Assembly (NCBI GenBank): GCA_020343875.1
Contig: CP070811.1
Location: 2,399,936 to 2,461,954 of the forward strand
Reading direction: 5' to 3'
Source: Anaerolineales bacterium
Lineage (GTDB): Bacteria; Chloroflexota; Anaerolineae; 4572-78; NAK82
Length of the DNA stretch: 62,019 nucleotides
Shown here one piece after another: positions 1-62,019 of this stretch. The notes beneath the pieces are model-generated. The model searched no databases. It had not been told where the DNA came from and worked only from the letters and a program-made list of their open reading frames with translations. The translations under genes were made by a program, and so were the position numbers. Position 1 is the first letter of the stretch. Every line of letters begins with the position of its first letter.

Positions 1-1
1 C

Positions 2-2014
2 CTGGTTGAAGCCAACTTAGTCGGTACCAACCTGGTTGAAACTAACCTAGTTGAGGCTAACCTGGCCGGCGTTAAGCTGAACAAGGCCAACCTGATTGAT
101 GCCAACCTGGCTGGGGCCAAGTTAGCTGAAGCTGACTTGTCAAATGCAAACCTGATTGGGGCCAACCTGGCCAGAGCCAACTTGTGGGGAGCCAACTTAG
201 AGGCAACCTATTTGGTGGAAGCCAACCTGGTGGAAGCCTACCTACGAAATGCCAATTTGGTGGAAGCCTACCTGGTTGGAGCCGACTTGACAGGAGCCAA
301 GCTGGAGGGAGCCAACCTGAGGGGAGCCAATCTGAGGGGAGCCAAGCTGGAGGGAGCCAAGCTGGAGGGAGCTTACCTGGAAGGGGCTAACCTGGTTAGC
401 GTTAACCTGGAGGGCACTAACCTCAGGAAGGCCTACTTATCTGAAGCCAAGCTGGATGAAGCTAATCTGGCAGGTGCCTATCTGGCCGAGGCCAACCTGG
501 TCGGAACGAATTTGTTCCTGGCCAACCTGCAGGAAGCCAACCTGACTCAAGCCAGCCTACGCAAGGCTAAGCTAGGCGGAGCCAATCTGACAGGAGCCAA
601 CCTAACAGAAGCTGACCTGATTGAAGCTAACTTGATTGAAGCCAACCTGAAGAGCGCCTACCTGGCCAAGGCCAGCCTGATTGAAGCTAAGCTGGCAGGG
701 GCCAACCTGATCGAGGCTAACCTGGTGGAGGCTGATCTGAAGGGAGCCAAGTTGGATAAGGCTAACTTGACCAACGCTGGACTGGACAGGGCCAACATGG
801 AGAGAGCCACCTTGGAGGAAGCTAACCTGAGGGAAGCTGTCTTAAGAAAAGCCAATTTGTCTGAAGCCAACTTGACTGGGGCTGACCTGAGGAATGCCAA
901 CCTGATGCAAGCCAAGCTCTTCGAAGCCAAGCTGAGGAATGCCAACCTGGAAGGGACCAACCTGGAGGGCGCCAACTTGGAAGGTGCCAACTTGGAGAGG
1001 GCCGTCCTGAAAGGGGCCAACCTTGAGGGCGCCAGCCTGGAGGGAGCCAAGCTGACAGGAGCCAACCTGGAAGGAGCTAACCTGGAAGGAACAAGCCTGA
1101 CGGGAACTAATCTGACAGGTGTCGGCCTGGAGAGAACGAACCTGAAGAAGGTACACCTGGCTGAGGCAAAGTTGGTGGATGCCAATCTGAGGGGCGCCTA
1201 CCTGGCTGAAGCTAATCTGGGGAGAGCCAATCTAGAGAAAGCCAATCTGGAGAAAGCCAGCCTGGTAGGTGCATATCTGGTTGGGGCCTTCCTGGAGGGC
1301 GCCAATCTGGAGGGAGCCAACCTGGCTGGGGCCAACTTGGAAGGGGCCAATTTGGAGGGCGCCAATTTGGCTGGGGCCAACTTGGAGGAGGCCATTCTGA
1401 GAAATGCCTACTTGCCCAAGGCTAACTTGGTTGAAGCCAATTTGAGGAACGCAAACCTGGTTGAAGCCAAGCTGACTGAAGCTGACTTGGGCAATGCCAG
1501 CCTGACCAGGGCTAACATGATTGGAGCCAACCTGGTCAGAGCTAATCTCCAGGAAGCCAGCCTGGAAAAAGCCAACCTGGCCAGAGCCAACCTGGAGGGA
1601 GCCAATCTTAAGAAGTCCCATCTAACTGAGGCTAAGCTGTCTGATGCCAATCTGAGAGGTGCTCACCTGGCTGAGGCTGAGCTGGTTGATGCTAACCTGA
1701 GGAAGGCCTACTTAGTTGAAGCCTATCTGGTTGAAGCCAACATGATCGGGACCAGCCTAGTTGAAGCCAACCTGAAGAAGGCCTATCTGGTTCAAGCCAA
1801 CATGATCGGAGCTAACCTGTTCCTGGCCAACCTGATTGAGGCCAACATGGTTGGCGCCATCCTGAAGCAGGCCAACCTGATTGAGGCCAAGCTGGTTGGA
1901 GCTAACTTAGATGAAGCTAACCTGGAGGACGCTAGCCTGGAAGGCGCCAACTTGGTTGGAGCCCTCTATAACGATTCCACAATATGGCCGGCTGGTTTCA
2001 ACCACCAGGTGTAG
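2..2014 (+). CDS. Giant pentapeptide-repeat protein, 5' end outside window
   Basis: The reading frame is open from position 2 of the window with no stop before it, so the gene begins upstream; the TTG at 137 is only the first start-like codon inside. At least 670 residues are visible. Nearly all are tandem pentapeptides of the A(N/D)Lxx type (A-N-L-x-x, A-Y-L-x-x, A-K-L-x-x), which fold as a right-handed quadrilateral beta-helix. The repeats stop only in the last 20 residues, where the tail ALYNDSTIWPAGF resembles the usual C-terminal cap of this family. No signal peptide or second domain is visible in this part. Family members range from DNA-mimicking gyrase protectors to proteins of unknown role, so function cannot be assigned. 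DNA-level repetition (gccaacctg-type units) makes copy number prone to recombination and misassembly. Confidence 0.9.
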   Translation: MVEANLVGTNLVETNLVEANLAGVKLNKANLIDANLAGAKLAEADLSNANLIGANLARANLWGANLEATYLVEANLVEAYLRNANLVEAYLVGADLTGAKLEGANLRGANLRGAKLEGAKLEGAYLEGANLVSVNLEGTNLRKAYLSEAKLDEANLAGAYLAEANLVGTNLFLANLQEANLTQASLRKAKLGGANLTGANLTEADLIEANLIEANLKSAYLAKASLIEAKLAGANLIEANLVEADLKGAKLDKANLTNAGLDRANMERATLEEANLREAVLRKANLSEANLTGADLRNANLMQAKLFEAKLRNANLEGTNLEGANLEGANLERAVLKGANLEGASLEGAKLTGANLEGANLEGTSLTGTNLTGVGLERTNLKKVHLAEAKLVDANLRGAYLAEANLGRANLEKANLEKASLVGAYLVGAFLEGANLEGANLAGANLEGANLEGANLAGANLEEAILRNAYLPKANLVEANLRNANLVEAKLTEADLGNASLTRANMIGANLVRANLQEASLEKANLARANLEGANLKKSHLTEAKLSDANLRGAHLAEAELVDANLRKAYLVEAYLVEANMIGTSLVEANLKKAYLVQANMIGANLFLANLIEANMVGAILKQANLIEAKLVGANLDEANLEDASLEGANLVGALYNDSTIWPAGFNHQV

Positions 2015-2054
2015 AGGCTAGCTACGAACGCGATAACTGCACACATTAAATCCC

Positions 2055-2108
2055 GTGTGGTTTTCCACACCCCCCTCCCACTCCCTCTCTCTTCCTCTGC
2101 CCCTCCCA
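2055..2108 (+). terminator. Hairpin plus C/U-rich, G-poor tract (possible Rho-type terminator)
   Basis: A perfect 6-bp hairpin GTGTGG-TTTT-CCACAC (2055-2070) lies 41 nt after the pentapeptide stop codon. It is followed by about 38 nt of almost pure pyrimidine with one A and one G (2070-2107). There is no U-run, so it is not a classic intrinsic terminator. A C-rich, G-poor transcript resembles a Rho loading site. This is inference from composition only. The rest of the 2015-2356 gap holds the mutS promoter and no convincing gene. Confidence 0.35.
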
Positions 2109-2288
2109 TGCGCAACCACCTTGTGTGTCAATTTGTCATCGCGCTGCTCTTCTGAATGCATTTCGCATAGCCTATTTGTGTTTTTGTATGCAGGGGTTGT
2201 TGTTTTGTGTAGTGTTATGACTATGCGAAATAACTCAGCCCGGCCACGTGATCATATTTCCAGGCAGGCGCCAGACCATAACCTTCCT

Positions 2289-2317
2289 TTGACCAATCCT
2301 GCTATTTCCCCTAAAAT
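2289..2317 (+). promoter_or_regulatory. Sigma-70-type promoter of mutS
   Basis: TTGACC (2289-2294), a 17-nt spacer, then TAAAAT (2312-2317). Predicted start of transcription is near 2324, about 33 nt before the mutS ATG. Spacing and both boxes are close to consensus. Confidence 0.6.
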
Positions 2318-2356
2318 AAGAGCTCAGCAAAGCCCTCAGACTGGCCCGGAGGCCCT

Positions 2357-5113
2357 ATGTCCACCCCTATGCGCAGGCAATACCTCCAAATCAAAAAGCA
2401 GTATCCCCAGGCCATTGTTTTCTTTCGCCTGGGCGACTTCTATGAGACCTTTGATGCGGATGCCGAGCTGGTGGCTGATGTATGCGACATTGCCCTCACC
2501 TCACGCCCGGTTGGCAAGAACCAGCGTGTGCCCTTGGCAGGCGTCCCGTATCACTCTGCCGACACGTATATCGCTCGCCTTATCGCCGCTGGGCACAAAG
2601 TAGCCATCGTGGAGCAGGTGGGGGGTGGCGTATCCAGCCACCTGCGAAGTGGGATGAGCCGTGGTGGGGGCAACAAGGCAGCAGAAGATGGGGCGCGAGG
2701 CCTGGTCCACCGCGAGGTGGTACGCGTCGTCACCCCTGGTACGGTAGTAGAACCCACGCTGCTCGACGACCGGCTAAACAATTACCTGGCGGCTCTGGTG
2801 ATCGAGGGGAACCGCGCTGGCCTGGCCTACGCCGATATTTCCACCGGCGAATTCGCCGCTACCCAACTTGATGCTACCGGTGGCTGGCGTGTCATCGCCG
2901 AGGAATTGACCCGCCTGCAACCGGCTGAAGTGTTGGTGCCGGACCTGCAAGCCACCCAGCTCTCCGAGCTTGCCGCGACCCTGTCTGGCTTCAGGTCTCC
3001 GGCCTCCGATCTGCAGTCTCTGGTCTCCCACTACGATGCCTGGCACTTCGACCTGGAAACGGCCCGCCAGGCTCTCTTGAACCACTTCGACGTGGCTACT
3101 TTGGACGGCTTTGGGCTGGAGGGCAAGCCACTGGCGATTCGCGCCGCGGGGGCCATCCTCCAATACCTGACCCAGACCCACCCGCACCGAGGAAAACCTC
3201 TGGAGGGGGAACGAGGTGCCCTGGACCACCTAAGCCGGATCGTGACTTACTCCACAGATGGGTTCATGAACCTGGATGCCGCTACCCGCCGTAACCTGGA
3301 ACTGACCCAAACTCTGCGTACCGGCGCTGTGCAAGGCTCGCTATTGGGGGTACTCGACCTGACTGTGACACCTATGGGCGCTCGCCGGCTACGAAGCTGG
3401 CTGCTGCAACCTCTGCTCGACCTGGAAGCCCTGGTGCAACGTTTCGACGCGGTAGAGGCCTTGGTGCAAAACACTTCTAGCCGAGCCGAATTGCGGGCTG
3501 ACCTGAAGGGCGTAGCTGACCTGGAGCGGCTAGCCAATCGGGCGGCCCAAGGTATCATCCGTCCCCGCGAACTGCTGGCCCTGCGTGAAAGCCTGGAAGC
3601 CATCCCTCCCCTGAGAGAGGCAATGTCCGCCATAGTCTCAGAGGCGAGGGATACCACTCTCCTACTTCATACAATCCAGTCTGCCATGGACTCCTGCCCA
3701 GAGGTAGTGGAGCTTATCGCCCAAGCCGTCGCTGACAGCCCACCTGCCGCGCCCACCTCCCCTGGCATCATCCGGGCCGGCTTCTCAGCCGAACTGGACA
3801 ACATATTGATTGCGGCCCGCGATGCCAAGGCCTGGATCGCCAACCTGGAGCGAACCGAACGCCAGCGCACTGGCATCAAGAACCTAAAGGTAGGCTTCAA
3901 CAAAGTCTTCGGCTACTACCTTGAGGTCAGCAAAGCCAACTTGAGCGCGGCGCCTGCTGAGTACATCCGTAAACAGACGTTGGTCAACGCAGAGCGTTTC
4001 ATCACTCCCGAGCTCAAGGAGTACGAGTCGCTTGTCCTCAACGCCGAAGAGCGGCAATTGGAAGTCGAGATGCGCATATATCGAGAGGTGTGTGCCCAGG
4101 TTGCAGCCGCTGCCCACCGTTTGCTGGCCACGGCGCGCGCCCTGGCCCAGCTAGACACCTGTGCGGCACTGGCCGAGGCCGCCGTGCGCTACAACTATGT
4201 CCGTCCTGAGCTGACCCATGACGTCTGCATTGAAATAGCCGCCGGGCGTCACCCGGTGGTCGAGCAGATGGCACTCAGGGGCACCCTGGAACTCTTCGTG
4301 CCTAACGACGCTCAGCTATCGGGTGATGAGCTGATGTTGATCATCACCGGCCCCAACATGAGCGGGAAGTCCACGTATCTTCGACAGGTCGCGCTCATCG
4401 TGCTGATGGCCCAAATCGGCTCTTTTGTGCCGGCAGACAAAGCACGTGTGGGCCTGGTGGATCGCATCTTCACCCGAATTGGCGCTGAAGACATCATCCA
4501 TGCCGGGCAATCGACCTTTATGGTCGAGATGGTGGAGACAGCCAACATCCTGCACCACGCCACGCGTCGCAGCCTGCTGATCCTGGATGAGATCGGACGC
4601 GGCACCAGCACCTACGATGGGCTATCCATTGCCTGGGCAGTCGTGGAATACATCCATAACCACCCTGACCTGCAAGCCAGGACACTCTTTGCCACCCATT
4701 ACCACGAGCTGACCGAGCTGGCCGGCCTGCTGCCCCATGTGCGTAACTACAACGTGGCCGTCGCCGAACAGGGGGACGGAGTAGTCTTCCTGCACAAGAT
4801 CATCCCTGGCGGGGCTGACCGTAGCTACGGGATCCATGTGGCCCAATTAGCCGGGCTACCTCGTTCCGTAATCAATCGCGCCCAGGAGATACTCTCCCAA
4901 CTGGAGCGGGAGGGGGCCCGCAGCCCATCGCCACACGTGCAGGCCTCCGGGCGGGCTGAGCCTGCCGCGCGTCAGCTCGCCCTCTTCGGCAGCGAGCCGC
5001 ACCCTGTCATCAAATTCCTGCGCCAGTTGGACGTGAACAGCCTCACCCCCCTGGAAGCGATCAGCAAGTTGTACGAAATGCAGAGTCAGGTGCGTAAAGA
5101 GGACGACAGCTAA
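2357..5113 (+). CDS. mutS: DNA mismatch repair ATPase MutS
   Basis: 918 residues, somewhat longer than the E. coli protein. It recognises mismatches and small loops and recruits MutL. The N-terminal mismatch-binding motif GDFYETF carries the Phe-x-Glu pair (F28, E30) that stacks on the mismatch. The Walker A motif GPNMSGKST is at 665-673, followed by LLILDEIGRGTST (Walker B and signature) and the ATHYHEL segment. The start is supported by GGAGG about 5 nt upstream of the ATG and by the promoter at 2289. One oddity is a Gly/Ser-rich insertion of about 25 residues (GGGVSSHLRSGMSRGGG) just after the VAIVEQ strand of domain I; it keeps frame and is probably a surface loop. mutL is not in the window. 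The lipoprotein gene follows after 29 nt. Confidence 0.97.
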   Translation: MSTPMRRQYLQIKKQYPQAIVFFRLGDFYETFDADAELVADVCDIALTSRPVGKNQRVPLAGVPYHSADTYIARLIAAGHKVAIVEQVGGGVSSHLRSGMSRGGGNKAAEDGARGLVHREVVRVVTPGTVVEPTLLDDRLNNYLAALVIEGNRAGLAYADISTGEFAATQLDATGGWRVIAEELTRLQPAEVLVPDLQATQLSELAATLSGFRSPASDLQSLVSHYDAWHFDLETARQALLNHFDVATLDGFGLEGKPLAIRAAGAILQYLTQTHPHRGKPLEGERGALDHLSRIVTYSTDGFMNLDAATRRNLELTQTLRTGAVQGSLLGVLDLTVTPMGARRLRSWLLQPLLDLEALVQRFDAVEALVQNTSSRAELRADLKGVADLERLANRAAQGIIRPRELLALRESLEAIPPLREAMSAIVSEARDTTLLLHTIQSAMDSCPEVVELIAQAVADSPPAAPTSPGIIRAGFSAELDNILIAARDAKAWIANLERTERQRTGIKNLKVGFNKVFGYYLEVSKANLSAAPAEYIRKQTLVNAERFITPELKEYESLVLNAEERQLEVEMRIYREVCAQVAAAAHRLLATARALAQLDTCAALAEAAVRYNYVRPELTHDVCIEIAAGRHPVVEQMALRGTLELFVPNDAQLSGDELMLIITGPNMSGKSTYLRQVALIVLMAQIGSFVPADKARVGLVDRIFTRIGAEDIIHAGQSTFMVEMVETANILHHATRRSLLILDEIGRGTSTYDGLSIAWAVVEYIHNHPDLQARTLFATHYHELTELAGLLPHVRNYNVAVAEQGDGVVFLHKIIPGGADRSYGIHVAQLAGLPRSVINRAQEILSQLEREGARSPSPHVQASGRAEPAARQLALFGSEPHPVIKFLRQLDVNSLTPLEAISKLYEMQSQVRKEDDS

Positions 5114-5142
5114 CTACACCAACTTCAGCAATGGGGAGTCAT

Positions 5143-6327
5143 ATGACACAATCATCTATCAAAATCCGTAGCCTCGTATGCGTTGCTGGCGTCTTGCTAG
5201 CGACCAGCCTGGCTTGCCGTCTGGGGCAGGAAGCCACACCTGGGCCAGAAGCGCCCAGCGTTACCCTCACCAGCCCCCTGCCCAACCAGACAGCTCCAGC
5301 CGGGGAGCCGATCCAAGTCAATTCGACCTCAGTGGACACAGAGGGGATCCAGCGCATCGAGCTCTGGGTAGATGACATCAAGGTTCGGGTAGACACCAAC
5401 CCTGAACTGAGTTCACCGTACATCGTGTCGCAACAATGGCAAAGCGAGGTAGCCGGCACCCATGTCATCGTGGTCAAGGCTTTCAATGCGCAGGGAATTG
5501 CCGGGCAGTCACAACCAGTAGTCATCACCCTGACAGCCAAAGCACAGCCTGCGCCGGCAGCCACGCCTGTAGCACAGGCTTCGTCCACTTCTGTCGTAGA
5601 AGGAACGCCACCGGTGCCCACATCCACACCCCCGTTGCCTCCGACACCCACATGGACGCCCACCCCGGCATCCCTGTCGCCCACCAGCACCGCCGGCGTC
5701 ACGTGTACACCTCCGCCCTGCCAGACGGATGAAGTATACTATTGCCCCGACGCATGCCCCGGTGGGTGTGGCACTCAATGCGCGACCCCCACGCCGACCC
5801 CCACACCGCCTCAATTCGACCCGACCGGGATCGAGACGCACGACATTTTTGAGCCCGTGTGGGAGCAACCTGGGGTGAAAGACTATCTAGGCTACCCAAC
5901 CCAGGCTGCCTCCGACGACCGGAACTATGCCCGCCAATACTTCGACCGCGGTTACCTATATTGGTGGGACCAACCCAACGCCAGAGGGCTTATCTGGGCC
6001 ATCGAGATGCCCCAGCCAGCCGCAAAACAAGGCTTCCTGTGGACCGGGCCCTACGAGGATATGTGGGACGGAGGCGACGTCTATTCTTGTGAGGCAGCCC
6101 AGAGCAACCCCAACGGCCCAGTGCGTGGCTTCGGCCAGCTGTGGTGCGATCACCCCGAAATCGCCGAAGCGATTGGAGCCGCCCGTGAGTCGGAACAGGG
6201 CACCGGCAGCACAACCAGCTACGGAGTGGTCCAGTTCTTCCAGGGCGGAGTGATGTTATATAGCCCCATAGATCGCGAGGTTTGGGCGCTCTTTAATGGC
6301 GGGACGTGGCAACGACACCCACGTTGA
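5143..6327 (+). CDS. Secreted lipoprotein with Ig-like domain and Thr/Pro-rich linker
   Basis: 394 residues from the ATG at 5143, chosen because GGGGAG lies just before it; the ATG at 5131 overlaps that site. The N-terminus is a signal peptide ending in SLAC (C25), an imperfect lipobox. Residues about 35-130 form a bacterial Ig-like fold (VTLTSPLPNQ..., with a WVDDIKV strand). A low-complexity linker rich in TPTPTP follows and holds a small Cys-rich knot (about 8 Cys, CPDACPGGCGTQC). The C-terminal 150 residues are Trp/Tyr-rich (YLGYPTQAA, YLYWWDQ) and not assigned to a known enzyme. The linker style is common in Chloroflexota surface proteins. Function unknown; an extracellular binding role is a guess. 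Confidence 0.8.
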   Translation: MTQSSIKIRSLVCVAGVLLATSLACRLGQEATPGPEAPSVTLTSPLPNQTAPAGEPIQVNSTSVDTEGIQRIELWVDDIKVRVDTNPELSSPYIVSQQWQSEVAGTHVIVVKAFNAQGIAGQSQPVVITLTAKAQPAPAATPVAQASSTSVVEGTPPVPTSTPPLPPTPTWTPTPASLSPTSTAGVTCTPPPCQTDEVYYCPDACPGGCGTQCATPTPTPTPPQFDPTGIETHDIFEPVWEQPGVKDYLGYPTQAASDDRNYARQYFDRGYLYWWDQPNARGLIWAIEMPQPAAKQGFLWTGPYEDMWDGGDVYSCEAAQSNPNGPVRGFGQLWCDHPEIAEAIGAARESEQGTGSTTSYGVVQFFQGGVMLYSPIDREVWALFNGGTWQRHPR

Positions 6328-6350
6328 GGGGTAAGTCCAGAATCAAGCAA

Positions 6351-6376
6351 GCCCGTCCTTTCTGTGAAGGACGGGC
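6351..6376. terminator. Bidirectional hairpin between convergent genes
   Basis: Perfect 10-bp stem GCCCGTCCTT / AAGGACGGGC with a 6-nt loop, placed between the stops of the lipoprotein gene (+) and the S1-domain gene (-). Flanks are not strongly U-rich. Confidence 0.6.
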
Positions 6377-6471
6377 ATCATCCGGCCCAAAGGGGGAATC
6401 TCAATTCCTGTCTGGCGGGAAGCTACCCACACCGGGGGTAGGTGCAGCGAAACGATCCTAGCTGGATCGAC

Positions 6472-7209
6472 TCAGTGTCTCAGGCTGGCAGCGATCAACT
6501 TCTCGATGTCATCCTGCTTGCTCTTTGTCCTGTCGTCATCCTTGATGGCCGCCTGGAAGGCCAGTGCCATCACCGTGGGAGTAGGTTCACTTTGTTCTAC
6601 CACGGGCTCCGGCGCTGGGGCCGCAGGCGTCTCGGTGAACTCTTTCATGCTCAAGTCCACTTTACGCGCCTTGCGGTCAACCTTTAGAACCCTGACCTGA
6701 ACCTTGTCGCCTACTGATACCACTTCGTCGACCGAACCGATGTAGCCCTCAGTCAACTCTGACACGTGCACCAGGCCATCACGCCCCGTGCCTATGTCAA
6801 CAAAAACGCCGTATGGCTCCATGCGAGTTACCACGCCATCAACCACCATTTCAGGCTTCAGTTCCTTGAAGCGGCGAGTCACAGGCCTAACCATCGTCAA
6901 ACTGATACGACCACGCTTCTTATCTACCTTCTTGACCCAAACCTGAACTTCATCCCCTATGGCCACAACATCGGATACTTTTGAGACGCGCCGCCGGACC
7001 AACTCGGAGATATGAACCAGCCCATCCTGGGCGATTCCCATATCCACAAAAGCGCCAAAATCGGTGGTGCTCTTAACCTTGCCCCGTAGCTCCATACCCG
7101 GCTTCAGGTCCTGGATCGACAATGGGGCAGACTTGTCCCCAGCTCCGTGCGCCTCTGCGCTTTTCTCCTCCACCGCTGATGCGGTGGCGGAGGTTTCCTG
7201 CTCACTCAT
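6472..7209 (-). CDS. S1 RNA-binding protein, two S1 domains
   Basis: 245 residues. Two consecutive S1 (OB-fold) domains are clear. The first (about 35-105) contains GKVKSTTDFGAFVDMG and DGLVHISEL; the second (about 118-190) contains GVVTRMEPYGVFVDIG and DGLVHVSEL. The N-terminal 30 residues and C-terminal 50 residues are acidic, Ala/Glu/Pro-rich and probably disordered. It resembles the short ribosomal protein S1-like proteins of several non-proteobacterial phyla, which bind mRNA or ribosomes, rather than six-domain RpsA. The start has a strong GGGAGG site, and a near-perfect promoter lies upstream at 7246-7274. Confidence 0.88.
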   Translation of the reverse strand: MSEQETSATASAVEEKSAEAHGAGDKSAPLSIQDLKPGMELRGKVKSTTDFGAFVDMGIAQDGLVHISELVRRRVSKVSDVVAIGDEVQVWVKKVDKKRGRISLTMVRPVTRRFKELKPEMVVDGVVTRMEPYGVFVDIGTGRDGLVHVSELTEGYIGSVDEVVSVGDKVQVRVLKVDRKARKVDLSMKEFTETPAAPAPEPVVEQSEPTPTVMALAFQAAIKDDDRTKSKQDDIEKLIAASLRH

Positions 7210-7245
7210 AAATGTCCTCCCTAATACAAATGCACATACGGCGGG

Positions 7246-7274
7246 ATTATACCACCCGCGCAGGTGGATGGCAA
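7246..7274 (-). promoter_or_regulatory. Strong sigma-70-type promoter of the S1-domain gene
   Basis: On the minus strand: TTGCCA (7274-7269), 17-nt spacer, consensus TATAAT (7251-7246). The start codon is at 7209. Confidence 0.75.
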
Positions 7275-7320
7275 ATGTCCACGGCTCTTGTGCAGCCGCC
7301 CAGCCAGGCAGAAAGCCTTA

Positions 7321-7350
7321 TTTACCCCTGCCGCCAAATTGTGGTAAAAT
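7321..7350 (+). promoter_or_regulatory. Possible promoter of the FHA/PP2C/kinase block
   Basis: TTTACC (7321-7326), 18-nt spacer, TAAAAT (7345-7350), 37 nt before the chosen FHA start at 7388. The -35 box is weak. Confidence 0.4.
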
Positions 7351-7387
7351 GATGCCTGAAAGGACGATAGGCGAGGAGAAAGGTCCT

Positions 7388-7897
7388 ATGCAAGTGGTGG
7401 AGCGATGGATAGGGGCTCAAGGCTGGCTACTTCCTTTTGCCGGCGGGATACTGATATGGGCGGTGGGAGCCGCTGCTCTACTGGCAGTGGCAATCCTGCT
7501 GTTCTTGATTACCCGGCATCGCCAACGCGTGCCCTCTGCTCCGCCGCCAACGTCAGCTATCCCTTTCCTCAAATCCTCTGATGACAGGCTTTACTTCCGA
7601 CTGGACGGGCTGGATGGGAATGGGCTGGTCATCGGGCGGGGTAAGCAAGGCATCGATCTTAGAATTCCAGAGTCTGTCCCACATGCGGACACCGTGTCCA
7701 ACCAGCACGCCCGCATCTATTACGATGCGACCTACGGACTGGTCATCATCGAAGACCTGGACAGTACAAACGGGATATTCATCAATAACCGCCAGGCGCC
7801 CCGCAAGAATCTGCTCAGAAACGAGTGGGTCGTCGGCTTGGGGCAAGTAACGCTAGTGTACCACGATGGCGAGACGGATACAGGCCCCCTCGACTGA
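7388..7897 (+). CDS. Membrane-anchored FHA-domain protein
   Basis: 169 residues from the ATG at 7388, chosen because AGGAGAAAGG precedes it; longer in-frame forms read through untranslated-looking sequence. An N-terminal transmembrane helix (about residues 15-45) is followed by a short linker and one FHA domain. Phosphothreonine-binding landmarks are visible: VIGRG, the SNQHARI strand (Ser and His of the FHA signature) and DLDSTNGIFIN. FHA domains bind pThr peptides, so this is probably a membrane reader for the kinase encoded two genes downstream. Its 3' end precedes the PP2C start by only 22-25 nt. Confidence 0.85.
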   Translation: MQVVERWIGAQGWLLPFAGGILIWAVGAAALLAVAILLFLITRHRQRVPSAPPPTSAIPFLKSSDDRLYFRLDGLDGNGLVIGRGKQGIDLRIPESVPHADTVSNQHARIYYDATYGLVIIEDLDSTNGIFINNRQAPRKNLLRNEWVVGLGQVTLVYHDGETDTGPLD

Positions 7898-7922
7898 TAA
7901 CATCTCAGGAGCCTCCACAGTG

Positions 7923-9704
7923 ATGACAGAATCATCTCTCCACCCGCAGCCCCACTCTTCCCACAAGAAATCTACCCAGACCGCCGATGGAACAGGTGTA
8001 GACGCTCCGGACGGCAACCTGCAGGGCGACGGAACAAAGGGATCTGCGACCAGAAAGCGGCACCGCCAGCCAGCTCCTCACGCAGAAATGGATAGCCACC
8101 CCACCGTGCCCTTGGTGGCGCTCAAAGACGGCTTCCGAGCACTGCCAGAGGGCGCCATATTGGGAGACGAGGCTTATTACGTCGTCAGCATTCGCTCTGA
8201 GGGGCCTGAGTGCAACAACTATGGCGTTGAAGAGACGCAGCCTGTATTCCCCTGCCCCAATTTGGAGTGTGGCAACCTGCAGAATCTGGCCAGCGACGGA
8301 GACTGCGTTGCTTGTGGCACGCCACTAAATGGCGCAGTGCCCCTTCACCGTCGGCACCAGCTGCGCGAGTATCGAGAATTTTCGGAGGTGGCTACGCTTG
8401 CCCGCATCGCCGAATTGGGCCTGAGGCACCCCGGCTTACTGCTATATCGCTATTTTGTGGAACGGCCTTACGGCGATGAAGATCGGTACTACCTGCTTCT
8501 ACCAGACCCTATGCCGATGTTGGCCAGCGACGTAGCTGTACCGCAGAAGGCCGCCCGTGTGTTGGATTGGGGTGCCCAGTTGGCGGATGCGCTGTCTTAT
8601 CTCCATGCCCACAATATTAGCTGGCCGCAGATTAGTGCCGAACATATCGCGCTGCGCGAGCGGCAAGCCATGTGGATTGATTTCGGCGCAGCTCAGCCGC
8701 TGGCATCAGACAAACAGCAACAAGCGCAAAACGTAGCTAGTTTGGCTCGAGTGATGTTCCGCCTGGCCACAGGTGAAGACAGCTACCATTCCCAGGCCAA
8801 TCTGCCCGAAACGGCGGCCAATGTTTTTGAGCAGGTATTGAGCAGTCAAGTCAAGATCACTACGGCCGAAGCCCTGGCCAAGGCATTTAGAGAGAGTGCA
8901 ACCGCCATTCGTCGCCCTACAACACTGCATCTGCGCGTAGGACGACATACGGATGTGGGCATGATCCGTGATTTGAACGAAGATAGCCTGCTCACACTGG
9001 AACTGGACCGCGTGCATCGCTCGGTCAGCCAGCCTCTCGGCCTTTACGCGGTGGCCGATGGCATGGGAGGTCATGCCGCTGGTGACGTGGCCAGTGGCTT
9101 GGTTATCAATACAATGGCAGAGAAAATGGCCAACCAATTGCTGGCGCCACACCTGGCCGGCAGTGTAGACACTGACACCTTTGATGCTCAACGCTGGCTG
9201 GCGGATACTGTGCAGGCTGCCAACCTGGCCGTTTTTACGCACCGGCAGTCAGCCGGGACTAACATGGGAACCACGCTAGTCGCTGCACTTGTGATCGGCA
9301 ATACAGCTCATATTGCCAACGTCGGCGACAGTAGGGCCTACCTGATCAGCAACAACGACGACATTCGCCAGATCACTACCGACCATTCATTGGTCGAACG
9401 ATTGATTGCTCTGGGCCAGATCAGTCCGGAGGAGGCCCGCACTCACCCTCAGCGCAACGTCATCTATCGCACTATTGGAGACAAAAAAGAAGCCGAAATT
9501 GACTTCTTCGTTCTGAAGCTGAATCGTGGCGATAGTCTTTTACTCTGTTCGGATGGGTTAAGTGGAAAAATGCAAGACATGGAGATCAGGCGGCTCGTTG
9601 CTCGCAGTCTGTCGCCGCAAGAGGCTTGCGAACAATTGATACAAGCCGCAAACGACAATGGAGGCGACGATAACGTCTCAGTCATTATTGTTCAGGCCAG
9701 TTAG
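7923..9704 (+). CDS. Zinc ribbon-pseudokinase-PP2C phosphatase fusion
   Basis: 593 residues from ATG 7923; GTG 7920 is equally possible and better spaced from AGGAG. Residues about 110-130 form a four-cysteine zinc ribbon (CPNLEC...CVAC). Residues about 150-330 have the layout of a protein kinase lobe, but the catalytic loop reads ISWPQISAEH where an active kinase has IHRDVKPAN: the catalytic Asp is Gln (Q236) and the Asn is His (H241). There is no G-loop or VAIK Lys, although DFG (D253-G255) remains. Residues about 335-593 are a complete PP2C phosphatase with its metal aspartates: RDLNEDS, DGMGGHAAGD, ANVGDSRA, CSDGLSG and GGDDNVS. The enzyme likely reverses Ser/Thr phosphorylation by the kinase next door, with the dead kinase lobe as a regulatory or docking module. 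Confidence 0.9.
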   Translation: MTESSLHPQPHSSHKKSTQTADGTGVDAPDGNLQGDGTKGSATRKRHRQPAPHAEMDSHPTVPLVALKDGFRALPEGAILGDEAYYVVSIRSEGPECNNYGVEETQPVFPCPNLECGNLQNLASDGDCVACGTPLNGAVPLHRRHQLREYREFSEVATLARIAELGLRHPGLLLYRYFVERPYGDEDRYYLLLPDPMPMLASDVAVPQKAARVLDWGAQLADALSYLHAHNISWPQISAEHIALRERQAMWIDFGAAQPLASDKQQQAQNVASLARVMFRLATGEDSYHSQANLPETAANVFEQVLSSQVKITTAEALAKAFRESATAIRRPTTLHLRVGRHTDVGMIRDLNEDSLLTLELDRVHRSVSQPLGLYAVADGMGGHAAGDVASGLVINTMAEKMANQLLAPHLAGSVDTDTFDAQRWLADTVQAANLAVFTHRQSAGTNMGTTLVAALVIGNTAHIANVGDSRAYLISNNDDIRQITTDHSLVERLIALGQISPEEARTHPQRNVIYRTIGDKKEAEIDFFVLKLNRGDSLLLCSDGLSGKMQDMEIRRLVARSLSPQEACEQLIQAANDNGGDDNVSVIIVQAS

Positions 9705-9814
9705 TCGGTACGCCATCTCTCCGCTGATCAAAGAAGTAATCCCAGCATTTCAAGCTCTGCCTGGCAGAGAACAGAGCCCATATAGCAGACAAGCGACTAC
9801 GCGAGGTTTCTCAG

Positions 9815-11071
9815 ATGCAAAGCTTAATCAATAGTATGCTCGGCGGGTACAGGCTGGTTGAAGAGCTAGGCACAGGCGGCATGGCAACCGTGTACAAGGC
9901 ATTCCAGCCCAAACTAGAACGCTGGGTAGCCGTGAAAGTGCTGGACCCGACCTACATCTCCGATGACTCGGAGGTCCTTGCCCGCTTCCGACGTGAAGCC
10001 AAGGCCATCGCTCTCTTGCGTCATCCCAACATTCTGACAGTCTACGACTACGGTGAAGAAGAAGGCCTGGCGTTCATTGTCATGGAATACGTGGAAAGCG
10101 GGACTCTCAAAGATCAGCTACGGGGAGTGCCATTTGATTGGGAACGGGCGATTGCCCTCAGTATTGGCGTTGGGAGAGCCTTGGCGTTTGCCCACGAGCG
10201 AGGCATCATTCACCGAGATGTAAAACCAGCCAACATCCTGCTGCCCAGCCAGGACTGGCCCCTGCTGGCCGACTTTGGCTTGGTCAAGTTGCAGCAGTCA
10301 CGCCGCGCTCTCACTCAGGCTGGCATGATCCTGGGCACCCCAGACTATACCTCCCCTGAGCAAGCCTTGGGAGAACCAACCGACCATCGGGCCGATATTT
10401 ATGCTTTAGGGGTAGTGCTTTTCGAAATGGTGACCGGCCGGCTGCCCTACTTAGCAGAGAAAGCTTTTGACGTGCTGCTGATGCACATCAACGACCCGCT
10501 TCCCCGGCCTCGCGACTTGGTCCCTGATATCCCCAGCAAGCTCGAGAATATCATTATCAAAGCGCTGAGAAAATCGCCTGAGGAGCGTTATCCCGCTATG
10601 CAAGATATGCTAGACAACCTGGTATCTACCCAGGAAATGACGCATACCCCTGCTGCGGGTTTTGTGACACCCCGCATTGACGAGACTCTGCACCATGCCA
10701 CGGTGCAGATCGATTCAATACAATCCGCTCTTAAGGGGCCACGCTTCATTGTAATCGCTACCGGATCCCTGCTGATCATTCCTGACAAGGATGAGGTGCT
10801 AATTGGTCGGGCCGACCCCAGAAGCAACATCGTTCCCGATATCGACCTTGCCTTGTACGGTGGTGGATCGGCCGGCGTCTCGCGCCAACACGCCCGTCTA
10901 TTACGGGGTGGCGACGGCTGGGCCGTTGAGGACCTGCGCAGTACAAATGGCACGTACGTCAATGACCAGTCTGTGTCCCCATCTCGCCCGGCACCCCTGA
11001 GCGACGGCGATAGCGTGCGCTGCGGCCACCTGGTACTCACCTTCCACATCGATGAAACTGATACTCTTTGA
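9815..11071 (+). CDS. Ser/Thr protein kinase with C-terminal FHA domain
   Basis: 418 residues; GAGGT lies 7 nt before the start. The N-terminal kinase domain (about 12-270) has every active-site element: the glycine loop GTGGMATV (19-26), VAVK (K41), HRDVKPAN (H133-D135) and DFG (D153-G155), plus a TPDYTSPEQ activation segment. A linker leads to an FHA domain (about 325-410) with LIGRADP, SRQHARL and LRSTNGTYVN. No transmembrane helix is seen, so it is a cytoplasmic kinase, unlike PknB-type receptors. With the preceding FHA and PP2C genes it forms a writer-eraser-reader set. The last 20 nt overlap the HAD gene, suggesting translational coupling. Confidence 0.95.
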   Translation: MQSLINSMLGGYRLVEELGTGGMATVYKAFQPKLERWVAVKVLDPTYISDDSEVLARFRREAKAIALLRHPNILTVYDYGEEEGLAFIVMEYVESGTLKDQLRGVPFDWERAIALSIGVGRALAFAHERGIIHRDVKPANILLPSQDWPLLADFGLVKLQQSRRALTQAGMILGTPDYTSPEQALGEPTDHRADIYALGVVLFEMVTGRLPYLAEKAFDVLLMHINDPLPRPRDLVPDIPSKLENIIIKALRKSPEERYPAMQDMLDNLVSTQEMTHTPAAGFVTPRIDETLHHATVQIDSIQSALKGPRFIVIATGSLLIIPDKDEVLIGRADPRSNIVPDIDLALYGGGSAGVSRQHARLLRGGDGWAVEDLRSTNGTYVNDQSVSPSRPAPLSDGDSVRCGHLVLTFHIDETDTL

Positions 11072-11750
11072 CATTGATGGTACCCTCATCTGGCCGAACG
11101 GCGCTGGGCGGGCAGCCATGAACCGGGCGCTGATCGAGGTGTTTGGCACCGCCGGCCCGGCTGACTCCCTGCCCATGGCGGGTAAAACCGACTGGCAGAT
11201 CATCACTGAGTCGTTGACGGCTGCAGGGGTGGAGCAGCAAGCCATCCAAGCCAGATTGCCGGCATGCTTTGATGCGATAGAACGCCACATGGCTCAGACA
11301 ATCCTCGAGCGGCAGGTAAAAGTGTGCCCCGGTGTCCCGGCGCTCCTGGAATGGCTCTCAGCTCAGCCAGGGGCGCTGTTAGGGCTGCTGACCGGAAACC
11401 TGGTCACCACAGCCCCTATCAAGCTGCGCGCAGCCAACCTCAACCCGGCCCTTTTCAAAGTCGGCGCATACGGAAGCGACAGGCCGCATCGATCCCAGCT
11501 TCCGTCCGTGGCGCTTGAGCGTGCCCGGGCGTTAACCGGTCGCACGTTCGTAGGCAAAAATGTGGTCATCGTCGGCGACACCCCAGCTGATGTGACCTGC
11601 GGGAGGCATTTGGGAGTAACCGCCGTGGGAGTTGCCACCGGGCAACACTCTGCCCAGGCTCTAAGTGCTGCTGGCGCAGACTACGTCTTCTCTGACCTGA
11701 CCGACACCGACGCGGTTATCCAAGCCATCATGAACTCAGCCAATTCCTAG
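11052..11750 (+). CDS. HAD-family phosphatase (phosphoglycolate phosphatase-like)
   Basis: 232 residues. HAD motif I is FDIDGTL near the N-terminus, motif II is LLTGN, and motif IV is VIVGDTPADV near the C-terminus; a helical cap lies between. These features match subfamily IA phosphatases such as phosphoglycolate phosphatase, but the substrate cannot be read from sequence. It starts inside the kinase gene (20-nt overlap), and its 3' end overlaps the convergent recJ stop by 15 nt. Confidence 0.85.
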   Translation: MKLILFDIDGTLIWPNGAGRAAMNRALIEVFGTAGPADSLPMAGKTDWQIITESLTAAGVEQQAIQARLPACFDAIERHMAQTILERQVKVCPGVPALLEWLSAQPGALLGLLTGNLVTTAPIKLRAANLNPALFKVGAYGSDRPHRSQLPSVALERARALTGRTFVGKNVVIVGDTPADVTCGRHLGVTAVGVATGQHSAQALSAAGADYVFSDLTDTDAVIQAIMNSANS

Positions 11751-14051
11751 CATCTCGACTGGCGCCGTGCGAAAGTGCCGCCGATAGGCAGCCGTCTCAT
11801 CCAGCAAATGTCGCAGGCGAGACTCCACACCCTGGAAATCGAGTGACGGCTCTCCCCCCTCTAGTAATGTAACTGAATCCTGGTCTATTTCGATCAGACG
11901 CAGTTGCCAACGGGCTGCCAACCATTCCACACCCACCCGGGCAGTTACCTCTCGATGGCCCAAGGTAGCCGCCAGCCGCTGTATGTTCACACGCCCCCCT
12001 CGCGTTCGCAGGTCGTGCTTCACCAAGCCTGTCAGGCGCTCCACGAAAATACGCCAGCCGGTGGTGGCTGGCTCGGCAGCGACCACATAAACAGTCGCCG
12101 GGTTGGCAGCCTGTAGAGCATGGGCCAGCTCGGCCGGGCCCGGCGGGGCGCTCCAGATAACGATCGTCGTGGTAGGGCTTAGACTCCAACGGTCTGTAGC
12201 AACTCTTTTGCCCAAGATGTTCGACTGCCCCCCCTCGGCCCAGACAGTCACCCCGCCCTCAGGCAGACTGTTCAGTGCCCTGGCCGGATCAGCTTCCGCA
12301 CGCCAATCCACCACCTTGCGTGCCGCCGTGGAAGCCACTTCTGTCGCTTGCTGCTGGGGACGGCCATCCACCCATTCGACCTGCAACTGCGTCTCGCCTC
12401 GATAATCGCGGGCGCGCAGTACATACGCCAGGTCGAAGCGGCCTTCGGGCAACGGCTGGTCAGCGCCCTGCCACCAGAGGACCGTCTGCTGGGTTCCCCG
12501 TTCATCAACGACCGTCAACCGCCGGTGCTCTTCCTCACGCCCAATTGCCACGTCTCCCACAACCCGCAGATTGCAGGTGGCGAGCTGCACCGGGGGATTG
12601 CCAGGGCCAAAGGGGGCCAGGCGCTCCAATTCACTCACCAATTCCAGCGAAAGTTGATCCAGCGAAACGTAGCCGTCGACCTGAAGGCCGGGCGAGGCAG
12701 CCACAGAGTCCCACACCGCCACCACAGACCGTGACAATGCCTTGCGAAATGCCTCCAGGTTCGATTGGTCAAGGCTCAGGCCAGCCGCGCCGGGGTGCCC
12801 GCCAAAGCGAAGCAGCAGGTTAGCCGTACCCTTTAAAGCCAGATGGATATCACATCCGGACACCGAGCGAGCCGAACCTCTCGCTACACCGCTCTGGGCC
12901 AGTGAAAGCACCACTGCCGGGCGCTTGAATCGTTGAGCCAACCGACCAGCGACCAACCCCAAGATACCCAGGTGCCATCCGTGCCCCGCCACCACCAGGG
13001 CCCGGTAATCCAGCAGCGATGGCTCCCGCTCGATTTGGCTCAGCGCCGCCTGGCCAATCTGCTCAGCGATGAGTCGCCGTTCGTAGTTCAGTCCGTCCAT
13101 CTCGGCGGCCAGGATACGCGCCTGAGAGACATCTTCAGTCAACAACAATTCTACGCCTCGGTTGGCGTCCCCCAGGCGGCCCAGCGCATTCAGGCGCGGG
13201 GCAAGTTGATAGCCAATATGTTCTTCGGTCAATCCGTCGGCTCGTAACTCTGCCTGTTCCACCAGCGCACGAAGTCCGACGCGATCAGCCGCCCGCAGAA
13301 CCTCCAGCCCACGCTGGAGAAGATAACGCACATCGGCGGTCTGGGTGGCCACGTCGGCTACGATACCCAGCCCTACCAGGTCAAGGGCCATCTCGGGCTT
13401 AGCGAACCCTGCTCGCTCGAACAAGCGCTCAGCCAACTTGTAGGCCACCCCCACGCCAGGCAATCCCCACAGCGGGTGGCCTTCGGACAGGCGCTTAGGG
13501 TTAACCACAGCCAAGGCAGGGGGTAAGCTATCGGGAAGATCATGGTGATCAGTGACGATCACGTCACAGCCCCGTGCGACCGCGTGCTGGATGGCGCCGA
13601 AGGCATCCACACCGGTATCACAGGTGACCAGCAAGGTCACGCCCTGATCCAAGAGCTCATCCAGGCCAGACAGGTGAATGCCGTGCCCCTGATCCCGTTT
13701 AGGTACCCGGTAACGTATGGGCTGTGCCTGTCCCGCTTGAATAGAAATCTCGCCAAGCGCCTCGACCAGCAGGGCCGTGCTGGTCTGCCCATCAACGTCA
13801 AAGTCACCCCAGACAGCGACACTCTCTCCAGCAGTCAGCGCATGCCAGATGCGTTCTACGGCGCGGTCCAGGTCCGGCAAGGCCGCGCCAGAGGCAGGTG
13901 CGTAATGGGTGGGGTCTAGAAAGGCAAGCGCAGCCGCAGGCGTCATGATTCCCCGGCGGGCCAGGGTGGCTGCCACCAGCGGGTGTCCACCCACGGCATC
14001 GCGCAGCGTTTTGGAAACAGGCACAGGTTGAGGGTCAATCCAGTGGGTCAT
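11736..14051 (-). CDS. recJ: Single-stranded-DNA 5'-3' exonuclease RecJ
   Basis: 771 residues from ATG 14051; TTG 14108 would add 19 residues that do not look conserved, and neither start has a strong ribosome site. DHH-family landmarks are present: GDFDVDGQTST, VTCDTG, VIVTDHHDLP with the DHH triad, and VNPK, followed by the DHHA1 region (RFGGHPGAAG) and an OB-fold. RecJ degrades 5' single strands in mismatch repair, base excision repair and RecF-pathway recombination, which suits a window also carrying mutS and dprA. The C-terminal 200 residues are less conserved. A PD-(D/E)XK nuclease gene lies just upstream. Confidence 0.93.
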   Translation of the reverse strand: MTHWIDPQPVPVSKTLRDAVGGHPLVAATLARRGIMTPAAALAFLDPTHYAPASGAALPDLDRAVERIWHALTAGESVAVWGDFDVDGQTSTALLVEALGEISIQAGQAQPIRYRVPKRDQGHGIHLSGLDELLDQGVTLLVTCDTGVDAFGAIQHAVARGCDVIVTDHHDLPDSLPPALAVVNPKRLSEGHPLWGLPGVGVAYKLAERLFERAGFAKPEMALDLVGLGIVADVATQTADVRYLLQRGLEVLRAADRVGLRALVEQAELRADGLTEEHIGYQLAPRLNALGRLGDANRGVELLLTEDVSQARILAAEMDGLNYERRLIAEQIGQAALSQIEREPSLLDYRALVVAGHGWHLGILGLVAGRLAQRFKRPAVVLSLAQSGVARGSARSVSGCDIHLALKGTANLLLRFGGHPGAAGLSLDQSNLEAFRKALSRSVVAVWDSVAASPGLQVDGYVSLDQLSLELVSELERLAPFGPGNPPVQLATCNLRVVGDVAIGREEEHRRLTVVDERGTQQTVLWWQGADQPLPEGRFDLAYVLRARDYRGETQLQVEWVDGRPQQQATEVASTAARKVVDWRAEADPARALNSLPEGGVTVWAEGGQSNILGKRVATDRWSLSPTTTIVIWSAPPGPAELAHALQAANPATVYVVAAEPATTGWRIFVERLTGLVKHDLRTRGGRVNIQRLAATLGHREVTARVGVEWLAARWQLRLIEIDQDSVTLLEGGEPSLDFQGVESRLRHLLDETAAYRRHFRTAPVEMLGIG

Positions 14052-14181
14052 GTCACCAATTGGCAGCCGATCAAGTCGAGGCAGGGCTTCTGCCCAGTAC
14101 CCCCCCAAGGTGATCCCGATGTGTCAGATCAGGCCCTCATGGACGCGACCTCTGGCACATCATCATCTTGTTGGTGGGGCA

Positions 14182-15120
14182 CTAGTAGGCAATCTCTTGT
14201 ACCTGGCTCCAGTCCAGATCAATATCCAGGCCAGTCTCACCAGCGGTCAGGTAGTCCTGATAGTCATCACCTACATACTCCGCCAGAGGGCCAGCCAGGT
14301 CTCCTCGCCCGCACAGGGACCGGTAGTTGCAAAAGCGGCAGTGATGCACATCGGTGGTAAGAGGCCAGGCTTCCTCCCTGGTGGGCACTGGCCCAGACCC
14401 GGTTCCGGGCCCACCGCCACCGATTTGTCCGGCGATTTGTGCGATGAGGCCAATAAGATAGTCTAGATCCGCCTGGAGGGCAGCTACATGGTAGGAAAAG
14501 GACTCTGGAGCATCAGGATATTCTGCCAGCCAATAACACATTTCAAGATTTTCGGCTTCGATAGGCCGCTCCAGATTCGCTAAAGGGGGCCAATCGGTAA
14601 GTGCTTCCCCCGCTTGCAGCAACACCACCGGGTACACGCGAGTCTGTAGCCGCCGACCCAGCCACGCTCGAGAGGGGCGCTGGCGATAGGTCTTCCAATC
14701 CACGATAAGGATTCCCGGCCCGCCTCCCCCACCAGCCAATTGCTGATCGCGCACCACAATTGCATCGTATTGGGCCATTACCCGATACCCGGCCAACGGG
14801 ATTGACAAGCTCAGTTCGGGCATCACCTGGGCCTTGGCGAAGGTAGGCACAAAAGCCAGATACGCCTGCCACCATCGCTCCAAGTCGGGATCAGCCACTG
14901 CAGCAGAAAGGGTGTCGGTGGGAAGACCCAACAGGTGCTGATGGACGAGTCGATGGAAGTCACGCGCCAGCCGGCCATGGTGTTCCTGCTCGGCGATTGG
15001 CTCCACCTCTGGGGCGGGCCAGGCAACTTGGAGTACATAGCGCAGTTGAAAACGCCTCGCGCAGTCTACATAGTCCTGCAAGCTGGTAGCAGAGAACTGG
15101 AAAATCCGTGGCAAAGACAT
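14182..15120 (-). CDS. PD-(D/E)XK nuclease, RecB/AddB/Cas4-like, probable Fe-S cluster
   Basis: 312 residues. The start of the family fold, FSATSLQDYVDCARRFQLRY, carries a Cys at about residue 20. The nuclease core has YDAIVV (Asp) and ILIVDWKTY (D-x-K), then the QTRVYPVVLL helix (QxxxY motif). Near the C-terminus HHCRFCNYRSLCG supplies three more cysteines (C-x2-C-x5-C). One early plus three late cysteines is the layout of the 4Fe-4S nucleases AddB and Cas4. No CRISPR array or cas gene is near, and the protein lacks helicase domains, so a stand-alone repair nuclease is likelier. It is on the same strand as recJ, with a 130-nt gap. Confidence 0.85.
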   Translation of the reverse strand: MSLPRIFQFSATSLQDYVDCARRFQLRYVLQVAWPAPEVEPIAEQEHHGRLARDFHRLVHQHLLGLPTDTLSAAVADPDLERWWQAYLAFVPTFAKAQVMPELSLSIPLAGYRVMAQYDAIVVRDQQLAGGGGGPGILIVDWKTYRQRPSRAWLGRRLQTRVYPVVLLQAGEALTDWPPLANLERPIEAENLEMCYWLAEYPDAPESFSYHVAALQADLDYLIGLIAQIAGQIGGGGPGTGSGPVPTREEAWPLTTDVHHCRFCNYRSLCGRGDLAGPLAEYVGDDYQDYLTAGETGLDIDLDWSQVQEIAY

Positions 15121-15180
15121 GCCAAAAACTGCCCTTCAAATACAGGAACTATCCCACATACTGGGTGTTTTCTCTATTGA

Positions 15181-15195
15181 CAGGATGTTATCCTG
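15181..15195. promoter_or_regulatory. CAGGAT-N3-ATCCTG palindrome
   Basis: Perfect 6+6 inverted repeat with a 3-nt centre, 61 nt upstream of the PD-(D/E)XK nuclease start and between divergent reading frames. It could be an operator; there is no direct evidence. Confidence 0.3.
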
Positions 15196-15374
15196 ACTCC
15201 GAAAGCACTTCCGCCTAAGTAAATAGCTAATGACCAGGATTGGATTGCGGCGTTGCCTTTGCGTTGGGTGAGGGTAGGAAGCGCGCCAGGGCCGGATAGG
15301 CAGTCAATCAAGCAAAACACATTCAAAGATGGTTTAATCAGAGAAGAGTCTTATATACAAAAGGTGATCGAACT

Positions 15375-15518
15375 ATGATTGCACCCCACGCCTGGCCCAA
15401 ACCAGTCAAACGCTTGCTGCTGACTACGGCAATCCTACTAGTAATTCTGGCGTATACGCTCCTGTGCGCCGGGAGCGCATTCCTGACAGCGGCCTTATTC
15501 TCGCAGATTAACCCGTAG
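15375..15518 (+). CDS. Possible small single-pass membrane protein, 47 aa
   Basis: A short frame starting with ATG 15375, preceded at ideal distance by AAGGTGA (15360-15366). The product begins with a basic stretch (MIAPHAWPKPVKR) followed by about 28 hydrophobic residues (LLLTTAILLVILAYTLL, then CAGSAFLTAALF), a good membrane anchor. Its last 24 nt overlap the 3' end of the convergent RNA methyltransferase gene. No known family recognised. The ribosome site and amino-acid composition argue for translation, but length alone cannot exclude chance. Confidence 0.45.
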   Translation: MIAPHAWPKPVKRLLLTTAILLVILAYTLLCAGSAFLTAALFSQINP

Positions 15519-16313
15519 CCAAGCATACATAAGCACGCCCCCAGCCACGGCGACATTGAGCGACTCCGCCTTGCCAACCATGGGCAAGCGTGCCCATGCC
15601 TCTACGAGTGGCTGGACATCATTCGACAGCCCGCGCGCTTCGTTGCCCAATACCAGGGCGACCCCGCCTTCCCAAAGACCCTCTCCCCATGCATTTCCAC
15701 GCCAGGCGTTAGCCCCCACTGGGCGCATTCCTCGTTCGCGCAAGTAGGAAAAAACGCCCGCCACATCCGACGTGCGAACCAGTGGCACATTGAATAGCGA
15801 CCCCATCGTACCCCGCACCGTCTTAGGGTCGAATGGATCCACACAGGGCTCTATCAGAATCATGGCCGCTGCACCAACGGCATCGGCGGTTCGGATGAGC
15901 GTTCCCAGGTTGCCAGGGTCCTGCAGTCGATCCAATACCACCACCAGTTCGCCTCCGCTCAACGACAACTCCGGGAGCGAAGCCTCAAATAGAGCAAAAG
16001 TAGCCGCGATGCCGTGGGGAGTATCACGGTCCGATAATGTGCGCATCACTTGCGGTGACACAGCTAATAATTCAGCAGCACTGTCCCGAAAGCGATCTAT
16101 CAAAGCCACGGCTTCTGGCCCCGGGAACTGGCCTTCGGAGTAGAAGACTTCTAAAGGTTGGGCTCCAGCGTCAAGCGCCACGTTCAGCAGGGGCAGATCT
16201 GCCACCAGGAACCGCCCCTGGCGTCGTCGATGCTTGCGCTGGCCCAGCTTGCGGGCTTCGACAATCCGTTGGTTTCGCACGCTGGTGACCACATCGGGGT
16301 CGCTAGCTGTCAT
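15495..16313 (-). CDS. TrmH/SpoU-family RNA 2'-O-methyltransferase
   Basis: 272 residues. The three SPOUT motifs are clear: motif 1 QDPGNLGTLIRTAD, motif 2 LVLGNEARGLS and motif 3 GKAESLNVAVAGGVLMY, which build the knotted AdoMet site. The N-terminal substrate-binding region (RKLGQRKHRRRQGRFLV) matches the RlmB/TsnR group, which methylates ribose in 23S rRNA or tRNA. The usual VEG triplet after FLV is replaced by ADL. The exact target nucleotide cannot be told. The 3' end overlaps a small convergent ORF. Confidence 0.88.
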   Translation of the reverse strand: MTASDPDVVTSVRNQRIVEARKLGQRKHRRRQGRFLVADLPLLNVALDAGAQPLEVFYSEGQFPGPEAVALIDRFRDSAAELLAVSPQVMRTLSDRDTPHGIAATFALFEASLPELSLSGGELVVVLDRLQDPGNLGTLIRTADAVGAAAMILIEPCVDPFDPKTVRGTMGSLFNVPLVRTSDVAGVFSYLRERGMRPVGANAWRGNAWGEGLWEGGVALVLGNEARGLSNDVQPLVEAWARLPMVGKAESLNVAVAGGVLMYAWLRVNLRE

Positions 16314-16360
16314 CCCGCCGCTACCCTTTCTTCAAACAAGAAATCAAGGGTACTGAGCCT

Positions 16361-17674
16361 CTATTCTTCTTGGCTCTCATCCTCTTCCTGGTTCTCATTG
16401 CTTCCCAGCGTGGGCTGCTCAGACCAAGTGACAGTGATGCCCGGCTTTGGCGCAGCCTGCACAGGCAATACCAAATAAAAAGTGCTACCCGGACAATTCA
16501 CTTCATCGTGACCAGGACTCTCAACCCACAGTCGTCCGCCATGCGCTTCTACCAACCCCCTGGCAATCGGCAATCCCAGCCCAGGGCCGGCCCCTTTAAA
16601 TTTGACGTTGCCACTGGAATGCAGCGTAGACTTGCCCGTCCGATAGAACTTCTCAAAGACACGTTCCCGGTCCTCCGGCGCGATGCCAATGCCCGTGTCA
16701 CGCAAGGTCAATTCCACAAATTTGCCGCTTCCTATAGGGTTACCCCGGACTGCTCCGCCGCCAGGTAGCGCGCGTCCCTCAACAAACACCTGCCCACCAT
16801 CAGGGGTATACTTGATGGCGTTGTTCAGCAGGTGGGTCAGGATTTGATGCAGACGGCGGGAATCCACTTCGACCCGGGGTAAGCTGGAGAGGTCTGCTAT
16901 GTGAACTGTCAGGTTGCGTTCTCTGAAGTATGCCGCGTTTTGAGCCACGACCAGGTTGACGGCCTGGGACAGAGATACCTGCTCGATTCGCAACGAAAGG
17001 GCATTCGTGTCAATTGCCGATACATCCAGCATATCTTCGACGATAGCGCCCAGCCGTTCGGTGCCCCGCATAATACCCGCCAGAACATGCCCCGCCCCGC
17101 TAGCGCGGCTGCCTTCCAGATCCATCTCACGCACCATATTGGCATAGCCCTGGATCAAGGTAAGGGGGGTTTTCAACTCGTGAGCGGCGATGCTGATGAA
17201 ATCCGTCTTGGCCTGCTCCAACCTACTTAGCTCTATGTTGGCGCGCGTCAGGTCAGCCGTGCGATCCATGACCTGGCGTTCTGCCTCACTATGCAGGCGG
17301 GCAATTTCGGAAGCCAAGGCATCCTGCATCTGCTGGCTGGACTCAAAATAGGACCGTGTGGCAACTTGGAAGAGGCGGGAGAAGATGGGCTCAGCCGCCT
17401 CAATGAGCGCCAAGGTTTGAGAGTCAGGCAATCCTTCCTGTCTCAACTCCCTCCATATCGCTTCTTTCAGGCGGCGCGGCTTCCTCAGCAGCTGATCCAG
17501 GGGCACCTCTTGCATAACCGCCTGGTGGGCAGCCTCTCGGATGGCTGCGTCCAGCCGATCACAGCGGCCAGTACGAGCTGTTTCGAGCAGATTGTCAACC
17601 AGAGCTACATCGCCTGCGGCGATCAGTGACTCTCTGCGTGCTTGGAGCCAGGCAGCTAATCCAGAGTGTTGCAT
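16361..17674 (-). CDS. Cytoplasmic sensor histidine kinase
   Basis: 437 residues. The N-terminal 130 residues are helical and resemble RsbR/RsbU-type sensing domains (two helical repeats with EAI, EAAHQAV). A coiled coil precedes a HisKA domain with the phospho-acceptor box [18 protein letters not shown]. The ATPase domain has the N box [11 protein letters not shown], the G1 box [12 protein letters not shown], the F box FEKFYR and the G2 box [13 protein letters not shown]. There is no transmembrane helix and no receiver, and no response regulator gene is adjacent, so this is an orphan kinase. Its start lies 19 nt inside the trmFO 3' end, suggesting co-transcription. The acidic tail [12 protein letters not shown] is unusual. 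Confidence 0.9.
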
Positions 17675-19011
17675 CTGTGTTTCAATACAACCGGCTGCAA
17701 ATCGGCCAGCGCCCGGCGCGCGTAGGCCTGATATCGCTCTTTCTTCCGCCGCACCCGCTTCTCCAAGACCGGCATCAGCCCAAAGTTGGCTTTCATAGGC
17801 TGAAAAACCTGGGGGTCGGCATTGGACACGTAGTGCAGCAAGGCCCCCATCATCGTCGTCGGGGGGAAGGCCAACGCCGGCTGGCCCTGTAGGTAAAGGG
17901 CCGCGTTAAGCCCGGCAACCAGTCCCCCCATGGCACTGCCCACATAGCCTTCGGTGCCGGTAATCTGACCAGCAAACCAGATCGGAGGCCGCGAATCAGC
18001 ATCTGGTGTATTCAAACGAAGTGTCGCATCCAGAAGCCTCGGGGTGTTAATGAAGGTATTGCGATGCATCTGTCCATAACGCACGAATTCCGCATTTTCC
18101 AGGCCAGGGATCATACGGAAAACACGCTTTTGTTCCCCCCAGCGCAAACTGGTCTGGAAACCGACCATGTTATATAGGGTAGCCGCCAAGTTGTCCTGGC
18201 GCAATTGCACAACCGCGTACGGCCGCCGACCGTTGCGAGGGTCGGTCAGGCCCACCGGGCGCAACGGGCCAAAAGCAAGCGACTCGTGCCCCCGGGCCGC
18301 CAGCACCTCGACCGGCAGACAGGCTTCGAAGAAGCGTTGGTCCCCCCGCTCGAAGTCGCGCAAGGGAATGATCTCTGCCCCCAGCAGAGCCTCCATAAAA
18401 GCGGTGTACTCCGCCTCCGTCAGCGGGCAATTGATGTAGTCCCCTTCGTCCTGCTCTCCCCGATCATAGCGACTGGCACGGAAAGCGACTTCCATATCGA
18501 TGGATTCAGCCTCCACGATAGGCGCCATAGCGTCAAAAAAGTAAAGCTGATGGTTGCCAGTGAGAGCCACAATCTCCTCAGCCAACGCGTCCGAGGTCAG
18601 CGGGCCAGTAGCAATGATAGTCGGCCCAAGGGGCAAACGCGTCACCTCTTGGCGACACAGCTTAATGTTGGGGTGCCCTTGGATGCGGTGGGTGACCTCC
18701 TGTGCAAAAAACTCTCGATCTACTGCCAGCGCACCACCAGCTGGGACCGCAGCCGCCTCCGCACAAGCGATAATCAGAGAGTCCAACCGCCGCATCTCCT
18801 CCTTCAACAAGCCCAGGGCCCGGTCTATTGAGCGTGCCCCCATCGAGTTGGAACAGACCAGCTCAGCCAGCCGGTCACTGACATGGGCTGGCGTGTCCCG
18901 AACCGGGCGCATCTCGAAGAGTGCTACCCGCACTCCCCGCTCGGCAGCCTGCCAGGCAGCCTCACTGCCAGCCAACCCGCCGCCGATAATCGTCAACTCA
19001 CTATCCATCAT
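17656..19011 (-). CDS. trmFO: tRNA m5U54 methyltransferase, folate/FAD-dependent
   Basis: About 451 residues, using ATG 19011; ATG 19008 is equally good, while the frame extends upstream without conserved sequence. The FAD-binding [19 protein letters not shown] motif is at the N-terminus, followed by LVCSNSMGA with the family cysteine and the C-terminal [14 protein letters not shown] segment. TrmFO makes 5-methyluridine at position 54 of tRNA using methylenetetrahydrofolate and FAD. It is typical of Firmicutes and several deep-branching phyla that lack the AdoMet-dependent TrmA. Confidence 0.95.
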
Positions 19012-19089
19012 CCTCAAACCGTTCTTATGTGCAAGTTGATTGGTGTGATAGTACCACGAAGGGAGGAGCGCGTCAAGCAAATATGCAAA

Positions 19090-19117
19090 ATAGGGGCGAA
19101 CGGCTGTTCGCCCCTAT
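19090..19117 (-). terminator. Intrinsic terminator after the rluD-like gene
   Basis: Perfect 12-bp stem (ATAGGGGCGAAC / GTTCGCCCCTAT) with a GGCT loop, 68 nt past the stop of the pseudouridine synthase gene. On the minus strand it is followed by a T-rich TTTTGCATATTTG tract. It separates the lspA-rluD unit from trmFO. Confidence 0.8.
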
Positions 19118-19185
19118 ATCCATTATGGCCACAATTCAACGCTGTGAGGCATTCGGGTGCCGTACCTAACTCGCGGCCTGGATCT

Positions 19186-20142
19186 TCAAACACCCTGAGC
19201 AGGCCCACGTAGCACGGCCAATGCCCCCTCCAAATCAGGAGGCAAGGGTGCCTCCAGCTCCAGCATCCCCTTGTCTCCAGGGCGCTGGAAGGACAGCCGC
19301 CACGCATGCAGAAACTGGCGCTCCAAGCCCATATCGTGTCTCGCTCGCCGGGCACTTCGCTCTCGGCCATACACGCGGTCGCCCGCCACCGGCACGCCCA
19401 GCCAGGCCAGATGTACCCGGATTTGATGTGTGCGCCCCGTCTCGAGAGACACCGCCAGCAAGCTATAGTCGTGCAAGTCCTCCAGCAACCGATAGCGGGT
19501 GCGCGCCAGGCGACCGCCCACCACAACCGCCATGCGCTTCCGCTGTCGCGGGTCACGACCCACCGGGACCTCGATGATGCCCTCCGGGACCGAAGGCCGG
19601 CCGTGGACCAGCGCCAGGTAAGTCTTTCGCACCTGTCGGTTCTTGAATTGCCGCCGCAGATGTTCGAGGGCGGCCTCCGTTTTGGCTACCACCATGAGTC
19701 CCGAAGTGTCCCGATCCAAACGATGCACAATACCTGGCCGTGCCGCATCGCCAGCCGCCAGATTAGGGTAGCGAGCCAGCAAGGCATTCACCAGCGTTCC
19801 CTCGGGATGCCCGTGGGCCGGATGAACAACCATCCCCGCCGGCTTGTTCACCACCAGCAGGTCCTCATCCTCGTAGACTACATCCAGGGGCATGGGCTGA
19901 GCAAGGACATCATCGGGTACAGCGTGTGGTATGTGAACCACCACTTGCATACCCGCTTTCACCAGGGTACCCGCCTTGACCGTCTTCCCATCCAGAGTAA
20001 TCAGGCCCTCGCGTATCAGGCGTTGGGCTTGCGAACGCGACACATCAGGCAACGTACGTGTCAGATAACGGTCCAGGCGCTGACCGGTCTCGTCCACTTG
20101 CAGGTGAACAACCTGTTCCTTCTCGCTCAATCCGATCTCCAT
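19186..20142 (-). CDS. rluD: 23S rRNA pseudouridine synthase, RluD type
   Basis: 318 residues. An N-terminal S4 RNA-binding domain (about 15-75, RLDRYLTRTL, SRSQAQRLIREG) is followed by the RluA/RluD catalytic domain with the signature HRLDRDTSGLMVVAKT, whose second Asp is the nucleophile, and VNKPAGMVVHP. RluD isomerises uridines in helix 69 of 23S rRNA; close paralogues modify other sites, so the symbol is by similarity. It follows lspA and a small ORF on the same strand, a pairing (lspA then rluD) common in bacteria. Confidence 0.9.
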   Translation of the reverse strand: MEIGLSEKEQVVHLQVDETGQRLDRYLTRTLPDVSRSQAQRLIREGLITLDGKTVKAGTLVKAGMQVVVHIPHAVPDDVLAQPMPLDVVYEDEDLLVVNKPAGMVVHPAHGHPEGTLVNALLARYPNLAAGDAARPGIVHRLDRDTSGLMVVAKTEAALEHLRRQFKNRQVRKTYLALVHGRPSVPEGIIEVPVGRDPRQRKRMAVVVGGRLARTRYRLLEDLHDYSLLAVSLETGRTHQIRVHLAWLGVPVAGDRVYGRERSARRARHDMGLERQFLHAWRLSFQRPGDKGMLELEAPLPPDLEGALAVLRGPAQGV

Positions 20143-20218
20143 CCTTCATCACACGCTAGGTACTAAAAAACGTTCGAAGGTCGCTTCCTCGAACGCTTGG
20201 GGGCATGTTAGGCACTGG

Positions 20219-20539
20219 CTAAGCCTTCTTGCGGCGAGTCGCTTGCTCTGCGCGTTGGAGGGCAAAGGCAGCTGCGCTGGAGGGGCCCCCTCCATTGCGA
20301 TACACCTCCTGTCGCTGCCGCAAATGACGAACCATCAGCCCTCCCCATAGCGAGCGTCCTACTCTCGTCAGGCGGGCCTTGCTCCCCTGCCGGAACAAGT
20401 AGGATCGCAACCAACGGCCCAAGGCAGCTGTCTCCTGGCGATAGGCATTCAGTCGAGCCTGCCCGTGACGAGCCACCTCAACTACACGCTGAATGGTATT
20501 GCGAGCCTTTTGGCGCCTTTGCAACCCGGAATCGTTCAC
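20219..20539 (-). CDS. Small basic protein of unknown function between lspA and rluD
   Basis: 106 residues, very rich in Arg, Gln and Ala (QRRQKARNTIQRVVEVARHG at the N-terminus, ATRRKKA at the C-terminus) and predicted mostly helical. The GTG start overlaps the lspA stop as GTGA, with GAGGGG upstream, so translation is probably coupled. I recognise no family. The charge suggests nucleic-acid or ribosome binding, but this is a guess from composition. Confidence 0.65.
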   Translation of the reverse strand: MNDSGLQRRQKARNTIQRVVEVARHGQARLNAYRQETAALGRWLRSYLFRQGSKARLTRVGRSLWGGLMVRHLRQRQEVYRNGGGPSSAAAFALQRAEQATRRKKA

Positions 20540-21078
20540 AAGTTCCCCTCGTCGTCGGCTGGCGCCAGCGCCAAATCATGATGGGCCACATAGTCTTCGC
20601 GCCACAGGCTATAGGCCAGGACAATCACGCCTGTCACAATCGAAACATCGGCCACATTGAAAATCGGCCAAAAACCGATGTCAACAAAGTCAACCACGTG
20701 CCCATAGCGAATACGGTCAAGCAAATTACCAATGGCCCCCCCCAATTGCAGCCCCAGGCTCACCCGGACCAGCCACTGTTCGGTGGGCAGATACCGGTAG
20801 TAGAACACGATAGCCAACGCCACGCCAACGGCAACCAGGATAAAGAAGTTGCCCTGGTTGGGAAACATACCAAAGGCAGCCCCACTGTTGGTAATGTGGG
20901 TAATGCGAAAGACGCGCCACAGGCCCGGCAGTGGACTCCACCACCCGCCCTCAGGCAGCGTAGCCGACACCCACACTTTGGTCAACTGATCCAGAACCAA
21001 AACCAAAATGGCCACCCCTACCAGAATCAAGAAGGAAAATGGCCACCTGGAAGAAGATAATCTCTCAGATCTTAACAA
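20536..21078 (-). CDS. lspA: Lipoprotein signal peptidase (SPase II)
   Basis: 180 residues with four membrane helices. The family boxes are present: LDQLTKVWV (first Asp region), NSGAAFGMF, GAIGNLLDRIRYGHVVDF and FNVADVSI, the last two holding the catalytic aspartates. It cleaves prolipoproteins before the lipid-modified Cys, and at least two candidate substrates are encoded in this window (5143 and 58698). The start is a TTG at 21078, preceded by GAAGGTGAG. No ATG or GTG fits before the first helix except codons that would truncate it. Confidence 0.95.
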   Translation of the reverse strand: MLRSERLSSSRWPFSFLILVGVAILVLVLDQLTKVWVSATLPEGGWWSPLPGLWRVFRITHITNSGAAFGMFPNQGNFFILVAVGVALAIVFYYRYLPTEQWLVRVSLGLQLGGAIGNLLDRIRYGHVVDFVDIGFWPIFNVADVSIVTGVIVLAYSLWREDYVAHHDLALAPADDEGNL

Positions 21079-21305
21079 AATATTCTCACCTTCTCAAACA
21101 GGTTGTCACTCTTTACGACGCAGCCTGCAAACTGGCCAACACCCCATCCACTTCTTCGGCCCGCCTGCACGCTGGCATCGACGCTCTTGCCCTCTTAAAT
21201 CGGACCAAAGCAGAAGGGCCAGACCGGGTCCTCCTTCAAGACCCAGATGAGATACGACCGAATGGCGTTTCTCAAGGTGCAGATCGGTGGCGCCTGGCAC
21301 TCTGT

Positions 21306-21647
21306 TCAAGCTTGCTCTGCGCGTTGCTGGCAGTCCAGACACAGCGTAGCATAAGGCAGTGCTTTGAGCCGCGCAGGGTCAATAGGCTCCCTGCATCGCT
21401 CGCAAATACCGTACGTGTCTGCCTCAAAGCGCGCCAGGGCGGTTTCCACCTGCGCCAACACCCGCTCCGAGTTTTGCAGCAGACTCAATTCCTTGGCCTG
21501 CTCAAAGGCATCGGTAGCGTCATCAGCCTGGTGATTGCCATACCCCAGGTTATCGCGCCCAGTAATGCGGAATTGTTTGATCTCCTCTTGCAGCCGGGTT
21601 CGCTGGGCTTCTAGCTGCTGCTTGAGCACTCCATAAGAGACTTCCAT
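21306..21647 (-). CDS. DksA/TraR-family C4 zinc-finger protein
   Basis: 113 residues. A long N-terminal helical hairpin (about 1-75) leads to a zinc finger CERCREPIDPARLKALPYAT with a second CLDC pair, the dksA/traR signature. Members insert a coiled coil into the RNA polymerase secondary channel; shorter ones like this (compare YocK/YteA) are of uncertain role. GGAGAGGAC precedes the start. The strong promoter at 21700-21728 drives it. Downstream on the same strand lies a 227-nt gap with no obvious gene, then lspA. Confidence 0.88.
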   Translation of the reverse strand: MEVSYGVLKQQLEAQRTRLQEEIKQFRITGRDNLGYGNHQADDATDAFEQAKELSLLQNSERVLAQVETALARFEADTYGICERCREPIDPARLKALPYATLCLDCQQRAEQA

Positions 21648-21699
21648 CGTCCTCTCCTCTGCTACGAAGAGGTAACTTCACCGTTATTCAATGTGCCTG

Positions 21700-21728
21700 A
21701 TTTTACCCCAGCGCCGGACAATTGGCAA
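21700..21728 (-). promoter_or_regulatory. Promoter of the DksA/TraR-like gene
   Basis: Minus strand: TTGCCA (21728-21723), 17-nt spacer, TAAAAT (21705-21700), about 53 nt before the start codon. Same -35 box as the S1-gene promoter. Confidence 0.65.
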
Positions 21729-21858
21729 GCCAGAACTTCCCATAAAACCCCTCTCGAAGCTTAAAACTTTCAGCAATATGCCTCAAAAACCCAGCCTGGC
21801 CCCGCTTAGGCAGTGGCAACCCTGCGCTTTATGCGCCAACTTTACAATTATTAGGGAC

Positions 21859-21887
21859 TTGACATCCCACTCAGTTTATAGTATTAT
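21859..21887 (+). promoter_or_regulatory. Consensus sigma-70 promoter upstream of the recombinase-like gene
   Basis: TTGACA (21859-21864), 17-nt spacer, TATTAT (21882-21887). The nearest plus-strand gene starts 387 nt downstream at 22274; the interval holds no convincing ORF, so either a long leader or a small RNA begins here. Confidence 0.6.
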
Positions 21888-22104
21888 TGAGTTGCACAGT
21901 TTATCCTCGCCGGATTTCCTTTAACACTCTCTACTTTTCCAACTTCACTTCCGCCGCTTCCCTGCATCTTCGTCACTGCGTCGCGCTACGCTGCCCTACT
22001 GAAGCGGCAGAAGACAATATCGTATCTTCACTAGCTGCCACAGGTGCCCGGATCTGGCCTTCGGCTATTCTTTGGCATGGGCTAGGCTTGCTAGTCTATG
22101 CACC

Positions 22105-22133
22105 TTGACTCAGATTCGGTTACATGGTAGAAT
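22105..22133 (+). promoter_or_regulatory. Second promoter of the recombinase-like gene
   Basis: TTGACT (22105-22110), 17-nt spacer, TAGAAT (22128-22133). Predicted +1 is near 22140, inside the palindrome at 22138-22154. Confidence 0.6.
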
Positions 22134-22137
22134 AACC

Positions 22138-22154
22138 TTGACAACTTATGTCAA
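22138..22154. promoter_or_regulatory. TTGACA-N5-TGTCAA palindrome at the transcription start
   Basis: Perfect 6+6 inverted repeat exactly over the predicted start site of the promoter at 22105. The location is that of a classic repressor operator. The regulator is unknown. Confidence 0.45.
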
Positions 22155-22273
22155 ACTACACCCCGGCCTGGCCTGGACCTAGGGCAAAGGTGCAGGTTAG
22201 AGTTGGGCGCACAGGTGATTGCAAACAAGAAAGGCCAAAGTGACATGGTAGTACCCAAAAAGGAGGTGACCGG

Positions 22274-23233
22274 GTGAGAGCACGAGTCGAACAGTTGCCC
22301 CTCTTTCCCCAAAAAGGAGCACGCGGTGAAAGGGGACCAGTTGTGGCCGAGGTCAGAGCCGTCAACGGGGCGTCTTCGCTCGGCGCCGCCATCGGTGCTT
22401 TCCACGATCACATGCTGCGCCAGGGATTCTCGGAAAACACAATCAAAGCTTTCCTGGCTGATTTGCGGCTGCTGGGCAGACATAGTGGCCTCAACGTGTC
22501 CATCAGTGAGTTCGGCAACCGGGAATTGAACGACTTCCTGACTTGGATGCTCCACTACCGCGGCGTTCCGTGCAGCCCTAAAACATATGCAAGGCGGGTT
22601 ACCACCCTCAAAGTCTTCTTCAGTTGGCTCAGGGAGACCAATCTGTTGGCTCGAGACCCAGCCGCTCCCATCCTGCACAACCGGGTTGTCACCCCAATGC
22701 CCCAGATCCTGCACGATGATCAGATACAGCAACTACTGTCCACCACCCGGGAGTTGATGACCGGTGAACATCCCGACGCGCGCCCCCATGTTCTGGTCAG
22801 CCTCTTGCTGCAAACCGGCATCAAAAAAGGCGAATGTATGGGGATTGCCCTCAGCGATATAGACCGCTCAAACCCAGTAGCACCTATCCTCTATATTCGC
22901 TACAAGAATCCCCGCATGCATCACAAAGAGCGCAAACTAGCTCTTTCGCCGGACCTGATACCGCCGCTGGATCGTTACCTGGCGGCCCATCAGCCCCGCC
23001 AGAACCTGTTTGAATGCACTGCCCGCAACCTGGAATATGTTTTGCATGACACAGCCCTACTGGCTGGCCTGAAAGATGGGGTCTCTTTTGAGATGTTGCG
23101 GTGGACCTGCGCGGTGCGAGATTTTCGAGAGGGGATGGACCAGAACCGCCTGCGCAAGAAATTGGGACTGTCCAAGGTCACCTGGTACGAAACGGCAGAG
23201 AAGCTCAAAAAGCTGGCTGAGCCAGCTCTTTAG
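22274..23233 (+). CDS. Tyrosine-recombinase-like protein with degraded active site
   Basis: 319 residues, GTG start behind an exceptional AGGAGGTGA site. The N-terminal SAM-like core-binding domain (about 40-135; YARRVTTLKVFFSWLRETN) and C-terminal catalytic fold match XerC/XerD-type integrases. The catalytic set is largely missing: box I TGLRxSEL reads TGIKKGEC (Arg to K184), box II HxLRHT reads FEMLRWT (His to E273; R276 kept), and LGH reads LGL (L299). The only nearby Tyr (Y305) is three residues too early. It may be a DNA-binding relative that no longer recombines, or use a rearranged active site. A 10-codon ORF (22245-22277) overlaps its start as GTGA. No attachment site or cargo is seen. 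Confidence 0.75.
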   Translation: MRARVEQLPLFPQKGARGERGPVVAEVRAVNGASSLGAAIGAFHDHMLRQGFSENTIKAFLADLRLLGRHSGLNVSISEFGNRELNDFLTWMLHYRGVPCSPKTYARRVTTLKVFFSWLRETNLLARDPAAPILHNRVVTPMPQILHDDQIQQLLSTTRELMTGEHPDARPHVLVSLLLQTGIKKGECMGIALSDIDRSNPVAPILYIRYKNPRMHHKERKLALSPDLIPPLDRYLAAHQPRQNLFECTARNLEYVLHDTALLAGLKDGVSFEMLRWTCAVRDFREGMDQNRLRKKLGLSKVTWYETAEKLKKLAEPAL

Positions 23234-23256
23234 TGAAGATTGAGGTCAGGTTGGCC

Positions 23257-24579
23257 TCACTGTGCCACCGGCAAAATGATACGGAATATGGCCTGATAGG
23301 CCTCGTTTATCCCAGCATACCCGCCATCCCAGCCGCCCATGGCATAGATTTGGGTACCTGAGGCCGCCACGCCCAGGTTTCGCCACTCGCCCAGCACCGG
23401 AGACTCGAAGGGACTCCAGGTATCGCTTGCAGGGTCATAGCGCTCGTTGGTAGCCAGATAGTTTTCCCAGCCGCCGCCGATAGCGTACACCTTATTACTG
23501 ACCACGGCCACGCCCAGCCCACCACGCCCTACGCTCATCGACGCCCGCTCTGCCCAGGTATCACTGGCAACATCATACACATAGGTGCTGGCAAACTCCT
23601 GAACGCCATCGTAGCCGCCCACCACATAAATCATACCCTCAACGGCAGCAGCGGCTGCGAAAGCTCTGCCGGCAGGCATCGGCCCTCGTTCCGTCCAGAC
23701 ATCGTCGTCTGGATCATAGGCCAATACATGGTCAAGAAACAATTGCCCATCCCAACCGCCCAAGAGAAAGACTCTCTCGTCGACCGTCGCCAAAGCGTAG
23801 GCGCATACAGGGGTGGGCAGCGAAGCTACCTGCGTCCAGCTATCATCCTCTGGGCTGTAGGCCTCTACCTGGTCAGTCACGCCAGTCAGGCCAACACAGC
23901 CGCCGGGTACGTAGATGCGCTCTCCCACCACCCCCGCTCCGATGTTAGAGACAGGCGTGGGTTTAGAGGTGCCGGTGGACCAGCTGTCTGTATCGGCCGA
24001 GTAGATCTCCACCAGGCCAGTCACACCGGCTTCCCGGTCGCCCCCGATGGCAATCAGCTGGTCATTGTAGGCCGCCAGCGCCAGGCGCGTGCGAGGTGTG
24101 GGCAAGTCAGAAAGATGTGTCCAGCGTGATGTCTCAGCACGGAGCGCCGCTGAACCTGCCGCAGGCTGGTCGGAGATGGGATTGGCGCGTGCAACGGACC
24201 GATCTTCCCGTCGCAGGGCAGGCAGGAGCAAGAGTGCCAGCGCCAGTAACACAGCCGCCAAAGCGTAAAGGCGCTGCCACCAGACAAGTGGCTTGAGAAG
24301 TGTGGCAGGAACAGCAGGCGCCGCCTCAGCCCCTTCAAGCAGCTCAGCTTCTGCAAGCTCTACACCATCTACGACCAGCCAGCCTTGCCGGATCGCGTAG
24401 AGTGTAGCCTCGGTACGAGATTGAACGCCCAATTTCTCGAAGATGTTGCGCATGTGAACCTTGACGGTGTTGACACTGATAACCAGCTGGCGCGCAATCT
24501 CTTGATTGGTGGCTCCTGTGGCAACCAATTGCAGAACTTCAATCTCACGTTCGCTGATGGGCACATCGGCGTCGGTCAT
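23257..24579 (-). CDS. LuxR-type HTH, transmembrane helix and kelch beta-propeller
   Basis: 440 residues in three parts. Residues about 5-65 are a GerE/LuxR helix-turn-helix (ISEREIEVLQLVATG, NQEIARQLVISVNTVKVH). A hydrophobic helix (about 100-122, LYALAAVLLALALLLLPAL) is followed by about 300 residues with six kelch-type blades (repeated GG doublets with Y/W spacing, as in IYVVGGYDG, VYAIGGGWE, IYAMGGWDG). This predicts a one-component membrane regulator: DNA-binding domain inside, propeller outside. GAGGAG lies 12 nt from the start. The convergent recombinase-like gene ends 23 nt away. Targets and ligand unknown. Confidence 0.88.
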   Translation of the reverse strand: MTDADVPISEREIEVLQLVATGATNQEIARQLVISVNTVKVHMRNIFEKLGVQSRTEATLYAIRQGWLVVDGVELAEAELLEGAEAAPAVPATLLKPLVWWQRLYALAAVLLALALLLLPALRREDRSVARANPISDQPAAGSAALRAETSRWTHLSDLPTPRTRLALAAYNDQLIAIGGDREAGVTGLVEIYSADTDSWSTGTSKPTPVSNIGAGVVGERIYVPGGCVGLTGVTDQVEAYSPEDDSWTQVASLPTPVCAYALATVDERVFLLGGWDGQLFLDHVLAYDPDDDVWTERGPMPAGRAFAAAAAVEGMIYVVGGYDGVQEFASTYVYDVASDTWAERASMSVGRGGLGVAVVSNKVYAIGGGWENYLATNERYDPASDTWSPFESPVLGEWRNLGVAASGTQIYAMGGWDGGYAGINEAYQAIFRIILPVAQ

Positions 24580-24665
24580 TCGAAGAAGCTTCTCCTCTTT
24601 AGAGTGGGTATGCCCGCAACACTAACATTATGGCATGCAAGCGCGCAATTGGCAATAGGAATCAC

Positions 24666-24684
24666 ATCTTAATCTGATTAAGAT
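24666..24684. promoter_or_regulatory. 19-nt perfect palindrome between divergent genes
   Basis: ATCTTAATC-T-GATTAAGAT, AT-rich in a GC-rich genome, between the LuxR-kelch gene (-) and the dGTPase-like gene (+). The dyad symmetry suits an operator for a dimeric regulator, possibly the LuxR-type protein itself. Confidence 0.45.
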
Positions 24685-24822
24685 CTCGTGGAGGGTGCCC
24701 TGTATGCCTGCCAACGTGCCGTCCCACCCAAACCACCTGAAGTGTGGCGTCCCCGGCCGAGCAGCATAGGTTGTTACCCCAACCTGTCCGGGAAGGTCTT
24801 GATAATCCGCGGAGGTGACCCC

Positions 24823-25977
24823 ATGATTTTGTGGCGAGAAGAACTTGAGCAGCAAGAAATGGACCGACTGGCCCCATATGCCATGAAAAGTCGCGACACG
24901 CGCGGCCGAGATTACCCCGAACAGAAACACCCCTACCGAACTGCTTACCAACGTGATCGGGACCGCATCATACATACCACCGCCTTCAGGCGGCTGGAGT
25001 ACAAGACCCAGGTCTTCATCATTACCGAAGGCGACTACTATCGCACACGCCTCACCCATACCATCGAAGTCGCCCAAATCGGGCGAACCATTGCCCGCGC
25101 CCTGCGTGCCAACGAGGAACTGACCGAAGCAATTTGCCTGGCTCATGACCTGGGGCATGGGCCCTTCGGGCACAGCGGCGAGCAAGCCCTTAATGAGCTG
25201 ATGGTAGATCACGGTGGTTTTGACCACAACCACCAGAGTCTGCGCATTGTGGAGAAGCTGGAACATCGATTCCCCGATTTCTTCGGTCTAAACCTGTCTT
25301 GGGAAGTACGTGAGGGAATCATGAAACACGAATCTGAATACGACCGGGGCCTGGCCTTTGCGTTTGATCCAGACAAGCGAGGTGCTCTGGAATGCCAGAT
25401 CGTGAACGCCGCCGATGAAATCGCCTACAGCACTGCTGATCTGGACGACGGCTTGCGCTCAGGGATGATTACGTGTGACCAGTTGGGCCAGGTGACCCTC
25501 TGGCGAGAGGTATTGGCGGAACTGGACATCGATGCCAGTCGCAGCTTCTCCGAAATGGACCGCCACCGAGTCATCCGGCGCCTGGTAGGCAAAGAAGTGA
25601 CAGACCTGGTACATGCAACCCACAACCTGTTGGAGGCCAGTAACGCCCAGTCAGTGGACGACATTCGTGGCCTGCCTTCCAACGTGGTAACCTACTCCGA
25701 GACAATGCAGGCTCAGAACCGCGAACTCAAGGATTTCCTCTATCAGAATCTGTACCGACACTGGCGCGTGATGCGTATGGCTAGCAAGGCCCATCGTTTT
25801 CTAACCCAGCTCTTTCAACTGTACACCGCACAACCAGCCCTCCTCCCCGCACGAACCCAGACCCATCTCAAAGACGAAACGATCCACCGCCTAGTGTGTG
25901 ACTACATCGCCGGCATGACCGATCGATATGCCCTGCAGGAGTATCAAAAGCTGTTCGATCCGATGGAGAATGTGTAA
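24823..25977 (+). CDS. dgt: dGTP triphosphohydrolase-like HD-domain protein
   Basis: 384 residues from ATG 24823, chosen because GGAGGTGA lies 4-5 nt upstream; the frame extends earlier without conserved residues. HD-superfamily metal ligands are clear: the RTRLTHTIEVAQIGRTIARA helix (first His), then LAHDLGHGPFGHSGE (His-Asp), and a distal Asp in NAADEIAYSTAD. The N-terminal YRTAYQRDRDRIIHTTAFRRL is typical of the deoxyguanosinetriphosphate triphosphohydrolase-like proteins that trim dNTP pools. Nucleotide specificity is not readable. Confidence 0.9.
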   Translation: MILWREELEQQEMDRLAPYAMKSRDTRGRDYPEQKHPYRTAYQRDRDRIIHTTAFRRLEYKTQVFIITEGDYYRTRLTHTIEVAQIGRTIARALRANEELTEAICLAHDLGHGPFGHSGEQALNELMVDHGGFDHNHQSLRIVEKLEHRFPDFFGLNLSWEVREGIMKHESEYDRGLAFAFDPDKRGALECQIVNAADEIAYSTADLDDGLRSGMITCDQLGQVTLWREVLAELDIDASRSFSEMDRHRVIRRLVGKEVTDLVHATHNLLEASNAQSVDDIRGLPSNVVTYSETMQAQNRELKDFLYQNLYRHWRVMRMASKAHRFLTQLFQLYTAQPALLPARTQTHLKDETIHRLVCDYIAGMTDRYALQEYQKLFDPMENV

Positions 25978-26073
25978 TCGCCGAGGATGATTCAACATGC
26001 GTGCCCAACATACGCCCAGGATAGTTTCACGGTTTCGCATCGCTGGATTGAGCCACCGGCGAAGCCCAGCTAC

Positions 26074-26115
26074 GCGAAGGCCCGCAACCGCTTCGTAGCG
26101 GTTGCGGGCCTTCGC
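26074..26115. terminator. 19-bp perfect stem-loop between convergent genes
   Basis: Arms 26074-26092 and 26097-26115 are perfectly complementary (19 bp, GC-rich) around a TCGT tetraloop. The element lies between the stops of dgt (+) and the two-TM protein (-). It could serve as a bidirectional terminator, though without U-tracts, or be a palindromic repeat element. Confidence 0.55.
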
Positions 26116-26139
26116 TCGCATCCGAAAACTTCGAACCTG

Positions 26140-27294
26140 CTAGACGGTATCCTTGCTCGCGCCAGCCTCAGACTTTCGATGGACGCTCAGCGATACTTTT
26201 AAGCTGTTGAAGTAGCCAAAAGCCGGTGTGCCCTCGGCATACTCCATGTCAACCACCCGGGCCTCCACCTTCAGAGCCGGAGTTTCCAGGGTGAAAACCC
26301 CGCCCGGGGCAGCCAAAACGGGATCTCCCCGAGCCGAGAGTTTGTTTCGTAATGTCTCGTCACTGCTGGCGAAATCACTCATCAATACCTTGGTGACGGT
26401 GCGAGTGTTTGGCTTGTCGAAAAGCCATACCTCAAAGGCCGCCACCCGCCTGGGTGTGCCACCGCTGAGTGACTCCGAGATTCCCATGCCGCATTCGCCC
26501 AACCACTCATTGTCCTCGGTTTCGATGGCGAAGGACTCGTCAAAGTTGTCCATGCCCAGGCTATAGCTGCTCGTTTTCTGGAGAAGCGGTGGCGGGCCAA
26601 CCCCCGTCCATTCAACCTCTTTCCGGCTTTCCACAGCTGGGCGCTGGACGAGCTGGCGTCGCCTGAAAATGACCACCGCCAGGGCAAGCAACGCAACCAG
26701 CAACAAGACCCCCAGCAGTCGCAACAAGCCGCCCAGGCTTCCCGCCAACGGACCCTCAGCCTCAGCCACAGATGGGGCCGGAGTAGAAACCGAAGCCGAA
26801 GGCAGGGCGGCTGCCGGCGCCCCAAGTGCACTACCAAAAAGAGACACAGCCTGCGCCTTATCCGGCGCACCGCGCTCAATATACTCAGCCGCGACACCAT
26901 CCACTGCCTGCGTGACGGCAGCCGGGTCCCAGCCTTCCAGGCGCTGCAATTCGGTGGCCATTTCAGCCACCTGCTGTGCCTCCGGAGCCTTGCCCTGTAC
27001 CTGGTCTTCAGCAAAGACGCGGGCCAGTGCGTCCACCTTCTCCTCAGTCGTCCAAGCATTGAAGCGTTGCTGGACCACACCCACCTGCTGGCTCGATCTA
27101 TACGAATCAGCCACTGCCAGCACATACTGCAACTTCTCTGCTTCATTCAGCTCATACGTGGAGGCCTCACCAACATATTCCACCGGCCACAACCACCAGC
27201 CGATGGCCAGCCAACCAATCAGGCATCCCACAATGAGGCCCGCGATGCCACCCACCGCTAAGGGTCGTACCGGCGATTTCCCTGCTGTGCTCAT
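26140..27294 (-). CDS. Two-TM membrane protein of unknown function
   Basis: 384 residues. A first transmembrane helix (about 12-36, AVGGIAGLIVGCLIGWLAIG) is followed by about 130 helical residues outside, an Ala/Pro/Ser linker, a second helix (about 195-218, LLRLLGVLLLVALLALAVVI) and a cytoplasmic domain of about 165 residues. That domain is acidic and ends in beta-rich sequence. I recognise no named family; similar proteins appear as conserved hypotheticals in Chloroflexota. It is not clearly linked to its neighbours. It starts 126 nt upstream of the convergent hairpin region and shares its strand with the M24 peptidase and topA. Confidence 0.7.
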   Translation of the reverse strand: MSTAGKSPVRPLAVGGIAGLIVGCLIGWLAIGWWLWPVEYVGEASTYELNEAEKLQYVLAVADSYRSSQQVGVVQQRFNAWTTEEKVDALARVFAEDQVQGKAPEAQQVAEMATELQRLEGWDPAAVTQAVDGVAAEYIERGAPDKAQAVSLFGSALGAPAAALPSASVSTPAPSVAEAEGPLAGSLGGLLRLLGVLLLVALLALAVVIFRRRQLVQRPAVESRKEVEWTGVGPPPLLQKTSSYSLGMDNFDESFAIETEDNEWLGECGMGISESLSGGTPRRVAAFEVWLFDKPNTRTVTKVLMSDFASSDETLRNKLSARGDPVLAAPGGVFTLETPALKVEARVVDMEYAEGTPAFGYFNSLKVSLSVHRKSEAGASKDTV

Positions 27295-27404
27295 TGGGTC
27301 ACACTCCTCACGCGAAAGCTCGACAAGGCCGCAACTTTACTTAATGTATTTTACCATAAATTGAACTTTCGCACAAGTCTCATTTTGTGGTCGCAATCTT
27401 GGTG

Positions 27405-28481
27405 CTAGCGAGCGAGCACCGGCACCTTGGCCGCGCCGGTCAACAGCTCAACCGCATCTTCGCGCACTACCACCATGTCCTCAATACGGACGCCGCCCCA
27501 ACCAGGCACGTAAATGCCCGGCTCCACCGTCAGCACCGCCCCAGCCGGGATGCGGGCGGGATACCTAAAGCTCAGCTTGGGGTCTTCGTGAATCGCCAGT
27601 CCCACCCCATGTCCCAGCCCGTGCCCGAAGTAATCCCCATAACCGGCCTCGACCACCACGTCCCGAGCCAGCTTGTCGCCATCTACGCCGGTGATGCCCG
27701 CCTTCAACCCGGCCTCCGCCTTCTCCTGGGCTTTGAGCACCAGATTCCAGATCTCCAAGTATCTGCTGTCCTTCGGCTCGCCCAGGCAGACAGTGCGAGT
27801 CACGTCGGAGCAGTAGCCGTCCACCACACAACCCAGGTCCATCACCACCGGCTCACCAGCCTGAATGACCCGCTGGCCAGGCCGCAGGTGAGGCAACGCT
27901 CCATTCGGTCCAGAGGACACAACCACCTCAAACGAAACCCGCGTGGCCTCGCCCGCCCGCATCGTGCTTTCCAATTCCCACGCCACTTGCCGCTCGGTCA
28001 TGCCCGGCTGCATCCAGTCGCAAACGTGAGCCAGCGCCTCATCAGCCAGTGCTACCGCACGCCTGATGGCCTGCAGTTCCTCCTCGCTTTTGGTCATACG
28101 CATGCCTTCGACCAAATTGACGGTGTTGATCAAGCGCAGGTGCCCTTTCAGGACCTGTTCCCAGCGATGCAACTGGTCTACTGAGACGTGCCCCGCTTCA
28201 AAGCCAACCCGCCGCCCCCCCAAACCAAAATCACGCAACACGTCGAGCAGGCTGGCCTCAAAGTCGTAGCCGACCTGGATCAGCTCCCAGTTGGGACACT
28301 CGGCCCGCACCTGCTGGTAGTAGCGTGAATCAGTAGCAATCGCCTGCCGGTCAGCGGTCACGACCAGCACCCCGGCCGAGCCGGTGAAACCTGAGGCATA
28401 ACGCCGATTCTCCGGCTGGGTAACCAGCAACCCCTCCAGGTCCTGCTCGGTCATCAATTCGCGTAAGTGTGTCAGTCTCAC
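27405..28481 (-). CDS. Xaa-Pro aminopeptidase, M24 family
   Basis: 358 residues from GTG 28481, whose GTGA overlaps the topA stop; the longer frame lies inside topA. A creatinase-type N-terminal domain (about 1-120) precedes the pita-bread fold. The five metal ligands are present: MDLGCVVDGYCSDVTRTV (two Asp), GHGLGHGVGLAIHE (His), TVEPGIY (Glu) and GVRIEDMV (Glu). It removes N-terminal residues before proline. It is translationally coupled to topA, an unusual partner. Confidence 0.92.
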   Translation of the reverse strand: MRLTHLRELMTEQDLEGLLVTQPENRRYASGFTGSAGVLVVTADRQAIATDSRYYQQVRAECPNWELIQVGYDFEASLLDVLRDFGLGGRRVGFEAGHVSVDQLHRWEQVLKGHLRLINTVNLVEGMRMTKSEEELQAIRRAVALADEALAHVCDWMQPGMTERQVAWELESTMRAGEATRVSFEVVVSSGPNGALPHLRPGQRVIQAGEPVVMDLGCVVDGYCSDVTRTVCLGEPKDSRYLEIWNLVLKAQEKAEAGLKAGITGVDGDKLARDVVVEAGYGDYFGHGLGHGVGLAIHEDPKLSFRYPARIPAGAVLTVEPGIYVPGWGGVRIEDMVVVREDAVELLTGAAKVPVLAR

Positions 28482-30937
28482 TTGGACATCGCCTCCCCGT
28501 CGCCCGGATCTCCGAGTTTTACTCCCTGCACAGAGGTGGGAGACTCGGCCTCGCCGGACAACTTGTCCATACTCACTTGCTGACCACAGTTGATACACTG
28601 CGCCCCTTGTTTGTTCTTCACCTGCAATAAGCCGCCGCAGGCGGGACACGGCTGGGGCAAAGGCCTGCTCCAACTGACAAAATTGCACTCGGGATAGTTG
28701 GAACAGCCATAGAAGACACGTTTCTTGCGGGTCCGCTTCTCAACCAGGTCGCCGCCGCACTCGGGACACGTCACGCCAATCTTCTCCAGATAGGGCATGG
28801 TGTTGCGGCAAGTCGGGAAGTTGGAGCAGGCAATGAACTTCCCATAGCGTCCCCATTTGATAATCATATCGTGACCACACTTCTCACACTTCTCGCCCGT
28901 CTTCTGGTCAGCTATGGCCACCTTCTCCATCGTCTCTTCAGCTTGCTTGACCGCTTCTTCAAAGGGTTCATAAAACTCGCGCAGGACCGGCACCCATTGC
29001 CGTTCTCCCCGAGCGATGAGATCCAGGTCCTCCTCCATACGAGCAGTGAAACCCACGTCTACGATGTCGGGGAAGTGTTTGACGACCAAGTCGTTGACGA
29101 TGAAGCCCAGTTCAGTGGGATGCAACCGGCGCTCTCTGCGCTCTGCGTATCCCCGGTCCTGAATGGTGGAAATGATAGGCGCATAGGTACTCGGTCGGCC
29201 GATGCCGTATTCTTCCAGGGTGCGCACCAGCGTCGCCTCGGTATAGCGGGGCGGGGGTTGCGTGAAATGCTGTTCTGGTATCAGCTGCACCAGGTCCACC
29301 ACCTCGCCTGCCGCCAAGTCGGGCAGAATCTTAGCCTCTTCCTCATCAGGGCCAGCGTCCTCGTCCCGGGCCTCTTCGTAGACGGCCAGGAAACCCCGAA
29401 ACTTCACCCGAGAGCCGCTGGCCCGGAACAGATATTTGGGCCGGCGGCTGATATCAGACAGCTGCTCGGCAGACAAAAGCTGGATACCAGCGAACTGCCA
29501 TTCGCTATCCGCGATCACATCCACGGACATAGTATCGTAGACGGCATGGGCCATCTGGCTGGCGACAAAGCGCTGCCAGATGAGAGTATACAGTCGGAAC
29601 TGGTCACGCGTCAGAGACGATCTGACGGCGCTCGGCTCACGAAACACACTGGTTGGCCGGATGGCCTCGTGCGCCTCTTGAGCGCCTTTGGCACGGGTCC
29701 TATGTTGGGGCGGTTTCGGAGGCAGGTACTCCTGCCCATAACGCTGGGTGATAAACGCGCGAGCCTCCGCCTGGGCTGCCCCAGCCACCTGGGTGCTGTC
29801 CGTGCGCATATAGGTGATCAGCCCCAACGTCTCCTTCTTGCCCAATTCGACACCTTCATAGAGCTGCTGGGCAACCCGCATAGTGCGCCTGGCCGTGAAG
29901 CCCAGCCGTCGCGAGGCCTCCTGCTGCATGGTGCTGGTGATGAAGGGCGGGGCAGGGTTTCGCTTCCGCTCCCCCTGGCGTACATCGGCCACAACGTAGG
30001 TGGATCGCTCTAGTTCCTCGACAATGAGGTGAGTGTCTTGCTCATTCTTCAGATCTACGCTTTCGCCCCTTATCTGCGTCAGTTTAGCCACAAACGAGGC
30101 ATGAGGCGGAACCCGTTTGGCCACTTCAGCCTCAATAGACCAATACTCTTCTGGCACAAAGGCTATGATCTCCCGTTCCCGCTCGACGATGAGACGTAAG
30201 GCAACGCTCTGCACCCGGCCAGCCGATGTGCGGCCGCGCACGTTTTCCCAAAGGAGTGGGCTGATCCTGTAGCCCACCAACCGGTCCAGAATCCGGCGTG
30301 CCTGTTGAGCGTTGACCCGGTTCATGTCTACCCCTCGGGGGTGGGCAAAGGCCTCCGTGACGGCGTTTTGGGTGATCTCGTGAAAGACAACCCGGCGTGC
30401 CCGCGCCTCATCAATGCCTGTGGCTTCTATCAGGTGCCAGGCAATGGCTTCCCCTTCCCGGTCAGGGTCGGTGGCCAGATATACCTCGGCGGTGTTCTTG
30501 ACAACCGCCTTCAACTCGTTGACAACCTGCCGCTTCTCCTTGGGCACCCTGTACTTAGGCGAGAAGTCATTCTCGACGTCAACCGCAAGTTGCGAACGCA
30601 ACAGGTCACGCACATGCCCAACGGACGCCTTGACGACGTAGCCCCGTCCCAGGAATTTCCCTACCGTCCGCGCTTTGGCAGGCGATTCGACAATCACCAG
30701 CCGTCCCTTACGTTTGGCCTCAACCTTCTTAGTCCGCCTGGCCTTGGCCTCTACCTTGGGCTTGGGCAACCCCTCATGGGCCGGGGTCGCCCCCATCCTG
30801 AACATCTTTGTCCCGCACACCGAGCATGTGCCGCGCGTGCCAGGTGCGCCGCTCGCCGCGTACACCGGGCGTGGGGACTGCATTTCACGCTTCTCTCGAC
30901 ATTTCACACAATACGCTATGACACCTTCATTAGCCAT
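28478..30937 (-). CDS. topA: DNA topoisomerase I with N-terminal zinc ribbon
   Basis: 819 residues. An extra N-terminal module (about 1-50) has four cysteines (YCVKCREKREM, CSVCGTKMFRMG), of DUF5679 type. A Lys/Arg-rich linker leads to the Toprim domain (LVIVESPAKARTVGKFL, YLATDPDREGEAIAWHL). The catalytic tyrosine is Y376 in LITYMRTDST. The C-terminus carries three topoisomerase zinc fingers (CEKCGHDM, CPECGGDL, CPACGGLL). The enzyme relaxes negative supercoils. The extra N-terminal ribbon is absent from E. coli TopA; similar fusions occur in Chloroflexota as far as I recall. Confidence 0.96.
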   Translation of the reverse strand: MANEGVIAYCVKCREKREMQSPRPVYAASGAPGTRGTCSVCGTKMFRMGATPAHEGLPKPKVEAKARRTKKVEAKRKGRLVIVESPAKARTVGKFLGRGYVVKASVGHVRDLLRSQLAVDVENDFSPKYRVPKEKRQVVNELKAVVKNTAEVYLATDPDREGEAIAWHLIEATGIDEARARRVVFHEITQNAVTEAFAHPRGVDMNRVNAQQARRILDRLVGYRISPLLWENVRGRTSAGRVQSVALRLIVEREREIIAFVPEEYWSIEAEVAKRVPPHASFVAKLTQIRGESVDLKNEQDTHLIVEELERSTYVVADVRQGERKRNPAPPFITSTMQQEASRRLGFTARRTMRVAQQLYEGVELGKKETLGLITYMRTDSTQVAGAAQAEARAFITQRYGQEYLPPKPPQHRTRAKGAQEAHEAIRPTSVFREPSAVRSSLTRDQFRLYTLIWQRFVASQMAHAVYDTMSVDVIADSEWQFAGIQLLSAEQLSDISRRPKYLFRASGSRVKFRGFLAVYEEARDEDAGPDEEEAKILPDLAAGEVVDLVQLIPEQHFTQPPPRYTEATLVRTLEEYGIGRPSTYAPIISTIQDRGYAERRERRLHPTELGFIVNDLVVKHFPDIVDVGFTARMEEDLDLIARGERQWVPVLREFYEPFEEAVKQAEETMEKVAIADQKTGEKCEKCGHDMIIKWGRYGKFIACSNFPTCRNTMPYLEKIGVTCPECGGDLVEKRTRKKRVFYGCSNYPECNFVSWSRPLPQPCPACGGLLQVKNKQGAQCINCGQQVSMDKLSGEAESPTSVQGVKLGDPGDGEAMSK

Positions 30938-31073
30938 GACCAGTAGTTTGCTCCCTATATGAATTCACTCGTAAAAAGACGACGATCTCAAAAAGCCAGG
31001 CGCTACGCTCAGCCCTGTCACCTTGAGAGTCATCGTGTTAAGCTGCGATCTACTTGTTTTTCCGGGCCCAGTC

Positions 31074-32153
31074 TCACAGAAACTCAACCCGGCCATCCCG
31101 CTGCAACTGTTCCACGACCAACTTCACATCCTGTGCGCGGTCACGAGTACAGATCAGAATCGCCTCATCAGTATCTATGATGATAATATCTTCCAACCCA
31201 ATAGTGGCGATGAGCTTCCTACCCCCTTGGACGAAAGAAGAGTTCGTATCCACGCCAAGGTGGTCGGCATCCACAACTACGTTGCCCAATTCATCAGGCT
31301 GATGCAACTCATAAATGGCCGCCCAGTCACCGATATCAGTCCAGCCTATTTCCACCGGGATAATGACTACGTCCTGAGCCCCCTCCATGATGCCATAGTC
31401 TATGGTCTCCTTGCGGACCTGGGGCCACTCTTCGGCCAAGACCTGCGCCTGCCGGGATGTGCCCAGCACGGCTTCAATCGTCTGCAGCCGCGCATATAGA
31501 TCTGGCATCTGCCGGGCAAGCTCGGACATGATGCGGCTGACCTGCCAGATAAACATGCCGCTGTTCCAACTGTAGAGATCGGTTGCCAGGAACTCGGCAG
31601 CTCGGGCTGCGTCCGGTTTTTCCACGAAGCTGTCCACCGCATACACGCCAAAGCCATCCACCTCCCTTGCCAGTTCCCGGCGACGGATATAGCCGAAGCC
31701 AGTGGCCGGAAAGCTGGGCTGGATGCCCAAGGTTACAATGTATCCTTCCCGCGCCACCTGGGCTGCCGCCGACAGCGCTCGACGAAATTTGTCCACATCC
31801 CGGATATAGTGGTCGGCAGTCAGGACAGCCATCACTGCATCGGGATCGCGATGATTCAAATGCAGAGCAGCCAGACCGATGGCACCCGCGGTGCCTCGGG
31901 CCATTGGCTCGATGATAAAATTCTCACGCGGGACGTCCGGTACCTGGGATGCCAACACGTCGACGTATTGGCTGGCTGTTACCACCATCACTCGCTCCGG
32001 CGGCAAGAGCGCATGCAGGCGATCTACCGCATGTTGAAACATGGTGCGGTTGTCAATTAGCTTAATGGCCTGCTTGGGCTGGCTTTGCCGACTCAGAGGC
32101 CACAGCCGGGTGCCGCTCCCCCCAGCCATGATCAATGCGTAGAAATGACTCAT
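31074..32153 (-). CDS. manC: Mannose-1-phosphate guanylyltransferase
   Basis: 359 residues. The nucleotidyltransferase signature ALIMAGGSGTRLWPLSR and the sugar-phosphate motifs ENFIIEPMARGTAG, FVEKPD and WNSGMFIWQ identify a GDP-mannose pyrophosphorylase. It has no C-terminal isomerase domain, so it is the single-function ManC type. It makes GDP-mannose for glycans, N-glycan-like surface sugars or compatible solutes. It sits alone between topA and dprA with no glycosyltransferases around. Confidence 0.93.
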   Translation of the reverse strand: MSHFYALIMAGGSGTRLWPLSRQSQPKQAIKLIDNRTMFQHAVDRLHALLPPERVMVVTASQYVDVLASQVPDVPRENFIIEPMARGTAGAIGLAALHLNHRDPDAVMAVLTADHYIRDVDKFRRALSAAAQVAREGYIVTLGIQPSFPATGFGYIRRRELAREVDGFGVYAVDSFVEKPDAARAAEFLATDLYSWNSGMFIWQVSRIMSELARQMPDLYARLQTIEAVLGTSRQAQVLAEEWPQVRKETIDYGIMEGAQDVVIIPVEIGWTDIGDWAAIYELHQPDELGNVVVDADHLGVDTNSSFVQGGRKLIATIGLEDIIIIDTDEAILICTRDRAQDVKLVVEQLQRDGRVEFL

Positions 32154-32244
32154 CCTTGAGTTCCTTCCCTCGCGTCCACAACGCGGGGCCGTTATCCTGA
32201 TTGATTATCCGAATTGCGCGGTACGTAAGAGAGGGCCCTGGGCG

Positions 32245-33357
32245 TTACTCTACCACGTAAGGCACACCCACTTCGCGGGCGATCACATAATTCATGCCGC
32301 CTACCTGGCGCACTTTACCCTTCAATTCCATCAAAGTCAAAGTGCTGGACACCTCACTGATCGACAAACCAGCCGTACGCCCCAGTTCGTCCACGTGAAT
32401 CGGCTCTGAGGACAATTGCTCCAGCAACACAGCTTCAACCTCGTTGTCGGGGATGATCTCGCGCGCTTCCGACTGTTGAGTGACCATCGTCAAGTTCAGT
32501 TCCTCCAAAACATCCCCGATGCTGGCTACCAGCTTGGCACCTTGCTGGATAAGCTGGTGTGGACCAGCGCTGTTTGGACTCGAGATATTTCCTGGAACCG
32601 CAAAAATCTCGCGTCCCTGATCAGCTGCATAGTCAGCGGTAATCATAGCACCGCTGCGCCTGGTTCCCTCAACCACCAATACGCCCAAGCTGAGGCCGCT
32701 GATAATGCGATTGCGACGTGGGAAGTTGCCACTTTCAGGGCGCGTGCCCAAAGGATACTCGCTGACCACGGCTCCCCTGCTGGCGATACGTTCGGCCAGC
32801 TGGCGATTCTTGGCCGGATAGATTATGTCAACTCCACTGCCCAGCACCGCAATGGTTCGACCACCAGCTTCGAGAGCTGCCTGGTGAGCATGAGTGTCGA
32901 TCCCATAAGCCAGGCCGCTGACAATAGTCACTCCGCCGGCTGCTAATGCTCCCACCAACCTACGTGTCGCCTCGCGCCCGTAGACGGTTGCCCGCCGCGT
33001 GCCCACCACAGCCAGCGCCCATTCATCCCGAGATAACAACTCACCCTGAACGTACAGAACCGGCGGTGGATCAGGGATGTTTTTGAGCAACGATGGATAA
33101 TCGGAGCTGTCCCAAGTTAGCACTGTTATCCCAAGCCGGGTCACACGCTCCAATTCCTTTGCCAGGTCGAGCTTGTTTCGCACACTGTGCAAACTTTCGA
33201 TGGTGCGCCGGTAGAAGCCAATCGCATTCAGCGTGGCAGCGGAGGCGCCCCAAGCCTGGCGAATGTCGCCAAAATGATCCAGTAAGGCACGCAATCTGAC
33301 GGGTCCAATGCCCGGCACCCGGCTAAAGCCTACCCAGTACTCTAACCACTTGGTCAC
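32245..33357 (-). CDS. dprA: DNA processing protein DprA (Smf)
   Basis: 370 residues from GTG 33357, chosen because GGAG lies 6 nt upstream; TTG 33369 overlaps that site. An N-terminal helix-hairpin-helix region (VPGIGPVRLRALL) is followed by the Rossmann-like DprA core (VGTRRATVYGREATRRL, GVTIVSGLAYGIDTHAHQAAL, GSGVDIIYPAKN) and a C-terminal winged helix (about 305-365). DprA loads RecA on incoming single strands during transformation and is also kept in species with no known competence. Promoter at 33405-33434. Confidence 0.95.
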   Translation of the reverse strand: MTKWLEYWVGFSRVPGIGPVRLRALLDHFGDIRQAWGASAATLNAIGFYRRTIESLHSVRNKLDLAKELERVTRLGITVLTWDSSDYPSLLKNIPDPPPVLYVQGELLSRDEWALAVVGTRRATVYGREATRRLVGALAAGGVTIVSGLAYGIDTHAHQAALEAGGRTIAVLGSGVDIIYPAKNRQLAERIASRGAVVSEYPLGTRPESGNFPRRNRIISGLSLGVLVVEGTRRSGAMITADYAADQGREIFAVPGNISSPNSAGPHQLIQQGAKLVASIGDVLEELNLTMVTQQSEAREIIPDNEVEAVLLEQLSSEPIHVDELGRTAGLSISEVSSTLTLMELKGKVRQVGGMNYVIAREVGVPYVVE

Positions 33358-33404
33358 TGCCAACTCCAATGCACAATCTACAGTTGCGGCAACACAGCGC
33401 CGCT

Positions 33405-33434
33405 AGCATACCACGACCGAAGCATCTTTGTCAA
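33405..33434 (-). promoter_or_regulatory. Promoter of dprA
   Basis: Minus strand: consensus TTGACA (33434-33429), 18-nt spacer, TATGCT (33410-33405), about 48 nt before the GTG start. Confidence 0.65.
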
Positions 33435-33620
33435 GCATCATCTCGAAGCGAGCACGGTCAGCATTTTAACGCAAATTCTTTACCGTACATCTCCGAGGCT
33501 TGGGCCAGGCAGAGCAAGCACCCCGGCCCGGCTAATCTGGCGTCCCTGACTGACAGCCTGCCGAAAGACCACCTGAACTCAGGTCACTCTCTAGGGAGCT
33601 CTCAGCCTTCATCAACTCAC

Positions 33621-33649
33621 TTGCCAGGCCGGTCAAAATGAGGTAAGAT
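33621..33649 (+). promoter_or_regulatory. Promoter of the AAA+ ATPase gene
   Basis: TTGCCA (33621-33626), 17-nt spacer, TAAGAT (33644-33649), 73 nt before the GTG at 33722. Together with the divergent dprA promoter this accounts for most of the 33358-33721 gap, where I see no gene. Confidence 0.6.
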
Positions 33650-33721
33650 CAGTTGTTGAAACATGGTGTGTCTTTTTCGTCAGCAGCCCCACTGCAAGCG
33701 AACAATTCAGGAGGGAGAGCA

Positions 33722-35029
33722 GTGAGTCAGAATATTGGATCCCTGTTGATGCCACCTGCCAGCCTGGAAGAACTAGACATCTCCCAAGGGATTGTGATAG
33801 AGATCATGCTGCGGCTACTCTTCCTTGAGGGAGACACATCGGCCACGCGCTTTGAAGAGGTTGTAGGTCTTCCCTTCAAAGTGGTGGATGAACTCTTGGT
33901 GCATCTGCAACAAGAGCACTTGATTGAGGTTCCCCGCTCGACTGGCAGGCTGGGGCGGCGCAGCTACCTATATAGCATCACCGAAGAAGGCAAAGCTCGG
34001 GCCCGCGACGCGCTTGAGCGAACTCAATACGTTGGACCAGCTCCTGCCCCTTTGGAGAAATACAACAAAGCCATCCTCTGGCAAGCGCATCGGGACAGGG
34101 TTAGCCCGGATCGTGTTAAGGAGGCCCTGAGTCACCTGATTTTGGCCCCTAACTTTGATCGTCGCATTGGGCCGGCTCTCAACGCGGGTACATCTCTCTT
34201 TCTGTATGGCCCCCCCGGGAACGGAAAAACAACCATTGCACAGGCAATTGCCATGCTGGTCGCCGGGGCAGAACCCGTCTGGCTGCCGTATGCCATCACC
34301 ATCGCTGGCCAGATCATCCAACTACACGACCCATTGGTACACCGTAAAGTCACCACTGACAACGCTTCTCAGACGAACCACGACCAGCGCTGGGGCCTAT
34401 TTCGCCGGCCCGTGGTGATTACTGGCGGCGAGCTAAAGCTCGACAGTTTGGACTTGCGCTTAGACCCGGTGGCCAAGTTCTATGAAGCCCCGCTGCAGAT
34501 GAAGGCCAACAGCGGCATGTTTCTCATTGACGACTTTGGCCGCCAGCAGATGCGCCCTACAGACCTACTTAACCGCTGGATCGTGCCCCTGGAAACAGAG
34601 ATCGACCTCTTCCGCTTGCAGACGGGGCAAACTTTCCAGACACCTTTTAAACAGCTGATTGTTTTCAGTACCAACCTGGACCCCGAAGATCTGGTGGACG
34701 ATGCCTTCTTGCGCCGTATCCATATTAAAGTAGAAGTCGGCAGCCCTGATGAGAAGATGTTTTATCGGCTCTTTGCCACCATGTGTCATCAGCTCAATAT
34801 CCCCTTCGACAAAGACTCGTTTCTGCACCTGCTGAGAGAATGGTACCAAAAACCCGGCCGTACACTTCAATCAGTGCATCCCCGGGACGTTCTAAAAGGG
34901 GTGGTTGCCCTTTGCGAATACGAAGGACTCTCCAAGCGTCTAAGCCCGGCGTTGATTGACGAAGCCTGCCGAAGCTATTTCGTACAGCCGCAGAACAAGA
35001 CCAATCTTGCAGCACCCTCGATGGAATGA
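33722..35029 (+). CDS. AAA+ ATPase with N-terminal winged-helix domain
   Basis: 435 residues from GTG 33722, behind AGGAGGGAG. Residues about 15-105 resemble a winged helix (FEEVVGLPFKVVDELLVHL, YLYSITEEGKARA). The ATPase core has Walker A GPPGNGKTT and Walker B MFLIDDFGRQQ, a VFSTNLDPEDLVDDAFLRRI sensor region with Arg finger, and a C-terminal lid helix domain. Similar proteins are annotated as ATPases with chaperone activity and sometimes sit near pilus or Tad genes, but none is present here. The partner is unknown. Confidence 0.82.
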   Translation: MSQNIGSLLMPPASLEELDISQGIVIEIMLRLLFLEGDTSATRFEEVVGLPFKVVDELLVHLQQEHLIEVPRSTGRLGRRSYLYSITEEGKARARDALERTQYVGPAPAPLEKYNKAILWQAHRDRVSPDRVKEALSHLILAPNFDRRIGPALNAGTSLFLYGPPGNGKTTIAQAIAMLVAGAEPVWLPYAITIAGQIIQLHDPLVHRKVTTDNASQTNHDQRWGLFRRPVVITGGELKLDSLDLRLDPVAKFYEAPLQMKANSGMFLIDDFGRQQMRPTDLLNRWIVPLETEIDLFRLQTGQTFQTPFKQLIVFSTNLDPEDLVDDAFLRRIHIKVEVGSPDEKMFYRLFATMCHQLNIPFDKDSFLHLLREWYQKPGRTLQSVHPRDVLKGVVALCEYEGLSKRLSPALIDEACRSYFVQPQNKTNLAAPSME

Positions 35030-35051
35030 CGTCGCGCACCAGCCTCTAGCC

Positions 35052-35076
35052 CAGTGCCAGCGGGCAGACGGCACTG
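35052..35076 (+). terminator. Hairpin after the AAA+ gene
   Basis: CAGTGCC / GGCACTG, 7-bp perfect stem with an 11-nt loop, 23 nt past the stop codon, followed by CTTACCCC. A second GC-rich hairpin (CGGCC-AA-GGCCG) follows at about 35105. Weak U-tract. Confidence 0.35.
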
Positions 35077-35222
35077 CTTACCCCTGCCCGCGGCAACCCA
35101 ATTTTCGGCCAAGGCCGGGGCAGCCTAGCATAGCCCGGAAATGAAACCCATTTTGGATAAGGGCTTGCGGCAAGATTAATAGGTTACGCAGAGCCCATGC
35201 GAAGTGGCTTGACAAAATGCAA

Positions 35223-35307
35223 GTTGGGTTAGTCACGGCATCAAACCGCATAGCTGGCCTGGTGCTTGCCGCAAATCCGGAGTTTTCGTTGCCCAAACCA
35301 ACCCAAC
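35223..35307. repeat. Possible small palindromic repeat element
   Basis: Inverted 8-mers GTTGGGTT (35223-35230) and AACCCAAC (35300-35307) bound an 85-bp segment. A second inverted pair, TTGCGGCAAG near 35166 and CTTGCCGCAA near 35268, interlocks with it. The TAGGTTGGGTT-type end resembles MITE-like intergenic repeats I have seen in other genomes; no second copy is in the window. Confidence 0.3.
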
Positions 35308-35346
35308 CTACGACTAGCGGCTAGTTAGATAGATTATGTAATTGAT

Positions 35347-35375
35347 TTGACTTCATGAGAAATCTATGCTATACT
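35347..35375 (+). promoter_or_regulatory. Strong sigma-70 promoter
   Basis: TTGACT (35347-35352), 17-nt spacer ending in TATGC, TATACT (35370-35375). Predicted start is near 35382, 464 nt before the next gene. Confidence 0.65.
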
Positions 35376-35381
35376 CGCGGC

Positions 35382-35845
35382 TCTTCTCTCCAAGAAAAGT
35401 AGATGACCTCGCGCGCGGGGTCATTACCCCAGACACCAAGTTTCAGTTGCCATAAGCAGTTCAAGCGGATTAAGTCATGTTGTGCCCGAATGCAATAGCT
35501 GGGTCGGATCTCTGGTTTGCTCAGGTAGTTTCTTGGCACCTTTCACAAGAGCGTGCTGATGACTCTCCATGTGCGCCCTTCGCGGGTGCTGACATGATCG
35601 CAACTGCGTGAAACCGGGCTGGACGCTCAAGCGTCTGAAACCAAAGCAACCAGCCCTATCACCTCTCTGGGCGATTTCTGTTTCTTAGCTGCAAACTTCA
35701 CTGAACCCTGCGCACCGTACCAGTGTGGCGCCGCTGCCACGTGAGATGCGTTTCTCCACAAAGTCTGGCGCAGGGCAAATTTCCTAGATACAGTGCACGT
35801 ACTGTGGTTTACCACAGCCAACCAGCAATAAGAAGGAACGTGTTT
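35382..35845 (+). other. Long structured leader or small RNA candidate
   Basis: No ORF with a ribosome site is seen between the promoter at 35347 and the nucleotidyltransferase start. The stretch has repeated stem-forming segments: ATGACC / GGGTCAT near 35405; GGGCTG...CAGCCC near 35613-35658 around GACGC-TCAA-GCGTC; an 8-bp stem CCCTGCGC (35706-35713) with GCGCAGGG (35768-35775) enclosing GTGGC-GCCGCT-GCCAC; and CTGTGG-TTTA-CCACAG (35802-35817), 28 nt before the ATG. It could be a riboswitch-like leader or a separate ncRNA. I could not match it to a known family. Confidence 0.35.
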
Positions 35846-36619
35846 ATGGGCGATGAATTGCAATTGGTCAGTCACCAGCAAATGGATAGCGAAGCCAGGC
35901 GTATTGCCGAACAGGCCCAGGAAAATGGGGTGACCCTGCGATTGATCGGGGCATTGGCCTTCGAACGCCAGTGTCCCCGCTACAATTATCTGCGCGAAGC
36001 CATGGGGCGTGAGTTGTCCGACCTCGATTTCGTGGCGTTTTCCAAACAGTGGGATCAGATCGTGCAGTTGCTCACGCACATGGGCTATTCGTTCGACGAG
36101 CGGCATGCTATGTTGCATGGTGCCGACCGGATTATCTTCTTTCACCCCGAAGGGTTCCGTGTCGACATTTTTTTCGATCGGTTGGATATGTGCCACGTGG
36201 TGGACTTTCGCAAGCGATTACACATCGACCCCGTCACCATTTCTGTGACTGACTTGCTGCTGGAAAAACTGCAAATCGTTGAAATCACCCGCAAGGACAT
36301 AATCGATACGCTGGTGCTGCTGCGGGAGCACAGGATCAACCAAACCGAAGCCGGCATCAACGCCGATTACGTTGCCCGGAGATTCGGTACCGATTGGGGA
36401 TTCTACTACACCGCCACCGAGAACCTGAAGCACATGCGCGAAAAGTCGCTGGCGGAGTTTGACGCACTGACGGAGAAAGACCGCGCAGTTGTCGGCGAGC
36501 AGATTGAGCAGCTGCTGGACCGTATTGAGACCGAGCCCAAATCACTCTTGTGGCAAGCACGCGCCGCTATCGGGCCCCGGTTGCGCTGGTACAAGCCGGT
36601 CGGTGACTTAACTCGCTAG
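35846..36619 (+). CDS. Nucleotidyltransferase-fold protein
   Basis: 257 residues from ATG 35846, with AAGGAA upstream. The fold is suggested by LRLIGALAFE, a Gly-rich strand, then LSDLDFVAF with the D-x-D metal pair and FRVDIFF with the third acidic residue. The middle (VTISVTDLLLEKLQIVEITRKDIIDTLVLL) matches the helical part seen in AbiEii-like or minimal nucleotidyltransferases. No HEPN or antitoxin partner gene flanks it, so a toxin role is not supported. The substrate, whether protein, RNA or small molecule, is unknown. The leader upstream is unusually long. Confidence 0.7.
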   Translation: MGDELQLVSHQQMDSEARRIAEQAQENGVTLRLIGALAFERQCPRYNYLREAMGRELSDLDFVAFSKQWDQIVQLLTHMGYSFDERHAMLHGADRIIFFHPEGFRVDIFFDRLDMCHVVDFRKRLHIDPVTISVTDLLLEKLQIVEITRKDIIDTLVLLREHRINQTEAGINADYVARRFGTDWGFYYTATENLKHMREKSLAEFDALTEKDRAVVGEQIEQLLDRIETEPKSLLWQARAAIGPRLRWYKPVGDLTR

Positions 36620-36758
36620 TATCCCCCTTTATAGCTTTCACGGTATTGGGGACGCTCCGTACCAGGCGGTTATTCCCCTCCACTAGCTGCAGGGGAGCAC
36701 CAGCAAGCCGGGCTAAGAGCGTCCAAGACATATTCGTCACAAGAACAGGAGAAACGCT

Positions 36759-37634
36759 ATGCTTACTTTGGGCAAGCAGCAGTCCACGTACGATTTTGGC
36801 CCAGATAACCCGCCGGCCCTGCGCGTCAAGCCCGGGGCGACTCTGGTGTTGGAGACACTGGATGCGGTGGACGGGCAAATCCAAAGCGACAGTGACTCGG
36901 CTGAACAGATTGATCTTGGCCACGTCAACTCGGCAACCGGCCCTATCTATGTGGAGGGGGCACAGCCTGGTGACACGTTGGTGGTCGAAATCCTGGATAA
37001 TGAGCTGGCTAACCAGGGCGCGGCGCTCATCATACCCGGGTTTGGGGCGCTTCAGGATGACATCCCTGGCCCCTATACCAAAGTCTTCCACGTCGAGGAT
37101 GGTCAAATCCGCTACGGCGATAAGGTGCGTCTGCCCTTGAAGCCCATGATTGGAACCATCGGTGTAGCGCCTCTGGAACCGCTGCCCACCCTCAATCTGG
37201 GTGAGCATGGAGGCAACCTGGATACGACAGCGGTAACCACGGGGGCGACCGTATATCTGCCTGTCTTTGTGGAGGGTGCGCTGTTTGGCGCCGGGGATGT
37301 ACACTCCACCCAAGGCGATGGTGAAGTATGTGGCACGGGCATTGAGACAGATGCGAAGCTGACCTTTCGCCTGGATGTACGCAAGGATTTCCCCATCCAG
37401 CGCCCACGCCTTGAGAACGCCGATGAGTGGATGACAATTGGTGTGGACGAGTCTCTAAAAGAGGCTATCCGCCTCTCCCTGTTAGATATGGTAAGTTGGC
37501 TGCAAGATATGCACGGGCTAAGCAGGGAAGAAGCCTACGTGTTGATTAGCCTGGTCGGTGATGTGCGTATCGGGCAGATTGTAGACCCCAAAGCCAGCGT
37601 GCGCACGGTAATGCCCAAGAGCGTATTCATCTAG
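36759..37634 (+). CDS. Acetamidase/formamidase family amidohydrolase
   Basis: 291 residues, close to the usual length of the FmdA/AmdA family. Landmarks include DSDSAEQIDLGHVNSATGPI, GAQPGDTLVVEI, MIGTIGVAPL, GGNLDTTAV, LFGAGDVHSTQGDGEVCGTGIE with the probable metal His and acidic residues, and a C-terminal SLVGDVRIGQIVDP. The family hydrolyses short-chain amides to ammonia and acid. AGGAG precedes the ATG. The following amino-acid permease suggests nitrogen-compound uptake and breakdown, but the substrate is not shown. Confidence 0.9.
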   Translation: MLTLGKQQSTYDFGPDNPPALRVKPGATLVLETLDAVDGQIQSDSDSAEQIDLGHVNSATGPIYVEGAQPGDTLVVEILDNELANQGAALIIPGFGALQDDIPGPYTKVFHVEDGQIRYGDKVRLPLKPMIGTIGVAPLEPLPTLNLGEHGGNLDTTAVTTGATVYLPVFVEGALFGAGDVHSTQGDGEVCGTGIETDAKLTFRLDVRKDFPIQRPRLENADEWMTIGVDESLKEAIRLSLLDMVSWLQDMHGLSREEAYVLISLVGDVRIGQIVDPKASVRTVMPKSVFI

Positions 37635-37936
37635 GTTGATACGACCGCCTAAGTCAACCGCTATCGCTCTGCCACGTATTACCGTCTTTGAAATCTTTCG
37701 GAAAGTCCGGAAGCAGCATTGGGATGCATCAGGTTCAATTGGCTTGCGCTGCAGCTTCAGGCATGCCAGAGGCTCGTCTCAGTACAGTGTTCGCCGGCTT
37801 CCGAGACAACTCTTGTAGCTGAAGGAGGTGAGGAAACAGGACTTAGAATGCCCCATCCAGGGGTGATAGGAAGCTCGCATCGCAAGCATCGTCTTATTCA
37901 CGTGCTTTTACAGCAACGAAAGGAGGGAGACCAATC
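37635..37936 (+). other. Intergenic stretch of 302 bp
   Basis: No gene supported. It holds two Shine-Dalgarno-like stretches: AAGGAGGTGAGG near 37821, followed only by a very short frame, and AAAGGAGGGAG, which serves the permease at 37937. A small CCCC-N5-GGGG hairpin lies near 37852. No clear promoter or known riboswitch was found. Confidence 0.4.
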
Positions 37937-39583
37937 ATGGCAACGGGAGTTGAAACTCGACGCGGCGCATTTAGCCGCACTGCCTCAGGCCTGACCCGCG
38001 AGATCGCGCCCATACACCACTGGATCTACAATGTCTTTACCCTATTGGTGCTGACCGGCGCCGCGTTCTTTTACCTGTGGGCGCCCGGCGTGTACCCGGG
38101 CACAAGCCCAGTGCTGGGCTTAATCGTAGCTGCCATCGCCGTCATCCCTATCTACACGGCCTATTCGATGCTGGCCTCGGCCATGCCACGCAGCGGGGGT
38201 GACTATGTCTTCCAGAGTCGCATCCTGCATCCGGCTCTCGCATTCACCGCCCTGGCTGCCCAAGTCGTATGGCTGTGGTACTGGCTGGAGCTGAGCGGTT
38301 TCTGGATTGCGGCTATGGTGTTTTCCCCGTTGTTTTCTATGCTCGGTTTTTACACCGGCAACCCCGGGCTACTGAATCTGGCTGCCTGGTTTAGCGGACA
38401 GCAGGGCATCTTCTGGACCGCCATCATCGTCAACCTGCTGGTCGCGATTGCCTTCATTCCCGGCCTACGCACTTACCTCAAGATTCAATGGGTGCTGTTC
38501 GCCGGGGTGATCGTCAGTCTGGTGACCATGACGATTGTATTGCTGACCACGTCCCATGCCGCCTTTGTGGCCAACTTCAATGGCCTGATGGCCGCTTTTG
38601 ATCCACAGCAGGCCGACTACTATCAGTACATCATTGATACGGCCTACGCCAACGGGTTTTCTCCCTCGGCAGGGGGCGGCCTTGGTGGGCTAATCGCCGT
38701 GGTGGCAGTGGCCTGGTTTAACCTGATTTGGGCCGTGTGGTCCATGCCCAACCTGGGTGAAATCAAGCACGCCAACAACTTCGGCGTGCTGTTCAGAGTG
38801 ATGCAGCTCTCCCTGGGGTTTGGCCTGTTGGTGCTGGCGCTGACCATGGGCCTGCTTTTCAAGGTGTGCGGAGTAGAGTTCATCCAGGCCGCAGGCTACA
38901 ACTGGTGGAACGGGACCATTGACTACCCAGTGTTGCCTTATTCAAGCATCCTCACCTCGGTAATGGGCGGCTCGGTGCTGGTGGTGGTGCTTATCCTGTT
39001 CGGCTTCTTTACCCAGGCCGTCCAGCAAACCTTCAACGTTCTGGTGGGTGGCACACGCCTCATCGTCGCCATGAGCATGGACCGCGTATTGCCAGAGGGG
39101 CTGGGCAAGATCAGCCGCCGCTTCCGGGGATCACCCGTGAATGCCATCTTGTTCCTGCTAATTGGCGGAGAAGTGCTGGCCGTACTGTTTCTCATCGCGC
39201 CGGACGTCGAAAGCTATGCCCTGTCCACAGCGCTGGCAGCCACCTTCTACCAGACGCTGACCGTGCTAGCTGCGGCGGTCTTCCCCTGGGCAGCCAAGTC
39301 GATCTACGAGGCTTCCCCCATCTCCAAGTACAAGGTGGGCAACATCCCGTTGATTACTATCTGTGGCGCATGGGGTGTGTTGGTCGGGGTAGTCTTGCTC
39401 ATCTTCTACCTGACCGACCCCGGCCTGGGTCTGCGGCCTCTGCCAGGCGAGACACTGCTGGGCTTCATCGGCATGCTGGTCGTCTTCTTGATTGCCTTTA
39501 TCTGGTTCTGGGTGATACGTGCCGTCAACAAGAGCAAGGGCGTCGACATCGACCTGAACTTCCGGCAATTGCCGCCAGAGTAG
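37937..39583 (+). CDS. APC-superfamily amino-acid/polyamine permease
   Basis: 548 residues with about 12 predicted membrane helices. The N-terminal region includes SAMPRSGGDYVFQSRILHPA, the conserved helix 2-3 loop of the APC superfamily. A long cytoplasmic-looking segment between helices 5 and 7 contains FNGLMAAFDPQQADYYQYI. A strong AAAGGAGGGAG site precedes the start. It follows the acetamidase/formamidase in the same direction, so it may import an amide, amino acid or amine. A terminator hairpin lies 26 nt past its stop. Confidence 0.9.
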   Translation: MATGVETRRGAFSRTASGLTREIAPIHHWIYNVFTLLVLTGAAFFYLWAPGVYPGTSPVLGLIVAAIAVIPIYTAYSMLASAMPRSGGDYVFQSRILHPALAFTALAAQVVWLWYWLELSGFWIAAMVFSPLFSMLGFYTGNPGLLNLAAWFSGQQGIFWTAIIVNLLVAIAFIPGLRTYLKIQWVLFAGVIVSLVTMTIVLLTTSHAAFVANFNGLMAAFDPQQADYYQYIIDTAYANGFSPSAGGGLGGLIAVVAVAWFNLIWAVWSMPNLGEIKHANNFGVLFRVMQLSLGFGLLVLALTMGLLFKVCGVEFIQAAGYNWWNGTIDYPVLPYSSILTSVMGGSVLVVVLILFGFFTQAVQQTFNVLVGGTRLIVAMSMDRVLPEGLGKISRRFRGSPVNAILFLLIGGEVLAVLFLIAPDVESYALSTALAATFYQTLTVLAAAVFPWAAKSIYEASPISKYKVGNIPLITICGAWGVLVGVVLLIFYLTDPGLGLRPLPGETLLGFIGMLVVFLIAFIWFWVIRAVNKSKGVDIDLNFRQLPPE

Positions 39584-39608
39584 GCCACGGCCGGTGATCA
39601 TAGTTCAA

Positions 39609-39637
39609 CCTGTTGCCAGAGTCCTTCTGGCAACAGG
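39609..39637 (+). terminator. Intrinsic terminator after the permease gene
   Basis: Perfect 12-bp stem CCTGTTGCCAGA / TCTGGCAACAGG with a GTCCT loop, followed by TTGTTATTC. It ends only 21 nt before the metallophosphoesterase start, so it may act as a leaky attenuator for that gene. Confidence 0.75.
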
Positions 39638-39658
39638 TTGTTATTCAAGGACATGCAG

Positions 39659-40645
39659 ATGAGACTCTTCAAGCGCAGCAAGGCCAGGGGCAGTGCTTTT
39701 ACCCGGGTCTTCTTCACCACAGACCTCCACGGCTCTGAAACCGCTTTCATCAAGTTCGTCAATGCGGCCGAGCACTACCAGGCCAACGCCATCGTTCTGG
39801 GCGGAGATATCACCGGCAAGATGATGATATCCATTATCAAGCGCCCCGGACGCTGGGAAGCCAATCTGTTCGGTCAACTGCACGTCGTTGATGAAGCCGG
39901 GACCGAACTGGAGCACTTGGAGCGGGTTATCCGCACCAATGGTTTCTACCCCTACCGGACCACTCCCGAAGAGGTGGAGGAACTGTATGCTGACCCGGCC
40001 AAGGTAGACTCGCTTTTCACCCGCCTAATGCAGGAGTCGCTGGCGCGCTGGATGCAGATCGCTGAGGACAAGCTGACCGGACGGGGCGTGGGGTGTTTTA
40101 TTTGCCTGGGTAACGATGACCGAGACGAAATCATACCCATCATTGAGCAATCAGAGGTGGTCACCTATGCCGACGGCAAGGTGGTGTTTCTGGATGAAAC
40201 ACACGAGATGGCCAGTTGTGGTTACTCGAATATGACACCCTGGCATTGCCCGCGGGATGTGACTGAAGAGGAACTTGCCCAGAAAATCGAAGCGGTTGTC
40301 TCGCAGGTGGATAACCTGCAAAACTGTGTGTTCAACTTCCACACGCCACCTTATGACAGCACCCTGGACCTGGCGCCTGAGCTGGACGAGGAGTTGAAGC
40401 CAGTTCAGGTAGCAGGCCAGCCCAACATCATTCCCGTGGGAAGCACGGCTGTGCGGGATGCGATTGAGCAACATCAGCCCATGGCAGGTTTGCACGGCCA
40501 TATCCATGAGAGTCGCGGTATCTACCAGATTGGGCGTACTGTGTGCATCAACCCTGGCAGCGAGTATTCGGAGGGCGTGCTGCGCGGGGTGCTGGTCAAC
40601 CTCAAGGACGGCAAACTACTCAGTCATCAATTTGTAGCCGGGTAG
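39659..40645 (+). CDS. Metallophosphoesterase
   Basis: 328 residues from ATG 39659, spaced well from AAGGA; the ATG at 39653 is too close to it. Calcineurin-like motifs are present in order: TTDLHGSE (D-x-H), GGDITGK (GD), GNDDRD (GND), NFHTPP (His) and GLHGHIHES (GHxH). Binuclear-metal phosphoesterases of this kind act on nucleotides, phosphoproteins or phospholipids; specificity is not readable. It converges on the macroglobulin gene 27 nt away. Confidence 0.88.
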   Translation: MRLFKRSKARGSAFTRVFFTTDLHGSETAFIKFVNAAEHYQANAIVLGGDITGKMMISIIKRPGRWEANLFGQLHVVDEAGTELEHLERVIRTNGFYPYRTTPEEVEELYADPAKVDSLFTRLMQESLARWMQIAEDKLTGRGVGCFICLGNDDRDEIIPIIEQSEVVTYADGKVVFLDETHEMASCGYSNMTPWHCPRDVTEEELAQKIEAVVSQVDNLQNCVFNFHTPPYDSTLDLAPELDEELKPVQVAGQPNIIPVGSTAVRDAIEQHQPMAGLHGHIHESRGIYQIGRTVCINPGSEYSEGVLRGVLVNLKDGKLLSHQFVAG

Positions 40646-40672
40646 GGCACAGGCCGCTGTCACCTACGCTTC

Positions 40673-43600
40673 TCACTCCACCACAACCTCCAGCGGCGCC
40701 CGCACGGTCAAATCGGCCGGGTTGTAGTAGTCATACGCGCTGGAGGGAGGGGTTTGGGCTCGCATGGGGAAGCGGGCTCGCAGGCGATAGTTGAAACGCA
40801 GCCACCCCTGGGACGAAAAGTCTTCCAGGTAGATGATGATCTGCCGCCCCGTCAGCTCGTAGCGAGCAATGATCCCCTGCTCTACCAATCGGCTCAAATC
40901 CTCGCTGAGCACCGTGAAGCCGGGCGGCACGCCCAAATCAATCAAGGCCATCTTCACCACGCCTTCTTCATTGAGCTTCAACCCAACGTCCACGGTCACT
41001 GTGTCATTCACGGCCAATGCGGTACGGTCGTAATCCAAGTCAATGGTGATGAGTTCCTTGATCTCCGGCTCAGGCGGCACCTGGTCCCAAGGCAGATAGT
41101 AGCTGGTGGCGACCTGATACATCAGATTGCCGCCCCCTTCCACCTCAATCTGGACCCGGTTGGCCCCGCTGGGAGAGAAGCCACGATCGAGGACGACCAC
41201 GTGCACCACATCTGCGTTGCTCTCATCAATGACGATTTGTTGAGTTTGCTCCTTATTCAAGCTAACGCTAATCGTGGCTGCGCCTTCGGCCCGTCCCGCC
41301 TTCTCCGTTGCCAGCAGCAATGTCTTGAGGGTGAGGATGGTGGCCTGGGTGGTCCCCCAGGTGCCCCAGCTGTCCTTGCCCTGCACCAGATAAGCCAGCG
41401 CGCCGCTGACTGCTTCCGGATGCGCGTCAGCTCGCATCAAAGCATAAGCCGCCAGCGCCGTCGTCTCCAGGCTGCCGCTTTCACCCGTGGCGCCCATAAA
41501 CGAGGCAGCACCCATTTGCCAGTAAACAGTATCCCCCTCTTGTAGGCGCATCTCGTGCAGCCGATTAATCACGGCCTGTGTCGTCCCGTGCTTAGGATCG
41601 TAGGCGGCCAGGGCATTGGCTGCCAGCGCCAGGTTGTAGGCGTCCTCTTCCTGAGAGGCGAATTCGCGCACATAGCTGATGGCTTTCCCCACCTGGGGCG
41701 TGTCCTCGTAGCCAGCTTCGATCAGGGCCCAGGCCACGTAGGACGTCGCGCCCAATGTGCCTTGCCCGGCCCGATAGTCGGAGACCTGCCAGGTGCCGTC
41801 GGGCTGTTGCTGGCTCAGTAGCCACCCCGAAGCCCGTTCCATGACAGCATCGTCCACCGGGTAGACCCTGGCCATATCGTTGAACTCCATCAACCCGTAG
41901 GCGCTCAGAAAGACCTGGGCAGGCGGTTCGCCAAAGAGGGAGAAGCCCCCCCCTGACACCTCGAAGGTCAACAGGCGTTGGTAGCCGGTGCCCACGTATT
42001 TTTCGGCTGTCAGCTGCAGCTCGGGGCTGGCCTGGCCGGTAGTCTGCATGTAGTCCAACACCAGAACATTCGGATACGTCGACGACGTAGTTTGTTCAAA
42101 TCAGCCGTGGGGCAGGCGCAAGATTTTCTCCAACCCCTCAACTACCTGGGCCATCACCCCCGGATAGATTTTGACCTCGACGTAGGGTGTCTCCGGTACC
42201 GCCTGGGGCGGTATCTCGACAGCCACCTCACGGCTCTGGCGCAGCCAATCGCTCTCCGTCAGCCGAATCTCTTTGCCATCTGGCACCACGTTTACCTCGC
42301 GCCGGATGGCGTCACTCATCTTCTCGCCCCAGGCCGTCACCTGGAAACCGCGCCGGCCAAACTTAAGGACGCGAATGGGGTAATAGACCACCTGGATATC
42401 ATTGGAGGCGATATCCAAGGTTTGCTCGGCCTCGCCCAACAGCTCAAACCATGGCTCTGGCTCCACCACCAATCGCACCTGCTGGGCTTCGGGCAGGTAA
42501 TTGAAGACACCCACTGGGATGCTGATCTCATCTCCCTGAGTCAGCGAGACGGGCAGGTCAATGTCCACGAAGAAATCCTGGAAGACGCGTATCCCTCGGG
42601 TCGCATATCCCAGCCGCCCATCCTGGGATGAAGCCAGTGCCGTCAGCCGCCAGGTGGTGATGCTATCCGCCATGGGGATTTCCAGCCGGGCAGAGCCCCC
42701 TTCATCTGTGGCCAGCTCTGGCGCCCAGTAGAGCGTCTCGGGAAAATATTGGCGCAGACGCGGTGCTTCTCCGGGCGCTGGCGCTTCGTCAGCGGCTGAG
42801 GGTCGAATTCCCTCCCGCCCTGCCTCCTTTTCCAGCACCAAATCAGATCTGACCTCTCCGACCGCCGCCAAGGGTGCCATGGGAACAGGCGCCATGCCAC
42901 CCATAGTCGTGAACAGCAAGGCAGCCGGTACAGCAGCTGCCGCCGGCAGCGCTGCAAGCGCACCCAGTCCGGTGACCAGGACTCCAGCGAAACGCCTTGC
43001 TTGTACCCATAAGCCCTGCCCAAAGAGCAGGAAAGCGCCGGGCACCAGCAAGTACGTGAGCAAGGCCACCACGGCCAGGGCCTCGGGTGGCTCGCCCCCC
43101 CACTCCGACACCTCGATCAGCAAGAACAGGAACCCACCCCATGCCAGTGTCAACATGGCGAAGAGCCTGATGGCTGGGTCCCGCTTGACCAAGGCATAAC
43201 CCGCAAAAGTCAGCCCCCCCAGCCCAAGTATGGCTGCCAAGGGTATCAGGAGCTGCTCCGGGTTAAAGTAGTTAAGGGTCTCCGATGCAACCATCGCCCA
43301 GCCCACCAGGCACCCTCCCAGCACCAGGAGGGCCCCCGACACAACGGCTAGCCGCACCAGGGAACGCTTCACCACTTGGGCACGCCGCAGAGCAACCAGC
43401 ACCACCACCCACAGTCCCAGCGGAATGAGGATCAAACCAGCAACGGCCCCCAGACTGAGCCGGTCGAAACCTGCCTGCTGGGCCGAGCGGACCTCGCGCA
43501 TCTTCTCCTGGCGCGAGTTGATGGGCTGGGCGGCGCTGGCTATCGAGGCTCCGGCCCAGCTGGCTTTGGCTGCCCCGTCCTGGGCCAGTCGAATTTGGTC

Positions 43601-45520
43601 TTGATCAGGGGGAAGGGCCGTTGGCAGTTCGAAGCCTTTGACTTGATAAAAAGGCTCCAGCAATTCCTGTTCCAGCAAGAAATAGAGCTTGGCAAAGCCG
43701 GGGTCCTGGCGCTGCAAGGCAAACACGGACTCGTCCACAATGGCCACGCCCAGCACCGTCTGAACACCTGCCCCTTGGGTTCCAGGCCCCTGGCTGGTCT
43801 GAAATGCGATCGCTGCCATCTCACCCGGCAAATAGGTATCTTTGTCGGGGGTTACGCTGATAGCCAGATCGTTGGGCGCGTCTGCTACGACCAGCCGTGT
43901 ATCACGCACGATGGTGCCATCCAGCAGCACCTTATACGCGTGCAACTCCAGCGTGCCATATAGATCAGGGCTAACATCCACGGCAAACTCTGCCTTGCCA
44001 TTCAGGACCCGCTCCGAGCGAGTGTAAAGAGTCTGCCCTGCCTTCACAATGTCCAGGTACACGTCACCAAACGCCACCGGGCTGAAGGCAACCAGGTGCA
44101 TGGTCTCGCCCACCACATAGGCAGCCCGGTCGGCACGCAGGAGCACGCTATCGCTGCCATGCTCCGCTTCAAATTCCACCAGCCGGCTGGCCGAAAGTCC
44201 TGCCTCATCACGGGCAAGAATCTCGAGGGCGTGATAGCCGGTCTGCCCCGGTGAAAAGGCGAACTCGGTCAGCCCAAATTCGCCACTGGTCAGCTCAGTT
44301 GGCCCCCCGCCATCCACGCTGATACTCAGGCGGGCCGGCGCGGGCCGACCATCGGGGTAAGAGGTAAGCACATACACGATATTTTCCACCCCTGGCTTGA
44401 GCACGCCGCTTTCGGCCACTGCCTCGATGACCAGTGGCTGGGCGGCGATGGGCAACACCCGGCTGGTCTGCTCGGCGTGCTCGGTCTGGTCCACAACGGT
44501 CACTTCCAGCGCAAACTGGGCCTGCTCCGACTCCAAGCCCAGCCCGGCGAAGTAATCGGGCAGCTCGAAACCGAATTCATACGTCCCATTCTCGTCGGTC
44601 TGGCCCCTCAAGTCGACCACCACGCTCCGCTCTACGTCCCACACGCTACCTACGATCTGAACCTCTCCCAGCCCCACCGGCTTGCCGAAGAAGTAATCGG
44701 ACTGAACCACCCCTTCCACGCGCTGCCCGGGCAGATAGAAGCTGCGGTCCGTGGAAACGTCCACAGCGAACTTGGGCAACACATAAGGGCGCACTTCCAC
44801 CGTCTTCTCAGACCGGGTATCGGCAATCGACACACTCAACCTGTAATCTCCCTGGTTAACCAGGTCAGCCAGCGTAAAGTCGGCGGCGGTCACCCCAAAG
44901 TTTGAGGCGGTTACGCTTTGCCGGAAGACCTTGTTACCCTTGGGGTCTTCCACCAGGAAGTCAACCGTCGCGCCCTGGGCGGGTGTCAGGTTGAACGCGC
45001 TGAGAGCCAGGGCCCGCATGTGTATCACCTGGCCGGGCTGGTAGAGAGGCTTGTCGCTGCTAAGCAGCAGCCGGTAATCGCGCTCAATAGACACCGGTTG
45101 TTCAATTCGGTCCTCCCCCGCCCCTGACTCGGTCTCTACAATCAGCTGCGCCTCCGGCGGCGCATCGGTCGGCACGCGGAACTGCACGGGCAGACTGCCC
45201 GTTTCATCGGTCCGTCCTTCAAAGAGCGGCACAGCCGGGCGGCCGTCCCCCTTGAGGCTGACCTTCACCTGTGCGCCAGCGATCGGCTCCCCGGCAGCGA
45301 AGTCCTGCACCACCACCCGCACTGAGGCGCTGCTACCCGGTGCGAAGCGAGTTTGCCCCAAGACAATCGTCTGCTGATCATCCAAACGTTCTGGAAGAGT
45401 GATGATCCAGCGCAACGCCACAAAGCCGGCTGCCAAAAGCAAGATTATCAGTACATAAGGGGTTATGGTCAGCCATCGCTTTGTGGTTGATGGGTTGGCA
45501 ACTGGGGGCTGGGTAACCAT
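40673..45520 (-). CDS. Alpha-2-macroglobulin with in-frame TGA at the thioester Cys
   Basis: One reading frame of 1616 codons broken by a single TGA at 42103-42101. The N-terminal 1139 residues hold a membrane anchor (about 18-38), MG1-MG2 and further macroglobulin domains, about six transmembrane helices (about 690-875) and the A2M domain (RLEIPMADSITTWRL, about 945). Residues 1141-1615 hold the thioester-domain alpha toroid and receptor-binding domain (GYQRLLTFE, GGFSLFGEP, YVAWALIEAGY). Across the break the frame reads LRLPHG-TGA-FEQTTSSTYPN. Bacterial macroglobulins read PxGCxEQTTS here, so TGA stands for the thioester cysteine; its partner Gln is intact at position 1143. A GGAGGAA site precedes ATG 45520; no ribosome site exists for an independent C-terminal ORF. 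Selenoprotein or fresh nonsense change; see findings. Confidence 0.85.
42064..42097 (-). promoter_or_regulatory. SECIS-like stem-loop just after the in-frame TGA
   Basis: Minus strand, starting 3 nt after the TGA: lower stem GAAC / GTTC (42097-42094 with 42067-42064), an asymmetric internal loop, then a perfect upper stem TACGTC / GACGTA (42089-42084 with 42080-42075) closing a GTC loop. The apical loop begins 17 nt after the TGA and its first base is G. As I recall them, bacterial SECIS rules ask for a small upper stem, a G among the first two loop bases and about 16-37 nt from UGA to loop; this fits. Folding energy was not computed. Confidence 0.4.
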
Positions 45521-45895
45521 GACGTTCCTCCTATACTACAGTAAGGGGCCCTCCAGGCATGTGTGCCTCACAGGCCGCTCGGCGACGCTTCCCTGTATCG
45601 CGCTCAAAGGCGTTCCAAGATCAGGCTTTCGCCCAGCCTGGCTTTACAGCATTGTCCAGCAACTGCACCCTCAGCAGTCACCGGTCACGATTCTTGGCCT
45701 AAGCAGGACAACTTACTCTAAAGACGCCACAGGTCTAGTTGTGGTTCCCTGGTATTGTATCACATCCAGAGCTGGACGAGTATCACCCAAAAGTCATCAA
45801 ATTGCCGGCGTACAACAGGGTCCGCCCGAGTTCTTGGCCGTATAGAGATGCCTCGCCCCTCCCCCACACCCAAAAACCCTGGGGCAGATATGACA
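45521..45895. other. Intergenic region upstream of the macroglobulin gene
   Basis: About 375 bp between the macroglobulin start and the terminator of the Memo/ETF unit. I see no convincing gene. A TACAAT-like -10 is present on the minus strand near 45755, without a good -35 box. The frames here are short and lack ribosome sites. Confidence 0.4.
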
Positions 45896-45927
45896 AAGGC
45901 AGGGCATCACACGGTGCGCCCTGCCTT
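45896..45927 (-). terminator. Terminator of the acyl-CoA dehydrogenase/ETF/Memo unit
   Basis: 10-bp perfect stem AAGGCAGGGC / GCCCTGCCTT with a 12-nt loop, 27 nt past the Memo-family stop codon, then TTTGTC on the minus strand. Confidence 0.65.
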
Positions 45928-45953
45928 GGAATCTTCTAGAAGTGTCGCCCTCC

Positions 45954-47258
45954 CTAGCCACTCACCTCCTGGTTACGAAACACCATCCCACAAATCGAAA
46001 CAAAGGATGTATTAGCTCCGTCCGCCGGGCAGCGATCATAGCCGGTCAGCTCGCCCCGGGTGGTATCACCCAGCAGGCGCAAGGTGAGGTAAACGGGCGG
46101 AAGGCCACAGATATTGCGCCGGTCGCGTTCGGCAGCAATCATACGGAAAAAGGCGTTGGCGTCAGCCTCGGCCAGGGTCTGGATCAACATTTCGTCAGCT
46201 GCTTGAAGCTGAGCATACCGGACACGATCAATAGGAAATGGATCCGCAAAGGCAGGCCCGACGTGAGCCAGGTCTGCCGCAGCTACCACCACCGTCCGCC
46301 GTCCGACCGCGGCGTTTCGCAAGGTGTCAAGCGTTGCGTTCAGCGTGGGGTCAACCGTTGGATCAGCCCTGCCCGCCACGAAGTGCTGGAAGGAACCGCA
46401 CAGAATGGGTACCACCTGGCAGGGCTGACCACCTCGCGTATGGTGGAGCCAGACGGCTGCCAGTTCGATGGAATGTTCACCCCGATGGTGGATTTCCTCG
46501 TCAAAGGCGGCCTGCTCGCCGATGGCAGCTGCAATGGCATCTACCAGGTCGGTATCCGTCGGTAACGTACCGAAAGGCGTGGCGTAGTGCTGTCGAGTGA
46601 GGGTGATGCGCCCCTCACTTCCTGCGTGATCGGTGCCAAAGATGATAACCAGGTCAGCTGCCCGGATTGCGTCCGCAGCCCGTTGCCATACCCGGGCATA
46701 CACCGGCCCGCCTCGACCATAGTCAATGTGCGGGCTGATTAAGCCCACAATCTCAGCCTGGCGCTCTTCCAGGGCGGAGCTCTCAAGTGATGTGTGTGCC
46801 GTCCTATCAACAGCAGGCAGCGCCGACGAATCCGGGCTTGCCCCATTGACCGACACGCTGGTCTGGTAGTCCTCGAACAGCCGGTGCAGCGCAGCCGGGT
46901 CGGCAGGATAACCCGGCCCGGCCAATTTCGGCGATCGGAAAGGGGCTGACCGATAGGCGTTCACTGCTTCGGTGTAGGCCTGGGCAAAGCGATCGTTTTC
47001 CAGCAGCAGAGCATCATCCAGGTGATCTACCACACGCTGGATGATCTCCGGTGTGATGCGCAGCCCGACCCGCACCAACAATGAGGCGTGCAGCCCGTCT
47101 ACATCCCGGGTACCATCCAGGAAAGCCAGCAGGGGTCCCAGCTCTTGAGGTAGAATGGCCACCTTATCGCTGAGTGCCAGCGGGTCGCGCAGCATAAACA
47201 CAGGCCGCCCCTGATCTACGAACGGACGCACTTCAACAGGACGAAGTTTAGGGTTCAT
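45954..47258 (-). CDS. Memo-family protein (AmmeMemoRadiSam system protein B)
   Basis: 434 residues. The C-terminal 270 residues are the Memo domain, related to non-heme-iron LigB dioxygenases, with its His-bearing motifs: LISPHIDYGRGG, IIFGTDHAGSEG and HHRGEHSIELAAVWL. The N-terminal about 150 residues form an extra helical domain. The AMMECR1 and radical SAM partners after which the system is named are not in the window. The ATG overlaps the etfA stop by 4 nt, so it is translationally coupled to the electron-transfer flavoprotein genes. Biochemical role not established. Confidence 0.88.
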   Translation of the reverse strand: MNPKLRPVEVRPFVDQGRPVFMLRDPLALSDKVAILPQELGPLLAFLDGTRDVDGLHASLLVRVGLRITPEIIQRVVDHLDDALLLENDRFAQAYTEAVNAYRSAPFRSPKLAGPGYPADPAALHRLFEDYQTSVSVNGASPDSSALPAVDRTAHTSLESSALEERQAEIVGLISPHIDYGRGGPVYARVWQRAADAIRAADLVIIFGTDHAGSEGRITLTRQHYATPFGTLPTDTDLVDAIAAAIGEQAAFDEEIHHRGEHSIELAAVWLHHTRGGQPCQVVPILCGSFQHFVAGRADPTVDPTLNATLDTLRNAAVGRRTVVVAAADLAHVGPAFADPFPIDRVRYAQLQAADEMLIQTLAEADANAFFRMIAAERDRRNICGLPPVYLTLRLLGDTTRGELTGYDRCPADGANTSFVSICGMVFRNQEVSG

Positions 47259-48241
47259 TTCCCCAATCGCCGCCTAAACTCTTCCGTCAGGGCCGGCACC
47301 AGCTTGAACAGATCACCCACCATGCCATAGCTGGCCACCTTGAATATGGGGGCCTCGGCGTCTTTGTTGATGGCCACGATAACTTTGGATGTCTTCATCC
47401 CGGCCAGGTGCTGGATAGCGCCCGAGATACCAGCCGCAATGTATAGATCGGGCTGAACTGTCTTACCCGTCTGTCCCACCTGGAGCCCGTAAGGGATCCA
47501 ACCCGCGTCCACCGCTGCCCGGGAGGCGCCCATCGCCCCGCCCAGCACCGCCGCCAGGGCGCGGATCGGCTCAAAGCCTTCGGGGCCCCCCAGGCCCCGC
47601 CCTCCGGAGACAATGATACCCGCATCGGTGAGGCTCACCTCACCCTCCTGGGTGACGAATTCTGTCAGCTTAGTGGCGATGTCATCTTCCGCAAGGGCCG
47701 CGTTGGCGCTCACCACCTGCCCGCTACGGCTGGCGTCCAGGTCGAGGGGTGAGAACACACGCCGGCGCAAGGTCGCCATTTGGGGCCGGGCCTCGCTGTA
47801 GGTGATCCTGGAGATAAGGTTACCTGCCAGGGCCGGGCGAGTGGCAACCAGTGAGCCGTCGGCCACCCCAACTTCAACACAATCCGCAGCCAGCCCTACC
47901 CCCAGTTTAGCCGCCACGTAGGGGGCCAATTCACGCCCCCGGCTGCTGGCACCCATCAAGAACACAGTCGGCTGGTGCTCCTGGACCTGGCCCACCAGAG
48001 TGGCCGCGTAGGCCTCCAGCCGATACGTGCCCAGGGTCGCGTCGTTGACCAGGATGGCCGCATCCGCACCGCGTTGGATAGCCTCCTGAGCTAGCTCATC
48101 TACGCCATCCCCCAGTACACACGCAGTCACCTGGCCGCCCAGTGCGTCAGCGACCTGTCGGCCCGCTGCAATCATCTCCCACGCAATAGTGTCGGCACTA
48201 CCGCCTGACTGGTCTATCCACACAAAAACCTGGTTTGGCAT
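47255..48241 (-). CDS. etfA: Electron transfer flavoprotein alpha subunit
   Basis: 328 residues. The C-terminal FAD-binding domain has the signature [20 protein letters not shown] and [13 protein letters not shown], preceded by [14 protein letters not shown]. The N-terminal half is the ETF alpha/beta fold. With EtfB it takes electrons from acyl-CoA dehydrogenases to the quinone pool; a dehydrogenase gene is in the same unit. The spacing to etfB is 58 nt. Confidence 0.95.
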
Positions 48242-48299
48242 GTTATCCTCCTGGAGTACTCTGTCAGAGTCCGAGATACCTGAGTTCGAGAATTCGAGG

Positions 48300-49094
48300 T
48301 TAAATGATCTTCTCGGCCATCAGCTTGTCGACCAAAGCCGCAGCCATGGCTTCAGGGGTATCACCCGTGATGATCTGGCACGCACCTTCGCGAGCTGGCG
48401 GCAAGCTGACCTCGGCCCAACTCACGCCGGAGGCAGCAGCCCCCACCGTGGCCGGGTCCAGATTCAGGTCGGCGGCAGTCCAGGCAGGGATGCTGGCCTT
48501 GGCGGCCTTGCGGATACCCATAAAACTGGGGTAGCGGGGTTCATTGATCTCTTTGACCACCGAGACCACGCAAGGAAGCCGGCTGGTTAGCACCTCCCGC
48601 CCGCCTTCCAGCATACGCTCCACGCTGATGGTCTGGGCTTCGAAATTAATCTCGCGGATGTGAGCCACGTAAGTCAGCTGGGGCACACCCAGCAAGGCGG
48701 CTACCTGGATAGCGGTCTGGGCGGTGTCCCCGTCCAGCGCCGAACGGCCCGCAATCACGATATCCCAGGTGCCGAGCTTGGTAATCGCAGCCGCCAGGGC
48801 ACGGGCGGTGCCCAGTGTATCTCCCCCCTCAAATGCCGGGTCAGAGACCAGCACCGCCTGATCAGCACCCATTGCCAGCCCTTGTTTCAGGGCTTCGGTA
48901 GCCTGGGCCGGGCCCAGACTGAGCACAGTCACCTGGCCGCCGTGGGCCTCCCTCAATTTGAGGCACTCTTCCACGGCATACTCGTCCCAGGGATTGATGA
49001 TCCGCGGGCCCTCTGCCATCAGCTTCAGCCCATCCAAGGCGCTGGACAGCTGAGCCGTGTCAGGAACGTGCTTGACCAATGCAATTGCGTTCAA
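48300..49094 (-). CDS. etfB: Electron transfer flavoprotein beta subunit
   Basis: 264 residues. Typical N-terminus (ALVKHVPDTAQL), the INPWDEYAVEECLKLRE segment and the AMP-site region AGRSALDGDTAQTAIQVAALLG. The ETFB signature around VSVVKEINEPRYPSFMGIRK is complete. It binds AMP and pairs with EtfA encoded next. A 167-nt gap separates it from the dehydratase gene upstream and contains three ATCTGTGT repeats. Confidence 0.95.
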   Translation of the reverse strand: MNAIALVKHVPDTAQLSSALDGLKLMAEGPRIINPWDEYAVEECLKLREAHGGQVTVLSLGPAQATEALKQGLAMGADQAVLVSDPAFEGGDTLGTARALAAAITKLGTWDIVIAGRSALDGDTAQTAIQVAALLGVPQLTYVAHIREINFEAQTISVERMLEGGREVLTSRLPCVVSVVKEINEPRYPSFMGIRKAAKASIPAWTAADLNLDPATVGAAASGVSWAEVSLPPAREGACQIITGDTPEAMAAALVDKLMAEKII

Positions 49095-49185
49095 GATGCT
49101 ACCTCCTTATTTATTTTAACCTGGAGTCTGGCGAATTTCTCCTGGCGGGTGCCAACCTATTGGGGCACAGATTCTTTGAACTTTG

Positions 49186-49213
49186 ATCTGTGTAAATCTG
49201 TGTTTATCTGTGT
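49186..49213. repeat. Three tandem ATCTGTGT decamers
   Basis: ATCTGTGT at 49186, 49196 and 49206, spaced exactly 10 nt with variable dinucleotides (AA, TT) between. One-helical-turn spacing would put three copies on the same face of the DNA. It lies upstream of etfB. It may be a regulator site or a dispersed ACACAGAT-type repeat. Confidence 0.4.
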
Positions 49214-49261
49214 CCTAGCTCAGTAGTCACCGCAGGCAATAGCCGCTGGACAGCAGCTGGA

Positions 49262-50284
49262 TTAGCGCAAGACGAATCCATCTCGCAGCGGGTCGTCGGG
49301 ATCAATCAGGAACTCGTGCCGGCCGACGATGTGTGCGCTGCCTTCAATCCCCGGGATGACGGCCCGGTATCCCCCGAAGGTGGTGGTGCCCAGGATCCGG
49401 CCGATAAATCGAGTCCCGATGATGCTCTCTACCACAAAGGGCTGGTCCAATTTCGCCTGGCCCCGGGCGTAGTTCAGCGCCAGCCGCCCGCTGACTCCTG
49501 TGCCGGTGGGGCAACGATCTACCTCGCCCTCGGCAAAGATGCACACATTGCGGCTATCGGCGCCCTCAGCCTGCGCTGGGCCGACAACGATGGTGCCGTA
49601 CAGGAAACTCAGGTCCTTTTCAAAGGGATGCTGGATACGCAGGGATTCCATCACCGCATGCTTGACGGCTGTCCCCACTTCGATGAGGCGCCGGAAGTCA
49701 GGCGGGCCGAGCCCCACCCCCAGATCAGCCGCCTGGCAATAGGCGTAGAAAGCACCCCCAAAAGCCACGTCATAGCCGACTTCCCCTATACCGGGTACGT
49801 CCACCGTCTGGTCGAGGGCATAGACGAAGGAAGGTACGTTCTCAAAGGCAACACTGCGTACCCGGTCACCTTGGATCCTGGCCCGGGCGGTCACCAACCC
49901 GGCCGGGGTGTCAAGCTTCACGGTAGTGATAGGGCCGGCAATGGGCAGCATGCCCGTTTCCAGGGCCACCGTCACCAAGCCGATGATACCATGGCCACAC
50001 ATGGTGCTGTAGCCTTCGTTGTGCATAAACAGCACGCCTGCGTCGGCCTCTTTTGTGACCGGATCGGTCATAATCGCGCCGTACATATCGGCGTGGCCAC
50101 GCGGCTCCCACATCAATGCCGTGCGCAGGTGGTCCAGGTTTTCACGCAAGTAACGCCGCCGATCCAAAATGGTATCGCCCGGGATGGGCGGCAGCCCACC
50201 AGTGATGACCCGCAACGGCTCGCCATCGGCGTGTGCGTCAACGCTGGTAATTCGCATCCAATCGTCAGGCGGATTCCAATCCAT
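49262..50284 (-). CDS. Proline racemase-fold enzyme, likely trans-3-hydroxy-L-proline dehydratase
   Basis: 340 residues from ATG 50284, placed by GAGGA 6 nt upstream; ATG 50290 is possible. The family's two active-site loops are visible. The first has the catalytic Cys in MCGHGIIG (C96). The second reads DRCPTGTGVSGR, where racemases and epimerases have a second Cys (SPCGTG) but this protein has Thr (T260). A Cys/Thr pair is the established mark of trans-3-hydroxy-L-proline dehydratases, which make pyrroline-2-carboxylate. An additional Cys (C258) lies two residues before T260. It overlaps the acyl-CoA dehydrogenase stop closely, so they are one unit. Confidence 0.85.
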   Translation of the reverse strand: MDWNPPDDWMRITSVDAHADGEPLRVITGGLPPIPGDTILDRRRYLRENLDHLRTALMWEPRGHADMYGAIMTDPVTKEADAGVLFMHNEGYSTMCGHGIIGLVTVALETGMLPIAGPITTVKLDTPAGLVTARARIQGDRVRSVAFENVPSFVYALDQTVDVPGIGEVGYDVAFGGAFYAYCQAADLGVGLGPPDFRRLIEVGTAVKHAVMESLRIQHPFEKDLSFLYGTIVVGPAQAEGADSRNVCIFAEGEVDRCPTGTGVSGRLALNYARGQAKLDQPFVVESIIGTRFIGRILGTTTFGGYRAVIPGIEGSAHIVGRHEFLIDPDDPLRDGFVLR

Positions 50285-50286
50285 GC

Positions 50287-51495
50287 TCATTCCTCTGCTT
50301 GCCACACTTCTGGATCGTAAGCCGGTAGTTCACAACGCAAGGGTTTGTCCCGCCGATAGCCCAGGGCATAAGCTCCCTGCATCAGCTCGTGAATCTGGCT
50401 GGTCCCTTCGTAAATCACCGATCCCTTCACATTGCGCAGGTGGCGCTCCACGTTATATTCGTCCGAGTAGCCGTATGCGCCCAGGACTTGCACCGCGTCG
50501 GAGGCGGTGGCCCAGGCAGCCTCAGTGGTGTACCATTTGGCTAGCGACGTCTCGCGGGTGTTGCGGCTGCCTTGGTTCTTCAACCAGCCCACTTTATACA
50601 CGTACAGCTCAGCCAACTCGATACGCTGCACCATGCGAGCAATCAGCTGCTGCACCAACTGGTGTTGCCCGATCGGCTTGCCGAACGTCTCACGTTCCTG
50701 CGCATAACCCACTGCTTCTTCCAGGCAGGCCCGCATCAAACCTACCGCGCCAGCGGCCACGGTGTAGCGACCGCTGTCCAGGGCACTCATGGCGATCTTA
50801 AAGCCCTCCCCTTCCTGTCCCAACAGGTTTTCAGCAGGCACGAAAACATCGTTCAAACTGATCCAGCCTGTGTTGCTGGCATGGACGCCCATCTTACCAT
50901 GGATGGTGCCCGTGGTCACGCCGGGGAAGCCGCGCTCGACGATGAAGGCCGAAATGCCCCGGTTGCCTTCCCCCGGCTCAGTCTTGGCGAAGACGAGAAA
51001 ATTGTCGGCCACATCCGCCAAAGTGATCCACATCTTTTCGCCATTCAGGACGTAGCCATCGCCCTGGCGACGGGCGTGGCTCGTCATGGCGCCCACGTCG
51101 GAGCCAGCGCCAGATTCAGTCAGCCCAAAGCAGGCAATCTTCTCGCCCCTGGCCTGGGGAGCCAGGTAGCGCTGTTTTTGCGCCTCGGTGCCCCACTGGA
51201 AAATCGTCAAGCTGTTCAAACCGGTGTGCACAGCAATGGTCTCTCGCGCTGATGAATCAGCCCACTCCAATCCCTCCGACACGATGCCCAACGAGATGTA
51301 ATCCATGCCGGCCCCGCCATATTTGACTGGAATACAAACGCCCAGGAGGCCAAGTTCAGCCATCCTGGGCAGCAGTTGCATAGGAAATTCGCGTTTGCGG
51401 TCGTATTCCTTGATGAGGGGGGCAGCCTCTTTCTGGGCAAAGTCACGCACCATTTTTTGGACCATTTTATGCTCGTCATTGAGGACAAAGTCCAT
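50287..51495 (-). CDS. Acyl-CoA dehydrogenase
   Basis: 402 residues. The FAD-binding and substrate motifs are standard: [33 protein letters not shown] and the C-terminal [14 protein letters not shown], whose Glu is the usual catalytic base of the short/medium-chain group. The chain-length or branched-chain preference cannot be told. Electrons would pass to EtfAB encoded two genes downstream. The promoter at 51604-51633 probably drives the whole unit to the Memo gene. Confidence 0.93.
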
Positions 51496-51603
51496 CCCGC
51501 AGCGGCCTCCTAACCTTTCACCCTGGTCCTGTCACCCGGCGTGTGGCACCTGGGCCTGGCACCAATCGTCTCCCCCAAATTCTCCGAAAACTGACCGGCA
51601 GTC

Positions 51604-51633
51604 ATTATACCATAAGCTATCTCGGCCCGTAAA
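51604..51633 (-). promoter_or_regulatory. Promoter of the acyl-CoA dehydrogenase unit
   Basis: Minus strand: TTTACG (51633-51628), 18-nt spacer, consensus TATAAT (51609-51604), about 110 nt before the start codon. Confidence 0.55.
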
Positions 51634-51709
51634 TCCATCAGCATCCCCGACTGTCAGTAACCTGTCGGCTGGCTTCTCGCTGCTGTCCAGAAGATGGCCA
51701 AGATCGGCC

Positions 51710-52795
51710 TCAGATTTCGACAATCGCTCGCAACACACCATCATCGTAAGCGGCCACCATCTCAAAAGCCTCGGCGATGCGCGCCAGGGGAAATCGGTGC
51801 GTTACCAGAGAGGCGACGTCCACCATGCCCGTCTGCACCAGGCGAATAGCCCGCGGATACGTGTGCTTCATGCGCCGCACCAGTTTGATGGTCAGCCCCT
51901 TGCGGCGAGTGGTGGATGCCGTCAAGACCATGCTGTCGGTGGAAGGGATGCCAGCGATGACCACCTTGCCGCCAGGCCTCGCCAAAGCGGCGGCCTGATT
52001 GGGGGTTTCTGGCGCACCAGCAGCTTCAAAAGCAACATCCACACCCCGCCCGCCGGTCAAGCGCATGATCTCGGCCACAGCATCCGTCTGGTGAGGGTCA
52101 AACGTGCTGGCAGCAATGTAGTCCCGGGCGAACTGTCTCCGGTAGGCCAGCGGTTCAGTTATGTAGATCTCGGCCGCACCGGCCGCCCTGGCTACCGCCG
52201 CTATCAAGAGCCCGATGGGGCCGGCTCCCAGCACCGCCACGGTCTGCCCAGGTTTCAAATGTCCCAGGTCGACGGTATGTATCGCAATCCCCAACGGCTC
52301 CAGCATGGCGCCTTCGGCCGGCCCGAGTTCCTCAGGGAGCGCGAAGCAGTTTTCAGCAGGCATAATGGTGTACTCAGCGAAAACCCCATTAATTGGGGGC
52401 GTACCGCAAAAGCGAACTTTGGGGCACAGATTGGGGTGCCCCTGCTGGCAGGATTCACACTCGCCACAATGGATGCCTGGCTCGACCGCCACCAGCTGTC
52501 CAATCTCCAGCCCCTCAACCCCGCTGCCCAGCCCAGCCACCCAGGCCGAGAACTCATGGCCCTCGATGATGGGGTCCGTCACCACCTGATCCCCGATACG
52601 ACCATCCACGTAGTAATGCACATCCGAACCACATATACCCACGGCGGCCACTTTCAGAAGCACCTCTCCCGGGCCGGGTGTGGGCCAAGGCAGGTTTTCC
52701 AGCCTCAGCTCACGGATGCCGTGCAGGCGCGCCGCACGCATGGTGCGAGGTCCTTTTGCCTGGCTCTGCTTAAGTTCCACAATCTTGCTATCCAT
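51710..52795 (-). CDS. Zinc-dependent alcohol dehydrogenase, sorbitol/xylitol dehydrogenase-like
   Basis: 361 residues from ATG 52795, with CAGGAGG just upstream; an earlier in-frame start is less well placed. The catalytic zinc site is CGSDVHYY with GHEF and the downstream Glu, and the structural zinc lobe is CGECESCQQGHPNLC. The Rossmann motif AVLGAGPIGLL follows. These match medium-chain polyol dehydrogenases. It closes the sugar-catabolism cluster and may oxidise a polyol, aldose or lactaldehyde-derived alcohol; specificity is inference. Confidence 0.92.
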   Translation of the reverse strand: MDSKIVELKQSQAKGPRTMRAARLHGIRELRLENLPWPTPGPGEVLLKVAAVGICGSDVHYYVDGRIGDQVVTDPIIEGHEFSAWVAGLGSGVEGLEIGQLVAVEPGIHCGECESCQQGHPNLCPKVRFCGTPPINGVFAEYTIMPAENCFALPEELGPAEGAMLEPLGIAIHTVDLGHLKPGQTVAVLGAGPIGLLIAAVARAAGAAEIYITEPLAYRRQFARDYIAASTFDPHQTDAVAEIMRLTGGRGVDVAFEAAGAPETPNQAAALARPGGKVVIAGIPSTDSMVLTASTTRRKGLTIKLVRRMKHTYPRAIRLVQTGMVDVASLVTHRFPLARIAEAFEMVAAYDDGVLRAIVEI

Positions 52796-52825
52796 CCAAC
52801 CTCCTGTACGGTCCACGACTTTAAA

Positions 52826-52904
52826 GGTGCGTCCCAGGTTCTAGGAAATTGGGCTAGACCAGGGCAGATTCGCCCGTCTGTTTTCCCAATTCTTGGGACG
52901 CACC
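52826..52904. repeat. 79-bp inverted-repeat element (MITE-like or terminator)
   Basis: Terminal 11-bp perfect inverted repeats GGTGCGTCCCA (52826-52836) and TGGGACGCACC (52894-52904), with a second inner pair AATTGGG / CCCAATT. It sits between the aldolase stop and the dehydrogenase start. Terminal repeats around a small non-coding core are typical of a MITE; it might also act as a terminator. Confidence 0.5.
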
Positions 52905-52940
52905 CGACTTATAGCATAAAATTGAACACTGGGCAGGTTT

Positions 52941-53705
52941 TCACTCACCCAGCTGCTTGCGCCGATACAACTCATCAGGCCGGGTATGAATGCGATCCAC
53001 CGCCTCAGGCGTCATGAAATGCGGTCCTCCTAAGGCGTAGGTGCCCAGCAACACGCGGGCTGTCTTTACAGCCATGGCGGTGATGTTTTCCACCTGCTGG
53101 GCGCTACGCCCCAGAGCGATTAGCCCGTGGTTTTGCATCAAAATGACTTTGGGCACCTGGGCATACTCGTCAAGGTATTGGTCGATCAGATCCCGCACCT
53201 TGCGTGCCAGCGGAACACCCGGGTCGGTGTAAGGCACCACCACCGGCGCCGGGCCACACACAACAATTTCGTCAGGGAAGAGACGGCCACTGATGGCTGT
53301 CTGGAAGGCTGCCGAACAAGTCAGGGCATTGACAGCCGTCGGGTGAGTGTGTCCCACGAAATTGACACCCTCCAGGCCGAGACAAATCGCGTGTAACACC
53401 GTCTCCACCGAGGGGCGAGGACCATCGTCCGCCTCTGACTCCACTTTGGCCTGGTTGAGGCGTTGCTTGACCTGCTCATCGGTTAACTCAGGGGCGCTGA
53501 GCATGGCCAGCACTGGCTCAAATGAGACACGCACAAAACCGGCCCGGTCGATCGAAAGTAACTCAGTGCCGCTGGCCTTTACCCAGAAGGAATCGGCGTC
53601 TGCTCGAGCCGAGGTGTTGCCCTCTCCCAAGATCACGTAATCCAGGCTTGAGTTGCCCAGGCGGCGGGACATGGCTTCGAGCTGGGCCAGGATGTCATCT
53701 TGCAT
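52941..53705 (-). CDS. Class II aldolase/adducin-family sugar-phosphate aldolase
   Basis: 254 residues from ATG 53705, behind GCGGAGAG. The zinc ligands are in VGHTHPTAVNAL (two His) and MQNHGLIALG (third His); the acidic residue after LGEGNTSARA and the SGTEL turn line the phosphate site. The family includes L-rhamnulose-1-phosphate and L-fuculose-1-phosphate aldolases, which split to DHAP and lactaldehyde. With the rhamnose-isomerase-like gene and a PfkB kinase nearby, rhamnulose-1-phosphate is the best guess. Confidence 0.88.
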   Translation of the reverse strand: MQDDILAQLEAMSRRLGNSSLDYVILGEGNTSARADADSFWVKASGTELLSIDRAGFVRVSFEPVLAMLSAPELTDEQVKQRLNQAKVESEADDGPRPSVETVLHAICLGLEGVNFVGHTHPTAVNALTCSAAFQTAISGRLFPDEIVVCGPAPVVVPYTDPGVPLARKVRDLIDQYLDEYAQVPKVILMQNHGLIALGRSAQQVENITAMAVKTARVLLGTYALGGPHFMTPEAVDRIHTRPDELYRRKQLGE

Positions 53706-53767
53706 AGGTGCTCTCCGCTCCACAGGTGGGAATTGAGTTCAGAAATCCAGGATTGCACGCAGGCCCA

Positions 53768-54691
53768 TTATGTCAATAAATCGGCGGGCAAATCCTCTGC
53801 CAATGGAAAACTGGTCTGGGTACCCGATGCTTGCACGCTTATGGCTGCGATATGATTGGCCCGCCGCATTGCCTCGGTCAAAGACTTGCCGCCAGCCAGG
53901 AAGTAGGCCAGGCTACCTACGAAGGCATCCCCAGCCCCCGTGGTGTCCAGGGCTTTTACCGGTGTGGCCGGCACCTGGCTGCTTCCGTCCGAGCTGACTA
54001 GCAGGCTGCCTCGCTCACCCAGAGTCAGGATCACCCTGCCCGCCCCTCGCTCCAACAAGACGCGGGCAGCGGTCTCAGCCTCCTCCACGCTGCTCACCGT
54101 CAGGCCCGTCAGAAGCTCCGTCTCACTTTCGTTGGGGCAGAAGATATCGCTCAGTTGGTAGAGTTCTTCTGGCAGGCTGGATCGGGCCGGCGCAGGGTTG
54201 AAGATGGTGGTCACCCCTTCCTGGCGGGCGATACGCAAGGCAGCCAGGGTAGTCTCCACCGGAATCTCCAACTGGCACACCAACATCTGGGCGGCAGCGA
54301 TGACCGGACGGGCGGCCTCGATCTCCTCCTCAGTCAGCAGGTCATTCGCACCGGTGACAATGATGATGGCATTGTGGCCGTCTGGGTCCACCGCAATGGG
54401 CGCCACGCCTGAGAAGGCCTGATCGGTAAACAGGACGTGCTGGGCGTCAATTCCCCAGGACTCAAAATTCTTCAGGGTATTCTCCCCAAATATATCCTGG
54501 CCCAACTTGGTTACCATCGCCACATCGCCGCCCAACTTGGCCGCCATGACCGCCTGGTTGGCGCCCTTGCCGCCATACCCCATGTGAAAACGAGTGCCAT
54601 GCAAGGTTTCGCCCATGCGGGGCAGGCGAGGCACGTAGCTGATCAAATCCAGGTTAGATGCACCTACCACACAAATCTTAGGTCGCGTCAT
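53768..54691 (-). CDS. PfkB-family sugar kinase (ribokinase-like)
   Basis: 307 residues from ATG 54691, with AGGAG upstream. The PfkB signatures are present: GGKGANQAVMAAKLGGDVAM near the N-terminus and LDTTGAGDAFVGSLAYFLAG with the catalytic Asp near the C-terminus. The sequence is closest to ribokinase, but the setting between a class II aldolase and a rhamnose-isomerase-like gene makes phosphorylation of a ketose such as rhamnulose plausible, replacing the FGGY-type RhaB. Confidence 0.92.
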   Translation of the reverse strand: MTRPKICVVGASNLDLISYVPRLPRMGETLHGTRFHMGYGGKGANQAVMAAKLGGDVAMVTKLGQDIFGENTLKNFESWGIDAQHVLFTDQAFSGVAPIAVDPDGHNAIIIVTGANDLLTEEEIEAARPVIAAAQMLVCQLEIPVETTLAALRIARQEGVTTIFNPAPARSSLPEELYQLSDIFCPNESETELLTGLTVSSVEEAETAARVLLERGAGRVILTLGERGSLLVSSDGSSQVPATPVKALDTTGAGDAFVGSLAYFLAGGKSLTEAMRRANHIAAISVQASGTQTSFPLAEDLPADLLT

Positions 54692-54713
54692 GAGGGATTT
54701 TCTCCTAAATGGT

Positions 54714-54775
54714 GTAGCCCGTAGGGCGGGTTTTAGCCCCGCCATTTAGGGCGGCAGGCTGCAAGCCTACTCTAC
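54714..54775. repeat. REP-like pair of palindromes
   Basis: Two adjacent small hairpins: GGCGGG / CCCGCC (54725-54743) and AGGCT-GCA-AGCCT (54756-54768), flanked by GTAG and CTAC. It lies upstream of the PfkB kinase gene on the minus strand. The GGCGGGG-CTAAAA-CCCGCC motif looks like a dispersed intergenic repeat. Confidence 0.4.
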
Positions 54776-54867
54776 ATATAGGGATTCTCGTTCGCTTTGT
54801 TTGATGGCCACGGATTAACGTGGAACTTGCCAGCTTTTCAGCACGTTTACCTGGCTGCTGGTTTGCC

Positions 54868-55197
54868 TTACTTGAGGATATGCTCTCGGGTATAGATATG
54901 GGTACGAATTACCGTGAAGCTGTCCGCATCAGCTCCGGCGGCCTTACCTTCATCCGATGCAAAATCCTCTTGCAGATCCTCCAGGGAGTCCCACCACAAT
55001 TCAGCAGTGCCATCGAAGGGCAGCTCACCTGAGAGCTCTTGATATTCGTCAATGGCCACATTAATCCGGTAGCCTTTCAGGTTTTTGAACTTTAATGTGA
55101 ACGGGGCATGGCCTTCCACCCAGCGTTTCTCGAACTCGGCCCGACTCATACCAGGGTTTGCCTTCAACAATGCGATGAGCTTGACAGGTTGAGACAT
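54868..55197 (-). CDS. EthD-domain dimeric alpha-beta barrel protein
   Basis: 109 residues from ATG 55197, with a perfect AAAGGAGG site. The sequence (KLIALLKANPGMSRAEFEKR, GHAPF, then two further beta-alpha units) matches the EthD/ferredoxin-like fold. The same fold is used by L-rhamnose mutarotase, so in this sugar cluster it could be an epimerase-like accessory, but the RhaM residues are not evident. Role unknown. Confidence 0.8.
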   Translation of the reverse strand: MSQPVKLIALLKANPGMSRAEFEKRWVEGHAPFTLKFKNLKGYRINVAIDEYQELSGELPFDGTAELWWDSLEDLQEDFASDEGKAAGADADSFTVIRTHIYTREHILK

Positions 55198-55297
55198 GAT
55201 TTCCTCCTTTGCTAGCAAACTTGAGTCTAGTGTATGTGCCTGGAATCTGGCAAGTCAACTTGACGGGCGGGGCAGAATGGCTATCCCATGGCCGCCA

Positions 55298-56137
55298 TCA
55301 TCCCTTGACCGCTCCCAGCGTCAAGCCACGCACCAGATAACGTTGCAACAGGATTGAGAGAAGAATACCAGGGATGATAGCAATGGTACCGATGGCAGCG
55401 ATCTCGCCCCACAAAATCTCGTGTCCGCCTACCAGGCTGGGCACGATAATGGTCAGGGTGCGCACATTGCGGCGGGTCAACAGCAGGGCGAACATGAATT
55501 CGTTCCAGGCGAAAATGAAAGAAAAGAGGGACGTAGCAACTAAACCTGGCGTGACCAAGGGCAATGCGACACGCACAAAAGCTCCTACCTGGGAGCAACC
55601 ATCGATCAGGGCTGCCTCTTCCAGCTCGCCGGGAAGCTCATCGAAAAACCCTTTCATCAGCCAGATCACAAAGGGTAGATTGAAAATCGTATTGGCAATG
55701 ATCAGGGCCAGGTGGGTATCCAGCAGTCTGATCTGCTTGAAGATCAAGAATAGCGGCAGGGCTGCGGCTACCGGGGGGAACATGCGGGTAGACAGGATCC
55801 AGAAAGAGAAATTATCCCCCCCGGTCTTGAACCGCGACAGGCTGTAGGCGGCTAGAGACCCGATCAACACCGCTACCAGCGTGGTAGCCGTGGCAATGAT
55901 CAGGCTGTCGCGCAAACCCTGAAGACCGCCGCGTCCATCCGGGGGAAATGCCATGGCATTGAAATAATTGCGGAAATCGAAATCCTTGGGAATAAACACC
56001 GGCGGGTAATGGAAATACTCGGCCTCTGACTTGAATGAGGTAAGAAACATCCATACCACTGGAAACATGAAGAAAATCAACGCGGCTATTAGCAAGCCGG
56101 CTGTAACAGCTGCCTCGAGGCGGGTCATACGCCGCAT
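55298..56137 (-). CDS. Carbohydrate ABC transporter permease, MalG type
   Basis: 279 residues with six membrane helices. The binding-protein-dependent permease EAA loop is ELEEAALIDGCSQVGAFVRVALPLVTPG. It starts 2 nt after its partner permease. No ATPase gene is in the cluster, so a shared ATPase elsewhere, as MsmK/MsiK in other bacteria, is likely. Confidence 0.93.
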   Translation of the reverse strand: MRRMTRLEAAVTAGLLIAALIFFMFPVVWMFLTSFKSEAEYFHYPPVFIPKDFDFRNYFNAMAFPPDGRGGLQGLRDSLIIATATTLVAVLIGSLAAYSLSRFKTGGDNFSFWILSTRMFPPVAAALPLFLIFKQIRLLDTHLALIIANTIFNLPFVIWLMKGFFDELPGELEEAALIDGCSQVGAFVRVALPLVTPGLVATSLFSFIFAWNEFMFALLLTRRNVRTLTIIVPSLVGGHEILWGEIAAIGTIAIIPGILLSILLQRYLVRGLTLGAVKG

Positions 56138-56138
56138 T

Positions 56139-57098
56139 TCACACCTCTCCTCGCTGTTGCCTCTGGAATCTTAGGAAGAATTGAGCGATCAGGGTGATGA
56201 TGATCAGCTGAATGAAGGCCATGGCAGCCGTGTAGCCCAGGCTGAAAAATTTGAACCCCTGCAGGTAGGTGTAGAAGCTGATCGTCTCCGTGACGTTGCC
56301 CGGTCCCCCGCCGGTGACCAGGTAAATGATGTCGAACAACTTAAAAGAGTCCATTGCCCGGATCAAAATGCCGATGATGATCACCGGCAGCAGCAGGGGC
56401 ACAGTAACACGCCAGAAGGTTTGCCAGGGCGAGGCGCCATCCACTTCTGCTGCTTCATACAGCTCCACCGGGACAGACTGAAGGCCAGCCAGCACGATCA
56501 GCATCAAGAAGGGTGTCCATTGCCACACGTCGGTCATCAGGATGGAAAACAGGGCCACCCTTGGGTCCGCGATCCAGGCGAATCCACCCCACTGGCCGAA
56601 GGTTAGCAGCTCGATCACGTAGTTTAGCGGCCCAAACTGGTCGTGGTAGATCATCCGAAACTGAAAACCAGCCACCACGGGGGCTATCATGACCGGTATC
56701 AGGAATAGGGATACCAGCAGGGTGCGCCGCGATCCCAGCCGATTGAGGAGAAGGGCCAGCCCGGTCCCGATGCTTAGCTGAATGGCCACACCCCCGATCA
56801 TCAGAATCGCCGTCACCCGCATAGACGTCCAGAAGCGTCCATCTTGGGACAGGACTCTGATCAGATTCTGAAGGCCCACAAACCGGGCAGGCGCGTTGGT
56901 GGTGAGCTCCCACGACATAAACACCAAACGAAGCTCGTAGATCAGGGGAAAGACCGTGATTGCCAGTAGCGTCAAGGCGGCCGGCAGCACAAACAGGATA
57001 GCCACGCTACGCCTGCGCGATCTGCCGGAGGCTGAGCGCCGGGCTTCGCCTGGGTAACCTGCGGGTCCCCCCTGGGGAATTGCCACCCTATCCCTCAT
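56139..57098 (-). CDS. Carbohydrate ABC transporter permease, MalF type
   Basis: 319 residues with a basic cytoplasmic N-terminus (RRSASGRSRRRS) and six membrane helices. The EAA loop is ELYEAAEVDGASPWQTFWRVTVPLLLP. AGAGGC precedes the start. It partners with the next permease and the binding protein upstream. Confidence 0.93.
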   Translation of the reverse strand: MRDRVAIPQGGPAGYPGEARRSASGRSRRRSVAILFVLPAALTLLAITVFPLIYELRLVFMSWELTTNAPARFVGLQNLIRVLSQDGRFWTSMRVTAILMIGGVAIQLSIGTGLALLLNRLGSRRTLLVSLFLIPVMIAPVVAGFQFRMIYHDQFGPLNYVIELLTFGQWGGFAWIADPRVALFSILMTDVWQWTPFLMLIVLAGLQSVPVELYEAAEVDGASPWQTFWRVTVPLLLPVIIIGILIRAMDSFKLFDIIYLVTGGGPGNVTETISFYTYLQGFKFFSLGYTAAMAFIQLIIITLIAQFFLRFQRQQRGEV

Positions 57099-57119
57099 AA
57101 ACTTTGCCTCTAGGAGAGA

Positions 57120-57144
57120 GGAGAGGCGCTTGGAGCGCCTCTCC
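57120..57144 (-). terminator. Stem-loop between binding protein and permease genes
   Basis: 11-bp perfect stem GGAGAGGCGCT / AGCGCCTCTCC with a 3-nt loop, 15 nt past the binding-protein stop. Hairpins here commonly protect the abundant binding-protein mRNA and reduce read-through into the permeases, as between malE and malF. Confidence 0.6.
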
Positions 57145-57159
57145 CCCTAGTGAGTTGCC

Positions 57160-58698
57160 TTACTTGATCAGGCCCAAAGTCCGGTACGCCTCAAGGGCTT
57201 TGCGCCATAGGTCGATTTGCGCGTCACGGCCAAGCTTGTCCGTGGTCTCATCCCATTCGGTGGCAACAGCGTCCAGCGCTGCCTGCGGTGTCTCCTGGCC
57301 AGCCAGGGCCTTGTTCACGTGCAGGTCGAGGGAATCCTCGAACTGGGCCGCGCCGGGGATGAAGATCTCCGGGTAGCCATCTGCCATAGCTGCTTCCACA
57401 CCCTTCAGGTACGCTTGAGCCTCCTCGGCAGTGGGGAACATCTTGTAGGCCTGTGGGTTGGTGAAGTGGGTGGTGCGGTAGGGGTCCAGGCCCGTAAGCG
57501 CTGTCGAGACATCTTCCAGGCTGCGGTCGTAGCTGACGTGTTTGGCCACCCAGTAGGCAGCTTCCTTGTTCTTTGAATCAGCCGCGACTGCCACCACCCG
57601 GCCAACGGGCATCAAGGAGCGGTGGACGACCTGGCCACCCACCTCCCAGCCAGGCACACGCCCCACGCCGATCTTGCCTGCGATTTCCGACTGAGTGGGA
57701 TCGGCGCCTTTCTTGGGCACGTCGGTCCACTGGACAACCATGGCCACATTGCTCTTGATAAACGCATCCCGCAGTTCGTCGTAGCCATAACCCAGCACGT
57801 CGGGCGGGGCATTCTTCAGGCTATCTACCATGTTTTGCAGGGCCTTCACGGCATTCGGCGAGTTGACCATGGGGGTCATGTTCTCGTCGAAGTAGGGCTC
57901 GCCAAAGGCCGCCCAGCGGTTAACGAACCAGGCAAAACTGAACCCGCGCTTGGCGAACTCGGCGGAGCCATAGAAGTCTCGCTCCAAGGTCTCGCCAGCC
58001 AGGGTCTCTCCCGCCTCCCGGGTGAAGAACTCGCCAATCTGTAACCAGTCGTCCCAGGTCTCGGGCGGCGCCAGATCCTTGCCATACTGCTCCTTGAAGG
58101 CAGCCTGCTCGTCGGGATGCTCGAACAGGTCCTTGCGGTACATCAGCATAAGGACATCGCCGTCAATCGGCAGCGCATAAACCTGGCCGCCGAACTTGCA
58201 GTACAGCTCCCAGAAGGGCGCCAGCACGTCTGAGGCGTTTGGATCCCAGGCCCCAGCCGGGTCCTTCGCCATGTACTCATCCAACGGCTCCAGGTACCCA
58301 TTCCCGGCGAAGTCACCGATGTAAGCCGGGTAGAACGTGACGACGTCAAAAGCCCCAGTGCCGGCTACGAACTCGGTCTTCTCCTTCTCGTAGACACCCT
58401 CGAAGGGCACCTCGATGATCTGGACGGTGATGCCAACCTTCTCGAAGTCACCCTTCCAGAACTCGTAGGGCTTCAAGTTGTGGCCAGCATCCCCTACCAG
58501 GTTAATGGTTACACCGCCAAAGCTGGCGGGGTACTCCCACTTGACGACATCCAGGGCCGGGGGAGCTTCTGCTGCAGGCGCAGCCGGCTCAGCTTCCTCC
58601 GCAGGGGCGGCTGGTGTGGCCGGTGCGGGCGCACAAGCACTCAATCCTGTCGCCAACACCAGAATTAGCGTGAGCAGAACCAAACTCGCTCGTTTCAT
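57160..58698 (-). CDS. Sugar ABC transporter substrate-binding lipoprotein
   Basis: 512 residues from ATG 58698, behind AGGAGGAG. The signal peptide ends in a perfect lipobox LSAC (C22), followed by an Ala/Pro/Glu-rich linker. The rest is a family 1 extracellular solute-binding protein (KVGITVQIIEVPFEGVYEKE, DVVTFYPAYIGDFAGNGYLE, LPIDGDVLMLMYRKDLFE). At 512 residues it is longer than MalE-type proteins. Ligand not known; the gene context suggests a deoxysugar or oligosaccharide. Confidence 0.93.
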   Translation of the reverse strand: MKRASLVLLTLILVLATGLSACAPAPATPAAPAEEAEPAAPAAEAPPALDVVKWEYPASFGGVTINLVGDAGHNLKPYEFWKGDFEKVGITVQIIEVPFEGVYEKEKTEFVAGTGAFDVVTFYPAYIGDFAGNGYLEPLDEYMAKDPAGAWDPNASDVLAPFWELYCKFGGQVYALPIDGDVLMLMYRKDLFEHPDEQAAFKEQYGKDLAPPETWDDWLQIGEFFTREAGETLAGETLERDFYGSAEFAKRGFSFAWFVNRWAAFGEPYFDENMTPMVNSPNAVKALQNMVDSLKNAPPDVLGYGYDELRDAFIKSNVAMVVQWTDVPKKGADPTQSEIAGKIGVGRVPGWEVGGQVVHRSLMPVGRVVAVAADSKNKEAAYWVAKHVSYDRSLEDVSTALTGLDPYRTTHFTNPQAYKMFPTAEEAQAYLKGVEAAMADGYPEIFIPGAAQFEDSLDLHVNKALAGQETPQAALDAVATEWDETTDKLGRDAQIDLWRKALEAYRTLGLIK

Positions 58699-58748
58699 TT
58701 TCACTCCTCCTGTAGAGAGTGTTTCTAGTTGCAACTTTGTTGCCAAGC

Positions 58749-58764
58749 GGGGACGATCGTCCCC
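58749..58764. promoter_or_regulatory. 16-bp perfect palindrome upstream of the binding-protein gene
   Basis: GGGGACGATCGTCCCC, 51 nt before the start of the binding-protein gene, within its probable 5' leader or promoter. It could be an operator or hairpin. Confidence 0.4.
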
Positions 58765-58830
58765 TTCAGAGAAACGCAGAGTACCCTCTGTCACGCATCA
58801 TGTTACGCTGCTCTCACCTCCTTGTGTGAT

Positions 58831-58855
58831 GTATACCCCATGCACCGCGGTATAC
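58831..58855. promoter_or_regulatory. GTATACC-N11-GGTATAC inverted repeat
   Basis: Perfect 7+7 inverted repeat with an 11-nt centre, midway between the isomerase stop and the binding-protein start. A likely regulator site for the sugar operon; no regulator gene is in the window. Confidence 0.4.
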
Positions 58856-58991
58856 CAGTGGTGGAGGCACCAGCCTGCCCCCACTTTGTAATTTCAGACT
58901 CTATGGCCTCTCCTTGGGGCTGGCCAGGTGTAAATGTCACTCTCGTACGGGCCGGCTTCATTCTTTGATGAAGAGCCAGCGCACCAATCCG

Positions 58992-60236
58992 CTACTGGAA
59001 GCCACCGCTAGCAGCAGCAACACCTCGCTCAGATCGGATCTTTTCCTCGTAGCCGCTGGCTCGGTAAGCGGCGATGGGATCTATGGGTGCGCCCATCTCT
59101 TCCCGGACCTGAGCCAACAACGGCCGTACATCGGTCCGGTACGCTTCACTAAGAATACGGTGCGCCTCCAGAACTTGACCCTCTGCCTGGGCCGCAGCCA
59201 ATCTCTCTCGAGGGACAACCAGAGACTTGGCGTAGGCTTCCTGGCAATTCAGCACCGAGTAGATGATGGGTACCAGCTTACCTTCGACGTTGTGACATTG
59301 GTCAAGCATATAAGCCACACGTTGAGCGGTTGACCTGGCGGGCTCGTCTTCACTCTGGGCGGCGCCCGTCAGCTCATGGTAGATGAGGAATAATTCATAG
59401 GGGTTGACACTGCCAACGATGAGATCATCATCCGCATACTTGCGGTTGTTGAGATGGAAACCACCCAGGCGGCCCTCGTCGAGCAAGAAGGCCACAATTT
59501 GCTCAATATTCACACCCGAGGCGTGATGCCCCAAATCGACCAGTACCTGGGCCTGGGGACCCAGTTTAAGGCAGAATGCGTAGCTGGTGCCCCAGTCAGG
59601 CAGGTCAGTGCTGTAGAAAGTGGGCTCAAAGAATTTGTACTCAATCAGCATGCGGCTGTTGGAGGGCAGATGCTCATAAACGATGCGCAGTCTGTCCTCA
59701 AAACGCTGTTTGCGCCCACGCAAGCTATCCTGGCCTGCATAGTTTGTCCCATCGGCAAACCAAAGGCTGAGATCGTTGCTCTTAACTTTGGTCATGATCT
59801 GGCAACATTCCAGGATGTGATCCAGGGCCTGCTCCTGGATGGAGGGGTCCGGATTACCTAACGAGCCCAGCTTGTACTCATCGTCCTGGAAGACATTGGG
59901 GTTGACGGCGCCAATATGAATCCCCTGTTCCTGAGCATATTGGCACATGCCATCGTAATCATCGTCCTGGGGACGATCCCAGGGAATATGAATGGCCACA
60001 GAGGGTGCGATGCCCGTCATCTTGTGAACCATCGCAGCATCGTCCAGCTTTTGACGCGTGGTGGTAGCAGCGCCGGGCCAGGCAAACGCCTTAAAGCGGG
60101 TGCCGCTGTTGGCGTAGCCCCAACTGGGGGTCTCGATATGTTGTGTCTTCAGGGCCTGTTTCACCCCAAGCACGTCAACCCCCTCGGCTTCCAGGTTCTC
60201 CGCCAGCAGGTCGTAGGCAGCGCGATGATTGTTCAT
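58992..60236 (-). CDS. rhaI: L-rhamnose isomerase-like TIM-barrel sugar isomerase
   Basis: 414 residues, GAGGAGG before the ATG. The sequence matches the Pseudomonas stutzeri-type L-rhamnose isomerase (RhaI) rather than E. coli RhaA. Probable metal ligands are seen in order: LIEYKFFEP (Glu), [11 protein letters not shown] (Asp, His), [15 protein letters not shown] (His, Asp). It converts L-rhamnose to L-rhamnulose, although the family is known for broad aldose-ketose specificity. It lies between the two ABC transporter gene sets and provides the first step for the kinase and aldolase downstream. Confidence 0.88.
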
Positions 60237-60335
60237 AGAATTGGCCTCCTCATTGCTGTTTGGTTTGGCACTCGATCAAAGCGATTTCGTGGGGCGAACT
60301 CAGTGGTGAAAACAGCCTGCGAGAGTTATGCCTGG

Positions 60336-61211
60336 CTATTTAATGGCACCCACCACCAGGCCCCGGGTGATGTAGCGTTCTACGAGCAGGGCGATGAGTA
60401 TCATGGGGGCGATGGTGAGCAGCGACAACGCGGACAGATACCACCACTGCGGGCCGTAGGACTGGCTGCCCATGCCGGCCACGTACATGGGCATGGTGCT
60501 GGCCCGGCTGAAGGTCAGCATCAGCGCGAACAGGTAGTCGTTCCAGGCGAACATCAGGCAGAACAGATAGGTGGCGATCAAGCCGGGCGTGGAAAGCGGC
60601 AGTACGATCCTGGTAAATGCCTGGAAGCGCGACGCCCCATCAATCAGGGCGCTCTCCTCAAGATCTATAGGCAGGCCGGCGAAGAAATCCCGCATGATCC
60701 ACACCACAAACGGCAGGTTGAACACGGTGTAGGCCAGGATCATGCCCGCGTGCGTATCGATGAGCCTCAGGAAGCGGAACATTATTATGTAAGGCAGGAT
60801 AATCACCACCGGCGGCAGCATGCGCTGGGAGATGATCCAGAAGGCCAGGTCGTTGTTGCGCCATTTCAACCCGGGTACAAAGTACTGAAAGCGGGTCAGG
60901 GCGTAGCCGGCCATGGAGCCGATGACCACAGCCAGGGCGGCGCTGCTGGTAGCCATAATGGCGCTGTTGGTCCATCTGCGCGCCACCTCGTCTTGAAACC
61001 GGCCGAACAGCACGTCTTGCCAGGCGTGCAGGGAAGGCTGAAAGTCAATCCACGGCAGATACCTCGGCCCCTGGAAGACCGCGATGGGCAACTTGACCGA
61101 GGTGATGATCAGCCAGTAGATGGGAAACAGACAGAAGATGGCCCACAGGGCCAGCAAAACGTAGGTCAGGCCGAGTTTCAAGCGCTGAGATTGTCGCATA
61201 CTCATCTGCAT
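60336..61211 (-). CDS. Second carbohydrate ABC transporter permease, MalG type
   Basis: 291 residues with six membrane helices; the EAA loop is DLEESALIDGASRFQAFTRIVLPLSTPG. It starts 9 nt after its partner permease. It is clearly paralogous to, but diverged from, the MalG-type permease at 55298. Confidence 0.93.
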   Translation of the reverse strand: MQMSMRQSQRLKLGLTYVLLALWAIFCLFPIYWLIITSVKLPIAVFQGPRYLPWIDFQPSLHAWQDVLFGRFQDEVARRWTNSAIMATSSAALAVVIGSMAGYALTRFQYFVPGLKWRNNDLAFWIISQRMLPPVVIILPYIIMFRFLRLIDTHAGMILAYTVFNLPFVVWIMRDFFAGLPIDLEESALIDGASRFQAFTRIVLPLSTPGLIATYLFCLMFAWNDYLFALMLTFSRASTMPMYVAGMGSQSYGPQWWYLSALSLLTIAPMILIALLVERYITRGLVVGAIK

Positions 61212-61220
61212 GGAAGCACC

Positions 61221-62019
61221 TCACTCCCCGGCCGCGGCGCGCCGCCGCAGGCTGTTCAAGAATATCATTGAGAAGATGACGACCATGACCAGCAGGGCAT
61301 AGGCAATGGCCGAGGCATAGCCCAGGTTGCCGTTCTTCATGCCCACCAGGTAGGCATACAGCGTCACCGGCTCGGTGGCCGTGCCTGGCCCGCCGCCGGT
61401 CATGACCGTCACGATGTCGAACAGCTTGAAAGCCTCCAGGGCGCGAATCAGGACCACGGTGATGGACACCGGCACCAGCATGGGGAAAGTGATATGGCGG
61501 AAGACCTGCCAATCGCTGGCACCGTCCACCCGGGCGGCCTCGAACACCTCCAGGGGCAGGGATTGCAGGCCCGCCAGCAGCACGATCATCATAAACGGCG
61601 TCCACTCCCAGGCGTCCAACAACATCAGCGAAGGGAGCGCCAACGTGGGATTGCTGAACCAGGGGATCTGGGGCCCGCCCAGGTGCCTGATGATGTCATT
61701 AATAGGGCCCATGCCTTCGTTGAACAGCATTCGCCCGGCATAGGCCACCGCGGCCGGGGTGAGCATCATGGGCAGAAGGAAGGCCACCCGGAAGAAGCGC
61801 CGGAAGCGGATCTGCTGGTTGAGCAGCATGGCCACGCCCAGGCCGAGCACATATTCCAGCGTCACCGCCCCGACCACGAAGATAAGCGAGACGCGGGCCG
61901 TGTTCCAGAACCGGGCATCGTTGACCAGGGTGACAAAGTTGCCCAGGCCGATGAAGTAGGCCCCGCCTTCCAGCCGGCTCAGGTCCCAGCTCATAAAAGC
62001 CAGGACAAAGGAAAAGATC
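61221..62019 (-). CDS. Second carbohydrate ABC transporter permease, MalF type, 5' end outside window
   Basis: The frame runs into the right edge of the window (IFSFVLAFMSWDLSR is readable to the last codon), so the true start is beyond 62019; the ATG at 61994 is internal, inside the first helix. About 265 residues are visible. The EAA loop is EVFEAARVDGASDWQVFRHITFPMLVP. Its binding protein is probably encoded just upstream, outside the window. Confidence 0.92.
   Translation of the reverse strand, partial: IFSFVLAFMSWDLSRLEGGAYFIGLGNFVTLVNDARFWNTARVSLIFVVGAVTLEYVLGLGVAMLLNQQIRFRRFFRVAFLLPMMLTPAAVAYAGRMLFNEGMGPINDIIRHLGGPQIPWFSNPTLALPSLMLLDAWEWTPFMMIVLLAGLQSLPLEVFEAARVDGASDWQVFRHITFPMLVPVSITVVLIRALEAFKLFDIVTVMTGGGPGTATEPVTLYAYLVGMKNGNLGYASAIAYALLVMVVIFSMIFLNSLRRRAAAGE

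Follow-up and report, generated by a model that had tools for sequence, protein, structure and literature searches.

A bacterial alpha-2-macroglobulin gene with an in-frame UGA at the thioester cysteine: a candidate selenocysteine macroglobulin with a likely internal selenoester

The window, by which we mean the whole stretch of 62,019 nucleotides that was analysed, carries on its minus strand a macroglobulin gene in which a single in-frame TGA interrupts an otherwise open frame. No runs of N were present anywhere in the window sequence. The features of the locus are as follows.

40673..45520, minus strand: candidate selenocysteine (Sec) macroglobulin gene, consisting of 1139 codons, TGA, 475 codons and the stop TGA
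45527..45532, minus strand: AGGAGG, Shine-Dalgarno-like, six bases 5' of the ATG (sequence)
45398..45454, minus strand: predicted N-terminal membrane anchor, residues 23-41 (hydropathy scan only)
43715..44140, minus strand: A2M_BRD bait-region domain, residues 461-602 (PF07703, E 5.9e-9)
42911..43468, minus strand: insert with six predicted membrane helices, residues 685-870 (hydropathy scan only)
41318..42157, minus strand: TED_complement thioester domain, residues 1122-1401 (Pfam PF07678, E 7.7e-42)
42101..42103, minus strand: in-frame TGA, codon 1140, predicted selenocysteine at the thioester Cys position (sequence, alignment)
42092..42094, minus strand: codon of Gln1143, the kept thioester partner (sequence, motif)
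42075..42089, minus strand: SECIS-like hairpin UACGUC-GUC-GACGUA, 11 bases after the UGA, with a loop that begins with G (sequence)

The codons around the site read CTG CCC CAC GGC TGA TTT GAA CAA ACT ACG TCG on the minus strand, giving the motif L-P-H-G-[TGA]-F-E-Q-T-T-S. The first-pass annotation had placed the TGA exactly at the thioester cysteine. This was borne out by direct reading of positions 42103-42101 and by alignment to human A2M and CD109, in which codon 1140 (entered as C for U in the query) falls on the thioester Cys of GCGEQ. Direct reading also confirmed that the frame is open for 1139 codons before and 475 codons after the TGA, which is the sole internal stop of the macroglobulin frame (45520-40673). 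The earlier figure of 1616 codons holds when the final stop, also a TGA, is counted and fails as a protein length, the predicted product having 1615 residues.

Six Pfam models scored above their gathering thresholds, in the order MG2, MG3, A2M_BRD, A2M, TED_complement and A2M_recep. The A2M domain occupies residues 929-1018 of the window protein and the receptor-binding domain residues 1523-1603. Comparison with the PDB returned CD109 (E 2.5e-66) and human A2M (E 1.8e-62), and the sequence match covers the A2M, thioester and C-terminal domains. These two proteins are secreted or GPI-anchored and, unlike the window gene, have a Cys at the thioester.

In the hydropathy scan, the predicted six-helix insert lies after the bait domain and before the A2M domain. 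The scanned Chloroflexota relatives, both Sec and Cys, were predicted to have a comparable insert, as were L058, L060, L100, L113 and L120; the same scan did not predict it in L064, L068, L076, L111, L112, L114, L115 or L116. A macroglobulin with a membrane domain by its bait region would be unusual in itself, and the predicted insert makes the trapping geometry uncertain.

The gene resembles the type I bacterial alpha-2-macroglobulins, E. coli ECAM/YfhM and Salmonella SaA2M, as these are described in PMC4498604: MG, bait-region, thioester and C-terminal MG domains are found in both, and the reactive residue of the CLEQ thioester likewise stands three positions before the Gln. It differs from them in carrying TGA for the Cys codon and F for L in the motif, and in the predicted membrane-helix insert near the bait domain. 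A further difference is that no pbp1C-like gene was present among the six scanned neighbours. The Pfam scan assigned Memo-like, electron-transfer flavoprotein, acetamidase/formamidase and amino acid permease genes to this neighbourhood and left one gene of unclear type, and none of the six neighbours scanned pointed to a functional link with the macroglobulin.

Following the analysis of the gene itself, the state of codon 1140 was examined in other genomes. A survey of the order covered 25 genomes, 22 of which gave some match. All five order genes that cover the site (the window gene and four others, 63-87 percent identical to it over the matched stretch) had exactly one internal stop, a TGA at the same codon. 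Two further observations were made in this order. L027 (G007) showed 62 percent identity over residues 14-676, after which its frame ends, with no match reported for the remainder beyond residue 676; it is perhaps a decayed copy. A second macroglobulin type, with the Cys motif Y-E-C-T-E-Q and frames of up to about 2100 residues, was represented by L028, L029, L030, L031, L033, L045, L047, L049 and L050.

A named genome collection was then scanned with motif-free peptides, and the best 80 of 125 relatives, corresponding to 79 loci, were kept. Their 80 motif sites comprised 34 TGC, 29 TGT and 17 TGA codons, with 0 TAA and 0 TAG. The pattern P-x-G-[TGA or Cys]-F-E-Q was present in all 79 loci of this best-80 set. 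The preservation of the partner Gln1143, asserted earlier for the window gene, thus extends to 79/79 of these loci and to 38/38 rows of alignment A1. In that alignment of 38 sequences the P, G, F, E and Gln around the site were invariant, and no further Cys was found among the invariant columns. Cys versus TGA among homologues had been named as informative by the first-pass annotation, and the aligned homologues carried only TGA or Cys codons at this position.

The 396 genomes of the class were also searched with nucleotide patterns. A degenerate TGA pattern matched 21 genomes, and 20 of the 21 proved to be true macroglobulins. The Cys (TGY) pattern gave 32 matches in 30 genomes, with macroglobulins at 27 of the 30 fetched loci, and the TAA/TAG pattern gave one match, which was no macroglobulin. 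The reversed patterns used as a control (TGA, Cys and TAA/TAG) matched one genome each. L152 (TGA pattern), L170 and L197 (TGY) and L198 (TAR) were dropped because they are not macroglobulins. The case of one genome with both Sec and Cys forms, G165, was likewise dropped; its TGC match, L181, is no macroglobulin. The non-macroglobulin matches L152, L170 and L181 have a similar stretch after F-E-Q in common.

When the sets were merged and genomes seen twice were removed, the total came to 30 different TGA genes from 28 genomes. They come from environmental bacteria of the Chloroflexota, Planctomycetota, Myxococcota (titled Deltaproteobacteria in the records) and Abditibacteriota, together with one unclassified bacterium. 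One of the genes, L120, is from Ca. Uabimicrobium amorphum, whose chromosome is complete. Two TGA macroglobulin genes were seen in the single genome G037 (L113 and L116), and two more lie near each other on the same strand in L115, at 3897 and 10579.

In annotations made with gene callers that treat UGA as a stop, such genes would appear as truncated proteins or as two pieces. In the protein database, Cys occupied the site in 120/120 of the best 120 of 5168 proteins found, a list that is blind to TGA forms if gene callers stop at UGA. Over residues 921-1500 of the window protein, identity to these 120 reached 74 percent, the value for P0002. The Cys members of the subfamily (P0002-P0121, L058, L061 and others) share the motif with the window gene, and unlike it none of the Cys genes for which DNA was compared forms the hairpin (0/62 and 0/27).

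The hairpin after the UGA was compared between TGA and Cys genes. At least six of its seven pairs could form in 22/30 TGA genes versus 0/62 Cys genes (the best Cys gene reached five); the hairpin was defined after inspecting the same sequences, so that the TGA count is post hoc and the Cys genes and synonymous shuffles serve as the controls. Shuffling synonymous codons within the usage of each gene gave expectations of 1.0/30 for the TGA genes and 0.14/62 for the Cys genes. L109, whose contig stops five residues past the codon, was omitted from the hairpin counts. Within the class, the hairpin was found in 20/20 TGA genes versus 0/27 Cys genes, and G stood first in the three-base loop in all 20 of these TGA genes. 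The coding sequence also differed between the two groups: where Thr stands at codon +8, it is written ACG in 22/24 TGA genes versus 7/57 Cys genes, and codon +5 encodes Thr in 22/30 versus 12/62. Given the ACG bias at +8 and the Thr excess at +5, the protein itself seems to have been bent to keep the hairpin.

Among the eight TGA genes without the common hairpin, six (L060, both genes of L115, L112, L113 and L120) have longer hairpins with a shuffle p of 0.02 or less, for which a loop G is not established. In the same shuffle test no significant alternative hairpin was present in L116 (p 0.11) or L065 (z -0.4). A general folding test separated TGA from Cys genes weakly. The mean z over the 45 bases after the codon was -0.65 for TGA versus -0.27 for Cys genes (p 0.04), and the 60-base version gave -1.11 versus -0.12 (p 0.0002), with 7/30 TGA and 2/62 Cys genes individually reaching p 0.05 or less. 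The region after the TGA in the window gene itself was not unusually stable relative to synonymous shuffles (z -0.06 and -0.4). A planctomycete-type helix showed compensatory pairs; it was given little weight because the Cys genes also form many of its pairs (6.0/10 on average, best 9).

For the Sec machinery, the first-pass annotation had pointed to selA, selB, selD and selC as the genes to look for in the complete genome. The window genome consists of 5.35 Mb in one gapped scaffold and is 85.6 percent complete. Three of the four components were found in it with scores above their cut-offs. A tRNA-Sec with anticodon UCA was detected with Rfam (67.5 bits, E 2.5e-13) and is also called by ARAGORN; in a set of 14 control genomes the tRNA-Sec model matched E. 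coli and M. jannaschii and no others at E 1e-10. SelA scored 545.7 bits and SelD 371.9 bits. The fourth, SelB, was recovered only as an N-terminal piece of about the first 43 model positions that ends at 100 N. This piece, L012 (G000:C1:135772-135897), belongs to a gene interrupted by the 100 N at a scaffold joint. A second, weaker match to the tRNA-Sec model above the cut-off (50 bits) lies at G000:C1:3615238-3615327.

The SelD gene (L019, G000:C1:5104650-5105582) has one in-frame TGA of its own, near the N-terminus and followed by A-S-K, with a predicted hairpin after it. A UxxK motif is given for Sec-containing SelD in a 2026 review (PMC13188914), and the TGA followed by A-S-K fits this motif. 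As judged from the sequence, SelD of the window genome is likely to be a selenoprotein too.

Across the TGA genomes, SelB above the curated cut-off was complete or near-complete in 26/28, and the remaining two, G000 and G051, had SelB pieces. Among the examined Cys genomes it was above the cut-off in 52/76 (35/50 and 18/27, with one genome common to both sets). The difference gave a one-sided Fisher p of 0.007 with kinship ignored; within the class the counts were 18/20 versus 18/27 (p 0.06). More than one SelB match above the cut-off was seen in G036 (three) and G320 (two). The tRNA-Sec was found in 24/28 TGA genomes, a count that takes in the window genome and 27 others after removal of five duplicates and of G342, which is no macroglobulin carrier. 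It was not found in G020, G051, G019 and G037, all of which are drafts.

Several other readings of the TGA were weighed against these results. The first-pass annotation had kept a point mutation or sequencing error in view, and the gapped, 85.6 percent complete MAG assembly would leave room for one. This possibility is refuted by conservation: 30 genes from 28 genomes, one of them a complete genome, have TGA at this codon, and neither TAA nor TAG was seen at the 80 motif sites. Decay of the downstream half, also raised earlier, was not seen. All 30 TGA genes have an open frame beyond the TGA, two of them on contigs that are cut or do not reach the stop. For the stretch downstream of the TGA, seven pairs of these genes gave dN of 0.08-0.18 and dS of 0.52-1.33, hence a dN/dS of about 0.08-0.18, far below 1. 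The half downstream of the TGA is clearly under purifying selection. As the same TGA is found in other genomes and the sequence downstream is under such selection, an error or a pseudogene was ruled out, and we regard its probability as negligible. The UGA could also be read as another amino acid. UCA-anticodon tRNAs carrying Cys or Ser exist in some bacteria, and the weaker tRNA-Sec model match in the window genome might be taken for one of this kind. This reading has to contend with a tRNA-Sec called by both ARAGORN and Rfam, with SelA and SelD, and with a hairpin after the UGA that is absent from Cys genes. Moreover, TGA is the final stop of the window gene and of 5/29 TGA genes with a visible end, the window gene included, from which it follows that TGA also means stop. 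Such a recoding was rejected as the main reading and is very improbable.

Two readings accept the insertion of Sec and differ over its purpose. Sec insertion competes with termination, so the UGA might act mainly as a selenium-dependent switch whose functional point is a truncated form without the thioester domain; the short product would still contain the predicted membrane segments and those macroglobulin domains that precede the thioester domain. The clear purifying selection downstream in the seven pairs and the frames that stay open past the TGA speak against this, and a switch would be an addition to Sec decoding and no replacement for it. We consider it unlikely. Somewhat less remote, though still doubtful, is a Sec that is inserted but forms no selenoester and has a redox or metal-binding role, as Sec does in many known selenoproteins. 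According to the 2026 review (PMC13188914), homology to thiol oxidoreductases or a redox motif is found in many selenoproteins, and a redox function is likely for most of those not yet characterized. Here, however, the site is the A2M thioester site in the PDB alignment, the Gln and the motif are kept in every locus and row compared, and no other Cys stands among the invariant columns.

The results are best accommodated by Sec at the thioester position. The earlier proposal that residue 1140 is Sec was supported by the conservation of the TGA, the hairpin and the machinery genes, and on these sequence-level grounds the predicted insertion at codon 1140 is strongly supported. The window gene resembles the known bacterial selenoprotein families in its UGA with a downstream hairpin, its Cys homologues and the Sec machinery genes of its genome, of which SelB is seen as an N-terminal piece. 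We hold it to be highly probable that the gene encodes a macroglobulin with a UGA-encoded Sec1140, likely in an internal selenoester with Gln1143, and that it represents a new selenoprotein family. Only the thioester Cys is replaced, and its neighbours P, G, F, E and Gln do not vary among the 38 aligned sequences. A Sec-Gln selenoester is the simplest reading.

In the macroglobulin family, as described in PMC4498604 and PMC5764988, cleavage of the bait exposes a Cys-Gln thioester, which then forms a bond to the attacking protease. In the mechanism proposed here, SelB and tRNA-Sec, together with the hairpin after the UGA, would place Sec at residue 1140. The N-terminal helix would likely tether the protein on the outer side of the inner membrane, with the membrane-helix insert near the bait domain. 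Upon folding, an internal selenoester would form between Sec1140 and Gln1143 and take the place of the thioester. Once an attacking protease had cut the bait region, this bond would become accessible and would acylate and hold the protease. A selenoester has the better leaving group, and its reaction would be expected to be faster than that of a thioester. Selenoester formation and protease trapping by the window protein are inferred, and likewise its membrane topology and faster chemistry.

The statement of the first-pass annotation that no Sec macroglobulin had been described agrees with what was found in the literature. No macroglobulin is listed among the 119 prokaryotic selenoprotein families in the table of the 2026 review (PMC13188914). 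The term macroglobulin is likewise absent from the main texts of PMC12013277, PMC9312934, PMC4807772, PMC5029168, PMC2398784, PMC11032199 and PMC1794560. A search for macroglobulin, selenocysteine and thioester in PMC, a collection outside which most subscription papers and all preprints lie, returned no title on bacterial macroglobulins.

The exchange between Sec and Cys was followed on trees of the surrounding protein, from which the motif and the next 20 residues were excluded; both are quick trees. The 131-row tree, which includes L181 (later found to be no macroglobulin), needed 11 Sec/Cys changes, seven of them forced by supported branches. The 92-row tree, without L181 and 38 Cys rows, needed 10, with six forced. 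At least six Sec/Cys changes thus appear to be forced by well supported branches, with gain and loss indistinguishable. L167 (Sec) and P0010 (Cys) form a close pair, and the window gene falls in a supported group of eight Sec and four Cys rows. Such repeated exchange among close relatives provides natural pairs for asking what selenium buys.

Taken together, we think it likely that selenocysteine is used here outside redox and metal chemistry, in a Sec-Gln selenoester protease trap that has repeatedly been exchanged with its Cys form in at least four bacterial phyla, the engulfing planctomycete Ca. Uabimicrobium amorphum being among the carriers. Such an internal bond would be directly testable through a mass loss of 17 Da and reactivity with methylamine, and the complement/A2M superfamily offers a well studied system for comparison. 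If true, no internal selenoester would have been described before in a natural protein, as far as is known and was searched. Sec at the macroglobulin thioester would then give the 21st amino acid a new role, that of leaving group in a covalent protein trap.
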